DNA of 64,000 nt from Desulfovibrio sp. JY (GTDB lineage Bacteria > Desulfobacterota > Desulfovibrionia > Desulfovibrionales > Desulfovibrionaceae): assembly GCA_021730285.1 (NCBI GenBank), contig CP082962.1, forward strand, positions 1,116,001 through 1,180,000. The letters run 5' to 3'. Under the pieces are notes generated by a model that did not search any database, was not told the origin of the DNA, and saw only the letters and a list, made by a program, of their open reading frames with translations. The position numbers and the translations under genes are program-made. This document shows positions 1-64,000 of this stretch, piece after piece (position 1 is the stretch's first letter; the number at the start of each line of letters is the position of its first letter).

Positions 1-595
1 GGGCCCCGGTGTGAAAGAGCAGCAGCCGGTGTTCCAGGGCACTCAGGACCCCGTCCGGCAGCGTCACCGGCGTAACGGTCACGCCGTCCTTGGTAAACGT
101 CATGTAATTGAGCCCGCCATGGGCCGCCGCGTACTGGTCCTGCATGCCGATGGGCCGGCCGAGCATGCCGATCTCCACGTCCGAGGCGATCTCCGCCAGT
201 TCGGCCTTGGAGTGGCTCTCTCCGGTGAAGGTGGCCACGGCCTGGACGATGCTGACGGTCACCGCGCCGGAAAGCCCGAGCCCGGAGCCCGTGGGCACGT
301 CGCCCTTGAGCGCCATGTACACACCGCTTGCCACGCCATAGCGCTTGAGCACGGCCTTGGGGATCTTGAGCGCACCGGAAAGATTGGCCTTGGCCATGTC
401 CGGGAAGCGCTGATGCAGCTGGTAATCCGAGGAAACGATCTCCACCGGAGCGTCCTTTACGGGCTCGACGATGGTGTAGAAATACTTGTCGATGGTGACG
501 GACAGCACCGCGCCGCCGTGGCGTTCGTAGTAGGCGGGCAGATCCGTGCCGCCGCCGCCGAAGCTCAAGCGAACCGGAGCCTTGGAAATGATCAT
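1..595 (-). CDS. GHMP-family sugar kinase, HddA-like (partial, C-terminus off the left edge)
   Basis: About 198 N-terminal residues of a GHMP kinase that phosphorylates a sugar or sugar phosphate with ATP in the cytoplasm. The N-terminus SKAPVRLSFGGGGTDLP (residues 4-20) is the substrate-binding strand typical of D-glycero-D-manno-heptose 7-phosphate kinases and L-fucokinase-like enzymes. The ATP-binding motif PTGSGLGLSGA lies at 101-111. The ATG overlaps the stop of the upstream acetyltransferase gene by four bases (ATGA), so the two are translationally coupled. With the upstream nucleotidyltransferase, the best guess is the kinase step towards an activated heptose. Exact substrate is inferred. 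Confidence 0.85.
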   Translation of the reverse strand, partial: MIISKAPVRLSFGGGGTDLPAYYERHGGAVLSVTIDKYFYTIVEPVKDAPVEIVSSDYQLHQRFPDMAKANLSGALKIPKAVLKRYGVASGVYMALKGDVPTGSGLGLSGAVTVSIVQAVATFTGESHSKAELAEIASDVEIGMLGRPIGMQDQYAAAHGGLNYMTFTKDGVTVTPVTLPDGVLSALEHRLLLFHTGA

Positions 596-1323
596 GCGAA
601 CCTCGTTTCAGGGGCGTCCGCCCCGGTGGATACGTAGTGGAACCTGGAGAAATGCGCCTCGGGCATGAACCCGTTTTTTTCGTACATGCGGCAGGCCGGC
701 TCGTTTTCCGCCTCGGTGGTGACCACAAGGCGCGCGCAGCCGGCCCTGGCCGCCGCCGCCAGCACCCGGCCCATGAGCCTCGATCCGACGCCGCGCCTAT
801 GGACGAGCACGGACACGATGTCCACCGCCGCCTCGTCCCCATTGAGCTTGAAACTCACGAAGCTCTCGCCGTCGTAGACCTTGCGGATGACGGGGGAAGC
901 CAGGGAATTGGCGATCCAGGCCGCCTGGAACCGGTCCCGGCCGGCCTTTTGCACGGCGGCGTCCAGATTGAAGCGGTCGTAGACCAGATTGTCCACGTGC
1001 CGGGAAACGGCCCCGGCCGGCAGGCGGTTCTCCGTGGTGTCCCCCGGCTCGACGGCATCGGCGGGATCGGGGGCCACGTCCGGGGGCACATCCCGGCCGT
1101 AGCGGATCTGGATGCAGACCTTGCGGAAGCCGTTTCGCTGCAAAAAAAGATCGGCCTCCCGGTCGGAGGCGGCAATGCGCGCATCGGCCATGACGCGCGG
1201 CATGGCGCGAAGCGCTTTTAGCTCCGGCCCGAGCAGGGCATAATCCAGGCGCGTCACCCGGAAAAAATCCAGGCCGAAGGCCTCGGCATCAAAGGCCTGC
1301 CGCTCAAGGCACGCAAAATTCAT
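592..1323 (-). CDS. GNAT-family N-acetyltransferase
   Basis: 243 aa. The C-terminal half is a GNAT domain: IVSVLVHRRGVGSRLM at about 173-188 contains the acetyl-CoA-binding R/Q-x-x-G-x-G/A pattern, and ENEPACRMYEKNGF is the typical last helix and strand. The N-terminal half has the architecture of WecD/RffC-type sugar-amine acetyltransferases. The start overlaps the nucleotidyltransferase stop by four bases and its stop overlaps the kinase start, so three genes form one tight operon for an activated and possibly N-acylated surface sugar. The open frame continues far upstream, but only over the neighbouring gene in another frame. The acceptor sugar is unknown. Confidence 0.8.
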   Translation of the reverse strand: MNFACLERQAFDAEAFGLDFFRVTRLDYALLGPELKALRAMPRVMADARIAASDREADLFLQRNGFRKVCIQIRYGRDVPPDVAPDPADAVEPGDTTENRLPAGAVSRHVDNLVYDRFNLDAAVQKAGRDRFQAAWIANSLASPVIRKVYDGESFVSFKLNGDEAAVDIVSVLVHRRGVGSRLMGRVLAAAARAGCARLVVTTEAENEPACRMYEKNGFMPEAHFSRFHYVSTGADAPETRFA

Positions 1324-2060
1324 GACCGCGTCTCCGCTCCACTCCCTTCGCCCGGGCCGGCATCGGCCACATGGCGCTTGGCCCGCTCGTACTTTTGCGG
1401 CGAACCGATGTCCATGACGTAGCCGTCCAGGACATGGCCGTAAAGCGGCTCCCCGGCGGCCAGCATGGCCGGAAAGACGTCGTGGCCGAAGTCGCAGAAG
1501 CCGGATTCGGGAATGTAGTCGAGGACCTGCGGCGACATGACGTACAGGCCGGCATTGGCCAGATCGGTAAAGGCGACCGGCGGTTTTTCCACGAAGCGCC
1601 GGATGCGGCCCGTTTCGTCGCGGTCGACCAGCCCGCATTCGGTTGGGTTGTCCACCCGGTAGAGCCCGACGGTCGCCGTCGCGCCGCTTTGGGCATGGGC
1701 CGCGGCCACGGCCGCCAAATCGACCTCGAAGAGCACGTCGCCGTAGATGACGAAAAAAGGTTCGCTGAAAAATTCCCGGAAGCTGTTGACCGCCCCGGCC
1801 GTGCCGAGGAGTTCGGCCTCCAGGCCATAGAGCAGCCGCACGCCAAGGGCCGCGCCGTCGCCGAAATGATCCATCACCACATGGGGCAGGTAGTGGAGGT
1901 TGACGGCGATGTCGCGCACGCCAAAGCGGGCGCATAGCCGCACCAGATGCTCGAGCAGCGGTTTCCCGGCCAGCGGCACCATGGGCTTGGGCATGACGTC
2001 GGTCAGCGGCCGCAGCCGCGTCCCCAGGCCGGCCGATAAGATGAGCGCGCGTGTAATCAA
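1320..2060 (-). CDS. Sugar-1-phosphate nucleotidyltransferase (HddC/RmlA-like)
   Basis: 246 aa from a TTG start. The N-terminal nucleotide-binding signature LSAGLGTRLRPLT follows immediately, and PKPMVPLAGKPLLEHL is the conserved continuation. Length fits the short NTP_transferase family, which forms NDP-sugars from a sugar 1-phosphate and NTP. The TTG was chosen because it follows a GGAGG (11-base spacing) and puts the family N-terminus at residue 3; the frame stays open upstream only across palindromic leader sequence. First gene of the three-gene operon with the GNAT and GHMP kinase genes. GDP-heptose or dTDP-sugar formation is possible; the nucleotide cannot be read from sequence. Confidence 0.85.
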   Translation of the reverse strand: MITRALILSAGLGTRLRPLTDVMPKPMVPLAGKPLLEHLVRLCARFGVRDIAVNLHYLPHVVMDHFGDGAALGVRLLYGLEAELLGTAGAVNSFREFFSEPFFVIYGDVLFEVDLAAVAAAHAQSGATATVGLYRVDNPTECGLVDRDETGRIRRFVEKPPVAFTDLANAGLYVMSPQVLDYIPESGFCDFGHDVFPAMLAAGEPLYGHVLDGYVMDIGSPQKYERAKRHVADAGPGEGSGAETRS

Positions 2061-2081
2061 GATATGATGTGCCTCCGGCGG

Positions 2082-2138
2082 CCAGGAGAGGCTCCGCCTC
2101 TCCTGGACCTCTCCGCCGGGGGGCCGAGGGCCCCCCGG
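2082..2138. repeat. Two GC palindromes in the leader of the nucleotidyltransferase gene
   Basis: Two adjacent hairpins: CCAGGAGAGG with CCTCTCCTGG (2082-2106, 5-base loop), then CCGGGGGGCC with GGCCCCCCGG (2116-2138). They lack a U-tract. They lie between the purN 3' end and the ribosome-binding site at about 2072-2076, so they could form in the leader RNA of the operon. Similar G-rich palindromes occur at 38305-38350. Confidence 0.6.
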
Positions 2139-2204
2139 TCCCCCCTTCAAATTGATAATCAGGGCAACCCGATAAAATTATTTTTGAAAGTTTTTAAAGG
2201 GGGT

Positions 2205-2240
2205 CCAGGGGGAAACTTTTTCCAAAAAGTTTCCCCCTGG
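2205..2240. repeat. Dispersed palindromic repeat, hairpin type A
   Basis: A 17-bp perfect inverted repeat (CCAGGGGGAAACTTTTT and its complement, 2-base loop) ending five bases beyond the purN stop codon. It belongs to a family repeated across this window (see 4489, 11087, 19372, 28143, 31878, 36497, 38079). Its position just after a stop suggests a role in termination or mRNA 3' protection. Confidence 0.75.
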
Positions 2241-2244
2241 CGCC

Positions 2245-2919
2245 TTAAAATCCTTCCTCCAAGGGAGGATTGACCAGGCAGGGGCTGGGCATGGCGGCCA
2301 GCGGCGCGTCGGACGGGGCCAGGCGCGTCCTGCGGCCGTCGATGACGAGGCGTCCGGCGGCCAGCCAGGCCACGGCCTGGGGGTAGATGCGGTGCTCCAG
2401 GGTCAGGATGCGCGCGCCGAGGCTTTTCGCGTCGTCGTCCGGCAGGGCCGGCACGGCGGCCTGGATGACGATGGCGCCGTTGTCCATCTTCTCGTCCACG
2501 AAATGCACGGTGGCCCCGGAGATGGTCACGCCGTAGTCGACGGCCTGTCCGTGGGCGCGAAGGCCCGGGAAACTCGGCAGCAGGGCCGGGTGGATGTTGA
2601 GGATTCGGTCGCGGTAGGCGGCGATGAAGTCCTTGCCGAGGAGGCGCATGAACCCGGCCAGGACAACGGCCTTCGCGCCCGATTCCCGCACGGCGGCAAG
2701 CAAAGCCGCGTCGAAGGCGGCCCGGTCGGGGTACTCGCCGGGGGACAGGACGCGGGTCGGGATGCCGTGCTTTGCGGCTCGGACAAGGCCGTGGGCGTCG
2801 GCCTTGTCCGAGAGAACCACCGTGATGCGGGCGTCGATGCGGCCCGCCTCGATCCGGTCGATGATCGCTTGCAGGTTCGAGCCCGAACCGGAAACGAGCA
2901 CGGCCAGGGGCAGGCTCAT
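2245..2919 (-). CDS. purN: Phosphoribosylglycinamide formyltransferase 1
   Basis: 224 aa. Transfers a formyl group from 10-formyltetrahydrofolate to GAR in de novo purine synthesis, in the cytoplasm. LAVLVSGSGSNLQAII (residues 5-20) is the phosphate-binding loop; ILNIHPALLPSFPG holds the catalytic His of the NIHPALLPSF signature; HFVDEKMDNGAII-like sequence carries the catalytic Asp region. The ATG overlaps the stop of cobA-hemD by four bases, so it is coupled to that gene. The C-terminal tail of about 30 residues is somewhat longer than in E. coli PurN. Confidence 0.95.
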   Translation of the reverse strand: MSLPLAVLVSGSGSNLQAIIDRIEAGRIDARITVVLSDKADAHGLVRAAKHGIPTRVLSPGEYPDRAAFDAALLAAVRESGAKAVVLAGFMRLLGKDFIAAYRDRILNIHPALLPSFPGLRAHGQAVDYGVTISGATVHFVDEKMDNGAIVIQAAVPALPDDDAKSLGARILTLEHRIYPQAVAWLAAGRLVIDGRRTRLAPSDAPLAAMPSPCLVNPPLEEGF

Positions 2920-4445
2920 GACGCGCTGCCGGCTGCGGCCACGGCGTCGTCGATGACGGCCTTGGCCAGGGCCGGCACGGTGTAGGCCTCGGCCACGATG
3001 TCCGGCGTGAATCCGAACTCGCCCAGGGTCTTGGCCGTGATGGGCCCGATGCAGGCGAGCTTCACGCCGGAGGCTTCCTTGACGATCTCGGGCGGCACCT
3101 TGGCGAAGAAGTTCTTCACCGTGGAAGAGCTGGTGAAAGTGACGTAGCGGATCGCGCCGGAGCGCATGGCCTCGACGATCTCGGCCGGGTCCTGGTCCAC
3201 GGGCTTGGTGTCGTAGACGGCCAGGACGTCGACGTAGGCGCCGGCCTCGGCGAGCTTTTCCGGCAGCACCTCGCGGGCTTCCCGGGCGCGGGGAATGAGC
3301 ACCCGGGTTCCGGCCACGCCCTGGTCGAGCAGCCCCGAGACCACGGATTCGGCCACGAAACGATCGGGCACGAAATCGGGCCGGATGCCGCGCGCGGCAA
3401 GCGCCTGGGCCGTGGCCGGGCCGATGGCGGCCACGCGGATGCCGGCAAAAACCCGGGCGTCGAGGGACAGGGTGTCGATTTCGGCGAAAAAGCATTTGAC
3501 GCCGTTGACCGAGGTGAAAATCACCCAGTCGTAGTCGTAGAGTCGGCCGATGGCCTGACGCACGGGATCGGCGTCTTCCAGGGGCGCGATCTGGATGGCC
3601 GGAAATTCGTAGCAGCAGGCCCCCTCGTCGGCGAGCAACCGCGTCAGGTCGCTGGCCTGTTCGCGGCTGCGCGTCACCACCACGCCCTGGCCCAAAAGCG
3701 GACGCTTCTCATACCAGCCGAGGGTGTCATGCAGGGACACCACGCCGCCGACCACGAACAGGGACGGCGGGGCGAAGCCCTTTTTGGCGGCCTCTTCGGC
3801 CATGGTGGCGACGGTGGCCACAAGGCTCTTGTGGTGGCAGGTGGTGCCCCAGCGCACCAGCGCCGCCGGGGTGTCGCCGGGCATGCCGGCCTTCATGAGA
3901 TTTTCGGTGATATGGGGCAGGTTTTTCACGCCCATGAAAAAGACCAGCGTGGAACCAGAACGGGCGAAAGCCTCCCAGTTGAGCGAGCTTTCGGCCTTGG
4001 TCGGGTCCTCGTGGCCGGTGATGAACGACACCGACGAGCAAAACGAGCGGTGGGTGATGGGGATGCCGGCATAGGCCGGAGCGGCCACGGCCGAGGTCAC
4101 GCCGGGCACGACCTCGAAGGGACAGCCGGCGGCCACCAGCTCCTCGGCTTCCTCGCCGCCGCGCCCGAACACGAACGGATCGCCGCCCTTTAAGCGCGCC
4201 ACCATCTTGCCGGCCTTGGCCATCTCCACGAGCAGGTCGTTGATCTTGTCCTGGGGTAGGGTGTGGTCGCCTCCCTTCTTGCCCACATAGTAGATCGTCG
4301 CGTCCGGACGACAGAAATCGAGAAAAGCCTTGTTGGCCAGGTAATCATAGACCACGACGTCGGCGCGCGACAGGATGTCCCTGGCGCGTACGGTGATAAG
4401 CCCCGGATCGCCGGGACCGGCCCCAAGGAGATAGACTTTGGACAT
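2916..4445 (-). CDS. cobA-hemD: Uroporphyrinogen-III C-methyltransferase / uroporphyrinogen-III synthase fusion
   Basis: 509 aa bifunctional tetrapyrrole enzyme. Residues 1 to about 245 are the SAM-dependent SUMT domain: VYLLGAGPGDPGLIT at 4-18 and the SAM-binding GDPFVFGRGGEE further on. Residues from about 255 to the end are a HemD domain that cyclises hydroxymethylbilane. Together they channel hydroxymethylbilane to precorrin-2 for sirohaem, cobalamin and the alternative haem route, all important in sulfate reducers. This fusion is known in Desulfovibrio and clostridia. The start is the ATG next to the conserved N-terminus; the ribosome-binding site is weak. Followed by overlapping purN. 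Confidence 0.95.
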   Translation of the reverse strand: MSKVYLLGAGPGDPGLITVRARDILSRADVVVYDYLANKAFLDFCRPDATIYYVGKKGGDHTLPQDKINDLLVEMAKAGKMVARLKGGDPFVFGRGGEEAEELVAAGCPFEVVPGVTSAVAAPAYAGIPITHRSFCSSVSFITGHEDPTKAESSLNWEAFARSGSTLVFFMGVKNLPHITENLMKAGMPGDTPAALVRWGTTCHHKSLVATVATMAEEAAKKGFAPPSLFVVGGVVSLHDTLGWYEKRPLLGQGVVVTRSREQASDLTRLLADEGACCYEFPAIQIAPLEDADPVRQAIGRLYDYDWVIFTSVNGVKCFFAEIDTLSLDARVFAGIRVAAIGPATAQALAARGIRPDFVPDRFVAESVVSGLLDQGVAGTRVLIPRAREAREVLPEKLAEAGAYVDVLAVYDTKPVDQDPAEIVEAMRSGAIRYVTFTSSSTVKNFFAKVPPEIVKEASGVKLACIGPITAKTLGEFGFTPDIVAEAYTVPALAKAVIDDAVAAAGSAS

Positions 4446-4488
4446 GGATCTGCCTTTGGCTGATTGCCAGGAAGGGGACAGGAGATGC

Positions 4489-4654
4489 GAGAGGGGAAAC
4501 CTTTTGAAAAAGGTTCTCCCCTCTCGCGCTCTCCCCTTCCTAAACTTTTTGGCTTTGGGGATGCCACATCGGCAACATCCCCTACGTATTATTTTAAAAA
4601 TCTTTTGAAGGGGGGCCCGGGGAGAAACTTTTCTACAGAAAAGTTTCTCCCCGG
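4489..4654. repeat. Dispersed composite palindromic element (hairpin B, spacer, hairpin A)
   Basis: Hairpin B at 4489-4527 (CGAGAGGGGAAACC arm), an AT-rich spacer, then hairpin A at 4617-4654 (CCGGGGAGAAACTTTT arm, 6-base loop). It fills the gap between the cobA-hemD start and the stop of the small lipoprotein gene, which is 14 bases away. The paired A/T runs are inside the stems rather than trailing them, unlike a classical intrinsic terminator. Confidence 0.75.
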
Positions 4655-4667
4655 CTCTTTTCCCCCT

Positions 4668-5027
4668 TTATGGACCGTCGTGCCAATCCTTCTGCGCGCC
4701 GCACAGGCAGATGTCGGCCTCGAGGTCGAGCACGCAGTCGCTGGCCAGCTGGCCGTTCGGCGAGACCAGCATGGCCGCCCGGCCCTGGTCCGGCACCATG
4801 CCGTTGTCGAACACGTAGGCGACGACCACGCGTTTGACGCCGTCGGGCCGCGTGGTCACGGCCTCGACCTTGACCTGATACAGGCCCAGCGTGTGGCACC
4901 GCTGCCAGACATTGGAGAAGAGGGTGAGGTACCTGGCCTCGCCGCCGCCCGTGGCCCTGGTGCAGCCTGCGGACGCGGCCAGGGTAACGGCCAGAAGAAG
5001 CAGGGTTGCCGGCATCAATTTTCGCAT
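4668..5027 (-). CDS. Small putative lipoprotein
   Basis: 119 aa. The N-terminus MRKLMPATLLLLAVTLAASAGC is a lipoprotein signal peptide with a lipobox ending at Cys22. The mature part has several Cys (WQRCHTL, DCVLDLEADICLC) and no family I recognise. The start is the only ATG before the signal sequence; the open frame further upstream is antisense to the AsmA gene. It is divergent from the next gene. Function unknown; probably anchored at the inner or outer membrane facing the periplasm. Confidence 0.65.
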   Translation of the reverse strand: MRKLMPATLLLLAVTLAASAGCTRATGGGEARYLTLFSNVWQRCHTLGLYQVKVEAVTTRPDGVKRVVVAYVFDNGMVPDQGRAAMLVSPNGQLASDCVLDLEADICLCGAQKDWHDGP

Positions 5028-5156
5028 GCGCGCTCCGAAAACGTTTTTTGGGAAAAAAGCATGGATTTCCGAAAACGGCAACCCCGCTTTGCCCGGTCTC
5101 CTTTGACTTCGCCCGGCTATCGTTGCACAACGGGTGCGTCCGCAAGGAGGACCACC

Positions 5157-5525
5157 GTGTCGCCGCGTCATGCCGCGCTTGTCTTTGTCCTTTTGCTCGC
5201 CTGTTGCGCCGTGTGCCGCCCGGCCACGGCCCAGGAGGATTACCGGGCCGTGCTCGACGGCAAGGCCGGCATTTTCCCGGACGCGGCGTTCAAAAAAATT
5301 TTCCGCTTTCCCAAGGCCACGGTGGTGACTTTCGAAACAGGGGAACCGCCGGCCGCCATCACCGCGTATTATAAAAAAGACCTGACAGCCCGTGGCTGGA
5401 GCGTCCAGGTGGACGATGTCGGCAAGCAGGCCGCCTATCTGCTGCTGACCAAGGGCGGGCGCACCTGCATCGTGGAGGCCCAGCGCGGCCTTCCGGGACG
5501 CACGGGCTTCAGCGTCAGCCTGTAG
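5157..5525 (+). CDS. Small secreted protein of unknown function
   Basis: 122 aa from a GTG start, chosen because AAGGAGG (5144-5150) lies six bases upstream and because it begins a Sec signal peptide (ALVFVLLLACCAVCRPATAQ, cleavage probably after ATA). The mature domain, about 95 aa, has alternating strands and one helix (AITAYYKKDLTARGWSV), which recalls small periplasmic domains that compare paired values, but no family is assigned. It lies just before the AsmA gene and may share its transcript. Confidence 0.7.
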   Translation: MSPRHAALVFVLLLACCAVCRPATAQEDYRAVLDGKAGIFPDAAFKKIFRFPKATVVTFETGEPPAAITAYYKKDLTARGWSVQVDDVGKQAAYLLLTKGGRTCIVEAQRGLPGRTGFSVSL

Positions 5526-5552
5526 GGTATCCCCGCGCCACGCCAAACGTCC

Positions 5553-8500
5553 ATGCCCGAATCCACGCCTGATCCTTCCCGAAAACGCGCCATGCGCCTG
5601 CGACGGCTGCAACGGCTGATCGCCCTGGTGGCCATAAGCGCCGCCCTGGCCGTGTTCGTCCTGCCGCCCGTGGCGCGGCAGCTTATCGGCGCGGCGCGGC
5701 TCAAGACCATCACCGAGCAGACCCTTTCCGACGCGCTGGGCCGGCGGGTGACCATCACCGGCGACGTCTCCATCCTGTTCGTGCCCTGGTTCGGCCTGTC
5801 CATGGGACCGGTGGCCGTGGCCGACGCCCCGGAATTCGGCGACGCGCCCATGCTCACGGCCCGGCGCGTGGAGCTGACCATCCGGATACTGCCGCTTCTG
5901 CGCCGGGTGGTGTCCCCGGGTTCGGTGCGGGTGCGCGACCTGACCCTGACCCTGCGGCGCAACACCTCGGGCCGCGCCAACTGGGACGACCTGACCGCGC
6001 CGCGCCAGACCGCCGCCACCGATGCCCCGGGCTGGGAAGTGGCCCCCGAACCCCGCGACGTGCGGCTGGAGAACGCCACCGTCACCTACGACGACGCCGT
6101 CACGGGCCGCAGCCTGTCCGTGACCAAGGGCAATCTCAAGACGGGCAGGAACCAGCCGTTCAATTTTTCCCTCTCCTTCCTGGCGGCAGGATTCATGACC
6201 GGCGGCCAGCTCGAATGCCACGCTTCGGGCCTGGCCTCGCTCAATGCCGCCACCGGCAGCCTGGGACTGGACAAGACCGTGGTGGAAACCATCCTGACCG
6301 TGGACCATCCCGTGGTTCCCGGCGGGGCGACGCCGCTACGCGTGGCCTCCCGGCTGATCGCCGCCTACGCCCCCACGACCAAAACGCTCACCGTGACCGA
6401 CCTCGACGCACGGCTGCCCGAGGCGCGCCTGACCGGCACGGCCACGCTCTCCGACCTACCCGGCGACGCCAAGCTGGCCACGCACCTCGAGTTGTCCCTG
6501 GATGCCCAGGGGAAATGGCGCGAGCTGCTGGGGCTCACCCCGGGCGAGCCGCCGGGCAGCCTTGTGGCCGCGCCCGCCCCGGATGCCGCCGCGCCGCAAC
6601 CCGCCGGCGACAGCCAGGCCAGATTTTCCGCCACGGAAGAGCACGTCCCGGGCAAGCTGTCCCTGGCCGTCGACGCCACGGCCGACGCCTCGGGCATCGC
6701 CCTGCGGGAGGCGACCCTGTCGCTGCCGGGCCGGGGACGCATCACGGCCAAGGCCGGTCTGACCTTCGACCAGGGGCCGCACCTTGACGCCACCCTGGCC
6801 GCCACGGACGTGGATTTCGACGCCCTGCCCCGGCCGGCGGGCACGGCCTCCTGGTCCTGGCCAGCGCCCTGGCCCGGCTACTGGCCGGCCAAAGGCGTTC
6901 TCGACGCCAGGATCGACCTGCGCCATTGCCGTCTGGCGGGACTCCCCATGACCGACGCCCATGCCACGCTGACCGGCGGCGGCGGGTTGCTGCGCCTGTA
7001 TCCCGTCTCCATCGTCCTTCCCGGCGGCATGGCCGCCCTTGACGTGCGCATCGACGCCGGTCCGGGCGGCGCGTCCCCCGAAACGCCGGGGAGCCTGGGC
7101 CTCGACGCCCGGGCCGCCGTGACCCCGACCCCGGAGGCGGGCAAACCGGCCGCCCCGCCAAGCCGGCTGCGGCTGCTGGGACGCCTTCATGCCGAGGGGG
7201 CGCGCGGCAACATCGCGCTCCAGACCCCGGACCCGGCCCAGGCGGCGGCGGTTGTGGGGTTGGCCGGGCTCGTCCCCTTTGCCGCGCCGTTAAACGCCCA
7301 AGGGACCGTCACCGTCACCCCGGGCATCGGCCGGGCCGTGGCCAAGGCGGCCCTGACCGGGATTTCGGCCACCATCGACAGCACGGCACTCACCGGCCAG
7401 ATCACCTACGACACGGACGCGGCGGGCACCCTCGGCTTCGACCTCGCCGCCGAGGACCTGGACCTGGACCGCGTGGCCGCTCTTTCCGGAGCCTCCGTCG
7501 CCAAAGGCGACTCGACGGATGCCATGCGGGCCGAGGGCAAACTGCGGCTGGGGCGCGTGTCGGCGCGGGGCGTCGCGGCCAAAAACGTCGCCCTGGGCCT
7601 GACGGTGGCCGGCGGCAGAATGACCGGCATGCTGACGGGAGGGGAGCTTTTCGGCGGCAAGCTTTCGGGCAAGGTCGAAACCACGCCGGCCGGCAAAATC
7701 GACGCCTCCCTGGTCGTGGCCGGGATCAACGCGGCGCGCCTGCCCGGCGTCTCGCCGAACGGCTTTTCCCTGTCCGGAACCCTCACGGCCAAGGCCGGGT
7801 TCGCGGCGCAAAAAAGCGCCAAAGGGAAGCTGACGGGCATTTCGGCCACTCTCGAAACCGACGCCGCCCATCTGGCCCTGGGCCAGGGCAGCAGCCGGCA
7901 GACGCTCACCGTGCCCAAGGCCCTGCTGACCCTGACCGGGCGCGACACGGGGTCCGGCCCGGACAACACGTTTGGCTGCGACGCCTCCCTGGCCGTCAGC
8001 CAGCTTGCCGGCTTCGGCCTGACCGACGTCAAGCTGACCGCCGCCGGGCCGCTGCTCGTGGAGGGGACGGGCAAGGTGCGCCTCCCCGCCCCGGTCAAAA
8101 TCGAAGCCTCGGCCCTGGCCAAACCCGGCGGCTCCGGCAAGGCGGTCAAGCTCGCCCTGGCCGGGCCGATAACGCCCGACGCCTCCGGCGGTTTTAGCAC
8201 CGGCGAGATGCATTTTACCGCCGGCGGCGTACCGGCCACGGTCAAGGTCTGGCGCAAGGGCGGCGAAAGCGCCCCCGTCAATTTTTCCGTGGAAACCGGT
8301 GCCCTCTCCCCGCGCAAGGCCCTGGCCGACTGGGGCGTGGCCCTGCCGGCCGATCTGCCGACCGATCGCCTGGGCAAGGGAACGTTCGCGGCATCCGGCA
8401 CGGCTTCCGGTCGTGGCCTCGACGTCAAACGGCTCTCGGCCACTGTGGACGACGTGACCCTCGCCGGCAGCGGCACGGTGCCCGACTACAATCCCCGGCG

Positions 8501-9365
8501 CGGCAAATGGGACCTGACCGTGAACCGGCTGGACTGGGACGCCTATTTTCCCCACCACCCGGCTTCCGGCCCGCCACCGCTGTCCGAACTGCGCAAGCCC
8601 CTCGAGCTCGATGTGCTGCGAAGCCTGGCCCTGGAAGCCAAAATCCGACTCGGCTGGCTCAAAAAGGGCAACGTGGTCTTCGGGTCCACCACCATCAGCG
8701 CCGACGCCAAGGGGGGCCGGTTCACCTACCACCAGGACTGTCCGCACTTCTACGGCGGCCGGTTCGCCGCCGACATCCGGGGCGACGCCAGGGACACGGC
8801 GCTCAAGACCCTGGTCGAGCTCAAGCTCGAGAGCATCGAGATCGCGCGGTTTCTATGGGATTGGGCCGAGGGGGATACCCTTGGCTCCGGCAGCGGGACC
8901 TTCATTCTGGCCGCCCGCACCAGCGGGGCCAACGAAAAGGAGCTGCGCGACAATCTGGCCGGCAATGCCAGCCTGCAAATCACCCGGGGCACGCTCAAGG
9001 TGCGCGAGCCGGCTTCCAAGTCCGGCGTACGGCCCGAACCCGAAAGCATTCCCTTTAGCGTCTTCTCCTCGTCCTGGCAGGCCAGGGGCGGCGTGGCCCA
9101 TAGCGACGATTTTCTCATCGAAAGCCCGCGCATGCGCGTCTCCGGCAAGGGCAACGTGGATCTGCGCGACGAGAGCATCAATTTAAGCCTCGCGGCCACC
9201 CTGGCCAGCGGCGGCCAGGTGCCGGCCACCATCATCGGCCCCCTCGACAACCCCAAGCTCACCATCGACCGCAGCAAGATGCTCGGCGAGATAGTCTACC
9301 GGGTGCTCCAGGGCATTGTCAGCATCCCCGGCAAGGCCGTCACCCGCATCCTGCAAGTCCGCTGA
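5553..9365 (+). CDS. AsmA-family protein
   Basis: 1270 aa. One membrane segment near the N-terminus (about 21-41) is followed by a very long region of beta-strand-rich repeats, and the C-terminus ([26 protein letters not shown] ... [13 protein letters not shown]) is the AsmA_2 domain. AsmA/TamB/YhdP-type proteins are inner-membrane-anchored bridges that span the periplasm and are linked to phospholipid transport to the outer membrane. This protein is about twice the length of E. coli AsmA. An ATG at 5592, right before the basic segment, is an alternative start; neither has a strong ribosome-binding site. Confidence 0.85.
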
Positions 9366-9375
9366 GGCGCGCCCC

Positions 9376-11073
9376 ATGGACAGTCCGCCCGCCCCCACCT
9401 ACGTCGCCGAGGCCGTCGCCGGCCCGGACGGGTCGGTTGCCGACGTGCGCCTGACCGTAGGGGGCAAGGTGCGCCATCTGGCCGGCCGGGGCGGCGCCGC
9501 GGCAGAACGCGCCCGCGCCCTGGCCGGCCTGGCCTCCGGCGGACTGCCGGTCTTCGTCGGCGCGGGCCTCGGCGCGGGCATCGCCGCCATGGCCGCAAAC
9601 CATGCCGGGCCGATCTTCGTTTTGGACAAGGAAGCGGCCATCGCTGCCGCAACCGGCGTGCGCGCGGCGCTGGCCGCAACGCCCTCCGTCGTCTTCCTGG
9701 ACGACGCGGACCCGCGCCGGGCGGCGGCCCAGGTCACGGACGCGGCCCGGCAGGCCGGATTTGCCGCCCTGGCCGTCATCGCCCACCCGGCCTATCCCCG
9801 CCTGGACCCGGGCTGGTACGGCGCGGCCACAGCCGCCCTGCGCGGCTACGACGCCCTGCGCGCGCGCCTTCGCGGCCCGCGCTTCGCCGCAGGGCCTTCC
9901 CGGGTGCTCATCCTCTCGCGCCCCTATTTCCTCTACCGCGAGATCGAGGCGGCGCTGACGCGCCTCGCCGTTCCCTGGCGACGCGTGGCGACGGGCACCG
10001 GCGACACCGGCGAGGAAGGGACCGTGGCCGCGATCCTGGCCGACATCGCCGATTTCCGCCCGGACATGGCGCTCACCGTCAACCACCTGGGCCTCGACCG
10101 TGAGGGACGGCTGGCCGGGCTTCTGGCCGACATGGGCCTGCCCCTGGCCTCCTGGTTCGTGGACAGCCCGAGGCTCATTCTCCACGACTATGCCGCCCTG
10201 GCCACGGACGCGACCATGGTCTTTTCCTACGACGCCGACGCCCTGCCGGAACTCGCCGCAGCGGGCTTTGCCCACACGGCCTGGCTGCCCCTGGCCACCG
10301 ACCCGCACCTGTTTTCCCCCCTGGCCGCCGATGCCGCCGCGCCCCATCCCTGGCGTGCGGAGGTCTCCTTTGTCGGCGCGTCCATGGTGGAACAGGCCCG
10401 CAAGGCGCTCGCCCGGCTCGCCCCCTTTCCCGCCCTGCGCAACGCCCTGCCGCAAGCGGCGGCGGCGTTCGCGGCCAGCCCGGAAAAAAGCGCCGGACGC
10501 TTTCTCGCCGCCGACCCGGCCTGCGCCCCCGCCTACGCGGCGCTGCCCACGACCGAGGCGCGCCTTCAGGCCGAACTGGCGCTGACCTGGGAGGCGACGA
10601 AGCGCTATCGCCATGCCTGCGTACGGGAAATCCTGCCCTTTTCGCCGCTTATCGCCGGCGATGCGGACTGGGAGAACGTTCTGCCCGGCCAGGGCAAAAC
10701 CTGGCGGTCCGTCGGCCCCCTGGACTACTACGCCGGCCTGCCCGGGTTTTATCCCCGCAGCGCGGTCAATCTCAATTGCACGAGTCTGCAGATGAAGGGC
10801 GCGGTCAACCAGCGGGTGTTCGACGCACCCGCCACCGGGGCCTTCGTCCTCTCCGACGCCCGGGAACAGCTGGCCCGGCTCTTCGAGCCCGGCCGCGAGG
10901 CCATCACCTACGCCGAACCGGGCGAAATCGGCCCCCTCGTGCGCCACTACCTGGACCACCCGGCCGAACGCGCGCGCATCGCCACGGCCGCCCGCAAACG
11001 CGTGCTGGCCGACCACACCTACGACAAACGCCTCACGGACCTCATCGCGGCTATGCAGGGAATTTTTGGGTAA
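9376..11073 (+). CDS. CgeB-type glycosyltransferase
   Basis: 565 aa, cytoplasmic. The central part has two Rossmann-like halves: [16 protein letters not shown], then [15 protein letters not shown] typical of the DUF3880 half of CgeB-like proteins. The C-terminal part ([30 protein letters not shown], then a glutamate-rich end) matches the glycosyltransferase family 1 C-terminal domain, including the sugar-nucleotide-binding region. The start ATG lies ten bases after the AsmA stop, so it is probably cotranscribed. The N-terminal 180 residues vary in such proteins. Acceptor unknown; protein or surface glycan modification is likely. Confidence 0.75.
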
Positions 11074-11086
11074 GAGACAAGACAGT

Positions 11087-11252
11087 GCGAGAGGGGGACC
11101 CTTTTTGAAAAAAGTGTCCCCCTCTCGCGCTCTCCCCTCCCCAAAACTTTTAACGGCGACAACGAGAGCAACGATAACGCTCTGTAACCGTTAAGAGTCT
11201 TTGGAAAGGGGGTCCGGGGGGAGAACCTTTCTGCAAGAAAGGTTTCCCCCCG
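11087..11252. repeat. Dispersed composite palindromic element between convergent genes
   Basis: Hairpin B at 11088-11128 begins 14 bases after the glycosyltransferase stop; hairpin A at 11214-11252 (CCGGGGGGAGAACCTTTC arm) ends 11 bases before the stop of the opposing LysM gene. The spacer ends themselves form an inverted repeat (CTTTTAACGG with CCGTTAAGAG). The layout suits bidirectional termination. Confidence 0.8.
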
Positions 11253-11263
11253 GTTCCACTCTT

Positions 11264-12013
11264 CTAATGCTTTGGAATAGTGAGGGACTTGCCGGCGGCG
11301 ATCTTGTCGGGATCGGTAATGCCGTTGGCATCCATGAGATTTTTTTCGGTGATGCCGAAATGCTTGGCAATCTTGCGCAAGGTGTCGCCCGAAGCGATGA
11401 CGTAGCTGTTGGCGTCCGACGCTTGCGCCTTGGCCGTCGTCCTGGCGGAAGTCTGCTTCTGGCCGGAAACCGGCACGAAGGGATTGTCGGACGCGGCTGC
11501 CGGTTTGGGCTTCGCCGCCGGAACCGCCGGGGTCATGGGGATGCCCGCCGCCGGAGCGGCAGCGGACGCATCGCCCAGTTCATGGCTCACGGGCGCGCTG
11601 GAAACCGGCTTTGGCGAAGGCGTCCGGGGCCCCGGCGCTTTCGCCGGCATGCCTGGCGGCGGCGGCGGCAACTCGTCGGACACCATGTGCAAATGCCCGG
11701 TGAAGCTGTCTCCCTTGCGGTCCAACAATTCGTTATACAAGATGGCATACTGATCGTAGGCGTCTTTGTATGCGCCGTAGGCGTGGTCGTCCGCGGCCTT
11801 GCCGCCGCCGGCGGCCACCCAGCGCTCATGGGCTTTCACCACGCCCTCGTAGGCGGCCTGGGCGTTCGCGCGGGCAAGGTCGTCGGAAACATACTGCGCG
11901 TTGCGCTCCAGGTTATCATATTTGCCGCAGCCGGAAACGGCAAGAACGCCAAGCAGGCCGCAAACCGCCATGGCGGCCACGGCAAATGATTTCATATGAT
12001 GCAGCATCGGCAT
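11264..12013 (-). CDS. LysM-domain lipoprotein
   Basis: 249 aa as drawn. A signal peptide with lipobox LAVSGC is followed by a helical region, a Pro/Ala-rich linker, and a C-terminal LysM domain (YVIASGDTLRKIAKHFGIT ... GKSLTIPKH, about residues 202-248), which binds peptidoglycan. It is therefore a cell-wall-associated lipoprotein in the periplasm or outer membrane. Three ATGs compete as start (12013, 12007, 11995): GGAG lies four bases before the first and ten before the second, and only the third directly precedes the signal peptide. The helical part may be a tetratricopeptide-free scaffold. Confidence 0.8.
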   Translation of the reverse strand: MPMLHHMKSFAVAAMAVCGLLGVLAVSGCGKYDNLERNAQYVSDDLARANAQAAYEGVVKAHERWVAAGGGKAADDHAYGAYKDAYDQYAILYNELLDRKGDSFTGHLHMVSDELPPPPPGMPAKAPGPRTPSPKPVSSAPVSHELGDASAAAPAAGIPMTPAVPAAKPKPAAASDNPFVPVSGQKQTSARTTAKAQASDANSYVIASGDTLRKIAKHFGITEKNLMDANGITDPDKIAAGKSLTIPKH

Positions 12014-12146
12014 TTTTCTCCGCGTACCGCCCGAAACTCCAGGGCGGGATGCATTGTCCTTGCTTCCAGGATTGCGTTACATGCCCTCTAACACGGTTTT
12101 CGTCAAATCGTGAAGTTCTGGCCGGCAAAACGCCAAGGAAACGTCC

Positions 12147-13844
12147 ATGCCCCAGCGCCTCACCGTTTTTCCGTATCCGCCGCCCGGCGTCCTGCGTCAG
12201 GCGCTGCCGCTGTGGGCCTTCGGGCTGGAGGGCCCGTGGCTGGCCCGCCACCTGACCGCCGGCCTGGTCGCCGCCGCCAAGGGCACCCCAAGGCTGGCCG
12301 GCCTGGCCGACGCCCTGGCCGCCTGGAATTTCGAGCGCGCTCCCCTGGATGCCGCCTTTGCGGCCAGCGCGCCCTCCGCCGCCCGTCGCGCCGGCGCGGG
12401 GGCGCGGCGTCGGACCTTGTGCGCCGCCCTGGCCAAGGCGATACGTCCCCCCCAGGGGACCCGGGAAGCCCGGGACTGGCCACGGCTTCGCGACGGGACG
12501 GACACCGAGGCGGGAGCCGCCTTTCTGGCACGGGGCATGGACGACGCGGTCCATGGCCTTTTCTGGCGCGGCAAGGCCTTCGATTTCGCCCTGGCCCGGA
12601 GCCTGCCCGAGCTGGCCAGCCGCGTGGTCGACGCCCTGGCCGCCGATCCGGCCCTGGCCCCGGTGGGCGCACGGCTGGCCGTGGAGACCGCCTTTGCCTG
12701 GGACGCCCCGCAGGCGGGACTGGCCGCCCTGGCCGCCTGCGACCGGGAGCTCTTCCCCCGCTTTTACGCCCTGGCCCTGGCCCACGGTCTGGCCGAAGCA
12801 GGCCGGGCCGGGGACGCGGCCACCGTGCTGGCCGACCTGTGGCGGGCCGAAAACTGGCATCCCGGCCTGACGTTGCGGCTGCACACCCTGCTTTTCCCCC
12901 CGGCCCCGGCCGATCTCGATGCCATGCCCGGCCGGGCGTTCGTCTTTCTCTACACCTGGAACCGGGCCGAGCTGCTCGGACAAACGCTTGCCAGCCTTGC
13001 CGCAAGCCACCTTGGCCCGGCCCACGTGGTGGTGCTGGACAATGGCGGCACGGACGACACCGGGGCCGTCTGCCGGGCGGCGGCGGCGAAATTCGCCCCG
13101 GACCGCTTCGCCGCCATCCGCCTGCCGGTCAACATCGGCGCGCCGGCGGCCCGCAACTGGCTGGCTGCCACGGCCGGCCTGGAGCCGGAGGATCTCGTCG
13201 CCTACCTGGACGACGACGTGAGCCTGCCCGCCGGCTGGCTGGAAAGTCTGGCCGGGGCGCTTCGCGACGATCCGCGGGCCGACGTGGCCGGCGCGCGTGT
13301 GGTCGCCGCCGCGCCGGGCGCGGCGGCGGGCGTCCAGGCGGCCGACGTGCGGCTTTTGCCGCCGGATGCCGCCAACACGGTGCGCCCCCTGGTCAATTAC
13401 GGCCCGGGTCCGGACTTCGGGCTTAACGCCGCGCGTCGTCCCTGCCCGTCCGTGTCCGGTTGCTGCCATCTGCTGCGGGCGGCGGCCCTTGGCGGCGGCG
13501 CGCCCTTCGACATCCGCTTTTCCCCCAGCCAGTTCGATGATCTGGCCCGCGACCTGGGCGGGTTTCTGGCCGGCCGCCGGGCCGTGTACGCCGGCGACCT
13601 GGCCGTGGCCCATCACCAGCACGCCGGGCCGGGACAGGCCCGCACCCGGGCCGCCGTGGGCCAGCTGTGCGGCGCGCGGACCAAGCTCGACGGCCTGTTC
13701 GCCGCTTCGGATATGGCGGTCGCCGCCGCGCGCGACGCGGATACGGCCTGGGCGGAACTCGAGGCGAAATGGCGCGAGGTGCGGCAGGCGCTGGGGGACA
13801 CTGCCGGTCGCCTGATCAGTCGAGCAGGTAGCGGCGCGGATTGA
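12147..13844 (+). CDS. Family 2 glycosyltransferase with long N-terminal region
   Basis: 565 aa. The N-terminal 255 residues are Ala/Leu-rich and helical without a recognised domain. From about 258 a GT-A fold begins (RAFVFLYTWNRAELL), with VVLDNGGTDDTG for UDP-sugar binding and the metal-binding YLDDDV (DxD) about 95 residues later. It is soluble, with no membrane segment, so it would act in the cytoplasm. AAGGAA lies just before the ATG. Its 3' end overlaps the convergent M23 peptidase gene by 29 bases, a tail-to-tail overlap that may couple their expression by antisense. Confidence 0.8.
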   Translation: MPQRLTVFPYPPPGVLRQALPLWAFGLEGPWLARHLTAGLVAAAKGTPRLAGLADALAAWNFERAPLDAAFAASAPSAARRAGAGARRRTLCAALAKAIRPPQGTREARDWPRLRDGTDTEAGAAFLARGMDDAVHGLFWRGKAFDFALARSLPELASRVVDALAADPALAPVGARLAVETAFAWDAPQAGLAALAACDRELFPRFYALALAHGLAEAGRAGDAATVLADLWRAENWHPGLTLRLHTLLFPPAPADLDAMPGRAFVFLYTWNRAELLGQTLASLAASHLGPAHVVVLDNGGTDDTGAVCRAAAAKFAPDRFAAIRLPVNIGAPAARNWLAATAGLEPEDLVAYLDDDVSLPAGWLESLAGALRDDPRADVAGARVVAAAPGAAAGVQAADVRLLPPDAANTVRPLVNYGPGPDFGLNAARRPCPSVSGCCHLLRAAALGGGAPFDIRFSPSQFDDLARDLGGFLAGRRAVYAGDLAVAHHQHAGPGQARTRAAVGQLCGARTKLDGLFAASDMAVAAARDADTAWAELEAKWREVRQALGDTAGRLISRAGSGAD

Positions 13845-14694
13845 CCGGCGTGCCGTCGACGCGCACCTCGTAGTGCAGATGCGCCCCGGTGGTGCGGCCG
13901 GAGTTGCCGGAGAGCCCGATGCGCTGGCCACGTTTGACCAGCTGGCCGGGTTTGACCTCGGCCTTCTGCATGTGGGCGTAGACCGTTTCCAGGCCGAAGT
14001 CGTGGCTGATGACGATGCGCAGGCCATAGCCGTGCATGTAATCGGCGTCGGTGACCCGGCCGGCCCCGGCGGCGTAGACGGGGCTGCCCATGGGCACCTT
14101 GATGTCCACCCCGTTGTGAAAATCCCCGCCCCGGCCAAAGGGCGAACGCCGGGAGCCGAACCCCGAGGTGATAAAGCCCCTGGTCGGCCACAACGACGGC
14201 TTGGCCAGAAATTCCAGTTTGCGTTCATCGAGCAGGCGGGCCAGATCCTGCTGCAACGCCTCCTCCACGGCCATGCGGTTGCCGAGCGCCGCCAGGAAAT
14301 CGAACAGCCGCCGCCCCAGGTCGTCGCCGAGGGCCGTGCCCGGCAACCGCGCCGGCGTATCCGGCGCGCCCATGCCGAGCCCTTCCGGAGCGTCGACCAT
14401 GACGCCGAGCTTGGCGTCAAACGAGCGTATCCGCGCCGCTTCCTCGCCCAGCCGGCGCACCCGCTCCCGCAACCGCAACGCCTGGGCCTTCTGGCCGGCC
14501 AGCCGGCCCAGGGCCGCCCGGCGCCTGCCCGCCAGATCGGCATAGTCCGACTGGTACCGCCACAACACGAGCACCCCCGCCGCCAAGACCGCCACGGCGG
14601 CCAGGGACGCGAGGAACATCCAGCGCCGGTAGGTGAAAAGCCGCCGCACGCCGTTGTGGTCGTGGACGAAAATATCGAGTTCGCGTTCGAGCAT
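13816..14694 (-). CDS. Membrane-anchored M23-family peptidase
   Basis: 292 aa. One membrane segment at about 27-47 (MFLASLAAVAVLAAGVLVLW), then a coiled coil (about 50-110) and a C-terminal LytM/M23 domain. The zinc and catalytic motifs are visible: HNGVDI (HxxxD) and HLHYEV (HxH). It cleaves peptidoglycan cross-links, or activates another hydrolase as NlpD/MepM-like proteins do; both motifs are intact, so activity is plausible. The active domain faces the periplasm. Its last codons lie inside the convergent glycosyltransferase gene. Confidence 0.9.
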   Translation of the reverse strand: MLERELDIFVHDHNGVRRLFTYRRWMFLASLAAVAVLAAGVLVLWRYQSDYADLAGRRRAALGRLAGQKAQALRLRERVRRLGEEAARIRSFDAKLGVMVDAPEGLGMGAPDTPARLPGTALGDDLGRRLFDFLAALGNRMAVEEALQQDLARLLDERKLEFLAKPSLWPTRGFITSGFGSRRSPFGRGGDFHNGVDIKVPMGSPVYAAGAGRVTDADYMHGYGLRIVISHDFGLETVYAHMQKAEVKPGQLVKRGQRIGLSGNSGRTTGAHLHYEVRVDGTPVNPRRYLLD

Positions 14695-14785
14695 GCGTCG
14701 TGACGCAGCCGGCCCCCGCCGCCACGATTTCGCGGGCGGGACATGGTGTTCCGGTCGACCGGAAGCCGGGGGCCGGCCGCAACTG

Positions 14786-15079
14786 CTAGAAGAAAAGCAG
14801 GCTGAAGAGATCGCTGAAGTTGAAGGTGCCGGAATAGGTCTGGCCGCCGACGAGGGCCGAGCCAGACCCCGAGAGGGCTCCGCCGGTGCCGAAGGTGAGG
14901 TCCCAGTTGACCGTGGTCGTGTCCGCGACCAGCGTGCCGGACGTGGTGGCGCTGGTCGAGCCGTCCGAGGAATACGAACCGGAAGTCCCCGGAAAATCCC
15001 AGGTGAACGACGTGGCCATGGCCGACGCGGGAAGCAGGCACAAGGCCAACAAAAGGATCGCAGCCGCCTGGCGTTTCAT
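14786..15079 (-). CDS. Small secreted protein of unknown function
   Basis: 97 aa. AAGGAGG five bases before the ATG fixes the start. Residues 1-21 are a Sec signal peptide (LLLALCLLPASAMA). The mature chain is unusually rich in Ser, Thr and Gly with Trp/Phe and ends FSDLFSLLFF. This composition is typical of secreted or surface proteins, and the family is not recognised. A sigma70-like promoter precedes it (15194-15222). Confidence 0.65.
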   Translation of the reverse strand: MKRQAAAILLLALCLLPASAMATSFTWDFPGTSGSYSSDGSTSATTSGTLVADTTTVNWDLTFGTGGALSGSGSALVGGQTYSGTFNFSDLFSLLFF

Positions 15080-15193
15080 GACGCCCTCCTTGTTGTTTCG
15101 TCCCGGTCCCCCCGGGAACGCCCTCAAGACAGCCCCCCGCAACCACCCCACGAGACAATGCGGCGGGGCGCCTGGGCTTTTACTCTTCTTTTG

Positions 15194-15222
15194 GCTATAA
15201 GAACCCGTACGGCGCTGTCAAC
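15194..15222 (-). promoter_or_regulatory. Candidate sigma70 promoter for the secreted protein gene
   Basis: On the minus strand, TTGACA (15222-15217) and TATAGC (15199-15194) are separated by 17 bases. The gene start is about 115 bases downstream. Confidence 0.5.
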
Positions 15223-15352
15223 CGCCCCCGATTTTCAGGCAGGCCCCGGGCCCGGCACGATTTACACAACGCCATGCCTGGGCTATCCATGGTTGATTGT
15301 CCCCTGACCGCCTTTCGCTTCCTGACGGAAACGTCCCACCCCGGGAGAGCCC

Positions 15353-16267
15353 ATGGCCCAAGCCGACATCCTGCTCGAAGCCGGAACCAATGAGCTCGAG
15401 ATCATCGAGTTTTTCATCGACGAAGGGTCCGCGCGCGGGCTGTCGTCGTTCGGCATCAACGTGGCCAAGGTGCTGGAGGTCATCGAAAGTCCGGGACTTT
15501 CCCCCCTGCCCGGCGCACCCCATCCCTGCTTCATGGGCACCATCGCCCTGCGGGAGACGGCCTTGCCCGTGCTCGATCTGGCCGTCTGGCTGGACATCCC
15601 GCGCGTGCCCCGCAAGAACGAGATCATCCTGGTCACGCGCTTCAACGAGCGCACCACCGGGTTTCTGGCCTCGGGCGTCACCCACATCCACCGGGTCCAC
15701 TGGCGTGACGTGGAGCCGCCCCACCCCGCCCTGGCCAAGCTTGCCGCCAACTGCATCACCGGACTCACCCGCCTGGAAAACCGCTTCATCCAGCTGCTCG
15801 ACCTGGAAAAAATCATCCTCGAACTCGACGACAGCCTCGGCGACGACGCGGACATGCCCGCCCCATCCGAAAAACGACTGCGGGCCCTGGTGGTGGAAGA
15901 CTCGGGCATGATGCGCCACATGATAAAGGACCGGCTGGAAGCGGCCAATTTCGAGGTGGTGTCGGCCGGCGACGGCCAGCAGGCCCTTGGCCTCTTGCGC
16001 GGACAGCACGGCAAACGCTTCGACATCGTCATTTCCGACATCGAAATGCCGCGCATGGACGGGTATACACTCACCCGAAACATCAAGGAAGACCCGGTAC
16101 TTCGCACGACGCCGGTGGTGCTTTTCTCTTCGCTTATCACCGAGGAACTGCGCCACAAGGGCGCTTCCGTCGGCGCCGACGGCCAGATCGCCAAGCCGCA
16201 GTTCGGCGAACTGGCCGGATTGGCTTTGTCTCTGATCACGGCCCGGTCCGGACGCTCCCCAAACTGA
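15353..16267 (+). CDS. cheV: Chemotaxis protein CheV (CheW-receiver fusion)
   Basis: 304 aa. N-terminal CheW-like domain (about 1-165) couples chemoreceptors to CheA; C-terminal receiver domain (about 180-300) has the acidic pocket, phosphoacceptor Asp229 in ISDIEMP, and the conserved Ser/Lys (LFSSLI ... AKP). CheV serves as an adaptor and phosphate sink in adaptation. GGGAG precedes the ATG. It is a paralog of the cheV at 51299 (shared GTNELEIIEF near the N-terminus). No other chemotaxis gene adjoins it; the ABC transporter gene follows after 58 bases. Confidence 0.93.
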   Translation: MAQADILLEAGTNELEIIEFFIDEGSARGLSSFGINVAKVLEVIESPGLSPLPGAPHPCFMGTIALRETALPVLDLAVWLDIPRVPRKNEIILVTRFNERTTGFLASGVTHIHRVHWRDVEPPHPALAKLAANCITGLTRLENRFIQLLDLEKIILELDDSLGDDADMPAPSEKRLRALVVEDSGMMRHMIKDRLEAANFEVVSAGDGQQALGLLRGQHGKRFDIVISDIEMPRMDGYTLTRNIKEDPVLRTTPVVLFSSLITEELRHKGASVGADGQIAKPQFGELAGLALSLITARSGRSPN

Positions 16268-16325
16268 CGCGCGCCATGAAGCCGGCGCGCACGCGACACT
16301 CCAGCTGCAAAAGGCGGATCGCCCC

Positions 16326-18866
16326 ATGAAGCTTCGTCCCGAAATCCCGGAAGTCCTCTACAAACGCTCGCTTACCTCCTGGGTCTGGACCAGCAATCTC
16401 AAGCTCCAGTCCGTGCTGCTCGCCATCATCATGGTCACCGTGGCCGTGCGTGTGCTGCCCCTCGAAATGCAAAAGAAGATCATCAACCAGGCTATCGGCC
16501 TCAAGCGCCTGGATTTGCTGCTCATGTACTGCGGCTATTACCTCGCCTGCGTGGTGGCCGCCTCGGGGCTCAAGTACGCCATCAACGCCCTGCAAACCTA
16601 TATCGGCCAGCAGTCCCTGCTCGATCTGCGCAAAAAGCTCTACGCCCACATCCTGACCCTGCCCATGTCCTTTTTCCGCAAGGCCTCGCCGGGCATGGTC
16701 GTTTCCTCGCTCATCTCCGAAGTGGCCAACACCGGCGAGTTCGTGGGCCAGGCCATCGCCGTGCCCGTGACCAACCTGCTGACCCTGCTCGCCTTCGCCG
16801 GCTACCTCTTCTACTTGAACCCGCTTATGGCCATCATCAGCATGGCCCTTTACCCCATCGCCATTCTGGTCATCCCGGCCCTGCAACGCCGGGCCAATGC
16901 CGCCAACAAACAGCGCGTGGACACCGGCCGCAAACTGTCCACCCTCATCAGCGAAACCATCTCCGGCATCCACGAAATCCACGCCAACGCCAGCTTCAAA
17001 CTGGAAAGCGCCCGCTTCGGTGGCTGGGCCGAAAAGCTGTGCCGCATCCGCGTGACGTGGAACCTCTACAAGTTCTCCATCAAGGTCTCCAACAACTTCT
17101 TTCAGAATCTCGGGCCGTTCGTGCTCTTCCTCGTCGGCGGCTACCTGGCCATAAACGGCCGCTTCGACCTCGGCGCCCTGGTGGCCTTCCTCTCGGCCAA
17201 CGAAAAGCTCTACGATCCCTGGAAAGAGCTCATGGACTTCTACCAGACCTGGCAGGACGCCTCGGTCAGCTACGGCCGGATCATGGAGTATTTCGAAGGC
17301 GACCCGGAATTTCTTCCCGAGCCCGAGGAGCCCCGCGAACCGCTTCCCCTGGACGGGGCCATCATGGCCAAGGACCTGGTCTTCGAGGTCCCGGGCGGCA
17401 TCCAGCTCCTAAAGGGCGTGTCCCTGGACGTGAAGCCCGGCGAACAGGTGGCCCTGGTCGGCTTCTCCGGCTCGGGCAAGTCCACCCTGGCCCTGTGCCT
17501 GTGCCAGATCCTCAAATACACCGCCGGCACGGCCCAGCTCTCGGGCCTGGACATCGACGCCATGCCCAAGTCCGACATCGCCGACAACATGGGCATCGTC
17601 TCCCAGCACCCGTTCATTTTCGAAGGCTCCATCAAGGACAACCTGCTCTATTCCATAAACGCCCGGCGCGAGGCCCACGGCGTCACGGGCGAGGCCGGGC
17701 TGCCCAGCCTGGACGAGATCATCGCCGTGGTGCAGCAGGTGGGACTTTTCGCCGATATCCTGCGCTTCGCCCTCAATTCGGTCTTCAAGGAAGGCAAGAA
17801 GGAGCACCTGGTCAAAAAGGTGGTCCGGGTGCGCGAGGCCTACCACGACGGACACGGCGAATCCCTGGCCGATTCGGTGGAATTTTTCGATCCCACCCGC
17901 TACCTGTACTACAGCTCCGTGGCCGAAAACCTGATCTTCGGCACCCCGGCCCGCGACGATCTGGCCCCGGAGGCGCTGACCACCAACCCGTTCTTCGTGA
18001 GTTTCCTGCACGACGCTGGCCTCAAGATGCTGCTCGTGCAAACCGGCGCGGAACTGGCCACCAAGACGGTGGACATCTTGAAAGACGTGCCCTCCCCGGA
18101 CGCCACCTTCTTCGAGCAGACCCCGATCACGGCCGACGAATTCGACACGTATCGCGACCTGACCGGCCGCTTGGCCCGCCTGCGGCTGCACAAGCTGCCG
18201 CCCGAGGACGAACGCCTGCTTCTGACCCTGGCCCTGCGCTTCACCCCGGGCATCCACTCCATCGTCGGCCTGTCCCCGATCCTGGAAGGCCTGCTCCTTT
18301 CCGGCCGGGCCATGTTCGCCGAGCGCATCGAAACCGACCTGCCCGGCGCGGTGACGTTTTTCAGGCGCGAACACTACCTCTATTCCATGACGGTCATGGA
18401 CAATATCCTTTTCGGCCGCATCAAGACCACCAGTCCCAAAATTCTGGACCAGATCCAGAAGACCATCGTCAGCCTGCTCATCGAAGAGGACATGCTGGAA
18501 CGCATCCTGGAAATCGGGCTGGATTTCCAGGTCGGTTCCATGGGCGACCGGCTCTCGGGCGGGCAGCGCCAGAAGGTGGCCCTGGCCCGGGCGTTTCTCA
18601 AGGAACCGCCCATGCTCATCCTGGACGAAGCCACCTCCGCCCTGGACAACGCCTCACAGACCCGTATCCAGAACCTGCTCGAAACCAAATGGAAAGGGAA
18701 TTCCACGGTCATCTCCGTGGTGCACCGGCTGGATACCATCAAGAATTTCGACAAAGTGGCCGTCATGAAGGCCGGACGCATCGTCGAAACCGGCTCGTAT
18801 GCGGCGCTTATGGAAAAAAAGGGGATGCTGTATGAACTCGTCCACGGAGCATCTGGAAGGGGTTAA
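16326..18866 (+). CDS. ABC transporter with permease fused to an expanded ATPase domain
   Basis: 846 aa, about 250 longer than a usual half-transporter. Residues about 20-310 are an exporter-type membrane domain with six predicted helices. The ATPase domain has one Walker A (GFSGSGKST, 379-387) and one signature plus Walker B (LSGGQRQK at 743, LILDEATSALD). The interval between them is about 365 residues instead of about 100. Within it the Q-loop-like segment is repeated three times (SQHPFIFEGSIKDNLLYS near 427, YLYYSSVAENLIFG near 525, YLYSMTVMDNILFG near 685). Substrate unknown. The next gene, for a cyclic-nucleotide-binding protein, overlaps it by 35 bases, so the pair probably works together. 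Confidence 0.85.
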   Translation: MKLRPEIPEVLYKRSLTSWVWTSNLKLQSVLLAIIMVTVAVRVLPLEMQKKIINQAIGLKRLDLLLMYCGYYLACVVAASGLKYAINALQTYIGQQSLLDLRKKLYAHILTLPMSFFRKASPGMVVSSLISEVANTGEFVGQAIAVPVTNLLTLLAFAGYLFYLNPLMAIISMALYPIAILVIPALQRRANAANKQRVDTGRKLSTLISETISGIHEIHANASFKLESARFGGWAEKLCRIRVTWNLYKFSIKVSNNFFQNLGPFVLFLVGGYLAINGRFDLGALVAFLSANEKLYDPWKELMDFYQTWQDASVSYGRIMEYFEGDPEFLPEPEEPREPLPLDGAIMAKDLVFEVPGGIQLLKGVSLDVKPGEQVALVGFSGSGKSTLALCLCQILKYTAGTAQLSGLDIDAMPKSDIADNMGIVSQHPFIFEGSIKDNLLYSINARREAHGVTGEAGLPSLDEIIAVVQQVGLFADILRFALNSVFKEGKKEHLVKKVVRVREAYHDGHGESLADSVEFFDPTRYLYYSSVAENLIFGTPARDDLAPEALTTNPFFVSFLHDAGLKMLLVQTGAELATKTVDILKDVPSPDATFFEQTPITADEFDTYRDLTGRLARLRLHKLPPEDERLLLTLALRFTPGIHSIVGLSPILEGLLLSGRAMFAERIETDLPGAVTFFRREHYLYSMTVMDNILFGRIKTTSPKILDQIQKTIVSLLIEEDMLERILEIGLDFQVGSMGDRLSGGQRQKVALARAFLKEPPMLILDEATSALDNASQTRIQNLLETKWKGNSTVISVVHRLDTIKNFDKVAVMKAGRIVETGSYAALMEKKGMLYELVHGASGRG

Positions 18867-19356
18867 GGGCTGCGGCTTCAACGACTGCCTGGACATCCTG
18901 CGGGAACTGCCCGTTTTCAACGGCGTCCCCCTCGATGTCGTCAAGGTGCTGGCCTACCTTTCCGGCCGGGAGGAATTCAGCGCGGGCGACGCCCTGTGCG
19001 AACAGGGCGAAGCGCTGGACCGCTGCTTCTTCCTCCTGTGCGGCGAGGTGGAAACGACCCGGCAAACCGAGGATTGCGAGGTCTCCTTTTCCAAACGCGG
19101 CCAGGGCTTCTTCTTCGGCGGCCTGGGCCTTCTGGGCTCGGTCAAGGCGCTCTATACCGTGCGGGCCGCGACCGACACCCAATGCCTGGTGCTGTCCCGG
19201 GAAAAATTCCTCAAAACCGCCGAACGCTTCCCGGATATCCTGCCCAAAATCCTCGGCAACGTGGTGGAACACGTGTTCCGCTGGGAAGAAGCCTTCCTGA
19301 AAGCCCACGCCGCGGAATGCGCCCAAAACGGCGAGATGGGACTGAGTCTGTTTTAG
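18832..19356 (+). CDS. Cyclic-nucleotide-binding domain protein
   Basis: 174 aa. A single Crp-type cNMP-binding beta-barrel (FNGVPLDVVKVLAYLSGREEFSAGDALCEQGE ... GEVETTRQ ... FGGLGLL) followed by helices. There is no helix-turn-helix domain, so it is not a Crp-type transcription factor; it resembles a stand-alone regulatory subunit. The ATG lies inside the end of the ABC transporter gene (35-base overlap, GGGG before it), which implies coupled translation and a regulatory role for that transporter. Conservation of the phosphate-binding Arg is not clear, so the ligand may not be a cyclic nucleotide. Confidence 0.8.
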   Translation: MNSSTEHLEGVKGCGFNDCLDILRELPVFNGVPLDVVKVLAYLSGREEFSAGDALCEQGEALDRCFFLLCGEVETTRQTEDCEVSFSKRGQGFFFGGLGLLGSVKALYTVRAATDTQCLVLSREKFLKTAERFPDILPKILGNVVEHVFRWEEAFLKAHAAECAQNGEMGLSLF

Positions 19357-19371
19357 GAAGCGAAATGCGAA

Positions 19372-19533
19372 CCGGGGGGAAACTTTTTTGAAAAAAAGTT
19401 TCCCCCCGGGCCCCCCTTCAAAAAACTCTAACGGTTACGACAGACATCCTTAAACAGCCTGTAATCGTTAAAAGTTTTTGGGAGGGGAGAGCGCGAGAGG
19501 GGGACCCTTTTTTCAAAAAGGGTCCCCCTCTCG
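19372..19533. repeat. Dispersed composite palindromic element between convergent genes
   Basis: Hairpin A at 19372-19409 starts 16 bases after the stop of the cNMP-domain gene; hairpin B at 19494-19533 precedes the stop of the opposing NifX-like gene. The spacer ends form a weaker inverted repeat (CTAACGGTTAC with GTAATCGTTA). Confidence 0.8.
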
Positions 19534-19564
19534 CACACTTTTTTCCTCTCTTCCCTCACCCCGC

Positions 19565-19936
19565 TTACGCAATCGGGTGCAGGCAGTCGTGGCCGTGGGC
19601 CTGGCAGAGTTCGTCCTTGTCCTTGAGCGTGCCGGCCAGGAAAGCTTCGGCTGCCTCGCGCACCGGCCCGGACGCGCCGCGCACCACGGTCAGGCCGGCC
19701 TGACGCAGCTTGTCCGCCGCGCCCTGGCCCATGTTGCCGGCGATAAGCGCGCCGACGCCCATGGTAACCAGCGTTTCCACCAGATTGGACCGGCAGCCGC
19801 ACTGTGCCGGCGGCTCGAAGGTTTCTTCCGAAACGATCCTGTTGTCGTCGCCCACGGTCAGCACCGTGAAATAGCCGCAATGGCCGAAATGCTCGTCCAC
19901 CTGCCCGTCACGGGAAGGGATGGCGATTTTCCGCAT
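19565..19936 (-). CDS. Dinitrogenase iron-molybdenum cofactor family protein (NifX/NafY-like)
   Basis: 123 aa. KIAIPSRDGQVDEHFGHCGYFTV (residues 3-25) is the signature N-terminus of the NifX/NifB-C family, with the HFGHC pattern. GVGALIAGNMGQGAADKL is the conserved central strand-helix. These small proteins bind metal clusters or their precursors and are common in sulfate reducers outside nif operons. A CxC (QCGCRS) and a Cys/His tail (LCQAHGHDCLH) could add metal ligands. The ATG chosen starts the family core; an upstream in-frame ATG would add 17 residues. Confidence 0.85.
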   Translation of the reverse strand: MRKIAIPSRDGQVDEHFGHCGYFTVLTVGDDNRIVSEETFEPPAQCGCRSNLVETLVTMGVGALIAGNMGQGAADKLRQAGLTVVRGASGPVREAAEAFLAGTLKDKDELCQAHGHDCLHPIA

Positions 19937-20038
19937 AGGCTGGGTACTCCTTTGCTTGCGGCCGTCCAAAGGCGAAGGAACGGCCACCGGATTGTTGCGC
20001 AGGATACTTGGATAAGTCTTTTTTCCGGGGAGGCAAGC

Positions 20039-20683
20039 TCACCCGAGATCCGGGCCGGCCGGGCAGTAGGCGGCGAACGGTCCCATTTCCTTGAGGGCGG
20101 CCAGTGTCCCGGCGGCGCTTTTGTGCACCACGCCCCGGATGCCGAGCGTCCCGGCCACTTCCACGAAAAGCGCCCGGTCGTCGATGTAGACCGCCTCCTC
20201 GGGCGCGGTCTGGGCGATGTCCAGGGCGATGCGGAAGATGTCCGCGTCGGGCTTGCGGAAATGCACGAAGCAGGAGGACACGAAGGCGTCGATGAAGCAG
20301 CCGAGGCCGAAGGTCCGGATGCGGTGTTCGTTCAATTCCCGGCCTTCGTTGTTGACCGTGACGATCTTGATCCCGTGCGTGGCCTTGAGTTCCCGCAACG
20401 CGTCCAGCATTTCGGGCAGAGGCTCGGAACGGCTGAACATGAAGTCCTTGAAGGCCGCCCGGGTAAACGTCCGGGGCGCGTAAAAGACGGTGCGGTCGAG
20501 GTATTCGTCCAGGGTGAGCTTGCCTTCCTCGAAGGCGTCGAAGGTCAGGTGGTGGCGCTCGTCGACCTCGTCGCAATCCAGGTCGAAGGTGCGGCAGGCG
20601 AGCTTTCTGGCCGCCCGGTCCCAGCCGTTGGTGAGCATCACGCCGCCGACATCGCAAAAAAGCGTGGTGATGGGTTGCGTCAC
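20039..20683 (-). CDS. HAD-superfamily hydrolase
   Basis: 214 aa from a GTG with AGGAGG nine bases upstream. Motif I is CDVGGVML, so the nucleophile Asp is present but the usual second Asp is Gly, as in the YihX/epoxide-hydrolase-like branch of subfamily IA. Motif II is TVNNEG, motif III Lys is in HFRKPDADIF, and motif IV is YIDDR. A phosphatase for a small metabolite is likely; substrate unknown. It is a single gene, not overlapping its neighbours. Confidence 0.8.
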   Translation of the reverse strand: MTQPITTLFCDVGGVMLTNGWDRAARKLACRTFDLDCDEVDERHHLTFDAFEEGKLTLDEYLDRTVFYAPRTFTRAAFKDFMFSRSEPLPEMLDALRELKATHGIKIVTVNNEGRELNEHRIRTFGLGCFIDAFVSSCFVHFRKPDADIFRIALDIAQTAPEEAVYIDDRALFVEVAGTLGIRGVVHKSAAGTLAALKEMGPFAAYCPAGPDLG

Positions 20684-20756
20684 GGCAAATTCCTCCTGCC
20701 GGCGCGGCCGGCGGTTCGGGATAGTGCCGTTATAGACCCGCTTTCCGGGGTCGGCG

Positions 20757-21428
20757 TCAAGCCGGGTTGCGGGCTTGACGCCGGCGGCGGGGGATAAGTC
20801 CGGTCGAACGCACCGGGGCGGTGCGCCAGTCGCAGGTGATGGCCAGCATGCGCAGGCTGAAGGTGACGGTGATGGTGCAAAGCGCGGCGAAAAGCGGCGG
20901 CAGGCCCAGGCTGCGCAGCAGAAACGGATAGGTCAGGCAGCCGATCAGGGCGGCCAGGGCGTAGAACTGGCCGGGCCTGAAGACCAGCGGCTCCTTGCGG
21001 GTCAGGACGTCGCGCAACAGTCCCCCGCCGCAGGCGTTGATGGTGCCGACCAGCACGGCCGGAGCAAAGGCCAGGCCGAAGGCCAGGGACTTGTCCATGC
21101 CGACCACGGCGTAGGCCCCGAGCGCCGCGGCGTCGACCACGGCCACCAGCCGCTCCGACAGCACGGCCCGACGGCCGAAAATGAGACAGGCCAAGGCTGC
21201 GGCGGCCACGGCGAAGAGATAGGCTTGGTTGCTGATGACGGCCGGAGCGCCGGATTGCAGAAAAATGCCGTCGCGGATGAGCGCCCCGCCAAGGCCCGTG
21301 GCCAGGGACAGGCCGAGCAGGCCGACCAGGTCGAAGCGACGACGGATGGCCTCGATGGCCCCGGTTGCGGCCATGAGGAAAACGGCGAAAAGATCCAGGG
21401 CGAGAGGCAGTTCAAAGCCATGCTGCAT
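20757..21428 (-). CDS. TRIC-type cation channel (UPF0126) family membrane protein
   Basis: 223 aa with about seven hydrophobic segments. Two internally related halves carry the family signatures: GAIEAIRRRFDLVGLLGLSLATGLGGALIRD and GTINACGGGLLRDVL. Bacterial UPF0126 proteins are homologues of trimeric intracellular cation channels and are monovalent-cation channels or glycine-linked in some reports. It lies in the inner membrane. It is followed in the same direction by nothing coupled; the exchanger gene ends 85 bases upstream. Confidence 0.88.
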   Translation of the reverse strand: MQHGFELPLALDLFAVFLMAATGAIEAIRRRFDLVGLLGLSLATGLGGALIRDGIFLQSGAPAVISNQAYLFAVAAAALACLIFGRRAVLSERLVAVVDAAALGAYAVVGMDKSLAFGLAFAPAVLVGTINACGGGLLRDVLTRKEPLVFRPGQFYALAALIGCLTYPFLLRSLGLPPLFAALCTITVTFSLRMLAITCDWRTAPVRSTGLIPRRRRQARNPA

Positions 21429-21512
21429 GACGGCTGACCTCGTTCGAGAAGTGCCCGCCCCGGGGGGATCTCCGGGGCGAGGGGCGGTACATAGGGCCGG
21501 TCCCGGGCCGCG

Positions 21513-22736
21513 TCAAGAGGTCCCGCGACGCCCCGGCCGGAGCAGGACCAACAGTTGCGGTCCAATGTGCGGCAAAAGCACGACAAACACGCCAAAATAT
21601 AAAAACGTGAAGAGATAATGCACCTGGCCGCCGGTCAGATGGCCGGGCAGCAACGCCCAGACCGCGTTCGGCACGGCCGGGGCCAGGAACTGGCCGATGA
21701 AAAGGCCGAAGAGCAAAAGCGCGCCCCGCACATCCAGGCGCAGCCCGGCCAGCAGGCCGACAGCCAGGAGCGACTGGGCGGCGGTGAGCATGATTTCGTG
21801 CAATTGCAAGCCGTCGAGAGGGATGGGCGTGGCGAACGACCCCGCCGACACGCCGTAGACGCCCGGGATCATGCCCACAAGCAGGGTCCACTGGTTGAGC
21901 TTGGAGGAGACGAGGCTGCCGAGCGCCAGTCCGGCCCGGCCGCGCAGGGCGAATATGATGGCCACGATGAATTCCGGCGCTTCCGAGGCGATGGGGGCCA
22001 GCCACTGCACCAGCAGAAATTCGCTGATGCCGAGGATGCGCCCCGTGGCCACCAGCCCCTCGCTGAAACGTTCGGCATTGGCCACGATGACCCCGGCGGC
22101 GAAGAGAAAAAGCAGCGCCGTGGCCCACCGCCGCCTGACGGCCGGAAGCCGCGCGATACGGGCGGCCACGCCCTCGAGGTCCGGCTCCTCGGCCTCGCGG
22201 CGGCCGGCCAGGGCGATGTAGACGACATAGAGCCCGACCAGGACCAGGCCGTCGACCCAGGTCAGGCTGCCGGACAGGGGAATGGTGATGGCGTAGGCCG
22301 TGGCCAGCCCCAGAAAAACCACCTCCAGGCGGCGTTCGGCCTCCAGCACCACGGGCTGTCGCGTGCGCCACCAGACGATGCCGGCCACGGCCGTCCAGGC
22401 CACGCCGATCAGCAGCCGGTTGGCGCCGGTCATGTTGGCGATGGCGAAGTGGGCGTAATCGGAGTCCGGATGCTGCCCGGCCATCCAGGTGAAATACATG
22501 TCCACGGCGTATTCCGGCAAAACGGCGATCAGCGCCACCACGGCCAGGGCCAGGGCCTGGGGGATGTCGTGCTGGGCCACGTCGCAGGCCCACAGAAGCA
22601 GGAAGGACGCGCCGAGGATGGCCGCGCCGGCCACGATGGCCGCTGTCTGGGGCGACAGGTGCACCCCGGCAAGCGAGGCGGCCAGCCCGGGCAGGCAGGC
22701 GATCAGGGCGAGGTACAAGGGGATCAGCGCTTTCAT
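21513..22736 (-). CDS. CaCA-family cation exchanger, probable Mn2+ (or Ca2+) exporter
   Basis: 407 aa with about eleven membrane segments. The two alpha repeats are clear: ALPEYAVDMYF with NMTGANRLLIG, and ASEAPEFIVAII with GSLVSSKLNQWTLLVG; acidic residues in these bind the cation. Such inner-membrane antiporters exchange Na+ or H+ for Ca2+ or similar ions. AGGAG lies five bases before the ATG. The transcript leader is a yybP-ykoY riboswitch (22795-22905), a class that senses Mn2+, so I infer that Mn2+ export or homeostasis is the real job here. Confidence 0.85.
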   Translation of the reverse strand: MKALIPLYLALIACLPGLAASLAGVHLSPQTAAIVAGAAILGASFLLLWACDVAQHDIPQALALAVVALIAVLPEYAVDMYFTWMAGQHPDSDYAHFAIANMTGANRLLIGVAWTAVAGIVWWRTRQPVVLEAERRLEVVFLGLATAYAITIPLSGSLTWVDGLVLVGLYVVYIALAGRREAEEPDLEGVAARIARLPAVRRRWATALLFLFAAGVIVANAERFSEGLVATGRILGISEFLLVQWLAPIASEAPEFIVAIIFALRGRAGLALGSLVSSKLNQWTLLVGMIPGVYGVSAGSFATPIPLDGLQLHEIMLTAAQSLLAVGLLAGLRLDVRGALLLFGLFIGQFLAPAVPNAVWALLPGHLTGGQVHYLFTFLYFGVFVVLLPHIGPQLLVLLRPGRRGTS

Positions 22737-22761
22737 GACGTCTCCTCGGGTTGGCGCGGCC

Positions 22762-22803
22762 GAAAAAAAAAGACCTTGGCACGCGCATGCATGCCAAAGG
22801 TCT
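22762..22803 (-). terminator. Riboswitch-controlled intrinsic terminator
   Basis: On the minus strand, AGACCTTTGGCATGC pairs with GCGTGCCAAGGTCT and is followed by nine U. The upstream arm includes CCTTTGG, which is also the 3' strand of aptamer helix P1, so aptamer folding and terminator folding are mutually exclusive: ligand binding would let transcription read into the exchanger gene. Confidence 0.85.
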
Positions 22804-22905
22804 CGCCGATCGGCACCGAGGGACCGACGACAGGGCCAGGCGGCGCGAACGCCGCAGTGATGTTGACCCTGCCCGAAACAGCTACTCCCCTTTGGGTTTT
22901 CCTAA
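22795..22905 (-). promoter_or_regulatory. yybP-ykoY (Mn2+) riboswitch aptamer
   Basis: The minus strand carries the conserved class elements in order: AAAGGGGAGTAGC near the 5' end, GTCAACATCA in the middle, and GGCGAGACCTTTGG at the 3' end. CCAAAGG (22896-22890 region) pairs with CCTTTGG to form P1. The variable middle forms a GC hairpin (GGCGTTCGCGCC). This class binds Mn2+ with Mg2+ and controls cation exporters. Identified by conserved motifs read by eye, not by a covariance model. Confidence 0.88.
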
Positions 22906-22932
22906 GATAAAGGCGTTACGCCTGGCTGTCAA
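22904..22932 (-). promoter_or_regulatory. Sigma70 promoter of the riboswitch-exchanger transcript
   Basis: TTGACA (22932-22927) and TATCTT (22909-22904) with a 17-base spacer on the minus strand. Predicted start of transcription falls at about 22897, right at the riboswitch 5' end. The promoter overlaps the last codons of the next gene upstream. Confidence 0.7.
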
Positions 22933-23209
22933 CCGCAGGGGAATCCTCTTCTTCCATATCCTTAAGCATTTCAATCATCTGTTCGGAAAAAAGGTAGAGC
23001 GCGTCCACGGCAAAGGCGTATTCCGGCACTTCCTCGCGCCACAGGACCATGAGATCCTTGACCTTGTCCCGGGCGGCCAGGACCTCGCCCTCGGTCTCGG
23101 CGTTGTTGATTTCGGCCAAGGCCTCCAGATATTCGTCGCTCATAAAAGCCGTCACCAGCCCACGACCCACGCGTTCCTTGTCGATGCCGTCCCAGACTCC
23201 CGCCGCCAT
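22916..23209 (-). CDS. Hypothetical helical protein
   Basis: 97 aa, acidic and predicted to be almost all helix (EYLEALAEINNAETEGEVLAARDKVKDLM, then VDALYLFSEQMIEMLKDMEEED). GGAG seven bases before the ATG gives the start; the open frame further upstream runs into the long palindrome at 23254. No domain or metal motif recognised, and no signal peptide, so presumably cytoplasmic. Its 3' end hosts the promoter of the exchanger transcript. Confidence 0.6.
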   Translation of the reverse strand: MAAGVWDGIDKERVGRGLVTAFMSDEYLEALAEINNAETEGEVLAARDKVKDLMVLWREEVPEYAFAVDALYLFSEQMIEMLKDMEEEDSPAVDSQA

Positions 23210-23253
23210 TTCCTTTCTCCTTGCCAAATCGCTTGCAAAATTTTTCTTTGGTC

Positions 23254-23335
23254 GGCTGGCCGTGGGGTAAGGCGGCCGCACGCGGCGCATATTCGAAGAA
23301 TACGCCTTCGCGTCCGCCTTACCCCACGGCCAGCC
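23254..23335. repeat. Long perfect inverted repeat (22-bp arms)
   Basis: Arms at 23254-23275 and 23314-23335 are exact complements, beginning GGCTGGCCGTGGGG. The 38-base interior contains further complementarity (ACGCG with CGCGT, and a TTCGAA centre), so an 82-base hairpin is possible. It lies in the roughly 385-base noncoding stretch between the hypothetical gene and the zinc-ribbon gene. It does not resemble the hairpin A/B family, has no U-tract, and could be a remnant of a mobile element or a structured RNA. Confidence 0.8.
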
Positions 23336-23422
23336 CAGGTCACACAGAGTTACCCGGGAACAAATCCCCCGCCTCTCGAAACAAAATTATGGATTGCGCC
23401 GGATGCGCATCGAACTTGGAAA

Positions 23423-23474
23423 GTGTTCCCGTTTCCGGTTGTATTATAGTGTTCCCGCTTCCAACCGTATTATG
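23423..23474. repeat. Two-copy 26-bp tandem repeat
   Basis: GTGTTCCCGTTTCC... at 23423-23448 is followed directly by a second copy at 23449-23474. About 20 of 26 bases agree, and all differences are transitions. Each copy ends in GTATTAT, which is close to a -10 element. Noncoding as far as I can see. Confidence 0.55.
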
Positions 23475-23528
23475 CGACATCGCCTGTCGCAACGCCCCCC
23501 GTTAAGAGTTTTTTTGGAGGGTGGGGGT

Positions 23529-23574
23529 CCGGGGGAGGGGACCTTTTTTTGCAAAAAAAGGTCCCCTCCCCCGG
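23529..23574. repeat. Palindromic repeat, single long hairpin
   Basis: CCGGGGGAGGGGACC and a run of seven T pair with the complement across a 2-base loop; 22-bp perfect arms. It lies 21 bases beyond the stop of the zinc-ribbon gene (minus strand), the same 3' position as other family members. Confidence 0.75.
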
Positions 23575-23594
23575 TTCCCTGCTCCCCGCGCCCC

Positions 23595-23804
23595 TTACAT
23601 CCTGTCCAGGGGGACGTTGGCGTACACTTCGTCGAAGTCGTCGTCGAGCTGGTCCACGAGGCCGGCCGGGTCGAACTCCTGGCCGCAGGCGTGGCAGGTC
23701 AGCATGATGCGCAGGCAGGTGCGTTCGTAGGTCAGGTGCTTGCCGCAGTGCGGGCAGGTCACCTTGGCCTCGGTCGGCGCGAAGTTGATACGGGAAAAAG
23801 CCAT
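23595..23804 (-). CDS. Small zinc-ribbon protein with two CxxC motifs
   Basis: 69 aa. CPHCGKH and CHACGQE (about residues 17-23 and 37-43), plus a Cys between them, form a likely zinc ribbon. The acidic tail (LDDDFDEVY) may be a partner site. GGAG before the ATG supports the start. Small dual-CxxC proteins are frequent in sulfate reducers, and their role is not settled. The HD-GYP gene lies ten bases upstream in the same direction, so the two are likely cotranscribed. Confidence 0.75.
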   Translation of the reverse strand: MAFSRINFAPTEAKVTCPHCGKHLTYERTCLRIMLTCHACGQEFDPAGLVDQLDDDFDEVYANVPLDRM

Positions 23805-23814
23805 GGGAACTCCT

Positions 23815-24798
23815 TTAAACCATGTTGGCGCCGCTTAGGATCACGATCAGGCGCTTGAACACGTCCAGATCGAAGGCGTCGCTCATCTCGTCACGCATCA
23901 GGCGCAGGGCCTGAAACGGCTGCATGGCGTCGGCATAGGGGCGCTTGGTGGTCAGGGCGTCGTAGACGTCGGCCACGGCCAGGGCCCGCACGTAGGGAGG
24001 GATCAGTTCGCCGGGCAGGCCGCCGGGGTAGCCGGTGCCGTCCATGCGCTCGTGGTGCATGAGAATGCAGTGGGCGGCGGTCTGGGTCAGCGGCACGTCC
24101 TGGCACAGGGCCAGGCCCTTGGCCGGGTGGGTATTGATGACGGCCCGTTCCTCAGGGGTCAGCTGCCCGGGCTTGGACAGGATTTCCACGGGAATGTGCG
24201 TCTTGCCGATATCGTGCAAAAGCGCCCCGATGCCGGCCTGAACCAGGGTATACTCGTCGACCTTCATGTTTTGCAGGATGGCGGTGGAAAAAACGAACAC
24301 CTGCACGTTGTGGGTATGCACGGTGTAGTCGTGGGAGGCCAGGGCGGCGATGCGCTTGAGCGACTCGTCGATGGCGAGAAATTTCAGGCTCTTTTCAACG
24401 AGGTTGGCGATCCGGGAGTATTCCCGCTTGCCGATCCCCTTGGGCAGGCGCGTCTCGAAAACCTCGCGCACCACGGCGTCGGCCGCCGTGTAGAGGACCT
24501 TGGCCCGCTCCTCCACGGGAATGATGGAATCGGCCAGGATCTGCGGCAGGTGCTTTTCGACGTAGCGGTCGTAATCGGGCTTCTGCTCGGCCCGGACATA
24601 GACTTCCGCGACCCCCGCGTCGTGGAGCTTCTGGCGATGGCGCGAGGTGAACTGCTCGTTTTCCGCCGCGTACAGGACGTAGTTGCCGGCCTGCTTGATG
24701 TAGACGCGAAACCGCCCCAAGGTCTTCGGAAAGATCATCAGGGGAGAAACGGCGAAGTAAAAGTCTTCCCGCGAGTCCATTGTGGCCTTGCCTTGCAT
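23815..24798 (-). CDS. HD-GYP domain protein, probable c-di-GMP phosphodiesterase
   Basis: 327 aa. The N-terminal 130 residues are a variable domain resembling DUF3391-like sensor parts. The HD-GYP domain follows with all metal and signature motifs: HDIGKTHIP, HHERMDGTGYPGG and ADVYDALT. These enzymes hydrolyse c-di-GMP to GMP in the cytoplasm. GGAGG seven bases before the ATG (MQGKATMDS) fixes the start. No receiver domain or membrane segment is present. The zinc-ribbon gene follows after ten bases. Confidence 0.92.
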   Translation of the reverse strand: MQGKATMDSREDFYFAVSPLMIFPKTLGRFRVYIKQAGNYVLYAAENEQFTSRHRQKLHDAGVAEVYVRAEQKPDYDRYVEKHLPQILADSIIPVEERAKVLYTAADAVVREVFETRLPKGIGKREYSRIANLVEKSLKFLAIDESLKRIAALASHDYTVHTHNVQVFVFSTAILQNMKVDEYTLVQAGIGALLHDIGKTHIPVEILSKPGQLTPEERAVINTHPAKGLALCQDVPLTQTAAHCILMHHERMDGTGYPGGLPGELIPPYVRALAVADVYDALTTKRPYADAMQPFQALRLMRDEMSDAFDLDVFKRLIVILSGANMV

Positions 24799-24866
24799 GC
24801 TCCCGCCTCCTGAGACGCGACGCCCGGCGGTTTCGCCGGTTGGGTACTGCTGCGACCGGCGGCGGA

Positions 24867-25595
24867 TCAGGCCGCCGGCACGTCGGCCGGTGTGACGGAA
24901 TGCTCGGGATAGCGCCGGGTCAGGGCCGGGCGCCCGCCCGGAAGACGCACGGCTTCCAGATAGAAGTCGAAGGCGTCGAGGGCGAGGCACAGGCCGAAAT
25001 CCGCCTCGGGCACAATGGCCGTTTCACCGAAAAAGATAGCCGCGCTCGGCGCGGTACGCAAAAATTTGGGGATGGCGGCGAAGGCGTTGGGCACGCCCTG
25101 GAGCAGGTTGGCCAGGTACATGGCGCACAGCTTGTCCTCGGGGGCGTGGGTCATGCCGGCCTTGCCCATGGCCACGATGGAGACGACTTCCGGGTCGGCT
25201 TCCAAGATGGCCTGGGCCGTGGCGCTGATGTTGGGAAACGAGCAGGTCAGGACGCGATCGGCGCTTTCCATGGCCGCGAAAAGTCCCCGGGTGCCGGCGG
25301 AAGTGGCGTGGACCAGGGTCTTGCCCGCAAGGGGCGCATCCTTGACCTCGCTTGGGGAGTTGCCGAAATCGAAGCCCTCGAGCTTGAGGCAGTTGCGCTC
25401 GCCGGCGAGCAGATAGTCCGGATGGGCCGCGCGCAAGGCCCGGGCATCCTCCACCGTATCCACGGGCAACATCCGTTCGGCTCCGGCGGCAAAGGCGTAG
25501 CAGGCCACGGAACAGGCGCGGAAAACGTCAATGACCACGGCCGTCCCCGTGGCCTGCTCCGCACCTGAAAGCAACTCCAACATCTTGATACGCAC
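24867..25595 (-). CDS. comB: 2-phosphosulfolactate phosphatase family protein (ComB-like)
   Basis: 242 aa from a GTG (GGGAGGG seven bases upstream); an ATG four codons later is the alternative. Core signatures of the family are visible: VVIDVFRACS near the N-terminus, FDFGNSPSEV, and the long VHATSAGTRGL segment. ComB hydrolyses 2-phosphosulfolactate in coenzyme M synthesis in methanogens, but the family is widespread in bacteria that do not make coenzyme M, where the substrate is uncertain and may be sulfolactate-related. Stand-alone gene; no other com genes are in view. Confidence 0.85.
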   Translation of the reverse strand: MRIKMLELLSGAEQATGTAVVIDVFRACSVACYAFAAGAERMLPVDTVEDARALRAAHPDYLLAGERNCLKLEGFDFGNSPSEVKDAPLAGKTLVHATSAGTRGLFAAMESADRVLTCSFPNISATAQAILEADPEVVSIVAMGKAGMTHAPEDKLCAMYLANLLQGVPNAFAAIPKFLRTAPSAAIFFGETAIVPEADFGLCLALDAFDFYLEAVRLPGGRPALTRRYPEHSVTPADVPAA

Positions 25596-25662
25596 GACAA
25601 TTCCCTCCCGGGAAAGGCCATAACAGTGTGTCGCGCGTTTGAAAAGCGCACGTTGCGCCGTC

Positions 25663-25691
25663 TTGCCACCCGGGAACCGAAACCGTATAAT
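25663..25691 (+). promoter_or_regulatory. Sigma70 promoter upstream of proB region
   Basis: TTGCCA (25663-25668) and a perfect TATAAT (25686-25691) with a 17-base spacer. The first ATG downstream is at 25728 and proB at 25987. It is divergent from comB. Confidence 0.7.
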
Positions 25692-25727
25692 CATTTGAAA
25701 CGTCACTACGATCCGGAGCCGCCAGCC

Positions 25728-25943
25728 ATGGCCGCAGATCCCGACTTCTCGCCGCCCCTTTTGCCCGTCATCCCGGAGTACACCTCCTGGACCGCGGGCG
25801 CGCGGGAAGCGGCAAAGCGGGACGCGGCAGCGGCCGACGCCTCCTTTGCCGGCCGTCACGGCCCCATCAGCGCGGCCGAGCCCTCGGCCGGGTCCCCCTC
25901 CCCGGAGGAACCCCGGGGAGGGATCGCCGACGAAACGGCCTGA
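25728..25943 (+). CDS. Small hypothetical protein upstream of proB
   Basis: 71 aa, rich in Ala, Pro, Ser and acidic residues and probably disordered. The support is its position: it starts 36 bases after a good promoter, has CGGAG 11 bases before the ATG, and ends 43 bases before proB. The frame is open from further upstream, which weakens the case. No domain recognised. It could instead be leader sequence. Confidence 0.4.
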   Translation: MAADPDFSPPLLPVIPEYTSWTAGAREAAKRDAAAADASFAGRHGPISAAEPSAGSPSPEEPRGGIADETA

Positions 25944-25986
25944 TCCCGGCTCCCCGCACAAACGCCTTACAAGGAGGGCCCCTGTC

Positions 25987-27141
25987 ATGGCCCACTGCGA
26001 CTGGAACGAAAGCCGCCGGCACGTGCTGTCCCAGGCCCGGCGGATTGTCATCAAGGTGGGCAGCGCGGTGCTGGCCCGGCCCGGCGGCGGCCTGGACGCG
26101 GCCGTGGTGGCCTCCCTGGCCGCCCAGATCGCCGCCCTGGCCAATGCCGGCCGCAAGGTGCTGCTGGTCTCCAGCGGCGCCGTGGCCGCCGGCCGCGAAG
26201 TCCTCGGCCAACACTACGACCCCGCCTCCCTGCCCCACCGGCAGGCCGCCTCGGCCATCGGCCAAAGCCGGCTCATGCATGCCTACGACCAGGAGTTCTC
26301 CCTCCATGGCCGCATCGCCGCCCAGGTGCTCCTGACCCGCGAGGATCTGGACAACCGCGAACGCTACCTCAACCTGCGCAACACGCTGGCCACGTTGTTC
26401 GACCTCGGGGCCGTGCCCGTGGTCAACGAAAACGACCCGGTGGCCATCTCGGAGCTGGTCTACGGCGACAACGACTGCCTGGGCGGCCTGCTCGTCGGCA
26501 CCATCGGCGCGGAACTCTTCGTCAACCTGACCTCGGCCCGGGGCGTGTATGCCCAAAACCCCGACGACCACCCCGAGGCCAAGCCCATGTCCGTCATCGA
26601 GGACATCGCCGGCCTCGACCTGGACGCCCTGTGCGGCACCAAGACCGCGCTCGGCACCGGGGGCATGCATTCCAAACTGCTCGCCGCCCGCCGCGTGGCC
26701 CAACTCGGCGTGCCGACCATGATCCTGGCCGGACGCGAACCCGATGCCCTCACCAGGGCCTTCGCCGGCGAGAAAAATGGCACCTACGTGCCGGCCGGGT
26801 GCAAGCCCATCCCCAGGCGCAAGTTCTGGCTGGCCTACCACCACGAACCCCAAGGCATCCTCATCGTGGACGACGGCGCGGTCGGGGCGCTGCGCGACAA
26901 GGGCAAAAGCCTGCTGCCGGCCGGCATCGTGGACGTGGCCGGCGACTTCACCGTGGGCTCCATGGTGCGCATCACCAGCGTCGACGGCGAATCCATCGGC
27001 GTCGGGCTCACCAACTACGGCGCGGCCGACCTGCGCAAAATCATGGGGCTCAAAAGCTCGCGCCTGGAACAGGTGCTCGGCGAGGCCGCCTACACCGAGG
27101 CCGTGCACCGCGACAACATGCTCATCGACGCGGCGATTTAG
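25987..27141 (+). CDS. proB: Glutamate 5-kinase
   Basis: 384 aa. Phosphorylates glutamate to gamma-glutamyl phosphate, the first step of proline synthesis, and is feedback-inhibited by proline. The amino-acid-kinase domain (about 1-270) shows IVIKVGSAVLARP, LLVSSGAVAAG, and VNENDPV; the C-terminal PUA domain (about 285-370) is present as in E. coli ProB. AAGGAGG nine bases before the ATG fixes the start, although the frame is open upstream. proA is not adjacent. Confidence 0.95.
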   Translation: MAHCDWNESRRHVLSQARRIVIKVGSAVLARPGGGLDAAVVASLAAQIAALANAGRKVLLVSSGAVAAGREVLGQHYDPASLPHRQAASAIGQSRLMHAYDQEFSLHGRIAAQVLLTREDLDNRERYLNLRNTLATLFDLGAVPVVNENDPVAISELVYGDNDCLGGLLVGTIGAELFVNLTSARGVYAQNPDDHPEAKPMSVIEDIAGLDLDALCGTKTALGTGGMHSKLLAARRVAQLGVPTMILAGREPDALTRAFAGEKNGTYVPAGCKPIPRRKFWLAYHHEPQGILIVDDGAVGALRDKGKSLLPAGIVDVAGDFTVGSMVRITSVDGESIGVGLTNYGAADLRKIMGLKSSRLEQVLGEAAYTEAVHRDNMLIDAAI

Positions 27142-27149
27142 TGGAGAAT

Positions 27150-27206
27150 CGGAAGGGGCGTCGCCCCTCCCGAACCCTCCCTACCGGGGGGAATAATTCC
27201 CCCCGG
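27150..27206. repeat. Palindromes after proB
   Basis: GGAAGGGGCG with CGCCCCTCC-like complement (about 27150-27169), then CCGGGGGGAATAATTCCCCCCGG (27184-27206), a perfect 23-base palindrome. They resemble a shortened version of the dispersed hairpin family and lie in the gap between proB and the methyltransferase gene. Confidence 0.6.
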
Positions 27207-27283
27207 CCCCCTTTAACGGGGATTTGGGGGGAGGCGGCTACCGGGAGTCCAGGGAACAACGGCGAGGCACGGGAGGAGCGAGT

Positions 27284-28132
27284 ATGGACAAAGAAGCCAA
27301 GTGTCGGGGCTGGGACGTGTTCGAGGACGACGGGCTCTGCTGCGTGTGCGGCCAGAAAGCCGTTTTCGCGCCGATAAAACCCGGGCACAGCCTGCGCGAG
27401 ACGCGCTGCTCCTCGTGCCGGTCCAGCCGGCGCACCCGCGATCTGGTCCGGGTGCTGGCGCGGCTCTCCGCCGGTCCGAAGGCCAGACTCCTGCCCGAAG
27501 CCCTTGACGCCATGCGGGACTGGCGCGTGTTCGAGGCCCAGGCCGCCGGCCCCCTGCACGAACGCCTGCGCGACCTGCCGCACTACGTCTGCTCGGAATA
27601 CGTGCCCGAACTGACCCGGCCCGGCACCTGCACCCAGACCGGGCTGCGCTGCGAGGACCTGGAACACCTGAGCTTTCCCGATGCGTCCTTCGATCTGGTC
27701 ATCACCCAGGACATCTTCGAACACGTGACCGATCCCTGGCGCGCCTTCGACGAAGTCTGGCGCGTGCTGGCCCCGGGCGGACGACACGTCTTTACCGTTC
27801 CCGTCAACGAGGGCCATTGCACGACGCCCCGTGTCCGCTTCGAAAACGGCAAGCGCCACGACCTGTTGCCGCCCGTGCATCACGGCGATCCCGTGCGCCA
27901 CGGCGGCTCGCTGGTGATAACGGACTACGGCGACGACCTGCCCGCCCTGCTCGGCAAACGCGGCCAGCCCACCGACGTCGCGGTGCACGTGGCCTTCTAC
28001 AAGCCGTCCGAGATGCCGGGGATCATCGAAGGCGACATCCACGCCCTCTACGAAGCGGCCTACAAGGCCGGCGAAAAGGCCGGTTTCCTGCGCTACAACT
28101 CCGTCGTCTTCGTCACCCATAAGCCTCGGTAA
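27284..28132 (+). CDS. SAM-dependent methyltransferase with N-terminal zinc-ribbon
   Basis: 282 aa. GGGAGGAG just before the ATG supports the start. Residues about 17-45 hold CCVCGQK and CSSCRSS, a probable zinc ribbon. A class I methyltransferase core follows: the acidic LRCEDLEHLSFPDASFDLVITQDIFEHVTDP stretch and VWRVLAPGGRHVFTVPV are the motif II-III region of type 11 enzymes; motif I near SEYVPEL is degenerate. Such proteins often modify sugars or lipids of the cell surface. Substrate unknown. Confidence 0.75.
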   Translation: MDKEAKCRGWDVFEDDGLCCVCGQKAVFAPIKPGHSLRETRCSSCRSSRRTRDLVRVLARLSAGPKARLLPEALDAMRDWRVFEAQAAGPLHERLRDLPHYVCSEYVPELTRPGTCTQTGLRCEDLEHLSFPDASFDLVITQDIFEHVTDPWRAFDEVWRVLAPGGRHVFTVPVNEGHCTTPRVRFENGKRHDLLPPVHHGDPVRHGGSLVITDYGDDLPALLGKRGQPTDVAVHVAFYKPSEMPGIIEGDIHALYEAAYKAGEKAGFLRYNSVVFVTHKPR

Positions 28133-28142
28133 GGAGAGGATA

Positions 28143-28180
28143 CCGGGGGGAACCCTTTCTGTAGAAAGGGTTCCCCCCGG
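28143..28180. repeat. Hairpin A half of a composite element split by the IS
   Basis: CCGGGGGGAACCCTTTC arms with a 4-base loop, 11 bases after the methyltransferase stop. The other half (hairpin B) is now at 29718-29756, separated by the insertion sequence. Confidence 0.8.
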
Positions 28181-28276
28181 ACCCCCCTCCCAAATACCAT
28201 GTTGGCCTCGACCCTCAAACTGGCTGATAGTGCCAGTAAATGTGCTCGTAGACACAAACGAGGCGAGGAGACCAAC

Positions 28277-29359
28277 ATGGCAGGACAAGCGTTATCCCAA
28301 CTTCAAGCGTTTGTGGAGGCTTCACAAGGTCGATCTTTTTTTGTCGGATTGGATGTCCATAAAAATAGTTATTTTGTTGCGTTACGTCGGTTTGATGGAG
28401 TCGTCCACACCTTGGTGATGTCGGCGAGCCCGCAGGCTCTGATCGACAAATTGGCCGCGGTGGGCGTCACCGTGGCCATGGCGGCCAGTGAATCCGGGCC
28501 GACCGGATTCACCCTGTCCAGAGCGCTCACAAAGGCAGGGATTCCCAATCTCGTGGCGGCTCCCAGTCGGATTCCCCGCCCCGTGGTCTGGGGCGCAAAA
28601 ACAGACCGGCTCGATTGCGTCAAACTGGCCGATTACGCCGCCAAGGGGATGCTGCGTCCCATCGCCGTGCCGACCGAGGAGCAAGAAGCCCAGAGGAGCC
28701 TGGAGCGCCGACGACACGATCTGGCCGACGACCTGCGTCGTGTGAAACTGCGCATCCATTCCCATCTGCTTTTTTTGGGCCTTACCGAACCACCCAATCT
28801 GAAATACTGGAGCAAGGTCGCTGTAGCATCCCTGCTTAAACTGCCCATGCATCAGGCTGCCCGGTATACGCTGGAAAGTTTTGTGCGGGAGATGCATGCC
28901 ATCACCAGCGAATTGTCCCTCGTTGAACAGCAACTTGAGACAATTTGCCGCCAGGGAGAGCATGACAAAGTCATCAAGTGCCTGCGCACCGTGCCCGGTG
29001 TGGGGCCGCTCATCGCCGCGACCTTCCGTCTGGAGTTGTTTCAGCCGGAACGTTTCAGCCGGGCCGAAGAGGTGACAAGCTATCTGGGACTTGCCCCCAT
29101 GGTGCGCCAGAGCGGCGAGAGCAAGGGCCGGGCCAGGTTACGGCCCGTGGGGCAGACCAAACTGCGAAGTCTTTTAGTGGAGGCGGCCTGGAAATGGCGC
29201 GCACACGATCCGAAGGCTCAGGCCTGGTATCACAAGTTGCTGGGGAAAAGCGGCCTGGCCCAAAAGGCCATCACAGCCTTAGCTCGAAAACTGGCCATCA
29301 TTTTGTGGCGGCTGAGCCTGGAGAAACGAGCGTACCGATTTGAGGCGGTTATGGCGTGA
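28277..29359 (+). CDS. IS110-family DEDD recombinase (copy 1)
   Basis: 360 aa. N-terminal RuvC-like domain (DEDD_Tnp_IS110) with acidic residues Asp26 (GLDVHK), Glu72 (ASESGP), Asp110 and Asp113 (KTDRLD). A coiled-coil linker follows, then the Transposase_20 domain (TVPGVGPLIAATF ... TSYLGLAP) with the candidate catalytic Ser278 in RQSGES. AGGAG lies seven bases before the chosen ATG; the open frame runs 26 codons further upstream to the IS end. Identical in sequence to the copy at 35319. The enzyme acts with a bridge RNA in this family. Confidence 0.95.
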   Translation: MAGQALSQLQAFVEASQGRSFFVGLDVHKNSYFVALRRFDGVVHTLVMSASPQALIDKLAAVGVTVAMAASESGPTGFTLSRALTKAGIPNLVAAPSRIPRPVVWGAKTDRLDCVKLADYAAKGMLRPIAVPTEEQEAQRSLERRRHDLADDLRRVKLRIHSHLLFLGLTEPPNLKYWSKVAVASLLKLPMHQAARYTLESFVREMHAITSELSLVEQQLETICRQGEHDKVIKCLRTVPGVGPLIAATFRLELFQPERFSRAEEVTSYLGLAPMVRQSGESKGRARLRPVGQTKLRSLLVEAAWKWRAHDPKAQAWYHKLLGKSGLAQKAITALARKLAIILWRLSLEKRAYRFEAVMA

Positions 29360-29365
29360 AACGGC

Positions 29366-29608
29366 GGCGGGCGAGGATCACGCCGGCTCTGGGAAGCCCC
29401 GTGCTCCTCGCCCGCCAAGAGGGTATTGCAGCGCCAACAAGGACCTGTGGCAACGAGTAGGGAAGACTGAAAGCCTAACAGCCAACAATTTTTCGGATTG
29501 GTCGCGGAAAAGTCTGGCCGCATGGCGGCGTTTCTCAAATGGCGAAAATCCGAAAACTACCGAATCGGTACTTGGCGCTTCGGGCGCGAATAGGAAACGG
29601 GCGGTTAG
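29366..29608 (+). ncRNA. Candidate bridge RNA of IS copy 1
   Basis: Noncoding stretch downstream of the recombinase. Three hairpins by eye: a 12-bp perfect stem (29366-29377 with 29405-29416); a target loop with stem TTTTCGGATT (29490-29499) and AATCCGAAAA (29547-29556), inner stem GCCGC/GCGGC; and a donor loop with CTACCG (29557-29562) and CGGTTAG. In the target internal loop AAAAGTCT (29508-29515) is complementary to AGACTTTT on the right of the insertion site, and TTTCTCAAA (29531-29539) resembles the left side CTTTCCAAA. In the donor loop ATAGGAAA (29590-29597) equals the IS right end plus core, and GGTA (29567-29570) pairs with left-end TACC. Confidence 0.65.
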
Positions 29609-29717
29609 ACTGCGTCAGCCGGCTTGACTTTGGGCCACATAGGAAAGACTTTTAATAGTTATGTGATGTTGTTCGGACGGTAGCTAAAAAGGTAAAAGAT
29701 TTAGGAAGGGGAGAGCG

Positions 29718-29756
29718 CGAGAGGGGAGAACCCTTTTCAAAGGGTTTCCCCTCTCG
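29718..29756. repeat. Hairpin B half of the IS-split composite element
   Basis: CGAGAGGGGAGAACCCTTTT arms (one or two mismatches), 37 bases before the menA start. Pairs logically with hairpin A at 28143-28180. Confidence 0.75.
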
Positions 29757-29792
29757 CACTTTCTTCGCTTCTTAACTCTTAGGGATCTTACA

Positions 29793-30662
29793 ATGGCGAC
29801 ATTCTCGCAGTGGCTGACCGCCGCGCGGCCGCAGACCTTGCCGGCGGCCCTGGCGCCGGTTGCGGCCGGGACGGGCGCGGCGGCGGCCTTGGACGGGGCG
29901 CATGTCCTGCGGGCGCTTCTGGCTTTGGTTGTGGCCTTGGCGTTGCAGATCGGGGTCAATTACGCCAACGACTATTCCGACGGGATTCGCGGCACCGATG
30001 ACGACCGCATCGGGCCGTTTCGCCTGACCGGTTCCAAGGCGGCAAGTCCCGGGGCGGTGTTGGCCGCGATGTGCCTGTTTTTTGCCGTGGCCCTGGCGGC
30101 CGGCGTCTGGCTTTTGGCGCTGTGCGGCCATTGGTGGCTGCTTGTCGTCGGGGCGGCCTGCATCCCGGCGGCCTGGTTCTACACCGGCGGGAAGCGCCCC
30201 TACGGCTATCGCGGCTATGGCGAGGTGTTCGTCTTCCTCTTTTTCGGGCTCGTGGCCGTGCTGGGCACGACCTACTCCCAGGCGGACCGCATTTCGTTCG
30301 TGGCGCTGTGGGCGGCCATCGGCATCGGCGCATTGGCCTGCGCGCTTCTGGTCACCAACAATTTGCGCGATATCGAAAGCGACGCCAACAGCGGGAAATA
30401 CACCCTGACCGTTCGCCTGGGCGACGGCAAAAGCCGGGCATTTTACCTGGCGCTTGTGGGCGTGGCCTTGCTGATGGTGGTGTTCATGTTGCCGCGCCAT
30501 CCCTGGGCCTGGCTGGTCTTTTGCATGCTGCCGCTGCTCGTGCGCCCGGTGCGCGCGGTGCTTTCCGGCGCGGCGGGCAGCGAGTTGTTGCCGGTGCTGC
30601 GCGATACCGGGAAAATCGAGCTGCTTTACGGCCTGCTCCTCGGTCTGTCGCTTTCCCTGTAA
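29793..30662 (+). CDS. menA: 1,4-dihydroxy-2-naphthoate polyprenyltransferase
   Basis: 289 aa, about eight or nine membrane segments. UbiA-family prenyltransferase that attaches the isoprenoid tail in menaquinone synthesis in the inner membrane. The two Asp-rich motifs are present: NYANDYSDGIRGTDDDR (56-72) and NNLRDIESDANSGKYTLTVRLG in the second half. The N-terminus WLTAARPQTLPAAL matches MenA. Menaquinone is the main quinone in sulfate reducers. The preceding region up to 29643 contains only the split palindromic repeat. It is not linked to other men genes here. Confidence 0.93.
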   Translation: MATFSQWLTAARPQTLPAALAPVAAGTGAAAALDGAHVLRALLALVVALALQIGVNYANDYSDGIRGTDDDRIGPFRLTGSKAASPGAVLAAMCLFFAVALAAGVWLLALCGHWWLLVVGAACIPAAWFYTGGKRPYGYRGYGEVFVFLFFGLVAVLGTTYSQADRISFVALWAAIGIGALACALLVTNNLRDIESDANSGKYTLTVRLGDGKSRAFYLALVGVALLMVVFMLPRHPWAWLVFCMLPLLVRPVRAVLSGAAGSELLPVLRDTGKIELLYGLLLGLSLSL

Positions 30663-30676
30663 GACCGCCTCTGTCT

Positions 30677-30692
30677 GGCCCGGGAATTGCTT
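30677..30692 (+). promoter_or_regulatory. Sigma54 promoter for the flagellar gene pair
   Basis: TGGCCCGGGAATTGCT matches the -24/-12 consensus (TGGCACG-N4-TTGCW) with one mismatch and the exact GG-N10-GC spacing. It lies 54 bases before the fliJ ATG. Sigma54 control of flagellar genes is common in this bacterial group. Confidence 0.75.
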
Positions 30693-30745
30693 TACCCGAG
30701 GGCAGTGACGGAAAACCGGCGTCCGCGCCGTACTGACGGGGATCC

Positions 30746-31189
30746 ATGGCCAAGCCCTTTCGATTCAACCTCGAACGCATCCTGGACATCCGCACCCAAT
30801 TCGAGGAGCGGGCCAGGATGGAGCTTGGCAAGGCCATTGCCGCCCATCAGGCGGGGGAGCGCGAGGTGAACCGGCTCATAAACGAGCTGGCGGCCCGCGA
30901 AGCCTCCATGGCCCAGAAGCAAAACCCGTCGGCCGGGGATTTCTGGCTGTGGCAGGCCTACCGCAAGCGCCTCATGGCCGATATCGCCCAGGCCCGGGCG
31001 CGGCTGGCCGAGCTGGCCGAAGCCCGCGAGCAGGCCCGCCAAAAAGCCGTCGAATGCTCCAAGGACCGCAAGCTGCTGGACAAACTCAAATCGAATAAGG
31101 CCACACGCCATGCCATCGAAGAAAATCTCGCCGAGCAAAAAGAAAACGACGAAATGGCTTCGGTTCGCTACCAGCCGCCGACGGTCTGA
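30746..31189 (+). CDS. fliJ: Flagellar export chaperone FliJ
   Basis: 147 aa, nearly all coiled coil (about 10-130), with the typical N-terminus FRFNLERILDIR. FliJ is a general chaperone and ATPase-linked stalk of the flagellar type III export apparatus, cytoplasmic. Length fits the family. A sigma54 promoter lies upstream. The next gene starts inside it (80-base overlap in another frame), indicating an operon with the MotE-like protein. The rest of the fliF-fliI operon is not nearby. Confidence 0.88.
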   Translation: MAKPFRFNLERILDIRTQFEERARMELGKAIAAHQAGEREVNRLINELAAREASMAQKQNPSAGDFWLWQAYRKRLMADIAQARARLAELAEAREQARQKAVECSKDRKLLDKLKSNKATRHAIEENLAEQKENDEMASVRYQPPTV

Positions 31190-31865
31190 CGCATCGTCCC
31201 GTTTGCTGCTTTTCTGCGAGCGCATAAGCGGCCGCATCGCGCCCCGGGCCACCAAGGTGCTGGGCGTTTTCCTCATGATCGCGGCGGTTAAGCTCGGCGT
31301 GCTGCTCTTCATGGGCCTCGACCTGATGCTGCCCGAACCGCCGACCCGCGTCGCCAGCGTGGCTGCTCCGTCCGTGGGCGCTTCGGCCGTGCGTCTGGCC
31401 CTGCCCGGGCCGGGAGTCGCCCTGGCCCAGCAGGCCCCCGCGGCGCAGCCGGCCGCCGCGCCGGCCAAGCCCGCCGCCACGACCCCCGACGCCCAGGCGC
31501 TGCTCAAGCGCCAGGACGAACTGGACCAGCGCGAACAGGCGCTCAACCAGTTGCAGGCCAACCTCAACGACCGGGTGGCCAAGCTCAAGGAAATGGAAAG
31601 CAATATCAAAAAGATGTTGCAGGAGGCCAAGGGCGTCAAAGACCAGAAGCTCAAGCACCTCATCGACGTCTATTCCAACATGAACGCCAAGCAGGCGGCC
31701 AAGGTGCTGGAGACCCTGGACAACAACATCGCAGTCAGAATTTTGGCGGGCATGCGCGGGCGACAGGCCGGCGACATCCTCAACAACATGGAAGCCAAGA
31801 AGGCGGCCAGCCTGACGGAAATGCTGACCCGGCTGCAACTGCCCCCGAGCGACAACGCATCGTAA
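31110..31865 (+). CDS. MotE/MgtE-N-like flagellar periplasmic protein
   Basis: 251 aa. A basic N-terminus, one membrane segment at about 49-70 (VLGVFLMIAAVKLGVLLFM), a Pro/Ala linker, a coiled coil (about 125-180), and a C-terminal MgtE intracellular-N-like domain (IDVYSNMNAKQAAKVLETLDNNIAVRILAGMRGRQAGDILNNM). This architecture matches MotE, a chaperone for the stator protein MotC, and related flagellar proteins near fliJ. The start lies 80 bases inside fliJ and is uncertain; a start about 50 codons later would remove the basic segment. Confidence 0.8.
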   Translation: MPSKKISPSKKKTTKWLRFATSRRRSDASSRLLLFCERISGRIAPRATKVLGVFLMIAAVKLGVLLFMGLDLMLPEPPTRVASVAAPSVGASAVRLALPGPGVALAQQAPAAQPAAAPAKPAATTPDAQALLKRQDELDQREQALNQLQANLNDRVAKLKEMESNIKKMLQEAKGVKDQKLKHLIDVYSNMNAKQAAKVLETLDNNIAVRILAGMRGRQAGDILNNMEAKKAASLTEMLTRLQLPPSDNAS

Positions 31866-31877
31866 AGGAGCCAGAAG

Positions 31878-32037
31878 CCGGGGGGAAACTTTTCTGAAGA
31901 AAAGTTTCCCCCCGGACCCCCTTTCCAAAGACTTTTATAATAACAGAATGTTATCGATATCCATTTGTATAGATATAAGATTTAGGAAGGGGAGAGCGCG
32001 AGAGGGGAGAACCCTTTTTAAAGGGTTTCCCCTCTCG
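31878..32037. repeat. Dispersed composite palindromic element, uninterrupted
   Basis: Hairpin A 31878-31915 (13 bases after a stop), AT-rich spacer, hairpin B 31999-32037. The sequence CCCCCTTTCCAAAGACTTTT at 31916-31935 is the intact form of the IS insertion site, so this is the best empty-site reference in the window. Confidence 0.85.
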
Positions 32038-32063
32038 CACCCTCTTCTCGTAAAGTTTGTCTG

Positions 32064-32879
32064 ATGACGCGAGTGCGGTTGACGGTCGCCTACGACGGCA
32101 CGCAATTCGCCGGCTGGCAGTTGCAGGCTCCGGGCATGGGGCGCACGGTTCAGGGCTGTCTCGAGGAGGCTCTGGCGCGGTTGTGCGGCGGTGCGGTGCG
32201 GGTGCACGGGGCCGGGCGCACCGATGCCGGGGTGCATGCCGTGGCCCAGGTGGCCCATGTCGACGTGCCGGACGCGCGGGCCGGGTTGCCGTGGCAACGG
32301 GCGCTCAACGCGTTGCTGCCGGACGACGTCTCGGTGGTGGACGCGAGCGTGGTCCCGCCGGATTTCCACGCCCGGTTCAGCGCTTCGGGCAAAATCTACC
32401 AGTATACGCTCTGGACCCGGCCGGGTTCGATTCTGCCCTGGCGGCGGCCGTACGTCTGGGACGTGGGCCGCTTTTCCCCCCTCGATGTCGCGGCCATGGA
32501 CGCCTGCGCCGCGCTTTTCGCCGGCTACCACGACTTTGCCGCCTTTCAGAACGCCGGGTCCTCGGTCAAGACCACGACCCGGCTCGTGCACGGCGTCAGC
32601 CGGCTGCCGCAAACGAATCCCGACGAGATGGTCTGGCGGTTTCACGCCGAAGGATTTCTCAAGCAGATGGTGCGCAACCTCATGGGCGCGCTGGTGGCGG
32701 TGGGCAGCGGTAAAGTTTCGCCCGAGGACATCCGATCCGTATTGACGTTGGGGCAGAGAAGGCTTGCGCCACGCACGGCGCCGGCCGGCGGACTTTGCCT
32801 GATCGCCGTGGAGTACGGAAACGATGGTCGGGGGCATAAGCGACATCTTCTTCGCCAGCCTGGGGCTGACCAGGACTGA
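32064..32879 (+). CDS. truA: tRNA pseudouridine38-40 synthase
   Basis: 271 aa. Converts U38-U40 in the tRNA anticodon stem to pseudouridine. Catalytic Asp54 sits in HGAGRTDAGVHA; YDGTQFAGWQ at the N-terminus and FLKQMVRNLMGALVAVG near the C-terminus are family signatures. Length fits. The next gene starts within its last 56 bases in another frame, so it heads a two-gene operon with the FliD-like protein. The ATG lies 27 bases after hairpin B of the palindromic element. Confidence 0.95.
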   Translation: MTRVRLTVAYDGTQFAGWQLQAPGMGRTVQGCLEEALARLCGGAVRVHGAGRTDAGVHAVAQVAHVDVPDARAGLPWQRALNALLPDDVSVVDASVVPPDFHARFSASGKIYQYTLWTRPGSILPWRRPYVWDVGRFSPLDVAAMDACAALFAGYHDFAAFQNAGSSVKTTTRLVHGVSRLPQTNPDEMVWRFHAEGFLKQMVRNLMGALVAVGSGKVSPEDIRSVLTLGQRRLAPRTAPAGGLCLIAVEYGNDGRGHKRHLLRQPGADQD

Positions 32880-34899
32880 GACGGGGCTTCGCACGGCCGC
32901 CACGGCCGCGTCTGACTCCCTGTCCGACCGCTCCTCCGGCCGGGAAGCCGTCGATACGCTGACGGCCGGCCTGTCCGACCGCCTGTCCCGCTTTTCCAGG
33001 GCCCTGTCACGTTTTTCCTGGCCGTCCGACGCGTCGTCGCCTTTTCGCGCCCGGCTCGTGATCCACGACAACGACCTCGACAAGGCCGTTGCCGCGAGCA
33101 CCGCGAATTCGGGCACGGCCGTCAATCCCTTCAAGTATTTCACCACCGGCAAAAGCTCCATCGCCGCCTCGGGCGTGGACGCCGGGGACTACGCCATCAC
33201 CGTTACGCAGGGAACGGTTTCCCGCACGGCGGACGTTGCCGTGGGCGAACACGACACCTGGGGCGCCGTGCTCGGCAAGGTCGCCTCGGCCATAAACGGC
33301 ATCGACAGCCTGAGCGTGCGGGCCGACGTGACCCGCCAGCAGAAGTCCTTCACCCTCGACCCGTTCCTTGCCGCCACGGGAACGCTGATGGCCGTATCCG
33401 TCAATCCGCTGCGCCGCGACCAGGATGTGACCCTGGATGACGCAAGCGGCGACCTGCTGGACCAGCTCAGTCTGCAGGCCGCCTCCACGGTGGTTTCCCC
33501 GGCGGACGCGGCCGTGGACATGGTCGGCGTGAACAGACTGGCCCAGCCCACCTTCATTAACTCCAACACCTACGATCCGGGCGCGGCCACGACACTCGCC
33601 GTGGGATTGCATACCTTTTCCCTGGCCACGGGCGCCGGCGATCAACCCACGTCCTACGTGTCCACGGCCTTCGATCCCGATGCCGCAACGACCCTGGCTC
33701 CGGGAACCTACACCTTTGGCGTCAGTATCGGCGACCAGTCGCGTCAGCTTTCCGTGACCGTCAAATCCGGCTGGACCTGGGGCGAGGTGCTCAGTGCCGT
33801 GTCCGGGCAGGTCAACGCCGAACCGGTCATGGTTTGGGCGGCGGACGGGCAGAGCACCGAGCTGGTGTCCGCGCCGAGTTTCACCCTGCCGGGCGTGACC
33901 GCCTCGAGCGAGACCGTGCCCGTGCCGGCGGCGGAGGGCGGCACGTTTTCCGGCCGGGTGCTGACCATCGCCACGGACAGCGGCTACGAGGGGGAGACGC
34001 TCACCCTGACCGACGGCTCCGGAGGCATTCTTTCCTCCCTTGGCCTGACCACGCCGCTTCACGGCCAGGTCGTGTCCGTTCCCGTGGCCTCGGGCGACAC
34101 CTGGAAAGACGTGGTCCGGGAGATGGCGAGCGTCGTGCGCCTGGCGACGACCAGGGTTGCGGCGCGGACGCAGGAACAGGCGGTTCCGGCCACGAACGTG
34201 CCGGGCAAGGCGCTTGCCATGAAGGGCGTGGCGGCCGATCTGGTGCTTTTAAACCGCAAGCTCGGAGAAACGCTAAGCTTGACCGACGGCGCGTCGAAGG
34301 TGCTCGAAACGCTCGGCATGGGGGCAAGCCTGCCCGGCCAGGACGGGGAAATCACGGTCAACGGCCAGACCATGGCCTCGGAGAATAACGCCTACGCCCT
34401 GCAACAAGGGCGCGTGCGCCTGGACGCCCTGGACGAGACCGGAACCGACCTGCCGCTCGTCGTCACCAAATCCATGGAGCGCCTGGAATCGCGGCTGGGA
34501 GACGTGGTCGACGCCTACAACGACCTGCGCAAGTACCTTGCCGCCAACAGCGGTTTTCTGGATGCCACGCTGGCTCCCGGACTCGGCCGGCCCGTTGCCG
34601 ACAACTGGTCCGGGCTTGCCGCACTGGGCTTTTCCAAGACCGGCAAGAACGATCTGCTCTGGATCGCCTCGGATACGTTCTGGCGCGGGGTTTATACCGA
34701 CGCGGACCGGGCCGGGGCCACCCTGGCCACGTCGCCGACCGGGCTCGTGCCGGGCTGGAAGGCCGCCGTGGCCTCCATCATGGCTTCCGGCGTCTCCGGC
34801 TACGTCCTGCCCGAAACCGAGCACCTGACCCGGGTGGCCGCGCGCCGCACCGCCGCCGACCTGGAACGCACGAATTGGCTGGTGGATCTACACGGGTAG
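32824..34899 (+). CDS. FliD-like flagellar hook-associated protein
   Basis: 691 aa. The C-terminal half has FliD-like features: ENNAYALQQGRVRLDAL, a helix (MERLESRLGDVVDAYNDLRKYL) and a final helical segment. The middle contains a repeated module ending DTWGAVLGKVASAIN (near 142), WTWGEVLSAVSGQVN (near 321) and DTWKDVVREMASVV (near 427), and a shorter pair (YDPGAATTLAVGLHTF and FDPDAATTLAPGTYTF). Such beta-rich repeats suit a secreted filament or cap part. The N-terminus is Ser/Thr-rich with no Sec signal, as for flagellar type III substrates. It overlaps truA. Role as cap is inferred. Confidence 0.6.
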   Translation: MVGGISDIFFASLGLTRTETGLRTAATAASDSLSDRSSGREAVDTLTAGLSDRLSRFSRALSRFSWPSDASSPFRARLVIHDNDLDKAVAASTANSGTAVNPFKYFTTGKSSIAASGVDAGDYAITVTQGTVSRTADVAVGEHDTWGAVLGKVASAINGIDSLSVRADVTRQQKSFTLDPFLAATGTLMAVSVNPLRRDQDVTLDDASGDLLDQLSLQAASTVVSPADAAVDMVGVNRLAQPTFINSNTYDPGAATTLAVGLHTFSLATGAGDQPTSYVSTAFDPDAATTLAPGTYTFGVSIGDQSRQLSVTVKSGWTWGEVLSAVSGQVNAEPVMVWAADGQSTELVSAPSFTLPGVTASSETVPVPAAEGGTFSGRVLTIATDSGYEGETLTLTDGSGGILSSLGLTTPLHGQVVSVPVASGDTWKDVVREMASVVRLATTRVAARTQEQAVPATNVPGKALAMKGVAADLVLLNRKLGETLSLTDGASKVLETLGMGASLPGQDGEITVNGQTMASENNAYALQQGRVRLDALDETGTDLPLVVTKSMERLESRLGDVVDAYNDLRKYLAANSGFLDATLAPGLGRPVADNWSGLAALGFSKTGKNDLLWIASDTFWRGVYTDADRAGATLATSPTGLVPGWKAAVASIMASGVSGYVLPETEHLTRVAARRTAADLERTNWLVDLHG

Positions 34900-34920
34900 G
34901 AGAAGAGAGGAAAGAGGGTG

Positions 34921-34960
34921 CGAGAGGGGGACCCTTTTTGAAAAAAGGGTCCCCCTCTCG
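34921..34960. repeat. Hairpin B half of a second IS-split composite element
   Basis: CGAGAGGGGGACCCTTTTT arms and a 2-base loop, 22 bases after the FliD-like stop. The matching hairpin A is at 36497-36534, beyond IS copy 2. The spacer retains CGTTAAAAGTCTTT up to the IS end. Confidence 0.8.
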
Positions 34961-35069
34961 CGCTCTCCCCTCCCAAAAACTTTTAACGATTACATTATGT
35001 TATCATTAACAGCCTGTCACCGTTAAAAGTCTTTCCTATGTGGCCCAAAGTCAAGCCGGCTGACGCAGT

Positions 35070-35312
35070 CTAACCGCCCGTTTCCTATTCGCGCCCGAAG
35101 CGCCAAGTACCGATTCGGTAGTTTTCGGATTTTCGCCATTTGAGAAACGCCGCCATGCGGCCAGACTTTTCCGCGACCAATCCGAAAAATTGTTGGCTGT
35201 TAGGCTTTCAGTCTTCCCTACTCGTTGCCACAGGTCCTTGTTGGCGCTGCAATACCCTCTTGGCGGGCGAGGAGCACGGGGCTTCCCAGAGCCGGCGTGA
35301 TCCTCGCCCGCC
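35070..35312 (-). ncRNA. Candidate bridge RNA of IS copy 2
   Basis: Same structure and guides as copy 1, read on the minus strand: target-loop stems and the AAAAGTCT guide map to 35163-35170, the donor guide ATAGGAAA to 35081-35088. The identity of both noncoding regions agrees with both copies having the same target. Confidence 0.65.
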
Positions 35313-35318
35313 GCCGTT

Positions 35319-36401
35319 TCACGCCATAACCGCCTCAAATCGGTACGCTCGTTTCTCCAGGCTCAGCCGCCACAAAATGATGGCCAGTTTTCGAGCTAAG
35401 GCTGTGATGGCCTTTTGGGCCAGGCCGCTTTTCCCCAGCAACTTGTGATACCAGGCCTGAGCCTTCGGATCGTGTGCGCGCCATTTCCAGGCCGCCTCCA
35501 CTAAAAGACTTCGCAGTTTGGTCTGCCCCACGGGCCGTAACCTGGCCCGGCCCTTGCTCTCGCCGCTCTGGCGCACCATGGGGGCAAGTCCCAGATAGCT
35601 TGTCACCTCTTCGGCCCGGCTGAAACGTTCCGGCTGAAACAACTCCAGACGGAAGGTCGCGGCGATGAGCGGCCCCACACCGGGCACGGTGCGCAGGCAC
35701 TTGATGACTTTGTCATGCTCTCCCTGGCGGCAAATTGTCTCAAGTTGCTGTTCAACGAGGGACAATTCGCTGGTGATGGCATGCATCTCCCGCACAAAAC
35801 TTTCCAGCGTATACCGGGCAGCCTGATGCATGGGCAGTTTAAGCAGGGATGCTACAGCGACCTTGCTCCAGTATTTCAGATTGGGTGGTTCGGTAAGGCC
35901 CAAAAAAAGCAGATGGGAATGGATGCGCAGTTTCACACGACGCAGGTCGTCGGCCAGATCGTGTCGTCGGCGCTCCAGGCTCCTCTGGGCTTCTTGCTCC
36001 TCGGTCGGCACGGCGATGGGACGCAGCATCCCCTTGGCGGCGTAATCGGCCAGTTTGACGCAATCGAGCCGGTCTGTTTTTGCGCCCCAGACCACGGGGC
36101 GGGGAATCCGACTGGGAGCCGCCACGAGATTGGGAATCCCTGCCTTTGTGAGCGCTCTGGACAGGGTGAATCCGGTCGGCCCGGATTCACTGGCCGCCAT
36201 GGCCACGGTGACGCCCACCGCGGCCAATTTGTCGATCAGAGCCTGCGGGCTCGCCGACATCACCAAGGTGTGGACGACTCCATCAAACCGACGTAACGCA
36301 ACAAAATAACTATTTTTATGGACATCCAATCCGACAAAAAAAGATCGACCTTGTGAAGCCTCCACAAACGCTTGAAGTTGGGATAACGCTTGTCCTGCCA
36401 T
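35319..36401 (-). CDS. IS110-family DEDD recombinase (copy 2)
   Basis: 360 aa, amino-acid identical to the recombinase at 28277, with the same Asp26, Glu72, Asp110/Asp113 and Ser278 residues. The start codon and AGGAG ribosome-binding site are also the same. An intact second copy means the element was recently active in this genome. Confidence 0.95.
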   Translation of the reverse strand: MAGQALSQLQAFVEASQGRSFFVGLDVHKNSYFVALRRFDGVVHTLVMSASPQALIDKLAAVGVTVAMAASESGPTGFTLSRALTKAGIPNLVAAPSRIPRPVVWGAKTDRLDCVKLADYAAKGMLRPIAVPTEEQEAQRSLERRRHDLADDLRRVKLRIHSHLLFLGLTEPPNLKYWSKVAVASLLKLPMHQAARYTLESFVREMHAITSELSLVEQQLETICRQGEHDKVIKCLRTVPGVGPLIAATFRLELFQPERFSRAEEVTSYLGLAPMVRQSGESKGRARLRPVGQTKLRSLLVEAAWKWRAHDPKAQAWYHKLLGKSGLAQKAITALARKLAIILWRLSLEKRAYRFEAVMA

Positions 36402-36496
36402 GTTGGTCTCCTCGCCTCGTTTGTGTCTACGAGCACATTTACTGGCACTATCAGCCAGTTTGAGGGTCGAGGCCAACATGGTATTTGAAAGGGGGT

Positions 36497-36534
36497 CCGG
36501 GGGGAAAATTTTCTACAGAAAGGGTTCCCCCCGG
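36497..36534. repeat. Hairpin A half of the IS-split element beside cobS
   Basis: CCGGGGGGAAAATTTTC against AAAGGGTTCCCCCCGG, with slight imperfection in the A/T part. Its last base directly abuts the cobS stop codon (36535-36537). Partner of hairpin B at 34921-34960. Confidence 0.75.
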
Positions 36535-37260
36535 CTACACCAACCCGCCCATCAGCGCCGCCAGTTCGCAGCCGACGATGGCCGCGCCCAGAAAATCGCC
36601 GTTGATGCCGCCTTGTTTGCGCCCAAGCCGGGCCAGCCGCCAGAGAACAAGGCCGCACAGCGCGGCCATGGCCATAAGGGACAGCGGTCTGGCCCAAAAG
36701 AGGCCGAGCGCGAGGGTCATGGCCAGGGCGAAGGCGGTATTGCGCGCAGTGGCTCCGGGCAGGCACAGGGCCCCGAGTCCCGGCCGCGCCAGATCGCGGC
36801 AGCAGCGCATGAGCACCACCGCTCCGGCCCGTCCGACGGTCGGGGCCAGGGCCAGCACCCAGACGTGGCCGGCTGAAAGCAGTTCCGCGCCGAGGCAGGT
36901 CTGGCCGAGAAGGGCCACCACGAGCGCCATGCCGCCGAACGCGCCGATGCGGCTGTCCTTCATGATGGTGAAAAACCGGTCCCCGGAAGCCAGCGAGCCC
37001 CAGGCGTCGGCCACGTCGGCGAATCCGTCCAGGTGCAGCCCGCGCGTGAGCATCAGATTGGCCACGGCGTAGGCAAAGCCCCCGGCCAGCGGATGGCCGC
37101 CGAAAAGCCCGAGCCACAAGGGTATGGCCATGACCAACCCGAGCGTGGCCCCGACCAACGGAAAAAGCGGCACGCAGGCCGCCATGTCGGGATTGGCAAT
37201 CGCCGGGCCAAGCCGGGTGAGAAAGCCGAGTGCCGCAAGATAATTCCGAAAAAAAGCCAA
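36535..37260 (-). CDS. cobS: Adenosylcobinamide-GDP ribazoletransferase
   Basis: 241 aa, about six membrane segments. Joins adenosylcobinamide-GDP and alpha-ribazole to make adenosylcobalamin, in the inner membrane. Signature parts are visible: YLAALGFLTRLG at the N-terminus and LHLDGFADVADAWGS with the Asp-rich metal site at about 76-90. The start is a TTG with GGAGG five bases upstream, directly abutting the stop of the SAM hydrolase gene (TAA-TTG), so the pair is translationally coupled. Other late cobalamin genes are not in view. Confidence 0.92.
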   Translation of the reverse strand: MAFFRNYLAALGFLTRLGPAIANPDMAACVPLFPLVGATLGLVMAIPLWLGLFGGHPLAGGFAYAVANLMLTRGLHLDGFADVADAWGSLASGDRFFTIMKDSRIGAFGGMALVVALLGQTCLGAELLSAGHVWVLALAPTVGRAGAVVLMRCCRDLARPGLGALCLPGATARNTAFALAMTLALGLFWARPLSLMAMAALCGLVLWRLARLGRKQGGINGDFLGAAIVGCELAALMGGLV

Positions 37261-38055
37261 TTACGCCTCCAAGGGCCAATCGAGCGTCACGAGGTCGCCG
37301 CCTCGAAGCCCCAGCCGCGCCGCCGCCGAAGCCTGGGCCATGGCCAGTTCCAGGTAGCCCTGGCTGCCGGCCAGAATGCCGACCGCGCCCGGGGCGATGT
37401 CATTGTAGGTCCTGACCGGCGCAAGCGGCGCGGCCACAGGCGCGACGACCGACGCCTTGTCCGGCGGCTGGCCGAACCGACCGATGGGCAGCCCCAGCAC
37501 CACGTTGCCGAACCGGTCCACGGACAGCACCCGGCAGCGCAGGCTAGTCCCCTCCCGGACCGGGGCCAGTCCCTCCAGCCAAACCGGATCGGGGCCTGTC
37601 CAGATGGCGGCCACATCCTGCGCCTCCTCGCCCATGGCGAGCCTCGCGGCCAGGGGCGCGAACACGTCACGGCCGTGAAAGGTGGCGCTTTTGGGCGCAA
37701 GGCGGGGCGTGGCGTCGAAGAGGCGACAGCCCGCCTCGGCCTCGAACACCAGCGTCAGAAGACCATTGTCCGGCGCAAGCAGGAAGTGGCTGCCCGCCTG
37801 GGCCAAAAGCACCCGCCGGTCCGTGCCGACGCCCGGGTCCACCACGGCGCACACGACCGCGCCCGGCGGCAGCCAGGGCAGGGTCGCGGCCAAAAAAAAG
37901 CCGGCCTGCAACACATCCTGGGGCGCGACGTCGTGGCTCACGTCCAGAAGCGGCACCCCCGGCGCGGCCGACATGAGCACCGACCGCATCTGGGCAACGT
38001 ACGGGTCCACTCGGCCAAAATCCGTCAACAAGGCGATCAACGGCGCTTGGTGCAT
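37261..38055 (-). CDS. SAM hydroxide adenosyltransferase (SAM hydrolase, DUF62)
   Basis: 264 aa. Family related to fluorinase/chlorinase; most members hydrolyse SAM to adenosine and methionine. Visible motifs are IALLTDFGRVDPYVAQM at the N-terminus, the conserved VVDPGVGT, FHGRDVFAPLAA, and VDRFGNVV, which line the SAM pocket and carry the Asp/Arg/His used for activating water. It is upstream of and abuts cobS. The hairpin A element lies 24 bases upstream of the ATG. Role in the cell is not well established. Confidence 0.88.
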   Translation of the reverse strand: MHQAPLIALLTDFGRVDPYVAQMRSVLMSAAPGVPLLDVSHDVAPQDVLQAGFFLAATLPWLPPGAVVCAVVDPGVGTDRRVLLAQAGSHFLLAPDNGLLTLVFEAEAGCRLFDATPRLAPKSATFHGRDVFAPLAARLAMGEEAQDVAAIWTGPDPVWLEGLAPVREGTSLRCRVLSVDRFGNVVLGLPIGRFGQPPDKASVVAPVAAPLAPVRTYNDIAPGAVGILAGSQGYLELAMAQASAAARLGLRGGDLVTLDWPLEA

Positions 38056-38078
38056 GGGCGTATCCGTGCCTCCGGCGG

Positions 38079-38114
38079 CCAGGGGGAAACTTTTTGAAAA
38101 AAGTTTCCCCCTGG
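38079..38114. repeat. Dispersed palindromic repeat, hairpin type A
   Basis: CCAGGGGGAAACTTTTT arms with almost no loop, nearly identical to the copy at 2205-2240. It lies 24 bases before the start of the SAM hydrolase gene, in its leader. Confidence 0.75.
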
Positions 38115-38304
38115 ACCCCCTTCAAAAACTTTCAAAGGGGCTGCGCAGGGACAGCGGCGCCTCTCGCATTCGCCCCGAAGGGGCGACGGCGCGGTGGGTG
38201 CTGCACCCATCTTCCAGCCATCCGACCAACCGCTAGCCAATGCCCTCCGGCCCGGCCAAAGCCGGATCGGGGGGTCCGGGGGGCGCGCCCGTCCCCCGGC
38301 GGGT

Positions 38305-38350
38305 CCAGGGCAGAGCCCTGGCCGGGGAGCGGGGGCGGAGCTCCCGCCCG
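38305..38350. repeat. GC palindromes downstream of rex
   Basis: CCAGGGCAGAGCCCTGG (38305-38321) and GGGGGCGGAGCTCCCGCCC (about 38331-38349), the latter ending at the rex stop. There is no U-tract. The remaining 38115-38304 contains more short G/C palindromes (GCCCCGAAGGGGC; GGGTGCTGCACCC) and no plausible gene. Confidence 0.5.
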
Positions 38351-39025
38351 CTACGCGTCGTCCTCGTCGGTGGAGTCGACGCCGGAGCGGTCCTGCTTGC
38401 GATCGAGGGTAAGCGAGAAGGCGACGGAATAAAAGTGGTGAAAGAAATCGACGTATTCGACGTAGACGTCGCTTGGCACGGTGAGCATGGCCGGGGAGTA
38501 GTTGATGATGCCTTTGACGCCGGCTTCGATGAGGAAGTTGGTGGCGCGCTGGGCCCGGTTGACGGGCGTGGTGATCAGGCCGATCTCGATGCCCAGTTCC
38601 TTGACGGCGTCCTTGAGGCGTCTGGTGCACACGACTTCGAGGCCCGAGACTTCCTCGCCGATTTTGAAGGGGTCGCAGTCGAAGGCTCCGACGATATCGA
38701 AACCGCGAAATTTGAAGTCCTGGTGGCGCAGCAGCGCCTTGCCCAGGTTGCCGACGCCGACGAGCGCGCATTTCCAGACGCGATCGACGCCAAGGGAGTG
38801 CTTGATGGAATAGATGAGGTCCTGAACGTGGTAGCCGACGCCCCGCACCCCGAATTCACCAAAGTAGGCGAGGTCCTTTCGGATCTGGGACGGGTTGACG
38901 CTGCAGGCGCGGGCGAGCAGTTCGGAAGAAACGACCTGGGAGCCTTCGCGCTTGAGTGTTTCCAGCACTTGCACGTACATGGCCAGGCGCTTGATAGTGG
39001 CCTTTGGGATGTGTTCGCTTTTCAA
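38351..39025 (-). CDS. rex: Redox-sensing transcriptional repressor Rex
   Basis: 224 aa. N-terminal winged helix (IPKATIKRLAMYVQVLETL ... SVNPSQIRKDLAYFGEFGVRGVGY) reads the operator; C-terminal Rossmann domain (ALVGVGNLGKALL, about 88-100) senses the NADH/NAD+ ratio. NADH releases it from DNA. In Desulfovibrio, Rex controls energy genes including ATP synthase and sulfate-reduction genes. It follows the atp genes on the same strand, beyond a terminator (39074-39107). A candidate Rex site lies before atpZ (41020). Confidence 0.95.
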   Translation of the reverse strand: MKSEHIPKATIKRLAMYVQVLETLKREGSQVVSSELLARACSVNPSQIRKDLAYFGEFGVRGVGYHVQDLIYSIKHSLGVDRVWKCALVGVGNLGKALLRHQDFKFRGFDIVGAFDCDPFKIGEEVSGLEVVCTRRLKDAVKELGIEIGLITTPVNRAQRATNFLIEAGVKGIINYSPAMLTVPSDVYVEYVDFFHHFYSVAFSLTLDRKQDRSGVDSTDEDDA

Positions 39026-39073
39026 GGCGGCATCCTTTTGGGTGCGTGCCGGGACAGTCTTGGGTTGGAAAAA

Positions 39074-39107
39074 AAAAGGAGGCCGGGCTCCCGGCCTCCT
39101 TTCCGGG
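39074..39107 (-). terminator. Intrinsic terminator after atpE
   Basis: GGAGGCCGGG and CCCGGCCTCC with a 2-base loop, followed by nine U on the minus strand. It separates the F0 ATP synthase genes from rex. Confidence 0.9.
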
Positions 39108-39116
39108 ACGTTCTAC

Positions 39117-39479
<363 letters not shown>

Positions 39480-39516
39480 TTAATAGTTACGGTCCTAAGG
39501 ACCATTTCCCCCGATT

Positions 39517-40233
39517 CTAGTGAGCGTGTTCCAGCGAGCCCTTGAGGTAGATCATGGCCAGCATGAAGAACACGAAGGCCTGGATGCAGTCGGCCAGCGA
39601 GAACAGGAAGTACATGGGAAAGGTGCCGACCACGGGCGCCAGGGCGAAAAGCAGCACCAGGACGATTTCCTCACCGCGGATGTTGCCGAAAAGACGGAGC
39701 GTGAGGGAGAGCGGCCGGGCCAGGTGCGAGATGATTTCGATGGGCAGCATCAGGGGCACCAGCCACCAGAACGGGCCCATGAAGTGCTTGATGTAGCCCG
39801 CGCCCCACATCCGGATGCCCCAGAAATTGTAGTAGATGAACACCGTGATGGCCATGGCGGCGTTGGTGTTGACGTTGTTGGTCGGCGAGTCGAAGCCCGG
39901 GATCAGGCCGATCAGGTTACAGGTGATGATGAAGATGAAAAGGGCGCACAGGAACGGGAAGATCTTGCGGCCTTTTTCGCCGATGTTTTCGACGACAAAG
40001 GTCTCGAGGCCGCCGACGACGACTTCGAAAAAGTTCTGGATGCCGCTCGGCACCATATTGAGCTTACGGGTGGCCAGCATGCCCAGGGCGATGAGCAGGA
40101 CCATGACAAACCAGGCGTAGATGACGTTCGAATCGATTACCTGGGCGTGAAAGACATCGTTGAGCTTATAGAGCCCAACGCCTTTCGCGACCTCTTCGAC
40201 GAGCAGAACCGGATGCGGCAACCCACCAGCCAT
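39517..40233 (-). CDS. atpB: ATP synthase F0 subunit a
   Basis: 238 aa with about five or six membrane segments. It forms the ion half-channels next to the c-ring. The essential Arg is in LSLTLRLFGN, followed by the conserved GEEIV. NLIGLIPGF is another family signature. AAAGGAGG precedes the ATG, which lies just beyond the atpI stop. Operon order atpZ-atpI-atpB-atpE is typical, with subunit b and F1 genes in a separate locus, as in Desulfovibrio vulgaris. Confidence 0.95.
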   Translation of the reverse strand: MAGGLPHPVLLVEEVAKGVGLYKLNDVFHAQVIDSNVIYAWFVMVLLIALGMLATRKLNMVPSGIQNFFEVVVGGLETFVVENIGEKGRKIFPFLCALFIFIITCNLIGLIPGFDSPTNNVNTNAAMAITVFIYYNFWGIRMWGAGYIKHFMGPFWWLVPLMLPIEIISHLARPLSLTLRLFGNIRGEEIVLVLLFALAPVVGTFPMYFLFSLADCIQAFVFFMLAMIYLKGSLEHAH

Positions 40234-40236
40234 GTC

Positions 40237-40692
40237 CTATGCCTCCTTTCCCGTAAGCGTTTGGCGCGTCCTGGAGCCGGCATAGCGCCAAGCGCCCCAG
40301 ACGAGGAAGTTAACCACCACCGTGGTTATGCCGGCCAGAAGCGGCAGCGGCATAGCCCCGAACCAGACAATGCAGGCGAAAAGCGCCGCGCCGGAAATGG
40401 CCAGCCGCAGATAAAACCGGGCCAGCACCGCCAACACGGCTTCGCGCTTGTTCCCATATCCCGTGATCCGCTGGCCGAACCGGGCCAGGGAACAGAAATT
40501 GAGCGAAATGATCACGGTCCCGGCGGCCAGGGACCAGGCGGCCACGGAGACGCCGGACAGCGGCAGGCAGACGAGCAGCACAAGGGCGGTTAGGACGATC
40601 TGGTTGCGGACAAGCTCGCGCACCTCGGGGTGGACATACCCCCGGCGCAGCAGCCACCGATCCAGCCGGTCCCTAAGATTTTTTAGCATCAT
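40237..40692 (-). CDS. atpI: ATP synthase subunit I
   Basis: 151 aa with four predicted membrane segments (about 37-58, 62-80, 95-115, 120-140). Position upstream of atpB and the ATP_synt_I-like pattern SLAAGTVIISLNFCSLARFG support AtpI, an inner-membrane assembly factor for the c-ring or an Mg2+-linked protein. Two adjacent ATGs start it; AGGGG lies seven bases before the first. It overlaps atpZ by 20 bases. Confidence 0.8.
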   Translation of the reverse strand: MMLKNLRDRLDRWLLRRGYVHPEVRELVRNQIVLTALVLLVCLPLSGVSVAAWSLAAGTVIISLNFCSLARFGQRITGYGNKREAVLAVLARFYLRLAISGAALFACIVWFGAMPLPLLAGITTVVVNFLVWGAWRYAGSRTRQTLTGKEA

Positions 40693-40981
40693 CGCCTTGC
40701 CCCTGCCCTTCCTGCTCATTCTCGCCGTCCTGCCCGTCTTCCCCGACCCGGGCATCGGCCTTCTGGATCTTTTTGACTTCCTGCATGACGTTTCGAAACC
40801 CGGCAATGATGCCGAAGATCAAAAACGCCAGCAGCAGCCATGGCTTGGTGCCCAGCCATTTGTCCAGCCACCAGCCCAGAAAAAGTCCGACAAAGGTGGC
40901 GGAGACCAGATTGAGCCCGACCACCGACGCCGACGCGATGGAATCGCGGACACCCTTGTCTTTGATCAGTTTACCGAACAC
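40673..40981 (-). CDS. atpZ: AtpZ/AtpI-type ATP synthase accessory protein
   Basis: 102 aa from a GTG (GGGAGGG four bases upstream). Two membrane segments, with the family pattern FVGLFLGWWLDKWLGTKPWLLLAFLIFGIIAGF at about 33-66. The C-terminal tail is acidic and Gly/Gln-rich. AtpZ-type proteins are found before atpI in F0 operons and may assist Mg2+ or Ca2+ uptake or c-ring assembly. First gene of the F0 operon here; the candidate Rex operator lies about 40 bases upstream of its start. Confidence 0.85.
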   Translation of the reverse strand: MFGKLIKDKGVRDSIASASVVGLNLVSATFVGLFLGWWLDKWLGTKPWLLLAFLIFGIIAGFRNVMQEVKKIQKADARVGEDGQDGENEQEGQGQGDDAKKS

Positions 40982-41019
40982 CTTACCCTCCCGGTGGGCC
41001 AGCCAGGACGAGCGGGCGC

Positions 41020-41037
41020 TCGTGCACAAGTTCACAA
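41020..41037. promoter_or_regulatory. Candidate Rex operator before the F0 operon
   Basis: TCGTGCACAAGTTCACAA matches TTGTGAA-N4-TTCACAA at 12 of 14 half-site positions, with the right half perfect. It lies 39-56 bases upstream of the atpZ start. rex itself is encoded at the other end of this gene block. Confidence 0.65.
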
Positions 41038-41274
41038 GTCGAGAGGAACTAGCATGGCCCCCCGGGAAAAGTCAACGGGGGCAACCCACTTTCACCCGCC
41101 CCGAAACACCTTGTCCCGCGCCAATCGACGGGGCACCGTATCCCCACCGCCGGGCGCGGGCAAGGCCGTTTTGCACCCCGCCCCGATTTCGCGGCGTTTT
41201 GTTCATGACATCGGCATGGTTTTTCGCTACAAATGGGGATAGTCGGAATCTCGTTTCCGCCAAGGAGGAAAACC

Positions 41275-41697
41275 ATGAAACGTTTTCTGTTCGTTGCCCT
41301 TGTCCTGACCTTAACCCTGGCAGCCGCCAGCATGGCCCTGGCCCAGTCCACCATGTATTGCGTCAAACCCAACGGCGCGGCCGTGGCCGCCATCACCATG
41401 CCCCCCGGCGACACGCACGACCCGAGCGTGGTCTGCAACGCGGTGGTGCCCCAGTGCTACCTGACCTGCACCGCCGTGCTCCAGACCCAGATGGGCGGCG
41501 CGGCGCCCAACGTGCCGGCCATTCCCGTCACCCGGCAGATGCTCCAGAACCTCGGCAACCCGGCCCCCGAGACCCCGGCCATGTGCGCCCAGCAGTACCA
41601 GCGGTGCGTGGCCCAGTGTCGCGGCGACCGGGCCTGCGTCAGCTACTGCCAGTCCGTGCGTTCCGGCTGCGGCACCGGCAACCGCCGGGGCTGGTAG
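41275..41697 (+). CDS. Cys-rich secreted protein
   Basis: 140 aa. AAGGAGG six bases before the ATG. Residues 1-22 or so are a Sec signal peptide (LFVALVLTLTLAAASMALA). The mature part has ten Cys, including the pattern QCYLTC ... CAQQYQRCVAQCRGDRACVSYCQS, so several disulphides in the periplasm or outside the cell are likely. No family recognised. A strong terminator follows (41728-41760). It is divergent from the F0 operon. Confidence 0.8.
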   Translation: MKRFLFVALVLTLTLAAASMALAQSTMYCVKPNGAAVAAITMPPGDTHDPSVVCNAVVPQCYLTCTAVLQTQMGGAAPNVPAIPVTRQMLQNLGNPAPETPAMCAQQYQRCVAQCRGDRACVSYCQSVRSGCGTGNRRGW

Positions 41698-41727
41698 CTC
41701 CGGCCGCGTTCCTTTTTTTCGCTTTCC

Positions 41728-41760
41728 CGCCGGAGGGCCTGGCCCTCCGGCGGTTTTTTT
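41728..41760 (+). terminator. Intrinsic terminator after the Cys-rich protein gene
   Basis: CCGCCGGAGGGCC and GGCCCTCCGGCGG with a 2-base loop, then seven T. Confidence 0.9.
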
Positions 41761-41765
41761 GCGCC

Positions 41766-42269
41766 TCAGGCCTTCTCCTGCGCCGCCAGCGCGTCCAGCA
41801 CCTCACGCAGGTGGTCGATGTGGAATTGCAGATGGTAGCTCCCGAGGCCGGCGATCAGCGCGCCGAGGGTCGGATACTCGCTCAGGGGCGACTGTTTCAG
41901 CTGGGGGATGCGCGCCTTGCGGCCGAGATCCTCCTCGGAGAGGCTTTCGGCGAAAGCGGCCATGGCCTCGTATTCCTGCCGGATGGCGTTGCACAGTTCC
42001 CCGGCGTCCAGGGCCTCGCGCTCCTCGGACAGATAGGTTTTTTCCACGCCGATGTTGAGGGTGGGCGCGTCCGCGTCCAAAAAGGCCTGGAAGAGCGGGC
42101 GATAGCCCCCGTCCGCGCCCAGGATGTGGGACAGGATCTCCCGGGGGGACCAGCGTCCCTCGGGCGCGCGCGAAAGGGTCGCCGCATCGATTTCCCGGCA
42201 GACCGCCGTCAAGGCCTCGAGCTTTTGCCGGATCTCCCCCGCCACTTTGCTTCCCGTGGTCGTTGCCAT
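41766..42269 (-). CDS. DinB-family protein
   Basis: 167 aa, four-helix bundle of the DinB/YfiT type. Candidate metal-binding His are in ILSHILGADGGYR (about 47-59) and YHLQFHIDHLRE near the C-terminus, the usual three-His arrangement. Such proteins are metal-dependent thiol or epoxide transferases or have unknown substrates; cytoplasmic. It ends close to the terminator of the opposing gene. The EmrB gene lies 105 bases upstream in the same direction. Confidence 0.75.
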   Translation of the reverse strand: MATTTGSKVAGEIRQKLEALTAVCREIDAATLSRAPEGRWSPREILSHILGADGGYRPLFQAFLDADAPTLNIGVEKTYLSEEREALDAGELCNAIRQEYEAMAAFAESLSEEDLGRKARIPQLKQSPLSEYPTLGALIAGLGSYHLQFHIDHLREVLDALAAQEKA

Positions 42270-42374
42270 TGCGCTGCCTCCTTTCCGAAAAGGTGGAACA
42301 GGATGGGATCACGGCCACGATACCCCCGCTTGCGCGTTTGGGGCAAGCGGCAGGCGTGTTGCGACAGGCGCGGC

Positions 42375-43955
42375 TTATCGGCGAAACATCCGGGGCCGCC
42401 CGCCCGAGCCGCCGACCCGCATGAAAAGGGCCGGCACGATACCCGCGACAAAGACGGCGGCGGTCAGCAGAAAGCTTTCCCGAAACCCCATCATCCGGCC
42501 CTGGGCGGCGATCATTTGCGACAGGAAATGGTAGGCCGCCTCGGGCCGCAGGGCCTGGGACACGTCGTCGTAGACGCCGGCCCTGGTCAAAAGCAGCGAA
42601 ATGACGTCCAGGGTGTCGGCGGCGGCGTGGGTGCCGGTTTGCAGGGCGTTTAGGGCCTGGCAGTAGAGCGTGGTCTGGCGCTCCAGGTAGACGGACAGCA
42701 GGCTGACCCCCACCGCGCCGCCGAGCTGGCGCATGAAGTTGATGTTGCCCGCGCCCTGGCCCATCTGCTCGGGCATAAGAACCCGCACCGCGCCGCTGTT
42801 TAAGGCCGGGGTGATGCAGCCAAGGCCCAGCCGGCCCAGGAGCACCCACCAAGTAAAGGTCCAGAAGTCGGTGGAGGTGCCGGCGTCGGTCATAAGCCAG
42901 CTCGAGTAGCCGAAGATGGCCAGTCCGAAGACGATGAGCAGGTACGGCGGCACCCGGTCGGCCAGCCGCCCGGAAATGGGCGAGGCCGCCCCGATGGCCA
43001 GTCCGGCCGGCATGAGCATGAGCCCGGCGGCGGTCGGCGTGTAGCCCTGCACGGTCTGGACGAACAGCGGAATCAGGTAGGTGGAGCCGAAAAGCCCCAT
43101 GCCGAGAATAAACGAGACCACGGCGGCGGCCAGAAACCGGGGATTGGCATAGACGCCGAGGGCCAAAAGCGGAGCGCGGCAGGTCCGCTCTCGGACCAGA
43201 AAGGCCGCCCAGGCGCAGGCGCTAACGCTCAGCGCGCCAAGGACGAAGGCCGAATCCCAGCCCTTGCGCTGGCCATTGGACAACCCGCCCAAAAGCGAGG
43301 CCACGGCCAGGCACAGCAGCACGAACCCGGGCAGATCGAACACCCCGGCCCGGCGCTTTTCCGGCCTGGGCAAAAAGGCCAGTCCCAGCGCCGCGCCCAC
43401 CAGGCACAGGGGGATGCCCATGAAAAAGATGTAGCGCCAGGAAAAATTGTCGATGAGCACCCCGCCAAGGGTCGGGCCGAGGGCCGGGGCCACCACGATG
43501 CCAAGGGTGTAGATGCCCATGGCCGTGCCGCGCTTGGTGGCGTCGAAAACGGTCAGGATGACCACCATGGACACGGGCTGGATCAGCCCGGCCGACGCGC
43601 CCTGGATGACCCGGGCCAGGATGAGCACGTCTTCGCTTACGCTCATGCCGCCGATGATCGAGCCCGCGACGAAGGCCACCAGCGCCGCCTGGTAGGCGAC
43701 CAAGGGGCCGTAGGCGGCCAGCGCCCAGCCGGTCAGAAGCATGCTTGCGGTCATGGCCGCCAGAAAGGCGGTGGACAGCCATTGCACCTGGTCCTGGCCC
43801 ATGCCGAATTCGCCCATGATGTCCGGCATGGCCACGTTGAACATGGTGGAGGACAGGACGGTTGCGATGCAGCCCATCATCACGGCGACGGTCGCGTACC
43901 ATTTATAGGCCGCGCCGTAGCGCGCGGTCAGCGACTCAGCCGTTTTCGGCGTCAA
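42375..43955 (-). CDS. emrB: EmrB/QacA-type multidrug efflux MFS transporter
   Basis: 526 aa, about 14 membrane segments, DHA2 family. Visible are FNVAMPDIMGEF after helix 1 and the motif LARVIQGASAGLIQPVSMVVI with GTAMGIYTLGIVVAPALGPTLGG (antiporter motif C). It exports drugs or other amphiphiles with protons, probably through a tripartite complex with the EmrA-like protein. The start is TTG with GGAGG six bases upstream, and overlaps the emrA stop by 20 bases. Operon MarR-emrA-emrB. Confidence 0.9.
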   Translation of the reverse strand: MTPKTAESLTARYGAAYKWYATVAVMMGCIATVLSSTMFNVAMPDIMGEFGMGQDQVQWLSTAFLAAMTASMLLTGWALAAYGPLVAYQAALVAFVAGSIIGGMSVSEDVLILARVIQGASAGLIQPVSMVVILTVFDATKRGTAMGIYTLGIVVAPALGPTLGGVLIDNFSWRYIFFMGIPLCLVGAALGLAFLPRPEKRRAGVFDLPGFVLLCLAVASLLGGLSNGQRKGWDSAFVLGALSVSACAWAAFLVRERTCRAPLLALGVYANPRFLAAAVVSFILGMGLFGSTYLIPLFVQTVQGYTPTAAGLMLMPAGLAIGAASPISGRLADRVPPYLLIVFGLAIFGYSSWLMTDAGTSTDFWTFTWWVLLGRLGLGCITPALNSGAVRVLMPEQMGQGAGNINFMRQLGGAVGVSLLSVYLERQTTLYCQALNALQTGTHAAADTLDVISLLLTRAGVYDDVSQALRPEAAYHFLSQMIAAQGRMMGFRESFLLTAAVFVAGIVPALFMRVGGSGGRPRMFRR

Positions 43956-45069
43956 TGTCCACCTCCACCATCATGCCCGGGCGCAGGGGATTGTCCGCCG
44001 GCTGGTCGACCTTGATGCGCACCGGCACCCGTTGGGTGATCTTGGTGAAGTTGCCCGAGGGATTGGGGCTCGGCAGCAGGGCGAACTGGTTGGTGGCGGC
44101 GTCGCCGATGCGCTCGACCGTGCCCGCGAAGCGCCGGCCGGGGTAGGCGTCCACGGTGATGTCCACCTTCTGGCCCGGGCGCACGCCGGCGAGCTTGGTT
44201 TCCTTGAGGCGGGCCTCGACCCAGACGGCCTTGGAGTCGTGCAAAAGCAGCATGCGCTGGCCGGGGATGACGAATTCCCCGGGCTCGACGAACTTGCGGT
44301 CCACCACGCCGCCAATGGGGCTTCGCACCACCCGGTCGGCAAGCGACACTTCCTTCTGGCGGATCTGGGCCCGGACCTCGGCCATTTGCGCGGCCAGCTG
44401 CTCGATCCGCTTTTGGAGCACGGCCACGTCGCCGCGCCTGGCTTCGGCATCGGCCAAATTGGCCCTGGCCTCGGCGATGGCGGCCTTGGCCTGGCGCATC
44501 TTTTCCGCGGTCTGCTCGTTGGTGGTGCGGGCCACGTCCCAGGCCTGGGTGGAGATGACCTTTTGCGCCACGAGGCGCTTGTTGCGGTCGTAGTCGAGCC
44601 TGGTGCGCTCGAGTTCCGCCTGGGCGGCGCTGAGCGCCGCCTCGGCCCCCTCATGGCGGGCCTTGGACGCGTTCACGTCGCTTTCCGTGGAGCCGCGCGT
44701 GACGCCGAGCTGGGTGGTCAGGCGCTCGGAATCGAGGCGCAAGGCCTCGAGCTTGGCCCGCAGTTCCTCCACTTCGAGCGACGCCTCGCGCTGGTCGATG
44801 CGGGCCAGCTCCTGGCCCTTTTCCACCGTATCGCCGTCGGTCACCGGCCGCGCGGCCACAAAGCCGTCCACCCGGCTGCTGATGGTGACCATGTCCGCCT
44901 CCACCTTGGCGTCGTTTTCCGTGACGTGGTTCCAGCGCAGCCCCACCCAGCCGGCAAGGGCCGCGACGACCAGGCCGAGGCCCGAGGCCAGAAGCAGTTT
45001 CCTGCGGCGCGGGGACACAAAAAAAAGGGGCCGGCCGGCCCTTGCGCTGCGCGTCGTCTCCGTGGACAT
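43936..45069 (-). CDS. emrA: EmrA-type membrane-fusion protein
   Basis: 377 aa. One membrane segment (about 27-47), a lipoyl/barrel region (VDGFVAARPVTDGDTVEKGQEL), a long coiled-coil hairpin (about 105-240), and a C-terminal beta-barrel (SPIGGVVDRKFVEPGEFVIPGQ). This is the HlyD family periplasmic adaptor that joins EmrB to an outer-membrane channel. GGAG 11 bases before the ATG supports the MSTETTR start over one nine codons upstream. The outer-membrane partner is not encoded nearby. Confidence 0.9.
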   Translation of the reverse strand: MSTETTRSARAGRPLFFVSPRRRKLLLASGLGLVVAALAGWVGLRWNHVTENDAKVEADMVTISSRVDGFVAARPVTDGDTVEKGQELARIDQREASLEVEELRAKLEALRLDSERLTTQLGVTRGSTESDVNASKARHEGAEAALSAAQAELERTRLDYDRNKRLVAQKVISTQAWDVARTTNEQTAEKMRQAKAAIAEARANLADAEARRGDVAVLQKRIEQLAAQMAEVRAQIRQKEVSLADRVVRSPIGGVVDRKFVEPGEFVIPGQRMLLLHDSKAVWVEARLKETKLAGVRPGQKVDITVDAYPGRRFAGTVERIGDAATNQFALLPSPNPSGNFTKITQRVPVRIKVDQPADNPLRPGMMVEVDIDAENG

Positions 45070-45129
45070 GTTCGGTTGGACTCCTTCGGTACGCATAGTG
45101 GACAGAAAAACGCGACGTGCCGGGAGGTT

Positions 45130-45579
45130 CTAGCCGTCGACGCGGGGGGAGGCGTTCAGGTTGGCCAAAAGCCGCGTCATGACGCGCAGGCACACGGCCA
45201 AGTCCTCTTCGGCAACCCCGTCCCACAGCGTCCGACGAAATTCGGCCACGATCCGGCCGATCTCGTCCCGGATCGCCTCGGCCTGCCCGGTCAGGCAGAC
45301 ATCCTTGCTGCGCCGGTCGGCGGGCTGGTCGCGGCGGGTGATAAGCCCCATGCGCTCCAGGCCGTCGAGCACGCGCACCACGGTCGGGCCTTCGACGCCG
45401 ATGCACTCGGCGATATCCTTTTGGGGCATGACCCCGCCGTTATTGGAAAGGTAAAACAGGATAAGCCACTTGGCCTGGGTCAGGCCCAGCGGGGACAGAC
45501 GTTCGTCGAGACGCGTGCGCATGAGGCGCGCGGCGCGGCTTATGGCGGTGCCGAGTTGTTCGCGAGGGGTTTTGGGCAT
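45130..45579 (-). CDS. MarR-family transcriptional regulator
   Basis: 149 aa. Winged-helix core LTQAKWLILFYLSNNGGVMPQKDIAECIGVEGPTVVRVLDGLERMGLITRRDQPADRRSKDVCLT with the recognition helix and the DxRSK wing. It is a likely local repressor of emrAB that dissociates on binding a drug-like ligand. The chosen ATG starts the family core; the frame runs on upstream across the promoter. A 13-base palindrome overlaps its promoter (45604-45616), consistent with autoregulation. First gene of the operon with emrA and emrB. Confidence 0.9.
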   Translation of the reverse strand: MPKTPREQLGTAISRAARLMRTRLDERLSPLGLTQAKWLILFYLSNNGGVMPQKDIAECIGVEGPTVVRVLDGLERMGLITRRDQPADRRSKDVCLTGQAEAIRDEIGRIVAEFRRTLWDGVAEEDLAVCLRVMTRLLANLNASPRVDG

Positions 45580-45603
45580 GGTTCTCACTCTTTTCGCTGC
45601 AAA

Positions 45604-45639
45604 GCTATTTAATAGCACCCTATCGTTTGTCAAGCTTAT
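45604..45639 (-). promoter_or_regulatory. MarR operator and promoter
   Basis: GCTATTTAATAGC (45604-45616) is a 13-base palindrome. On the minus strand TTGACA (about 45633-45628) lies upstream, and TAAATA, inside the palindrome, can serve as a -10 with 16-base spacing. Binding there would block the promoter. Confidence 0.6.
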
Positions 45640-45661
45640 AAACCACACCAACTAAAATCGA

Positions 45662-45690
45662 TTGACGTATGGGAAATCTTAAAATATAGT
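45662..45690 (+). promoter_or_regulatory. Sigma70 promoter of the AT-rich islet
   Basis: TTGACG (45662-45667) and TATAGT (45685-45690), 17-base spacing, 56 bases before the first gene of the islet. Confidence 0.65.
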
Positions 45691-45745
45691 ATTACTGAAT
45701 TAAAAAACAGATGGTTAGGCGAAGAAAGCAGCGGGAGCGTGCGCA

Positions 45746-46288
45746 ATGAACGATAAGGACGAGATGCACAAACTGCTCAATATCGAGATTTTGGAAACCG
45801 CGAAACAGCATTACTCCGAACTCAGGCAAACATGGTCGCTCCTGGATAAAAAAGCCGAAAGTTCCATCACCGTGGCTGGTATTTTTCTGGCAGCCATTTT
45901 TGCATTCATGAAGGAATTCAGCCACAATATAGGATACTTTGAAAAAATAACCCTAGTCGGGATAGTGATCTTTTTAATGTCTACGATTGCACTCGCTCTC
46001 GCGGCCCTATGGGGGAGAAAGTCTTACATTTCTCCACCCTCGGAAAGTATCAGAGGGCGTGTTGAAAAACTACTAAACATCAAGGAAACAGAGCCGGTTG
46101 ACGACTTTATCAATTTATCAATATCACTATTAAATGATTTCTCAACAGATTGGGACAAGATCAGCGATAAAATTTTTATAAAAATAAAGAAAAAAGGAGC
46201 ATACACGATACTATCTCAAGTAACACTCTTTACATCTCTAGTACTTGTTTCAGTCACAATGGCAATAAAAGTTCTTATTGCACAATAA
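45746..46288 (+). CDS. AT-rich membrane protein (SLATT/2TM-effector-like)
   Basis: 180 aa. A helical N-terminus (LNIEILETAKQHYSELRQTWSLLDKKAES) precedes two membrane segments (about 44-60 and 72-94), then a cytosolic helical region and a third hydrophobic segment at the C-terminus. The LDKKAESSITVAGIF pattern before the first segment recalls two-membrane-helix effectors of nucleotide-signalling defence systems (SLATT and Pycsar-like), but I see no cyclase partner. Base composition is much lower in GC than all neighbours, suggesting recent transfer. Alternative: a generic small membrane protein. Confidence 0.6.
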   Translation: MNDKDEMHKLLNIEILETAKQHYSELRQTWSLLDKKAESSITVAGIFLAAIFAFMKEFSHNIGYFEKITLVGIVIFLMSTIALALAALWGRKSYISPPSESIRGRVEKLLNIKETEPVDDFINLSISLLNDFSTDWDKISDKIFIKIKKKGAYTILSQVTLFTSLVLVSVTMAIKVLIAQ

Positions 46289-46312
46289 AACCAAGTTCAA
46301 CAGGGATCAATT

Positions 46313-46627
46313 ATGACGCAATGTATCTACGAAAAAGGTGGGGTACGATGCCCTTTTAAGACAAAAAACAACAGCATCTATTGCGAAGCACACCTCATGT
46401 TAATGAATAATGCCACCCTGATAGAGTTATCCCAAGGAACAGGGCATTTTCGATTTTCTCGATTACGGCATGTAGTTAACCAAAACAAACCGTTAGGCAA
46501 TTCTCTAGGAGGAAGTCAGGCTGTTTACATCAAGGCCACTACGCACGGCGCGGTGATTGCCCGGGAAACCGGCTCTGCGAAATTGGTCAACCGGCCAAAC
46601 TGCACACCTGTTTTAGGAAAAAAGTAG
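46313..46627 (+). CDS. Small protein with Cys/His motif, second gene of the AT-rich islet
   Basis: 104 aa. The N-terminus has C-x8-C-x12-C-x2-H (Cys4, Cys13, Cys26, His29; CIYEKGGVRC ... YCEAHL), a likely small zinc-binding motif as in phage-type CxxH proteins. The rest has no known domain. It starts 24 bases after the stop of the membrane protein gene with AGGG before the ATG, so the two are probably cotranscribed. The 5' part is AT-rich; the last third is closer to host composition. Confidence 0.55.
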   Translation: MTQCIYEKGGVRCPFKTKNNSIYCEAHLMLMNNATLIELSQGTGHFRFSRLRHVVNQNKPLGNSLGGSQAVYIKATTHGAVIARETGSAKLVNRPNCTPVLGKK

Positions 46628-46718
46628 CCCGCGCGAGCCCACATCGACGCCGCGCCGTAAGCCGAGTTTCAGGCGCGCATGTGTGCGTCGCGTCCCATGC
46701 GCGATGCGAACAGTCACA

Positions 46719-47918
46719 CTACCCCGCCGCGCGGGCCGGGGTGCGGATGCACTGGGTCAGCGCCAGCGAAAGCACGCCGAGGCCAATGCCGATGAAAAAC
46801 GGGATCCGGTAGTCGAACATCCACAGCAGCCCGCCGAGCACCGGCATGAGCACGGCCGCAATGTGGTTGATGGTGAACCCCATGGCCATGCCCGAGGCGA
46901 TGTCCTCGGGAGCGGCGATCTTCTGGTAGTAGGTGCGCACGCCGACGTTGAAGTTGAAGAGCAGAAAATCGAGCACGTACATGCAGCCGGCCACGATGGG
47001 CGATTCGGTGTAGGCGTAGGTGAGAAACACCAGGATCATGCCGGCGTATTCGACGGAAAGCAGCTGGCGCTCGCCGAACCGGTTGATGGCCCGGCCGATC
47101 ATGGGGTTGAGGAAATAGTTGATGACGTTGTTGACGACGAAGAGAATGGTGATGGACTGGACGGTGAAATCGAACTTCTTGACCAGCAAAAACACGGCGA
47201 ACACCACGAAGATCTGCCGCCGCGAGCCTTCGAGAAAGGTGAGCATGTAGTAGAGCCAGTATTTCCGGCGCAGATACATCTTCTTTTTCTGGGGCGGGCC
47301 GGCCGGGGTGCAGTCCTTGCGCGAAAGCCCCCACAATCCGACCAGGATGACGCAGACCCCGGCCACGGCGAAAATCTCGGTGTAGCCCATGGCGTCGGCC
47401 AGGAAATAAATGGCCACGCCGACCACGATGTTGCCGAGCGCCGCCAGGGCCCGGATGCGCGAGAGCACCACCGGGGCCTCGAGGGTGTTGAAATGCTGGA
47501 GGGTGAGTGACTGGTTGAGCGGCTCGAAGGCGTGAAAGCCGGCGGACCAGATGAGCGTGGTGAGGCTTAGGCCCCAGAGGTTGGGGAAAAGGCCGGTCAG
47601 GGCGATGCCGAGGCCGAGCACGACGATGGACAGGGCGGCGGCCCGCTGCTCGCAAAAAACGAGCAGCACGTAGACGACGAGCATGGACAAAAAGCCCGGC
47701 ACCTCGCGGATGGACTGGACGAGGCCGATCTGGTCGGCCCCGAGGTGGGCCGTTTCCACGGCGAAGTTGTTGATCAGCGTGCGCCAGGCTTGCAGCCCCG
47801 AGGTCGAGGCCACGACCATGACGAGGAGAAAAAGCAGGATGTCCGCCCGCCCGCTGGCGCGAAGGGCCGTGCGGGTGAGCGCGTGTTCCGGCCGGGCCGG
47901 ATCGTCGCTTCGTTTCAC
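46719..47918 (-). CDS. MFS-family transporter
   Basis: 399 aa, about 12 membrane segments. Patterns ADQIGLVQSIREVPGFLSML and AGFHAFEPLNQSLTLQHF and the basic mid-loop (RKYWLYYMLTFLEGSRRQ) suit a distinct MFS subfamily of unknown substrate. The GTG start overlaps the asnB stop (GTGA), so it is translationally coupled to asparagine synthase and belongs to the GT-asnB-MFS operon. Inner membrane. Confidence 0.8.
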   Translation of the reverse strand: MKRSDDPARPEHALTRTALRASGRADILLFLLVMVVASTSGLQAWRTLINNFAVETAHLGADQIGLVQSIREVPGFLSMLVVYVLLVFCEQRAAALSIVVLGLGIALTGLFPNLWGLSLTTLIWSAGFHAFEPLNQSLTLQHFNTLEAPVVLSRIRALAALGNIVVGVAIYFLADAMGYTEIFAVAGVCVILVGLWGLSRKDCTPAGPPQKKKMYLRRKYWLYYMLTFLEGSRRQIFVVFAVFLLVKKFDFTVQSITILFVVNNVINYFLNPMIGRAINRFGERQLLSVEYAGMILVFLTYAYTESPIVAGCMYVLDFLLFNFNVGVRTYYQKIAAPEDIASGMAMGFTINHIAAVLMPVLGGLLWMFDYRIPFFIGIGLGVLSLALTQCIRTPARAAG

Positions 47919-49825
47919 GGAATAATGCTCGGTTTGTGGGCTTCAAGCCACAGTTGCAGGACGAGCAGCGTCCAGAGCTTCTTGCGATGGTCGACCGCGC
48001 CGGTGGCGTGCTCGGCCACGAGGCGCGACACTGCCTTGGGGTTGAAGATGCCCTGCTCGCGCAGGTGCTTTTCGCCAAGGAGCATATCCACCTGGGGGCG
48101 CAGATGGCCGCGCAGCCAGGAGGCGACGGGGATGAGAAAGCCCCGCTTGCCCCGGCCCAGGATTTCCTTGGGCAAAAGCCCGGCCACGGCTTTCTTGAGC
48201 AGGTATTTCCGCTTCGTTCCCCGCAGCTTGTAGCGCGAAGGCAGGCGGCAGATGAATTCGGCCACGTCGCGATCGAGAAAGGGGGCGCGCGCTTCCAGGG
48301 AATGCATCATGGAGCAGCGGTCCACCTTCACCAGGATGTAGTCGAGCATGTACTGGCGGGCGAAGGCGTAGCCGACCCGGGCCAGCGGGTCCTTGGCCGG
48401 GTAGGCGTCGAAAAGCGCCCTGGTCGGCGCGAAAAGGGTCGCCGGGTCGAGCATACCGGCCGGCGGGTCGCGCCACAGGTTCGCCTGGGCCTCGGCGGTG
48501 AAGGCCGAAAGCCAGGTCTGGACGCGCAGCCACTGCGGCGCCCGGGCCCCGGCCAGAAAGGTGTCGGCCACGAACCGGGGGTTCACGTAGCCGGCCGATT
48601 GCGGCAGCAGTCTGGTCAGCGGCTCGATGAGGCGCTTGCGGGCGAAGGACGGCAGCCGGTCGTAGGCCGCGGCCAGCTTGAAGGCCGGAAAATACTCGTA
48701 GCCGTAGAAAAGCTCGTCCGGGCCGTCGCCGCCAAGGGCCACGGTCACGTTTTCGCGGGTCACCTGGGACAGCAGATAGGTGGGCACGATGGACGGGTCG
48801 GCCATGGGCTCGTCGAAACGCGAGACGATCTCGGGCAAAAGCGCCCCGCAGGCGTCGGCGGACAGGATGCGCTCGTGATGGTCGGTGGCGAAGCGCGCGG
48901 CCACCAGCCGGGCGTAGCGCGACTCGTCGTAGGAAGCCTCGGTGAAGCCGATGCTGAAGGTCTTGATGCGCGAGACCATGCCGGCGGTCAGCGCCGCCAC
49001 GGTGGAGGAATCCACCCCGCCCGAGAGAAATACCCCGAGCGGCACGTCGGCCACCAGCCGGCGCTTGACGGCCTGGGCCAGAAGCAGGCGCAGCTCGGCG
49101 CACAGGTCCTCTTCCGAGGCCTTGGGCTCGGGCCCGGGCAGGGGCATGTCCCAGTAGGAATCGGTGGTGAGCCTCCCGTCCCGAAACAGCAGGTAATGGC
49201 CGGGCCTAAGCTTGAAGACGTCCTTGTAGATGGTCTCCGGGGTCGGGACGTATTCGTAGGCGGCAAAGCGCATCAGCGCCGCAACCGGCGTCTCCAGGCG
49301 CAAAAAAGGCAGCCTGGCCAGGGCGGAAAGCTCCGACCCGAAGGCCAGCACACCCTTTTGCAGGGTGTAATAAAAGGGTTTCTTGCCGAAGCGGTCCCGG
49401 GCGGCGAACAGCGTGCGGCTGGCCTTGTCCCAGAGGGCGAAGGCGAACATGCCTTCCAGGGCGTCGAGGCCGGCGGGACCGTCCAGCAGCCAGGCGGCCA
49501 GGATGACCTCGGTGTCGCTTTGGGTGCGAAAGCGGAAGCCGCGCGCCGCGTAGCGGGCCTTCAGTTCCCGGTAGTTGTAGATCTCGCCGTTGAAGGTGAC
49601 CACAGCCCGGCCGTCCGCGTCTTCCATGGGCTGGGCCCCGGCGGCCAGATCGATGATGGAAAGGCGTCTGTGGCCCAGGGCGCACGGGCCTTCGAGCAAA
49701 AGCCCCTCGCCGTCCGGGCCGCGATGGGCCAGGGCCCCGGTGGCCGCGGACAGAAAGGACAGGCGCTCGGCCTCGGGCGGCAACCCGCCGCCGGCGGGCC
49801 AGACGAAACCGGCGATGCCGCACAT
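47915..49825 (-). CDS. asnB: Glutamine-hydrolysing asparagine synthase
   Basis: 636 aa. N-terminal class II glutaminase with Cys2 nucleophile (MCGIAGFVWP), FNGEIYNYREL and SDTEVILAAWL; C-terminal synthase with the ATP pyrophosphatase loop LSGGVDSS at about 265. This long AsnB type is common in exopolysaccharide or peptide-modifying gene clusters, where it amidates a carboxyl group such as a uronate, rather than serving asparagine supply. It follows the glycosyltransferase by three bases and overlaps the MFS gene. Both actives look intact. Confidence 0.93.
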   Translation of the reverse strand: MCGIAGFVWPAGGGLPPEAERLSFLSAATGALAHRGPDGEGLLLEGPCALGHRRLSIIDLAAGAQPMEDADGRAVVTFNGEIYNYRELKARYAARGFRFRTQSDTEVILAAWLLDGPAGLDALEGMFAFALWDKASRTLFAARDRFGKKPFYYTLQKGVLAFGSELSALARLPFLRLETPVAALMRFAAYEYVPTPETIYKDVFKLRPGHYLLFRDGRLTTDSYWDMPLPGPEPKASEEDLCAELRLLLAQAVKRRLVADVPLGVFLSGGVDSSTVAALTAGMVSRIKTFSIGFTEASYDESRYARLVAARFATDHHERILSADACGALLPEIVSRFDEPMADPSIVPTYLLSQVTRENVTVALGGDGPDELFYGYEYFPAFKLAAAYDRLPSFARKRLIEPLTRLLPQSAGYVNPRFVADTFLAGARAPQWLRVQTWLSAFTAEAQANLWRDPPAGMLDPATLFAPTRALFDAYPAKDPLARVGYAFARQYMLDYILVKVDRCSMMHSLEARAPFLDRDVAEFICRLPSRYKLRGTKRKYLLKKAVAGLLPKEILGRGKRGFLIPVASWLRGHLRPQVDMLLGEKHLREQGIFNPKAVSRLVAEHATGAVDHRKKLWTLLVLQLWLEAHKPSIIP

Positions 49826-49828
49826 GGC

Positions 49829-51067
49829 TCAGCCTCGCTCGTTCCCGGTCGGCCGGGCGAAAAAATCCAGCACGGACCGGGTATTGGTTTCAGGATCGAA
49901 CATGGCGGCCACCCGTTTCCTGCCGGCCGCGGCCATGGCCACGGCGCGGTCGCGGTCGGCGGCCAGGGCCATGATGGCGTCGGCCAGGGCCCCGGGGTCG
50001 CGTTGTCCCACCAGCCGACCGGTCACGCCGTCCTCCACCACTTCCGGGATGCCGCACACGTCCGTGGCCACCACCGGCAACTGGTGGGCCAGCGCTTCCA
50101 TGATGACGTTGGGGATGCCGTCGCGGTCGCCCGAGGGATGGACCACGCTCGGCATGACGAAGATGTCGCTGGCGGCATACAGTTCGCTCATGCGGTCGTG
50201 GCTGACGAAGCCGGGCATGAAGACCCGGGCCCGCAGGCCATGGATGCGCACCCGGCGGCGGATGACGGCCGTGGGCAGGGGCAGGCCCGCGCCGACCAGG
50301 GTCAGCTGGAAGGGAAAGTCCCGCCGGGACAGCAGGGCGCAGGCGTCGATGAGGACCTCGAAGCCCTTGGTGCGGCAGAAACGTCCCACGGCCAGAAGCC
50401 GGTACGGCGGCTCCATGTGGACCGGGGACACGGATTTTCCGGTCAGGGTCAGGCTGTTGTAAATCTGGCTGATCTTGCCGGCCGCTTCCGGGACGATGGA
50501 GGCCAGGTAGGGGATGTTGGCCTTGTTGTTGGTCAAAACGGCGCAGGCGGCGCGAATCTTGTCCGGCAGCGCCCCGTCCTGGGGATAGATGTCCCCGGCC
50601 CGGGCGGAAAAGGAAAAGGGTATGCCCGAAAGCCGCGAGGCCACCCAGGCGGCCGTGGCCGGGCCGTTGGCCCAGCCGGCGTGGATGCGCTCGATGTCGG
50701 CGGCCAGGAACTTGCGGGCCAGGGTGAAGCCGGCGCACATGGCCCAGACGTTTTCCCCGGCCACCTCCAGGCAGCTCCAGCGACGCCAGGGGACGTGCGC
50801 CAGGATGCGGGCGGTTTCAACGGGCCGCCGGACGGCCCACCAGGCCATGTCGGCCAGGATGCGCGGCACGGCGCGAAGGCCCAGTCGCGTGACGCTCGGG
50901 GAGACCCGGCGCATGTCGGACGACAGGTTTTTGGCCGCCTCGCCGTAAAGGGCGTAGACGGAAAACGGCATGCCGGCTGCCTTGGCATTTTCCACTTCCC
51001 GGAAGATGAACGTCTCCGAGGGCAGCGGATACCACAGCAGGATATAGGCGGTCTTGGGAAGGCTCAA
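49829..51067 (-). CDS. Family 1 (GT4-like) glycosyltransferase
   Basis: 412 aa from a TTG start that begins the family N-terminus (LPKTAYILLWYPLPSETFIFREV); a ribosome-binding site is not obvious. The C-terminal half is a GT-B domain: VGRFCRTKGFEVLIDA, PSGDRDGIPNVIMEALAHQLPVVATDVCGIPEVV with the ExxxxxxxE-like nucleotide-sugar site. The open frame extends far upstream antisense to cheV, so the TTG is a judgement. First gene of the operon with asnB and the MFS gene; probably surface polysaccharide. It is divergent from cheV. Confidence 0.85.
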   Translation of the reverse strand: MSLPKTAYILLWYPLPSETFIFREVENAKAAGMPFSVYALYGEAAKNLSSDMRRVSPSVTRLGLRAVPRILADMAWWAVRRPVETARILAHVPWRRWSCLEVAGENVWAMCAGFTLARKFLAADIERIHAGWANGPATAAWVASRLSGIPFSFSARAGDIYPQDGALPDKIRAACAVLTNNKANIPYLASIVPEAAGKISQIYNSLTLTGKSVSPVHMEPPYRLLAVGRFCRTKGFEVLIDACALLSRRDFPFQLTLVGAGLPLPTAVIRRRVRIHGLRARVFMPGFVSHDRMSELYAASDIFVMPSVVHPSGDRDGIPNVIMEALAHQLPVVATDVCGIPEVVEDGVTGRLVGQRDPGALADAIMALAADRDRAVAMAAAGRKRVAAMFDPETNTRSVLDFFARPTGNERG

Positions 51068-51298
51068 TAGTATTGCTCGCCGGATGCAGGCTTGGCGTTT
51101 CGGGGTGCAGGCGGCTATGTAGTCCAGGGAGCGGGGGGCTGTAAAGCCGGGGGCTTTCTCCGGCAAACGCTTGCGCCGAAGCCGTGATGCGGCTAAGCAT
51201 ACTTTTGGAGCCTGCCGCGTATCGCGGTCTGGCCCGGCGGAAGTGGGAACGCATCGTTTTTTCTCGACATAAATGGGCATACGGCTATCGAGGTTGCC

Positions 51299-52258
51299 AT
51301 GGCGCAAACCAACATCCTCCTGGAATCGGGCACCAACGAGCTCGAGATCATCGAATTCTACATCGATGAGGCCACCGAACCCGGGGTCAAGCCTTACCGG
51401 GCCTACTACGGCGTCAACGTGGCCAAGGTATTGGAGATCATCCGTCTGCCCAAGGTCACGGGCATGCCGCAGACCCCGCATCCGAGCGTGATCGGCACGT
51501 TCAACCTGCGCTCCCGGGTCATTCCGCTCATCGACCTCAGCCTGTGGCTCGGCAAGCCCATGGCCCGCGACGAGAACACCAAGGTCATCGTCTCGGAGTT
51601 CAACAAGGTCATCAACGCCTTCATGGTCTCCGGGGTCACGCGCATCCACCGCCTCAGCTGGTCCGAGGTGGAGCCGCCCTCGGGCTTCGTGTCCACCTTC
51701 GCGGCCAACAATTTCACCGGAGTGGTGAAATTCGAGGACCATATCGTGCTGCTGCTCGACATGGAGCAGATCATCTGGGACTTGAACCCCGCCCTGGCCA
51801 TGAAGACGGAACGGGAAAAGGCGGCCGCCGCCATCCCGGAACCCGAGCGCTCCTCCTACAAAACCCTGGTCGTGGACGACTCCAACTCCATCCGTCGGCT
51901 CATCGCCTCCTATCTGGAGAAGGACGGCTTCGAGGTCATCCAGGACATCAACGGCCAAAATGCCTGGAACCGGCTGTCCGGCTGGAAAGCCGAGGACGCC
52001 AAGGGGACGCCGCTTACCCGCAACGTCAACCTGGTTGTCACGGACATCGAAATGCCGTCCATGGACGGCCATACGCTGTGCAAGAAGATCAAGGACGACC
52101 CGGTGCTCAAGCAGCTGCCGGTGGTGCTCTTTTCGTCGCTTATAAACGACCAGCTCTACCACAAGGGGCTTTCGGTCGGGGCCGACGACCAGGTGACCAA
52201 GCCCGAGGTCGGAACCCTGGCGGAACGGGCGCGCAAGCTCATCGAGGAGCACCGCTAG
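51299..52258 (+). CDS. cheV: Chemotaxis protein CheV (second paralog)
   Basis: 319 aa. CheW-like domain (about 1-165) and receiver domain (about 188-315) with phosphoacceptor Asp249 (VTDIEMP) and LFSSLI ... VTKPE. GAGG lies before the ATG. The N-terminus shares GTNELEIIEF with the cheV at 15353, and the two are clearly paralogs. It is followed by a PilZ protein after 249 bases. Two CheV copies suggest separate receptor sets. Confidence 0.93.
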   Translation: MAQTNILLESGTNELEIIEFYIDEATEPGVKPYRAYYGVNVAKVLEIIRLPKVTGMPQTPHPSVIGTFNLRSRVIPLIDLSLWLGKPMARDENTKVIVSEFNKVINAFMVSGVTRIHRLSWSEVEPPSGFVSTFAANNFTGVVKFEDHIVLLLDMEQIIWDLNPALAMKTEREKAAAAIPEPERSSYKTLVVDDSNSIRRLIASYLEKDGFEVIQDINGQNAWNRLSGWKAEDAKGTPLTRNVNLVVTDIEMPSMDGHTLCKKIKDDPVLKQLPVVLFSSLINDQLYHKGLSVGADDQVTKPEVGTLAERARKLIEEHR

Positions 52259-52507
52259 GACCGCGCTCCCGACAAGGGCTCGCCCCTTCCGCAAGAGTGG
52301 AAGAGACGCCCGGCCGGAAAATCTTCCCCGAGGACTTCTGCCGAGGCTCTCCGCGACGCCTGCGAGGCAGGCCGCCGCATTTTCAAGAAAACGTCACGGA
52401 GAAGCCGCTTCCGCTCCCCATAACCGGACTCCCGGCCAGGCGTCCCGCGCCGGCGCGCGTGCGTCCCGCGGCCGCCCGGGCGCAATCACCGAGGGGAAGG
52501 CGTATCC

Positions 52508-53221
52508 ATGCGGATGTTGCTTGTTGCCAACGAGGGTCGGGCCAGGGAGCGATTCGTCGCGGCGCTGGCGGCGCTTGGGGCCGCGTGCGATGTGGCCGCC
52601 ACGTCCCGGGATCTGCTGACGGCCATGCGCCATTGCCGGTACAGCGGGGTGCTCTTCGACGTGCCGACCATTGTCCGGACCAAGGATTTCGACAGAAAGC
52701 TGCTCCATGCCCTGGCCGAGGTGTATCCGTCGGCGCGCCTCAAGTATGATCCGGCCACGGATGCGATTTTCGCGCTGGGCAGCGAATCCGGCTCCGGCTG
52801 CCTGGACGGGTTGTCGGTATTCGTGGCCGCCTGCCGCGATTTCCTGCCCCGGGGGCTGCGTCGGGGGGAGCGTGTGGACGTGACCCTGCCGGCGGTGCTG
52901 TGGCGCACGCCGCCCCGCGACGACGGCGACGGGCCGGGGGGCGAGAAAACCTGCACCACCAATATTTCCTCGCTCGGCTGTTTCGTGTTCACGACCGCGC
53001 CCTGGACAGTCGGCGCCCCGGCCTGGCTGGAATTTCCGAACATCACGAACGGCGCGGTGCGGGCGAAAGTGGCCTGGCACGAGCCCTGGGGCTGCCGGCG
53101 GGCGGTGCCCGGGGTGGGGCTGGCTTTTTTGGAACAGCCGGCGGCATTGTGCGCGGAGCTGACGCGGCTGGGCTGCGATCCGACGGATTTCGAGGTTGCC
53201 TCGCCGCCGAAACGGCCTTAG
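52508..53221 (+). CDS. PilZ-domain protein with a degenerate receiver-like domain
   Basis: 237 aa. Residues 1-100 look like a receiver fold (MLLVANEGRARERFVAALAALG) without the usual acidic pocket. A PilZ domain follows from about 117: the RRGER motif for c-di-GMP (RxxxR), then TNISSLGCFVFTT and the closing VGLAFLE. It is a candidate c-di-GMP-binding effector in motility or surface control. The ATG is weakly supported. The tRNA-Ser gene follows after 13 bases. The 52259-52507 stretch before it shows nothing recognisable. Confidence 0.78.
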   Translation: MRMLLVANEGRARERFVAALAALGAACDVAATSRDLLTAMRHCRYSGVLFDVPTIVRTKDFDRKLLHALAEVYPSARLKYDPATDAIFALGSESGSGCLDGLSVFVAACRDFLPRGLRRGERVDVTLPAVLWRTPPRDDGDGPGGEKTCTTNISSLGCFVFTTAPWTVGAPAWLEFPNITNGAVRAKVAWHEPWGCRRAVPGVGLAFLEQPAALCAELTRLGCDPTDFEVASPPKRP

Positions 53222-53234
53222 GTAGCTTTTTCGC

Positions 53235-53324
53235 GGAGGGATGGCCGAGCGGTTTAAGGCGGTGGTCTTGAAAACCACTGGCGGGGTAACCCGTCCGGGG
53301 GTTCGAATCCCTCTCCCTCCGCCA
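53235..53324 (+). tRNA. tRNA-Ser(UGA)
   Basis: Ninety bases with encoded CCA. Acceptor stem GGAGGGA with TCCCTCC, D-loop AGCGGTTTAAGGC region, anticodon loop CTTGAAA (anticodon TGA) between GTGGT and ACCAC, a long variable arm (GCGGGGTAACCCGT), and T-arm GGGGGTTCGAATCCCTC. The long variable arm confirms serine. Confidence 0.97.
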
Positions 53325-53613
53325 GTTTACGAGTTTTTCTCCATTTTCCCAAAAAGACTTCCCCCACACTATCCCCCACAGAGATGGGGAAAGTCAGCAC
53401 GGGATCGGAGAGTTACTCAATATAGCCGAGGGCACGAGGTCTTTTAGTCTCACGCATGAACCGCAACGGTGAGAACGTCTCATAAAACAAAAAAAATGAG
53501 ACGCAAACCCAACAACGTTTATTCAATGAGACACAAGCCGGGGGCGCACCTCGCTTCCTCCAAGCAGGGGGAATAACTCTCGCCAAGCACTCAACCGCCT
53601 CAAGGACGCCCCC
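53325..53613. other. AT-rich region after tRNA-Ser without genes
   Basis: 289 bases, lower in GC than the surroundings. It contains an inverted repeat CGTCTCAT (53476-53483) and ATGAGACG (53496-53503) and a third ATGAGAC at 53526. No repeat of the tRNA 3' end and no integrase remnant are visible, so a former integration site is possible but not shown. Confidence 0.5.
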
Positions 53614-54825
53614 CTATCGGCTGGCCGCCTCGATCCTGTCCGCCACGTGGCGGGCAAAGGGGATGGAGCAGGTAAAGGCCGGCGACACGGCGTTTAAGAC
53701 ATGCAGCGAGCGGGCGTCGCCCTCGAGGACGAAATCCATGACCAGCTTGCGCTTTGCCGCGTCCACGAGCTGGGCCCGGATGCCAGGACGGCCCCATTTG
53801 CGGTAATCCGAAACGCGCACGCCCGTGGCCAGCTCCCCGGCCAGCCGGACGATATGGGGCCGGAACTGCTTGCGCAGCTCCTCGGCCGCCAAGCGGCGGA
53901 AATCGAAATCCGCCCCGGCGAAAAGCGACAGCTCGCGCCCCACGATCTCCCGGCATTCGCCAAAATCGAAATTGGACAGCCAGCCGTACTGCTCCCGCCA
54001 GAAACAGGGGATGGCCGTGGGGCCGACCTTCACCTTGCCGTCCACGGTCAGCGTGAAATGCACGCCCAGAAACGGATTGGCCAGGTTGGGCACGGGGTAG
54101 ATGTGGGTGGCCAGCGGCGGCGCGGCAGGATCGGCGTAGAGGTACAGCCCCTTGAAAGGCAGCAGGTGGTATTTTTGGGAGAAGCCGAAATCCTTGGCAA
54201 TGGTGTCGGCATACAGCCCGGCGGCATTGACGACATAGCCGGGGGTATAGGTGGCCGCGCTCGTGCGCACGTCGCAGCCGGCGCGCCCCAGGTAGCGCAC
54301 GCCGGTTTCGATGGTCACCCCGGCCTCGCGCGCGGCGGCGGCCATGGCCGCAAGCACCCGCAAGGGATCGATGGAGGCCGTGGTCGGGGAAAAAAGCGCC
54401 GCCCCGCAGGTTTTGACCCGCGGCTCGATGGCCCGGGCCTCCCTGGAAGTGATGCGCGAAAGTTCCACCCCGTTTTGTTTGCCGCGCGCCAGCAGCGTGT
54501 CCAGGACCGGCACCTCGGCCTCGTTTTTGGCCACCACCAGCTTGCCGCAGGATCGCACCGGCAGGCCCCGCGCGGCGCAAAAGGCCCTAAGCGCCGCGTT
54601 GCCTTCCCGGGTGAACCGCGCCTTGAGGCTGTCGGCGGTATAATAGAAGCCGGCATGGATGACGCCGCTGTTGCGGCCGCTGGCATGGGCGCCGATGTCC
54701 GGCTCTTTTTCGAGGACCGTGATGGAGGCGCCGGGATGGCGCGCCGCCAGTTCGCGGGCAATGGAAATGCCGACGACGCCGGCGCCGATAACCAGAAAAT
54801 CGGGGGTGGTGGAAGAAGGCATCAT
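53614..54825 (-). CDS. lhgO: L-2-hydroxyglutarate oxidase/dehydrogenase (LhgO-like)
   Basis: 403 aa. FAD-binding N-terminus DFLVIGAGVVGISIARELAARHP (GxGxxG at 13-18), substrate/FAD elements GRNSGVIHAGFYY and PTTASIDP, and C-terminal RAQLVDAAKRKLVMDFV typical of the LhgO family, which oxidises L-2-hydroxyglutarate to 2-oxoglutarate. It is a membrane-associated flavoprotein in other bacteria. GGAG eight bases before the first of two ATGs fixes the start. It is divergent from the GmhA-like gene. Confidence 0.88.
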   Translation of the reverse strand: MMPSSTTPDFLVIGAGVVGISIARELAARHPGASITVLEKEPDIGAHASGRNSGVIHAGFYYTADSLKARFTREGNAALRAFCAARGLPVRSCGKLVVAKNEAEVPVLDTLLARGKQNGVELSRITSREARAIEPRVKTCGAALFSPTTASIDPLRVLAAMAAAAREAGVTIETGVRYLGRAGCDVRTSAATYTPGYVVNAAGLYADTIAKDFGFSQKYHLLPFKGLYLYADPAAPPLATHIYPVPNLANPFLGVHFTLTVDGKVKVGPTAIPCFWREQYGWLSNFDFGECREIVGRELSLFAGADFDFRRLAAEELRKQFRPHIVRLAGELATGVRVSDYRKWGRPGIRAQLVDAAKRKLVMDFVLEGDARSLHVLNAVSPAFTCSIPFARHVADRIEAASR

Positions 54826-55013
54826 ACAAGCGACTCCGGGTGCAGGACAAAAAAAGGGCCCGCGTCCATGGTGAACGGAGGCGAAAGACGGCGGCGCGCC
54901 GGCACGATGCGGCGCGTCACGGCCTGCCTGTTGGCCCAAACGGGAGAGGGCGTCAAGAAGTCCGCCTGGCGCCGATGGTTGCCGCTGGAAGGAAAACGCA
55001 CTATTTGGTGGGC

Positions 55014-55691
55014 ATGACCACGCCCAAGCCAAGCCAGGAATGCGGACTGCCCGGCAGGGCCAAAACCGTCTGCCCGGATGGGGAGGCGACACAACCGGCG
55101 AACGCCATCGCCTGGTCCGGGCACAGGGCCGCGCTGGCCGCCTGCCTCGACGGACTGGTCGTCACCGACCGCGCCGGCGTCGCCTGCGCCCCGGACGAAG
55201 GCTTTCGCCGCTGGCTGGACGCGGCGACCACCGTGCGCCACGCCGGCGGTTGCGTCTTTCTCGTCGGCAACGGGGCCAGCGCCTCCATGGCCAGCCATTT
55301 CGCCACGGACCTGGCCAAGAACGGCTGCGTGCGCACCCAGGTGTTCACGGACCTTTCCCTGGTCACGGCGCTCGGCAACGACATCCGGTTCGAGGAAATC
55401 TACGCCGAACCGCTGCGCTGGTACATGACGCCCGGCGACATTCTGGTGGCCATCAGCAGTTCCGGCAATTCGCCCAACATCGTGCGCGCCGTGGACGTGG
55501 CCCGGGAACGCGGCGGCTTCGTGGCCACGCTTTCGGGCTTTTCCCCGGACAACGCCATCCGGCGGCGCGGGGACCTCAACTTTTACATCCCCGCCCCCAC
55601 CTATGGCCTGGCCGAAACCGGGCACGCCTCCATCCTGCATCACTGGATGGACCTCATGGAATGCTGCCGCAAAAAAGAAGTATCCCGGTAG
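55014..55691 (+). CDS. SIS-domain phosphoheptose isomerase-like protein
   Basis: 225 aa. SIS fold with VFLVGNGASASMASHFATDLAKNG (about 80-103) and ISSSGNSPNIVRAVDVAR (about 143-160), the GmhA signatures, and the tail ETGHASILHHWMDLMEC with the metal/active His. GmhA turns sedoheptulose 7-phosphate into D-glycero-D-manno-heptose 7-phosphate. The N-terminus is 45 residues longer than usual. The ATG is preferred; a GTG two codons upstream is possible. It opens the right-hand surface cluster, which ends with hldD. Confidence 0.82.
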   Translation: MTTPKPSQECGLPGRAKTVCPDGEATQPANAIAWSGHRAALAACLDGLVVTDRAGVACAPDEGFRRWLDAATTVRHAGGCVFLVGNGASASMASHFATDLAKNGCVRTQVFTDLSLVTALGNDIRFEEIYAEPLRWYMTPGDILVAISSSGNSPNIVRAVDVARERGGFVATLSGFSPDNAIRRRGDLNFYIPAPTYGLAETGHASILHHWMDLMECCRKKEVSR

Positions 55692-55835
55692 GATGGCGGC
55701 GCGACAGGGCGTCCGGACCGTGCCGGCGCGGAAAACGCTTTCCCAGGACGCGCCGGCGTCGTATGATGGCGCTTTCCAAACTGTCGCGAAGCAGGGTTGC
55801 CGCCAGGCGGCGCGCTTTGCTCGGGAGAACCGGCC

Positions 55836-56447
55836 ATGCCTGAAATAACGCTCGATTCCCGCATGGACCTCTTAAGCGAATGCGTCAATATCGGCCTTGG
55901 CCGCGCCGCCGAGGCCTTAAACCGCATGTGCGACAGCCACGTGAAGCTCTCGGCCCCGGAAATCCGCATCATGAGCCGGCCAAGCCTCACCGCCGCCACC
56001 GCCGACCGCTGCCCGGCCATCTGCGAAGGCGTGTTTTTGCCGTTTTTCGGCGCCATGCGCGGCATGACCGCCCTGGCCTTCGCCCATGCCGACGCCGCCG
56101 CCCTGGTGACTGGGCTGACCGAGGCCATGGGCATCCCCGACCCTTCGCCGCACATGCGCGAGGACACTCTGCGCGAAGTGGGCAACGTGGTGCTGGTCGG
56201 CGTGCTCGGGGCCATGGGCACCATGCTCGGCCTGCACGTAAGCTACCAGCCCCTGTCCACGGCCAACAACCTGGGGCCGCTTCTGGCCGTGGCCGACGCG
56301 CTGTGCTCCGTGACCCTCTACGTGCGCGCCCAATTCGCCGTGGCCCGCTACCTGGCCACGGGCGACATCCTGGTGGTCATGGCCCAGGACGGCTTCGACG
56401 CCCTAACCACCGCCCTGGACACAAAGATCCGGGAACAAACCGGGTAG
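55836..56447 (+). CDS. CheC-family phosphatase-like protein
   Basis: 203 aa. The two helical signatures of CheC-type phosphatases are present: LLSECVNIGLGRAAEALN (12-28) and LREVGNVVLVGVLG (about 109-122), each with the Glu and Asn that remove phosphate from CheY-P. The SAM-free core length fits CheC. GGGAG eight bases before the ATG supports the start. A CheC-like gene in a surface-glycan cluster, away from other che genes, is unusual. It precedes a truncated radical-SAM fragment. Confidence 0.82.
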   Translation: MPEITLDSRMDLLSECVNIGLGRAAEALNRMCDSHVKLSAPEIRIMSRPSLTAATADRCPAICEGVFLPFFGAMRGMTALAFAHADAAALVTGLTEAMGIPDPSPHMREDTLREVGNVVLVGVLGAMGTMLGLHVSYQPLSTANNLGPLLAVADALCSVTLYVRAQFAVARYLATGDILVVMAQDGFDALTTALDTKIREQTG

Positions 56448-56459
56448 GACCGCCCCGAC

Positions 56460-56582
56460 ATGCGCGTCGTCCTCATCTCCCCCTATCCCGACATCACCGC
56501 CTTCGGCGTGCGGGCCATCTCGTCGTTTTTGCGCCAAAACGGCGTGGCCACCCGGCTGGACAACCAACCGACGCGAGGCTAA
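56460..56582 (+). pseudogene. Truncated 5' duplicate of the radical-SAM gene
   Basis: The first 34 codons copy the start of the intact gene at 58356 (108-bp repeat, 56452-56559 and 58348-58455, two mismatches). Then the reading frame runs six unrelated codons to a stop. The remnant sits on the near side of a 1788-bp segment holding the acyltransferase gene, the intact gene on the far side. Confidence 0.88.
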
Positions 56583-56680
56583 AAGCCGTTGCGGTCACGA
56601 CCGCGAGGAGGAACGGGGTGCCACCAAACACAGTCCGACCGGCCGACGCCAGACAGAGCCGCCCCCCGAACGTCTGATTC

Positions 56681-58288
56681 ATGGGACTGCTGCGGTTTCT
56701 TCTCGCCCTTTCCGTTCTCGTCGGCCATTCCGACCACGCCCTGGGCCTGCCGGCTCTGGACACCACCGTGGCCGTACGCGCCTTCTATATTTTGTCCGGC
56801 TTCTACATGTCCCTGGTCCTCAACGGGAAATACCGGGACGTTCCCTACGCCGGTTTTCTCGGCAGCCGCTATCTGCGGCTTTTCCCCTGCTACCTGACCG
56901 TCCTGCTCCTGACCCTGGCCTACGGCGGCCTGGTCTGGGCCATCCGGGGAACCGTGGAGTGGCCGTTCCAGGGCTGGGCCAAGGCCCTTCCCTCCTTAAA
57001 CGACGTGTCCATCCTGGTCTATGCCGCCGCCAATCTCTTTATCGTCGGCCTGGACGCCCTCTGTTTCGTCGCCGTGGACGCCCGGGGCGCACTGCACCTC
57101 TCGCTTGATGCCGGAGGCAGCGGAAACGCCTTTTCCGGCCTCGTCTGGATCAGCCAGGCCTGGACCCTGGGACTGGAGCTTTTGTTCTACGCCCTGGCCC
57201 CGTTCATCGTCCGCCAACGTCCCTGGCGCATCGGCGCGCTGCTCCTGGCCAGTTTGGCCCTGCGCTTTGCCGTGTTCCCGGCCCTGGGGCTGCCGACCGA
57301 CGCCCTGGGCGACCGCTTTTTCCCTTTCGAACTGGCTTTTTTTCTGGCCGGAGTCCTGGCCTGCCATGTCTATTTCCGGCTGAAGGCACGCCAACCCTCG
57401 CCAAGGATTCTCGCGGCGGCCCTGGCGGTTCTTTTCGTCGTGGCGGCCAACCCGTTGCTCGACCTGCCCCCCTGGGCCCGTTACCTGACCCTGGCAGTCT
57501 GTCTGCCCCCCGTGTTCCTTCTTTGCCGCAAAAGCCGCCTTGACCGATGGATAGGGGAACTTTCCTATCCCATGTATATCGTCCACCTGCCCGTTTTTTA
57601 CGCCGTCACCCAGTTCACAGCCTGGCCCACCGAGACCGTGGGCTCGGCCCTGGCCATCCTGGCCTCCGTCGGCCTGCTTCTGGCGGTGGAGCGACCGGCC
57701 GACGCCCGCCGGATCGCCTGGGTCAAAGCCGGGTTTCCCGTGCCAAGGCGAAAGGTCCTCCTGGCCGCCGGCCTGGCCGTCGTCATCCTGGCCCTGCCGC
57801 TTGGCCTCAAACGCGTCATGCTGTGGCAGCGCGCGGCTACGAGTCTCCCCCTGGCCGCCCACGATTTCCTGCCCGAACAGCCGGCCACGGTGGTTCTGAT
57901 CGGCTTTGACGGCCCGCATCCCACGGGCGACGGAACCATGTCGCGCTGGGGCCTGGGTCCCAAAAGCGAGATCATTTTCCGCCTGCCCCGGGCGACAAAC
58001 ATCCGCCTGCGATTCGCCTACACCAGCTTGTCCCCCGGCCAGACGGCGCGCATCTCCTTTGACGGCCGCGACATCGAAAGCATTCCCAGCCGCGCCGGGG
58101 AGCCTATCTACCGGGAATACCTGCTTCCCGGCGCCCCAGGCGACAATGTGCTGCGTTTCCACTACGCCTCCTGGAATGGCAAAGGCGCTCCACCAATCCC
58201 GGGCGACCCCCGCCCCCTGGCCGTGGATTTCACCCAACTCGCCCTGCAACCCGTGCAAACAGCGGCCACCCGTATCCCGCCGCCTTGA
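56681..58288 (+). CDS. Acyltransferase 3 (OafA-like) with C-terminal extra domain
   Basis: 535 aa. About ten membrane segments (residues 1-370) make an acyltransferase 3 core: the N-terminal FLLALSVLVGHS holds the catalytic His (GH), and ISQAWTLGLELLFY and GELSYPMYIVHLPVFY are family patterns. The C-terminal 135 residues (from about 400) are a soluble beta-rich domain that probably faces the periplasm. OafA-type enzymes O-acetylate surface polysaccharides. It lies on an inserted segment flanked by copies of the radical-SAM gene 5' end. Confidence 0.85.
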   Translation: MGLLRFLLALSVLVGHSDHALGLPALDTTVAVRAFYILSGFYMSLVLNGKYRDVPYAGFLGSRYLRLFPCYLTVLLLTLAYGGLVWAIRGTVEWPFQGWAKALPSLNDVSILVYAAANLFIVGLDALCFVAVDARGALHLSLDAGGSGNAFSGLVWISQAWTLGLELLFYALAPFIVRQRPWRIGALLLASLALRFAVFPALGLPTDALGDRFFPFELAFFLAGVLACHVYFRLKARQPSPRILAAALAVLFVVAANPLLDLPPWARYLTLAVCLPPVFLLCRKSRLDRWIGELSYPMYIVHLPVFYAVTQFTAWPTETVGSALAILASVGLLLAVERPADARRIAWVKAGFPVPRRKVLLAAGLAVVILALPLGLKRVMLWQRAATSLPLAAHDFLPEQPATVVLIGFDGPHPTGDGTMSRWGLGPKSEIIFRLPRATNIRLRFAYTSLSPGQTARISFDGRDIESIPSRAGEPIYREYLLPGAPGDNVLRFHYASWNGKGAPPIPGDPRPLAVDFTQLALQPVQTAATRIPPP

Positions 58289-58355
58289 CAAGCGCCGCCC
58301 CATGGCGGCACTCCTGATACTGGTCAAAGTTTACCAGCCCGAAGAGAGCCCCGAC

Positions 58356-59861
58356 ATGCGCGTCGTCCTCATCTCCCCCTATCCCGACATCACCGCCTTC
58401 GGCGTGCGGGCCATCTCGTCCTTTCTGCGCCAAAACGGCGTGGCCACCCGGCTGGTGTTTCTGCCCGATCCCCTGGGCGACGCCCTGACCGACCAGCCCG
58501 AGCGCTACCCGGCCCGCGTCCTCGACGCCCTGGCCGATTTGTGCCGCGACGCCGACCTCGTCGGCATTTCGCTCATGACCAATTACATGGACAACGCCGT
58601 CCAGATCACCCGGTCCCTGCGCGCCCGCCTGCCGGTCCCCATCCTTTGGGGCGGCGTGCATCCCACCATCCGGCCCAGGGAATGCCTGGACACGGCGGAC
58701 ATGGTGTGCGTGGGCGACGGCGAGGAAGCCATCCTCGACGTCTGCCTGGCCCTCGAGGCCGGCAATCCGGTGACCGGCATCGCCAACATCTGGTCCAGGC
58801 TCCCGGACGGCGCCGTGGCCGAAAACCCGGTGCGGCCGCTGACCACGGACCTCGACGCCCTGCCCGCGCCGGACTGGTCCCATAAGGACCACTCTATCTG
58901 GGACGACACGGCCGGCGGCATCGTCCCCCTTACCACGGCCGTCACCGAACGCTTCCTGGCCGGCGGCACGGTTTCGAAGATGCTCGGCCGGGTGGGCTAC
59001 CAGACCATGACCGGCCGGGGCTGTCCCCACCGGTGCGCCTACTGCGTCAACGACGCCATCAAGTCCCTTTACGGGGCCAAGGGCTACCTGCGCTGGCGAA
59101 GCGTCGCCCACGTCATGGACGAGCTGGCCGAAGCCCGGCGCATCATGCCCTTCATCGGCTATGTCTGGATTTCCGACGACGCCTTTTTCGCCCGGCCCCT
59201 CGAGGAGATCCGGGATTTCTGCAAGGCCTGGAAGGAACGCGTCGCCCTGCCGTTTACCTGCCTGGGCAGTCCGGCCACCATCACCCGGGAAAAGATGGAA
59301 GCCCTGGTCGACGCCGGCATGATCTACCTGCAAATGGGCGTGCAGACGGGCTCGCCGCGCATCCAGGAGCTTTTCAACCGCAAGGCCATGGGCAACGACA
59401 AGATGCTCGCCGCCATGCGCGTCATCAACAGCTATAGGGACAGGCTCCTGCCCCCGAGCTACGACTTCATCCTGGACACGCCCTACGAGACCGTAAAGGA
59501 CCGGCTGGACTCCATCCGCTTTATCGCCCGCATCCCCAAGCCGTTTCGGCTCCAGCCCTTTTCCCTGGTGCTCTACCCCGGCACCAAACTCGCCGCCATG
59601 GCCGTGGCCGACGGCTACCTCACCGACGAGCGCAGTCAGGTCTACACCAAGAGCTACACCATGCGCCGGCCGGACTACTGCAATTTCCTGATCCTTCTGG
59701 CCAAGGGCGGCCGGTTTCCCTCCGGGCTGCTGGCTTTGTGCGCCCGGGACGGCGTGGCCAAAGTGTTCGGCTCCAAGCTTTTCAGGCCCTTTTGGGAGCT
59801 GGCCTTTGCCGTGGCCGGACCGGCCAAGCGGCTGGTCAAAAGACTGCTGGGGCGGCGGTGA
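58356..59861 (+). CDS. Radical-SAM protein with B12-binding-like N-terminus
   Basis: 501 aa. N-terminal Rossmann-like domain (1-150; LVGISLMTNYMDNAVQITRSL, GGVHPTIRPRECL) as in cobalamin-dependent radical SAM enzymes, without the DxHxxG motif. The radical-SAM CxxxCxxC cluster is Cys223, Cys227 and Cys230 (GCPHRCAYC). The start is supported by the match to the duplicated copy. It could be a class B methyltransferase or an oxidoreductase modifying a lipid or sugar. It overlaps the next radical-SAM gene by four bases (GTGA). Confidence 0.88.
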   Translation: MRVVLISPYPDITAFGVRAISSFLRQNGVATRLVFLPDPLGDALTDQPERYPARVLDALADLCRDADLVGISLMTNYMDNAVQITRSLRARLPVPILWGGVHPTIRPRECLDTADMVCVGDGEEAILDVCLALEAGNPVTGIANIWSRLPDGAVAENPVRPLTTDLDALPAPDWSHKDHSIWDDTAGGIVPLTTAVTERFLAGGTVSKMLGRVGYQTMTGRGCPHRCAYCVNDAIKSLYGAKGYLRWRSVAHVMDELAEARRIMPFIGYVWISDDAFFARPLEEIRDFCKAWKERVALPFTCLGSPATITREKMEALVDAGMIYLQMGVQTGSPRIQELFNRKAMGNDKMLAAMRVINSYRDRLLPPSYDFILDTPYETVKDRLDSIRFIARIPKPFRLQPFSLVLYPGTKLAAMAVADGYLTDERSQVYTKSYTMRRPDYCNFLILLAKGGRFPSGLLALCARDGVAKVFGSKLFRPFWELAFAVAGPAKRLVKRLLGRR

Positions 59862-61159
59862 GGGTCCTGCTCGTCCAGTCCTGGCTCGGCGGCGACGGCC
59901 CGCCGGTCTATCCGGTGGGGCTGGCCTGCCTGGCGGCAAGCCTGCCCGGCCATGACGTGGCCTGCGTCGACCCCAACGTGGCCGCCGATCCCATGGCCGA
60001 ACTGGCCGCGAAGGTACGCGCGTTCGCGCCGGACGTGGTCGGCGTGTCGCTGCGCAACATCGATTCCACCAACACCCGGGTCAACGTCTCCTACCTGCCG
60101 CCCTTCGAAGCGGTGCTGGACACGGTGCGCCGCGATTTCTCCGGCCCTCTGGTGGTCGGCGGCTCGGGGTTTTCCATGTTCGCCCCACGCATCATGGAAA
60201 CCCACCCGGCCATCGACTACGGCGTGTACCTGGAGGGCGAGCTTCCCTTCGCCGCCCTGATCGAGGCACTGGCCGCCGGGACGGGAGGCGACCCCGCCGC
60301 CGTGCCCTCGGTCTATGTCCGCGACGCGGACGGCACGGCGCGACTGACCTCCCCGGCGGCCCCGGGTGCGAAAAACGACCTGGCCGGCCTGCCGGAACCG
60401 GATTTTTCCGTGCTGCCGCTTGCCCCCTACGCCGCCGTGCCCTGGGGGGTGGGCGTCGAGACCAAGCGGGGCTGCGCCCTGTCCTGCCTCTACTGCCCCT
60501 ACGGATTTTTAAACGGCAAGGCCTATCGCAAGAAGGACCCCAAACGCGTGGCCGAGTCGCTCTACCGCCTGGAGCACGAGCAGGGACTTAAGCGTTTCAC
60601 CTTTCTCGACTCGGTCTTCAACGTGCCGGCGGACCACGCCAGGGACGTCATGCGGGCCATGATCGCGCGCGGCGTCACGCTTTCCTGGTCGGCCTGGTTC
60701 ACCGAGCGGGGGCTTAACCGCGAGTTTCTGGAGCTGGCCCGCGACGCCGGCTGCGATACGGTCATCTTCTCCCCCGACGCCTACGGCGACGGCGCGCTCC
60801 GAAAACTGGGCAAGGCCGTGACCGTGGCCGAGATCGACGCCGCCTACGGGCTGGTGCGCGACATGGGCTGCTTCGAGGTGAGCTACAACTTCTTCAAGAA
60901 CCCGCCCGGCCAGACGCTTTTCGCGGCGGCCGGCATGCTGGCCTTCCTGCTTCGGGCCAAGCGGCAGATGGGCCGGCGGGCGCATTTCGAAATCAACACC
61001 CTGCGCGTGGAGCCCCACACCGCCCTGGCCGAGCTGGCCGCGCGCGAAGGACTCATCGAACCCGGAGCCGACCTGCTGACCCCGGTCACCTACAGCCAGC
61101 AAAAGACGCTCTACCTGGACAAATTCTTCAATCTCCTGCTGCGGGCCGCGGGCAAGTAG
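59858..61159 (+). CDS. Second B12-binding-like radical-SAM protein
   Basis: 433 aa from a GTG that overlaps the previous stop. The N-terminal domain (RVLLVQSWLGGDGPPVYPVGLACLAASLPGHDVACVDPN ... VVGVSLRNIDSTN) resembles a cobalamin-binding fold; Cys206, Cys210 and Cys213 (GCALSCLYC) bind the 4Fe-4S cluster. ETKRGCALSCLYCPYG is typical of this branch. Different from its neighbour in the C-terminal half. Both are cotranscribed and followed by an acyltransferase; the pair probably acts on the same lipid or glycan. Function inferred only. Confidence 0.88.
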   Translation: MRVLLVQSWLGGDGPPVYPVGLACLAASLPGHDVACVDPNVAADPMAELAAKVRAFAPDVVGVSLRNIDSTNTRVNVSYLPPFEAVLDTVRRDFSGPLVVGGSGFSMFAPRIMETHPAIDYGVYLEGELPFAALIEALAAGTGGDPAAVPSVYVRDADGTARLTSPAAPGAKNDLAGLPEPDFSVLPLAPYAAVPWGVGVETKRGCALSCLYCPYGFLNGKAYRKKDPKRVAESLYRLEHEQGLKRFTFLDSVFNVPADHARDVMRAMIARGVTLSWSAWFTERGLNREFLELARDAGCDTVIFSPDAYGDGALRKLGKAVTVAEIDAAYGLVRDMGCFEVSYNFFKNPPGQTLFAAAGMLAFLLRAKRQMGRRAHFEINTLRVEPHTALAELAAREGLIEPGADLLTPVTYSQQKTLYLDKFFNLLLRAAGK

Positions 61160-61161
61160 GC

Positions 61162-62115
61162 ATGAAGGTTTCGGAAAGCCTGGGCCGCGATCTGTTGCGC
61201 CTTGTCGTCTGGTATCCGCTGCGCCTTGTGGTCGAGCGCCTGCCGCCCCGGACCGGACTCGCCCTGCTGGCCCGCCTCGGCCGGCTCCATGCCGCCCTGG
61301 CGGGGAGGCGCGGCGGCCGGGCGGACAGGCTCAGGCGGGCCGCCGGCACGGTCGCGCCGGGGCTCGACGAGGCCGCGAAAAAAGACCAGATGGTCGCCGC
61401 CTACGAGACGCACTACGTCAACCAGCTGTCCATCTTCGTCTTTCCCCGGCTGACCCGGGACAACCGGCCCTCGGTGCTCACCATCGAGGGTATCGAACAC
61501 CTCGACGCCGCGCTCGCCGCCGGACAGGGTGTGGTGCTGCCCATCGGCCATTTCGGCCCGACCCAGCTGCCCCTGGCCGCCCTCGGACTGCTCGGCTACC
61601 CCATGCTCCAGATCGGCTTTTTAAGCGACGCCGGCCTGTCCTTTATCGGCCGCCACGTGGCCTTCCGCCTGCGCCGAATCTACGAAAGCCGCATTCCGGC
61701 CGCCATCGTGCCGCCCGGACCGGGCACCCGCCGGGCCGTCGAGCATCTGCGCGCCGGCGGCGTGGTCATGACCACGGCCGACGACGGCCCCGGGCAGGTC
61801 CCCTTCGGCCGGCACGCGGATTTCGATTTCCCGGGCGGCAGCCTCAGCGCCCCCCTGGGGCCGGCCAAACTGGCCCTGGCCACGGGCGCGGCCCTGTGTC
61901 CGACGTTTCTCGGCCCGGGCCGTGACGCCCCGTTTCGCCTCACCATCGAAGCGCCCTTGGAAGTTCCGGCCGTTTCGGATAAAAACGCGGCCGGTCGCGC
62001 CATGACCAAGGATTTTCTGGACCGCTACGCCGCCCGGGTCGCTGCCATGCCCGGCTGGTGGCACGGTCTGGAGGATCATGTGTTTCCCCTGACGACGCGA
62101 CACATCCGGGACTGA
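61162..62115 (+). CDS. LpxL/HtrB-like lysophospholipid acyltransferase family protein
   Basis: 317 aa. Core patterns of LpxL-type acyltransferases: GIEHLDAALAAGQGVVLPIGHFGP and the later AAIVPPGPGTRRAVEHLRAGGVVMTTADDGPG, DFPGGSLSAPLGPAKLALATGAAL. The active-site motif reads HFGPTQ (His130 to Gln135) where LpxL has H-x4-D/E, so the acidic partner is Gln. It may still bind acyl donors but activity as a classical acyltransferase is doubtful. It starts two bases after the radical-SAM stop. Membrane-associated. Confidence 0.8.
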   Translation: MKVSESLGRDLLRLVVWYPLRLVVERLPPRTGLALLARLGRLHAALAGRRGGRADRLRRAAGTVAPGLDEAAKKDQMVAAYETHYVNQLSIFVFPRLTRDNRPSVLTIEGIEHLDAALAAGQGVVLPIGHFGPTQLPLAALGLLGYPMLQIGFLSDAGLSFIGRHVAFRLRRIYESRIPAAIVPPGPGTRRAVEHLRAGGVVMTTADDGPGQVPFGRHADFDFPGGSLSAPLGPAKLALATGAALCPTFLGPGRDAPFRLTIEAPLEVPAVSDKNAAGRAMTKDFLDRYAARVAAMPGWWHGLEDHVFPLTTRHIRD

Positions 62116-62140
62116 GCCTCACCCGCCCCAAGGAATCGCT

Positions 62141-62983
62141 ATGGATGAACAGCTGACCTTGTCCGTGGTCATCCCCGCCCACAACGAAGAGGGCAATATC
62201 CGGGACACGGTGGCGGGTTTGCGCCGAGTGCTAACGCGCGAGGCCATCCCCTACGAGCTGGTGCTGGTCAACGACAACAGCACCGACGGCACGGGCGCGG
62301 TGCTGGCCGCCCTGGCCGGGGAAGACCCGCATGTGGTCATCGTCCGCCGCGCGCCGCCGCGCGGTTTCGGCCGGGCCGTACGGGCCGGGCTGGAGCAGGC
62401 CGGCGGCGACGTCATCGTCATCTGTATGGCCGACCAGTCCGACGACCCCGAGGACGTGGCCCGCTATTACCGCAAGATCGAGGAAGGCTACGACTGCGTG
62501 TACGGCTCGCGGTTCATCCGGGGCTCGCACTGCTCGAACTATCCCCGGGTGAAGCTCGTGGCCAACAGGCTCGTCAATCGTATGCTCCAGCTCCTTTTCT
62601 GGACGCGCTTCAACGACCTGACCAATTCCTTCAAGGCCTACCGCGCTGCCGTGATCCGCGACATCTGGCCGCTCAAGGCCTGCCACTTCAACATCACCAT
62701 CGAGCTTTCGTTAAACGCCCTCATCCGCGACTACACCATCGCCCAGGTTCCCATTTCCTGGCAGGGCCGCACCTGGGGCAACTCCAACCTGCATTTAAGC
62801 GAAATGGGCCGGCGGTACTTAAGCACCATGCTGCGGGCCTGGTTCGAAAAAAACCTCATCCTCGACGACCTGCTCGAGGAAAAGGTGGCCTGCCGGACCA
62901 GGACCGCCGCCATGCGCGCGTCGCTGGAAGCGCGGGTGGAAAAGCTGGAACGTCGCCTGGCGGAGGTGGAAAAAGACGCATAA
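62141..62983 (+). CDS. Family 2 glycosyltransferase (dolichyl-phosphate-mannose-synthase-like)
   Basis: 280 aa. LSVVIPAHNEEGNIRDTV at the N-terminus, VNDNSTDGTGAV for UDP/GDP binding, and the DxD-like CMADQSDDPE are typical of the DPM1/GT2 subgroup; C-terminal SWQGRTWGNSNLHLSEMGRRYLSTML is the conserved end. It lacks membrane segments except perhaps a weak one. It transfers a sugar to a polyprenyl-phosphate. Spacing of 25 bases from the previous gene suggests the same operon. Confidence 0.88.
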   Translation: MDEQLTLSVVIPAHNEEGNIRDTVAGLRRVLTREAIPYELVLVNDNSTDGTGAVLAALAGEDPHVVIVRRAPPRGFGRAVRAGLEQAGGDVIVICMADQSDDPEDVARYYRKIEEGYDCVYGSRFIRGSHCSNYPRVKLVANRLVNRMLQLLFWTRFNDLTNSFKAYRAAVIRDIWPLKACHFNITIELSLNALIRDYTIAQVPISWQGRTWGNSNLHLSEMGRRYLSTMLRAWFEKNLILDDLLEEKVACRTRTAAMRASLEARVEKLERRLAEVEKDA

Positions 62984-63113
62984 CCCCGACGCGGCGCGCC
63001 CAAGCGCCCGCCTCCCCCGCCGATCCCCACCCCGCCGCCGGGACCAGGACTTGCCATGGTGCCGCGACGCCCCTACATTTCTTCAAATTTCCTGTCCGAC
63101 ACGGAGGCAGCCC

Positions 63114-64000
63114 ATGATCCTCATTACCGGCGCGGCCGGTTTCATCGGCTCCAACCTGGCCGCCGGCTTAAACGACCGGGGAATCACCGACCTCATCCTG
63201 TGCGACCGCCTGCGCAGCGGCGAGAAATGGAAGAACATCCGGGCCCGGGAGTTTGATGACCTGATCGCGCCCGAGGCCTTGTCGGCCTGGCTTTCGGGCC
63301 GACGGGGACAGCTTCGCGCCGTGTTCCACATGGGGGCCATCTCCGCGACCACCGTCACCGACGGCGACGCCGTGGCCCGGGAGAACCTGCGCTTTTCCAT
63401 AGACCTGCTCGACTGGTGCGCTTCTGCCGGCGTGCCGCTCATTTACGCCTCCTCGGCCGCCACTTACGGCGACGGGGCCCAGGGCTTCGACGACCGCTTC
63501 ACCCCGGAGGCCCTGGCCAAACTGACGCCGCTTAATCTCTACGCCTTCAGCAAGCACGCCTTCGACCGCATCGTCTGCCGCCGCAAGGTCGACGGCGGCC
63601 CTTTGCCGCCCCAGTGCGCGGGACTCAAATTCTTCAACGTCTTCGGCCCCAACGAATTCCACAAGGGCTCCATGCAAAGCGTGCTGACCAAGCTGTGGCC
63701 GGTTATCGCCGGCGGCGGCACGGTCAAGCTCTTCAAGTCCCACCACCCGGACTACCCCGACGGCGGGCAAAAGCGCGATTTCGTGTCCGTGCGCGACGCC
63801 GAACGGGTCATGCTCTGGCTCCTCGACCATCCCGAGGTCAGCGGACTTTTCAACGTGGGCACGGGCACGGCCCGGACATTCAAGGATTTCATCAGCGCCG
63901 GATTCGCCGCCGCCGGGCGCGCGCCGGCCATCGAATACGTGGATATGCCGCCGGAGATCCGCGACAAGTATCAGTATTTCACCGAGGCCCGCCTGGATCG
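63114..64000 (+). CDS. hldD: ADP-L-glycero-D-manno-heptose-6-epimerase (partial, runs off the right edge)
   Basis: 295 N-terminal residues of an NADP-dependent SDR epimerase. MILITGAAGFIGSN (nucleotide site), FHMGAISATTVTDGD, YASSAATYGDG, the catalytic LNLYAFSKHAFD (YxxxK) and PPEIRDKYQYFTEA are HldD hallmarks. It makes ADP-L-glycero-D-manno-heptose for LPS core. GGAGG six bases before the ATG. The C-terminus is cut at 64000. It completes a heptose pathway with the GmhA-like isomerase upstream. Confidence 0.93.
   Translation, partial: MILITGAAGFIGSNLAAGLNDRGITDLILCDRLRSGEKWKNIRAREFDDLIAPEALSAWLSGRRGQLRAVFHMGAISATTVTDGDAVARENLRFSIDLLDWCASAGVPLIYASSAATYGDGAQGFDDRFTPEALAKLTPLNLYAFSKHAFDRIVCRRKVDGGPLPPQCAGLKFFNVFGPNEFHKGSMQSVLTKLWPVIAGGGTVKLFKSHHPDYPDGGQKRDFVSVRDAERVMLWLLDHPEVSGLFNVGTGTARTFKDFISAGFAAAGRAPAIEYVDMPPEIRDKYQYFTEARLD

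Follow-up and report, generated by a model that had tools for sequence, protein, structure and literature searches.

The insertion sequence and its target repeat

The window, a stretch of 64,000 nucleotides of the Desulfovibrio sp. JY genome, contains on its forward strand an IS110-family insertion sequence of 1,449 bp (positions 28195 to 29643) with the left end TACCATG and the right end CACATAGG. Its ends were fixed by comparison of the 13 copies of the element in the host genome (4.69 Mb, one contig), which have a common start and stop and differing flanks. The original prediction had placed an AAA core at both insertion junctions, and it was found there, on the left at 28192–28194 and on the right at 29644–29646; uninterrupted sites have a single AAA, which in insertions is present on both sides. 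Across the 37 distinct insertions of all element types described below, AAA stands on the left in 36 and on the right in 31. The subterminal inverted repeat (ATGTTGGCC / ATG-TGGCC), read by eye, is short, with 8 bp interrupted by a one-base bulge; IS1111-type elements have 7–17 bp.

The transposase gene (28277..29359, forward strand) encodes a product of 360 residues from ATG 28277, which matched PF01548, PF02371 and, at 1.3e-61, the NCBIfam family NF033542, ‘IS110 family RNA-guided transposase’. An alternative longer frame starts at ATG 28199, inside the left end. Residues D26, E72, D110, D113 and S279 aligned with D11, E60, D102, D105 and S241 of IS621, which we take to be its catalytic positions, the letters themselves being confirmed in the alignment, and the same residues would presumably carry out catalysis here. 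The protein combines a DEDD RuvC-like domain with a PF02371 domain holding the conserved serine, as in the IS110 family sensu lato, and its solved relatives, as found by sequence search, are the IS621 and ISCro4 transposases. Downstream of the stop codon lies a noncoding region of 284 nt (29360..29643, forward strand), compared with 82 nt upstream of ATG 28277.

Ten of the 13 copies are at least 99.4% identical to each other, most of them at different sites, and the other three are 90–94% identical. All 13 are inserted at one identical point, with small variations, of a dispersed palindromic repeat with the consensus ...CCCCCTTTCC-AAA on the left and AAA-GACTTTTAA... on the right; at the locus under study its two parts occupy 28137..28194 and 29644..29780 of the forward strand. 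Around single-repeat matches, 27 stretches were compared with the consensus: 19 contain an uninterrupted site with one AAA at no more than four edits, five match poorly with five edits (L037, L041, L048, L055, L059), and in three (L042, L046, L054) no match was found. The pattern YYYYCAAAGACTTT, counted by its motif alone, occurs intact 85 times in the genome, and the backwards control 0 times. The window contains the element a second time (L006; 35035..36483, reverse strand, IS ends derived from the coordinates; bridge RNA at 35076–35187), with guides identical to those of the first copy; the left flank of L006, CCTTTCAAA, has a mismatch to the left guide. An uninterrupted target repeat (CTTTCCAAAGACTTTTAT) is located between the two insertions, at 31878–32047. 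The near flanks of L006 recur at L008, which would fit a duplication of the repeat unit.

Parts and fold of the putative downstream RNA

The RNA had been predicted to extend from 29366 to 29608. This range does lie within the noncoding region, but the core is tighter: the covariance model R1, which comprises target loop and donor part, matched 29491..29602 of the forward strand with 96.1 bits (E 6.1e-23), a score to be read with the window RNA being itself one of the 13 rows of the model. The four loop segments that had been proposed are all present at the predicted positions. The target loop is closed by a stem with its 5′ arm at 29502..29505 and its 3′ arm at 29542–29545 (columns 22–25/66–69 of alignment A1), two of whose four pairs show double changes. 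Within the loop, the right target guide AAAAGTCT (29508..29515) pairs with the top strand AGACTTTT to the right of the core, and the left target guide TTTCTCAAA (29531..29539) forms the 3′ guide. In the donor part, the hairpin TACCG-AAT-CGGTA (29558..29570) holds GGTA at 29567–29570, the complement of the left-end TACC, and the donor guide ATAGGAAA, ATAGG followed by AAA (29590..29597), is identical to the right end plus core, as had been claimed.

Covariance modelling of homologous RNAs, suggested in the original prediction as a check, showed that the stems covary. RNAalifold applied to the 13 RNA types yielded 19 pairs, which form two helices enclosing the target loop and, in the donor part, two hairpins; it recovered the counted helices unaided. 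The 16 counted core pairs are paired in all 207 of 207 cells of the 13-type alignment; the three RNAalifold pairs outside this set have five broken cells in total, and the fifth pair of the inner hairpin (43–48) was omitted, being absent from most types. Double changes affected 6 pairs, compared with 3.5 in shuffles (a count reached by 5 of the 500), and 23 cells, compared with 6.0 (0 of 500). Stem covariation amounted to 0.341 against 0.116 in shuffled alignments (0 of 500 as high), and reached at most 0.179 when slid. The folding energy is unremarkable, only slightly below that of shuffled sequences (z −1.55 and −1.85, that is 1.5 to 1.9 s.d.).

Scanning of the window with Rfam 15 at gathering scores returned one tRNA and no bridge RNA, so that R1 covers a clade not reported there. 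In the host genome R1 found all 13 element copies and one weak stray match (G000:1058616, E 0.2, L198), which has no IS ends and was rejected as chance. Matches at E ≤ 0.01 were obtained in 27 of the 288 genomes of the host family, the own genome included.

The donor guide equals the element's own right end in all 13 model types, although the types use three different sequences for this purpose (ATAGG, ATAAG and AGAAG before AAA); in one held-out element (L182) it is one base off the right end. A segment matching the right donor end, a defining part of bridge RNAs and seekRNAs, is thus present. On the left-end side, GGTA and TACC are complementary but hardly vary, so that covariation cannot test their pairing, and GGTA by itself, with 4 nt, is too short to carry weight. 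The GGTA hairpin is predicted in the longer fold and by RNAalifold, while the shorter fold pairs the stretch otherwise, and it lacks covariation support because its four counted pairs are invariant in the 13 types.

Near the right end, the -35-like hexamer TTGACT (29624..29629, forward strand) and the left-end TACCAT would form a putative promoter with a 17-bp spacer across the junction of a circular form, in which one AAA probably lies between the joined ends. Of the 37 distinct insertions, all 37 have TTGAC at one fixed spacing from their right end and 34 begin with TACCAT at the left end, counts that are biased upward because the ends were sought with loose patterns containing those letters. 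The putative -35/-10 pair resembles the promoters reported at the circle junctions of ISEc11 and ISEc21 (PMC11187229, in part).

Guides and flanking sequences

Relatives of the element were collected from several genome sets. Protein matches at E ≤ 1e-60 occurred in 13 of the 288 host-family genomes, the own genome included, and outside the own genome these matches were 42–57% identical; the relatives compared below span 40–57%. No new transposase relative was found at E ≤ 1e-70 in 297 genomes of the order; 395 genomes of the phylum added one relative genome (G462), and a genome-contig search confirmed no relative among 27 pattern matches. An alphaproteobacterial plasmid of Tritonibacter scottomollicae (NZ_CP136707.1, L199) carries an element that is 46% identical and gives an R1 score of 41.7 bits. 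Both ends were available in 56 of 62 loci, representing 37 distinct insertions, while L013, L065, L072, L073, L078 and L122 were left out for lack of a complete pair of ends.

The relatives carry other guides and are mostly inserted in correspondingly different sites. Scoring was performed on the 37 distinct insertions, one lacking a left flank and one a right flank, with 12 scorable types per guide and guides read by hand from the alignment. Cognate left guides scored 4.83 of 7 compared with 2.82 after permutation, and cognate right guides 7.10 of 8 compared with 5.68; in both cases 0 of 20,000 permutations were as high, figures that are not strict probabilities, since the element types share ancestry and the permutations overstate their independence. 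The cognate guide ranked first in 9 of the 12 types on the left and in 8 of 12 on the right. G123 is a misfit, its right guide ranking 8th of 12 and its left guide 3rd, and some single G254 sites score no better on the left than with non-cognate guides (L076, 3.0 vs 3.0). The register of the right guide shifts by 1–2 nt between types.

The same segments emerged when every aligned RNA position was compared blindly, in both pairing senses, with the 15 nearest bases of each flank. The left-flank peak lies at 29532 (z 4.53, where 1,000 permutations reached at most 2.44) and the right-flank peak at 29508 (z 2.88), the latter just exceeding the permutation maximum of 2.74. The other two combinations gave z 1.50 and 2.27, of which 2.27 exceeds the 95% level of 2.01 and involves gapped columns.

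The right guides were also scored in held-out elements, which were neither rows of the model nor part of the 12-type scoring and whose guides were extracted from the model alignment by an automatic procedure. This set comprised 20 sites from 32 loci with 12 distinct right guides, after exclusion of 12 loci (seven without a right end, four with truncated loops, and L171, whose guide was already used). Held-out right guides scored 6.85 of 8 compared with 5.72 after permutation (0 of 20,000 as high), with L167, L169, L175 and L182 hardly or not above non-cognates. The original prediction had named unchanged loops at unrelated sequences as evidence against it. Such a pattern was not seen for the multi-copy elements overall, the badly fitting single insertions being L071 and the four held-out loci just named.

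Within the host genome, the guides also vary together with the choice of target. The claim that the left guide resembles the left flank holds in a modified form: the sequence quoted for the flank, CTTTCCAAA, belongs instead to the uninterrupted copy of the repeat (position 31921 of the window), from which the misquotation probably arose, while the true flank CCTCCCAAA (28186–28194) shares 6 of 9 identities with TTTCTCAAA and forms 9 of 9 pairs when U-G wobble is included. Young copies have TTCTC before the core in the left guide and prefer those variants of the repeat whose third base to the left of the core is C. Two copies have altered left guides (L012, ATTTCC; L013, TTTTTC), and their flanks pair with these over the five core-adjacent bases; L013 also departs from the other copies in its right guide, AAGAGTCT, and together with it in its right flank, AGACTCT. 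Full pairing, wobble allowed, was observed at 5 of 9 distinct young sites compared with 8 of the 85 intact sites (one-sided Fisher p 0.002, in a post hoc test devised once the flanks were known, with L006 and L008 counted once), and at 4 of 7 when pattern-fitting insertions alone were considered (p 0.005). Four of the nine young sites (L006/8, L007, L009, L010) and the older copy L011 have a C-A mismatch to the left guide, and pairing therefore need not be perfect. The proposal that the guides covary with their targets was thus borne out across the 37 insertions, in the blind scan, in the held-out elements and in the choice of sites within one genome. The 13 insertions of the host genome, its 85 intact motifs and its three variants of the left guide, together with relatives carrying other guides, represent a natural, self-contained test of bridge-RNA targeting.

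Since guides covary with flanks and right ends, and stems covary, among copies and relatives, the evidence goes beyond chance. For each of the two target strands next to the core the RNA contains a pairing segment, as expected of a bridge RNA or seekRNA. From these comparisons we consider it very probable that the region encodes such an RNA, belonging to an IS110-family element that is active or was so recently and whose layout is IS1111-like. The region would be transcribed, and the recombinase would bind the product, an RNA whose fold comprises a target loop and a donor part. Of the two guides in the target loop, the 5′ one would pair to the right of the AAA core, with the top strand, and the 3′ one, which ends in AAA, to the left of the core, with the bottom strand. 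The donor part would bring GGTA opposite the left-end TACC and ATAGGAAA opposite the right end plus core. The element would exit as a circle whose joined ends rebuild the promoter TTGACT-17 bp-TACCAT, and the circle would enter the palindromic repeat read by the guides, the AAA core alone then being present on both sides.

A true bridge RNA could also be the relic of a lineage that is no longer mobile, an explanation we regard as improbable though the best of the alternatives. At some relatives' loci (L065, L072, L073, L078) one end or a portion of the gene is indeed missing, partly at contig ends, and in G243 (L063) R replaces the aligned conserved serine, so that this element is possibly inactive. 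Against a relic speak the near-identity of ten of the 13 copies at mostly different sites, and the window copy itself, which retains an open frame and all five aligned DEDD/S residues.

Relation to known elements and to terminator-like sites

In published descriptions, IS1111-type elements usually have their noncoding region downstream with the top-strand match first, and IS110-type elements upstream with the guide order reversed, with exceptions in location (PMC11187229). The present noncoding region lies downstream of tnp, like those giving rise to the seekRNAs of the IS1111-type elements ISEc11, ISPa11 and ISKpn4; as in IS1111-type elements, the top-strand match (29508–29515) is 5′ of the bottom-strand match (29531–29539), target sequence flanks both sides, and the GL-P----SG motif is present in the transposase as GLAPMVRQSG (PMC11187229, in part). 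The palindromic repeat recalls the REP target of ISPa11 in the same source. Unlike the IS1111-type proteins of 330–350 residues described there, the transposase has 360, and it is only 25% identical to those of IS5075/IS4321. The location of the RNA had been called IS1111-like; from these comparisons the description suits its downstream location and guide order, while an IS1111 label for the transposase is not established.

With IS621 and the IS110 group, the element shares target- and donor-binding segments, a core within the guides and a DEDD+S recombinase (PMC11208160, in part). It differs from the IS110 group, in which according to the same excerpt the bridge RNA is mostly upstream and the bottom-strand guide comes first, by its downstream RNA and the reverse order, and its transposase is 22% identical to that of IS621. 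Its donor bases, again unlike those of the IS110 group, lie in and beside two hairpins, much as a multiloop is reported to contain them in many IS1111 orthologues (PMC11208160, in part). In a transposase tree of 20 rows, with few references, long branches and a midpoint root for drawing only, the protein grouped at 96/92 with ISEc45/ISSso6 (plasmid copies L200, L201), apart from IS5075/IS4321 and IS621. ISEc45 and ISSso6 are the nearest named relatives in this tree, at about 28–30% identity; they were not matched by R1 at E ≤ 1, and the same applied to IS5075 and IS4321. A plasmid search with IS5075 gave, among the matches listed, only copies of at least 90% identity, of no use for the tree.

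ISPpu9, ISPpu10, ISPa11 and ISPsy8 target REP sequences and likewise insert specifically into dispersed palindromic repeats, although in other hosts and other repeats; the part of PMC1525189 used here names no guide RNA for them. Very probably, the element is a well-documented further example of the IS110/IS1111 bridge RNA/seekRNA mechanism described in 2024 rather than a new kind of system.

A group of relatives around G254 was found at a different kind of site. This set comprises elements with the ATAAG-type end that resemble G254, some of them from one tree branch with it (G250, G207, G169 and G205) and others added for their similar RNA (G246, G196, G212, G238, G242, G149, G216). At 25 of its 31 sites an inverted repeat of at least 6 bp starts within 10 bases of the core, compared with 1.3 expected, and a maximum of 5, in base shuffles; the loci from G254 itself are L068, L076, L081, L084, L087, L089, L113, L117, L118 and L121. 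Right guides of this group read the hairpin edge (AAAGCCCC and variants), and judging from their letters the sites resemble intrinsic terminators into whose A/T tract the elements inserted.

The hairpins at these sites, like the insertion of all 13 host copies in a hairpin-bearing repeat, could be taken to mean that the transposase reads the folded repeat or its DNA directly, with the likeness of loops and flanks due to chance or to captured flank DNA. We consider this very unlikely, because the guides shift with the targets both across types and inside one genome, a hairpin alone does not account for the preference of young copies for C in the third place left of the core, and both guides keep one layout relative to the conserved stems. 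Even less probable is a noncoding RNA that regulates transposase expression instead of guiding insertion, for although two small RNAs with a regulatory role are reported for ISPpu9, which resides in REP sequences (PMC8450116, in part), a regulatory function would not lead the loops to follow the external flanks and the right end. An RNA that guides insertion may nevertheless have a second, regulatory role.

For these guide-bearing elements as a whole, a broader picture is conceivable, to which we give slightly less than even credence. They might constitute a separate IS110-family lineage in which the bridge RNA lies downstream in IS1111-like fashion but the transposase falls outside the IS1111 references, one group being guide-programmed to the edge of terminator A-tracts and others to palindromic repeats. 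Such landing sites would be harmless and always present, and the guides would drift with the repeat variants of their own genome. The elements suggest that guides evolve towards safe landing sites, for example repeats and terminators. Searches by title, for terminator-related IS110/IS1111 elements or IS110 elements of Desulfovibrio and for the newer IS110 bridge-RNA literature, returned nothing on point, from which we do not claim absence in print.

In G220, a different palindromic repeat is targeted, in two variants, GGTTACTTTCTTTTG...CAAAAGAAAGTAACC-AAA and a GGTTCTTTTTT form, with a hairpin touching the core (L062, L075, L094; L080, L083, L090). One further locus of this genome (L086) is inserted elsewhere than in its palindromic repeat.
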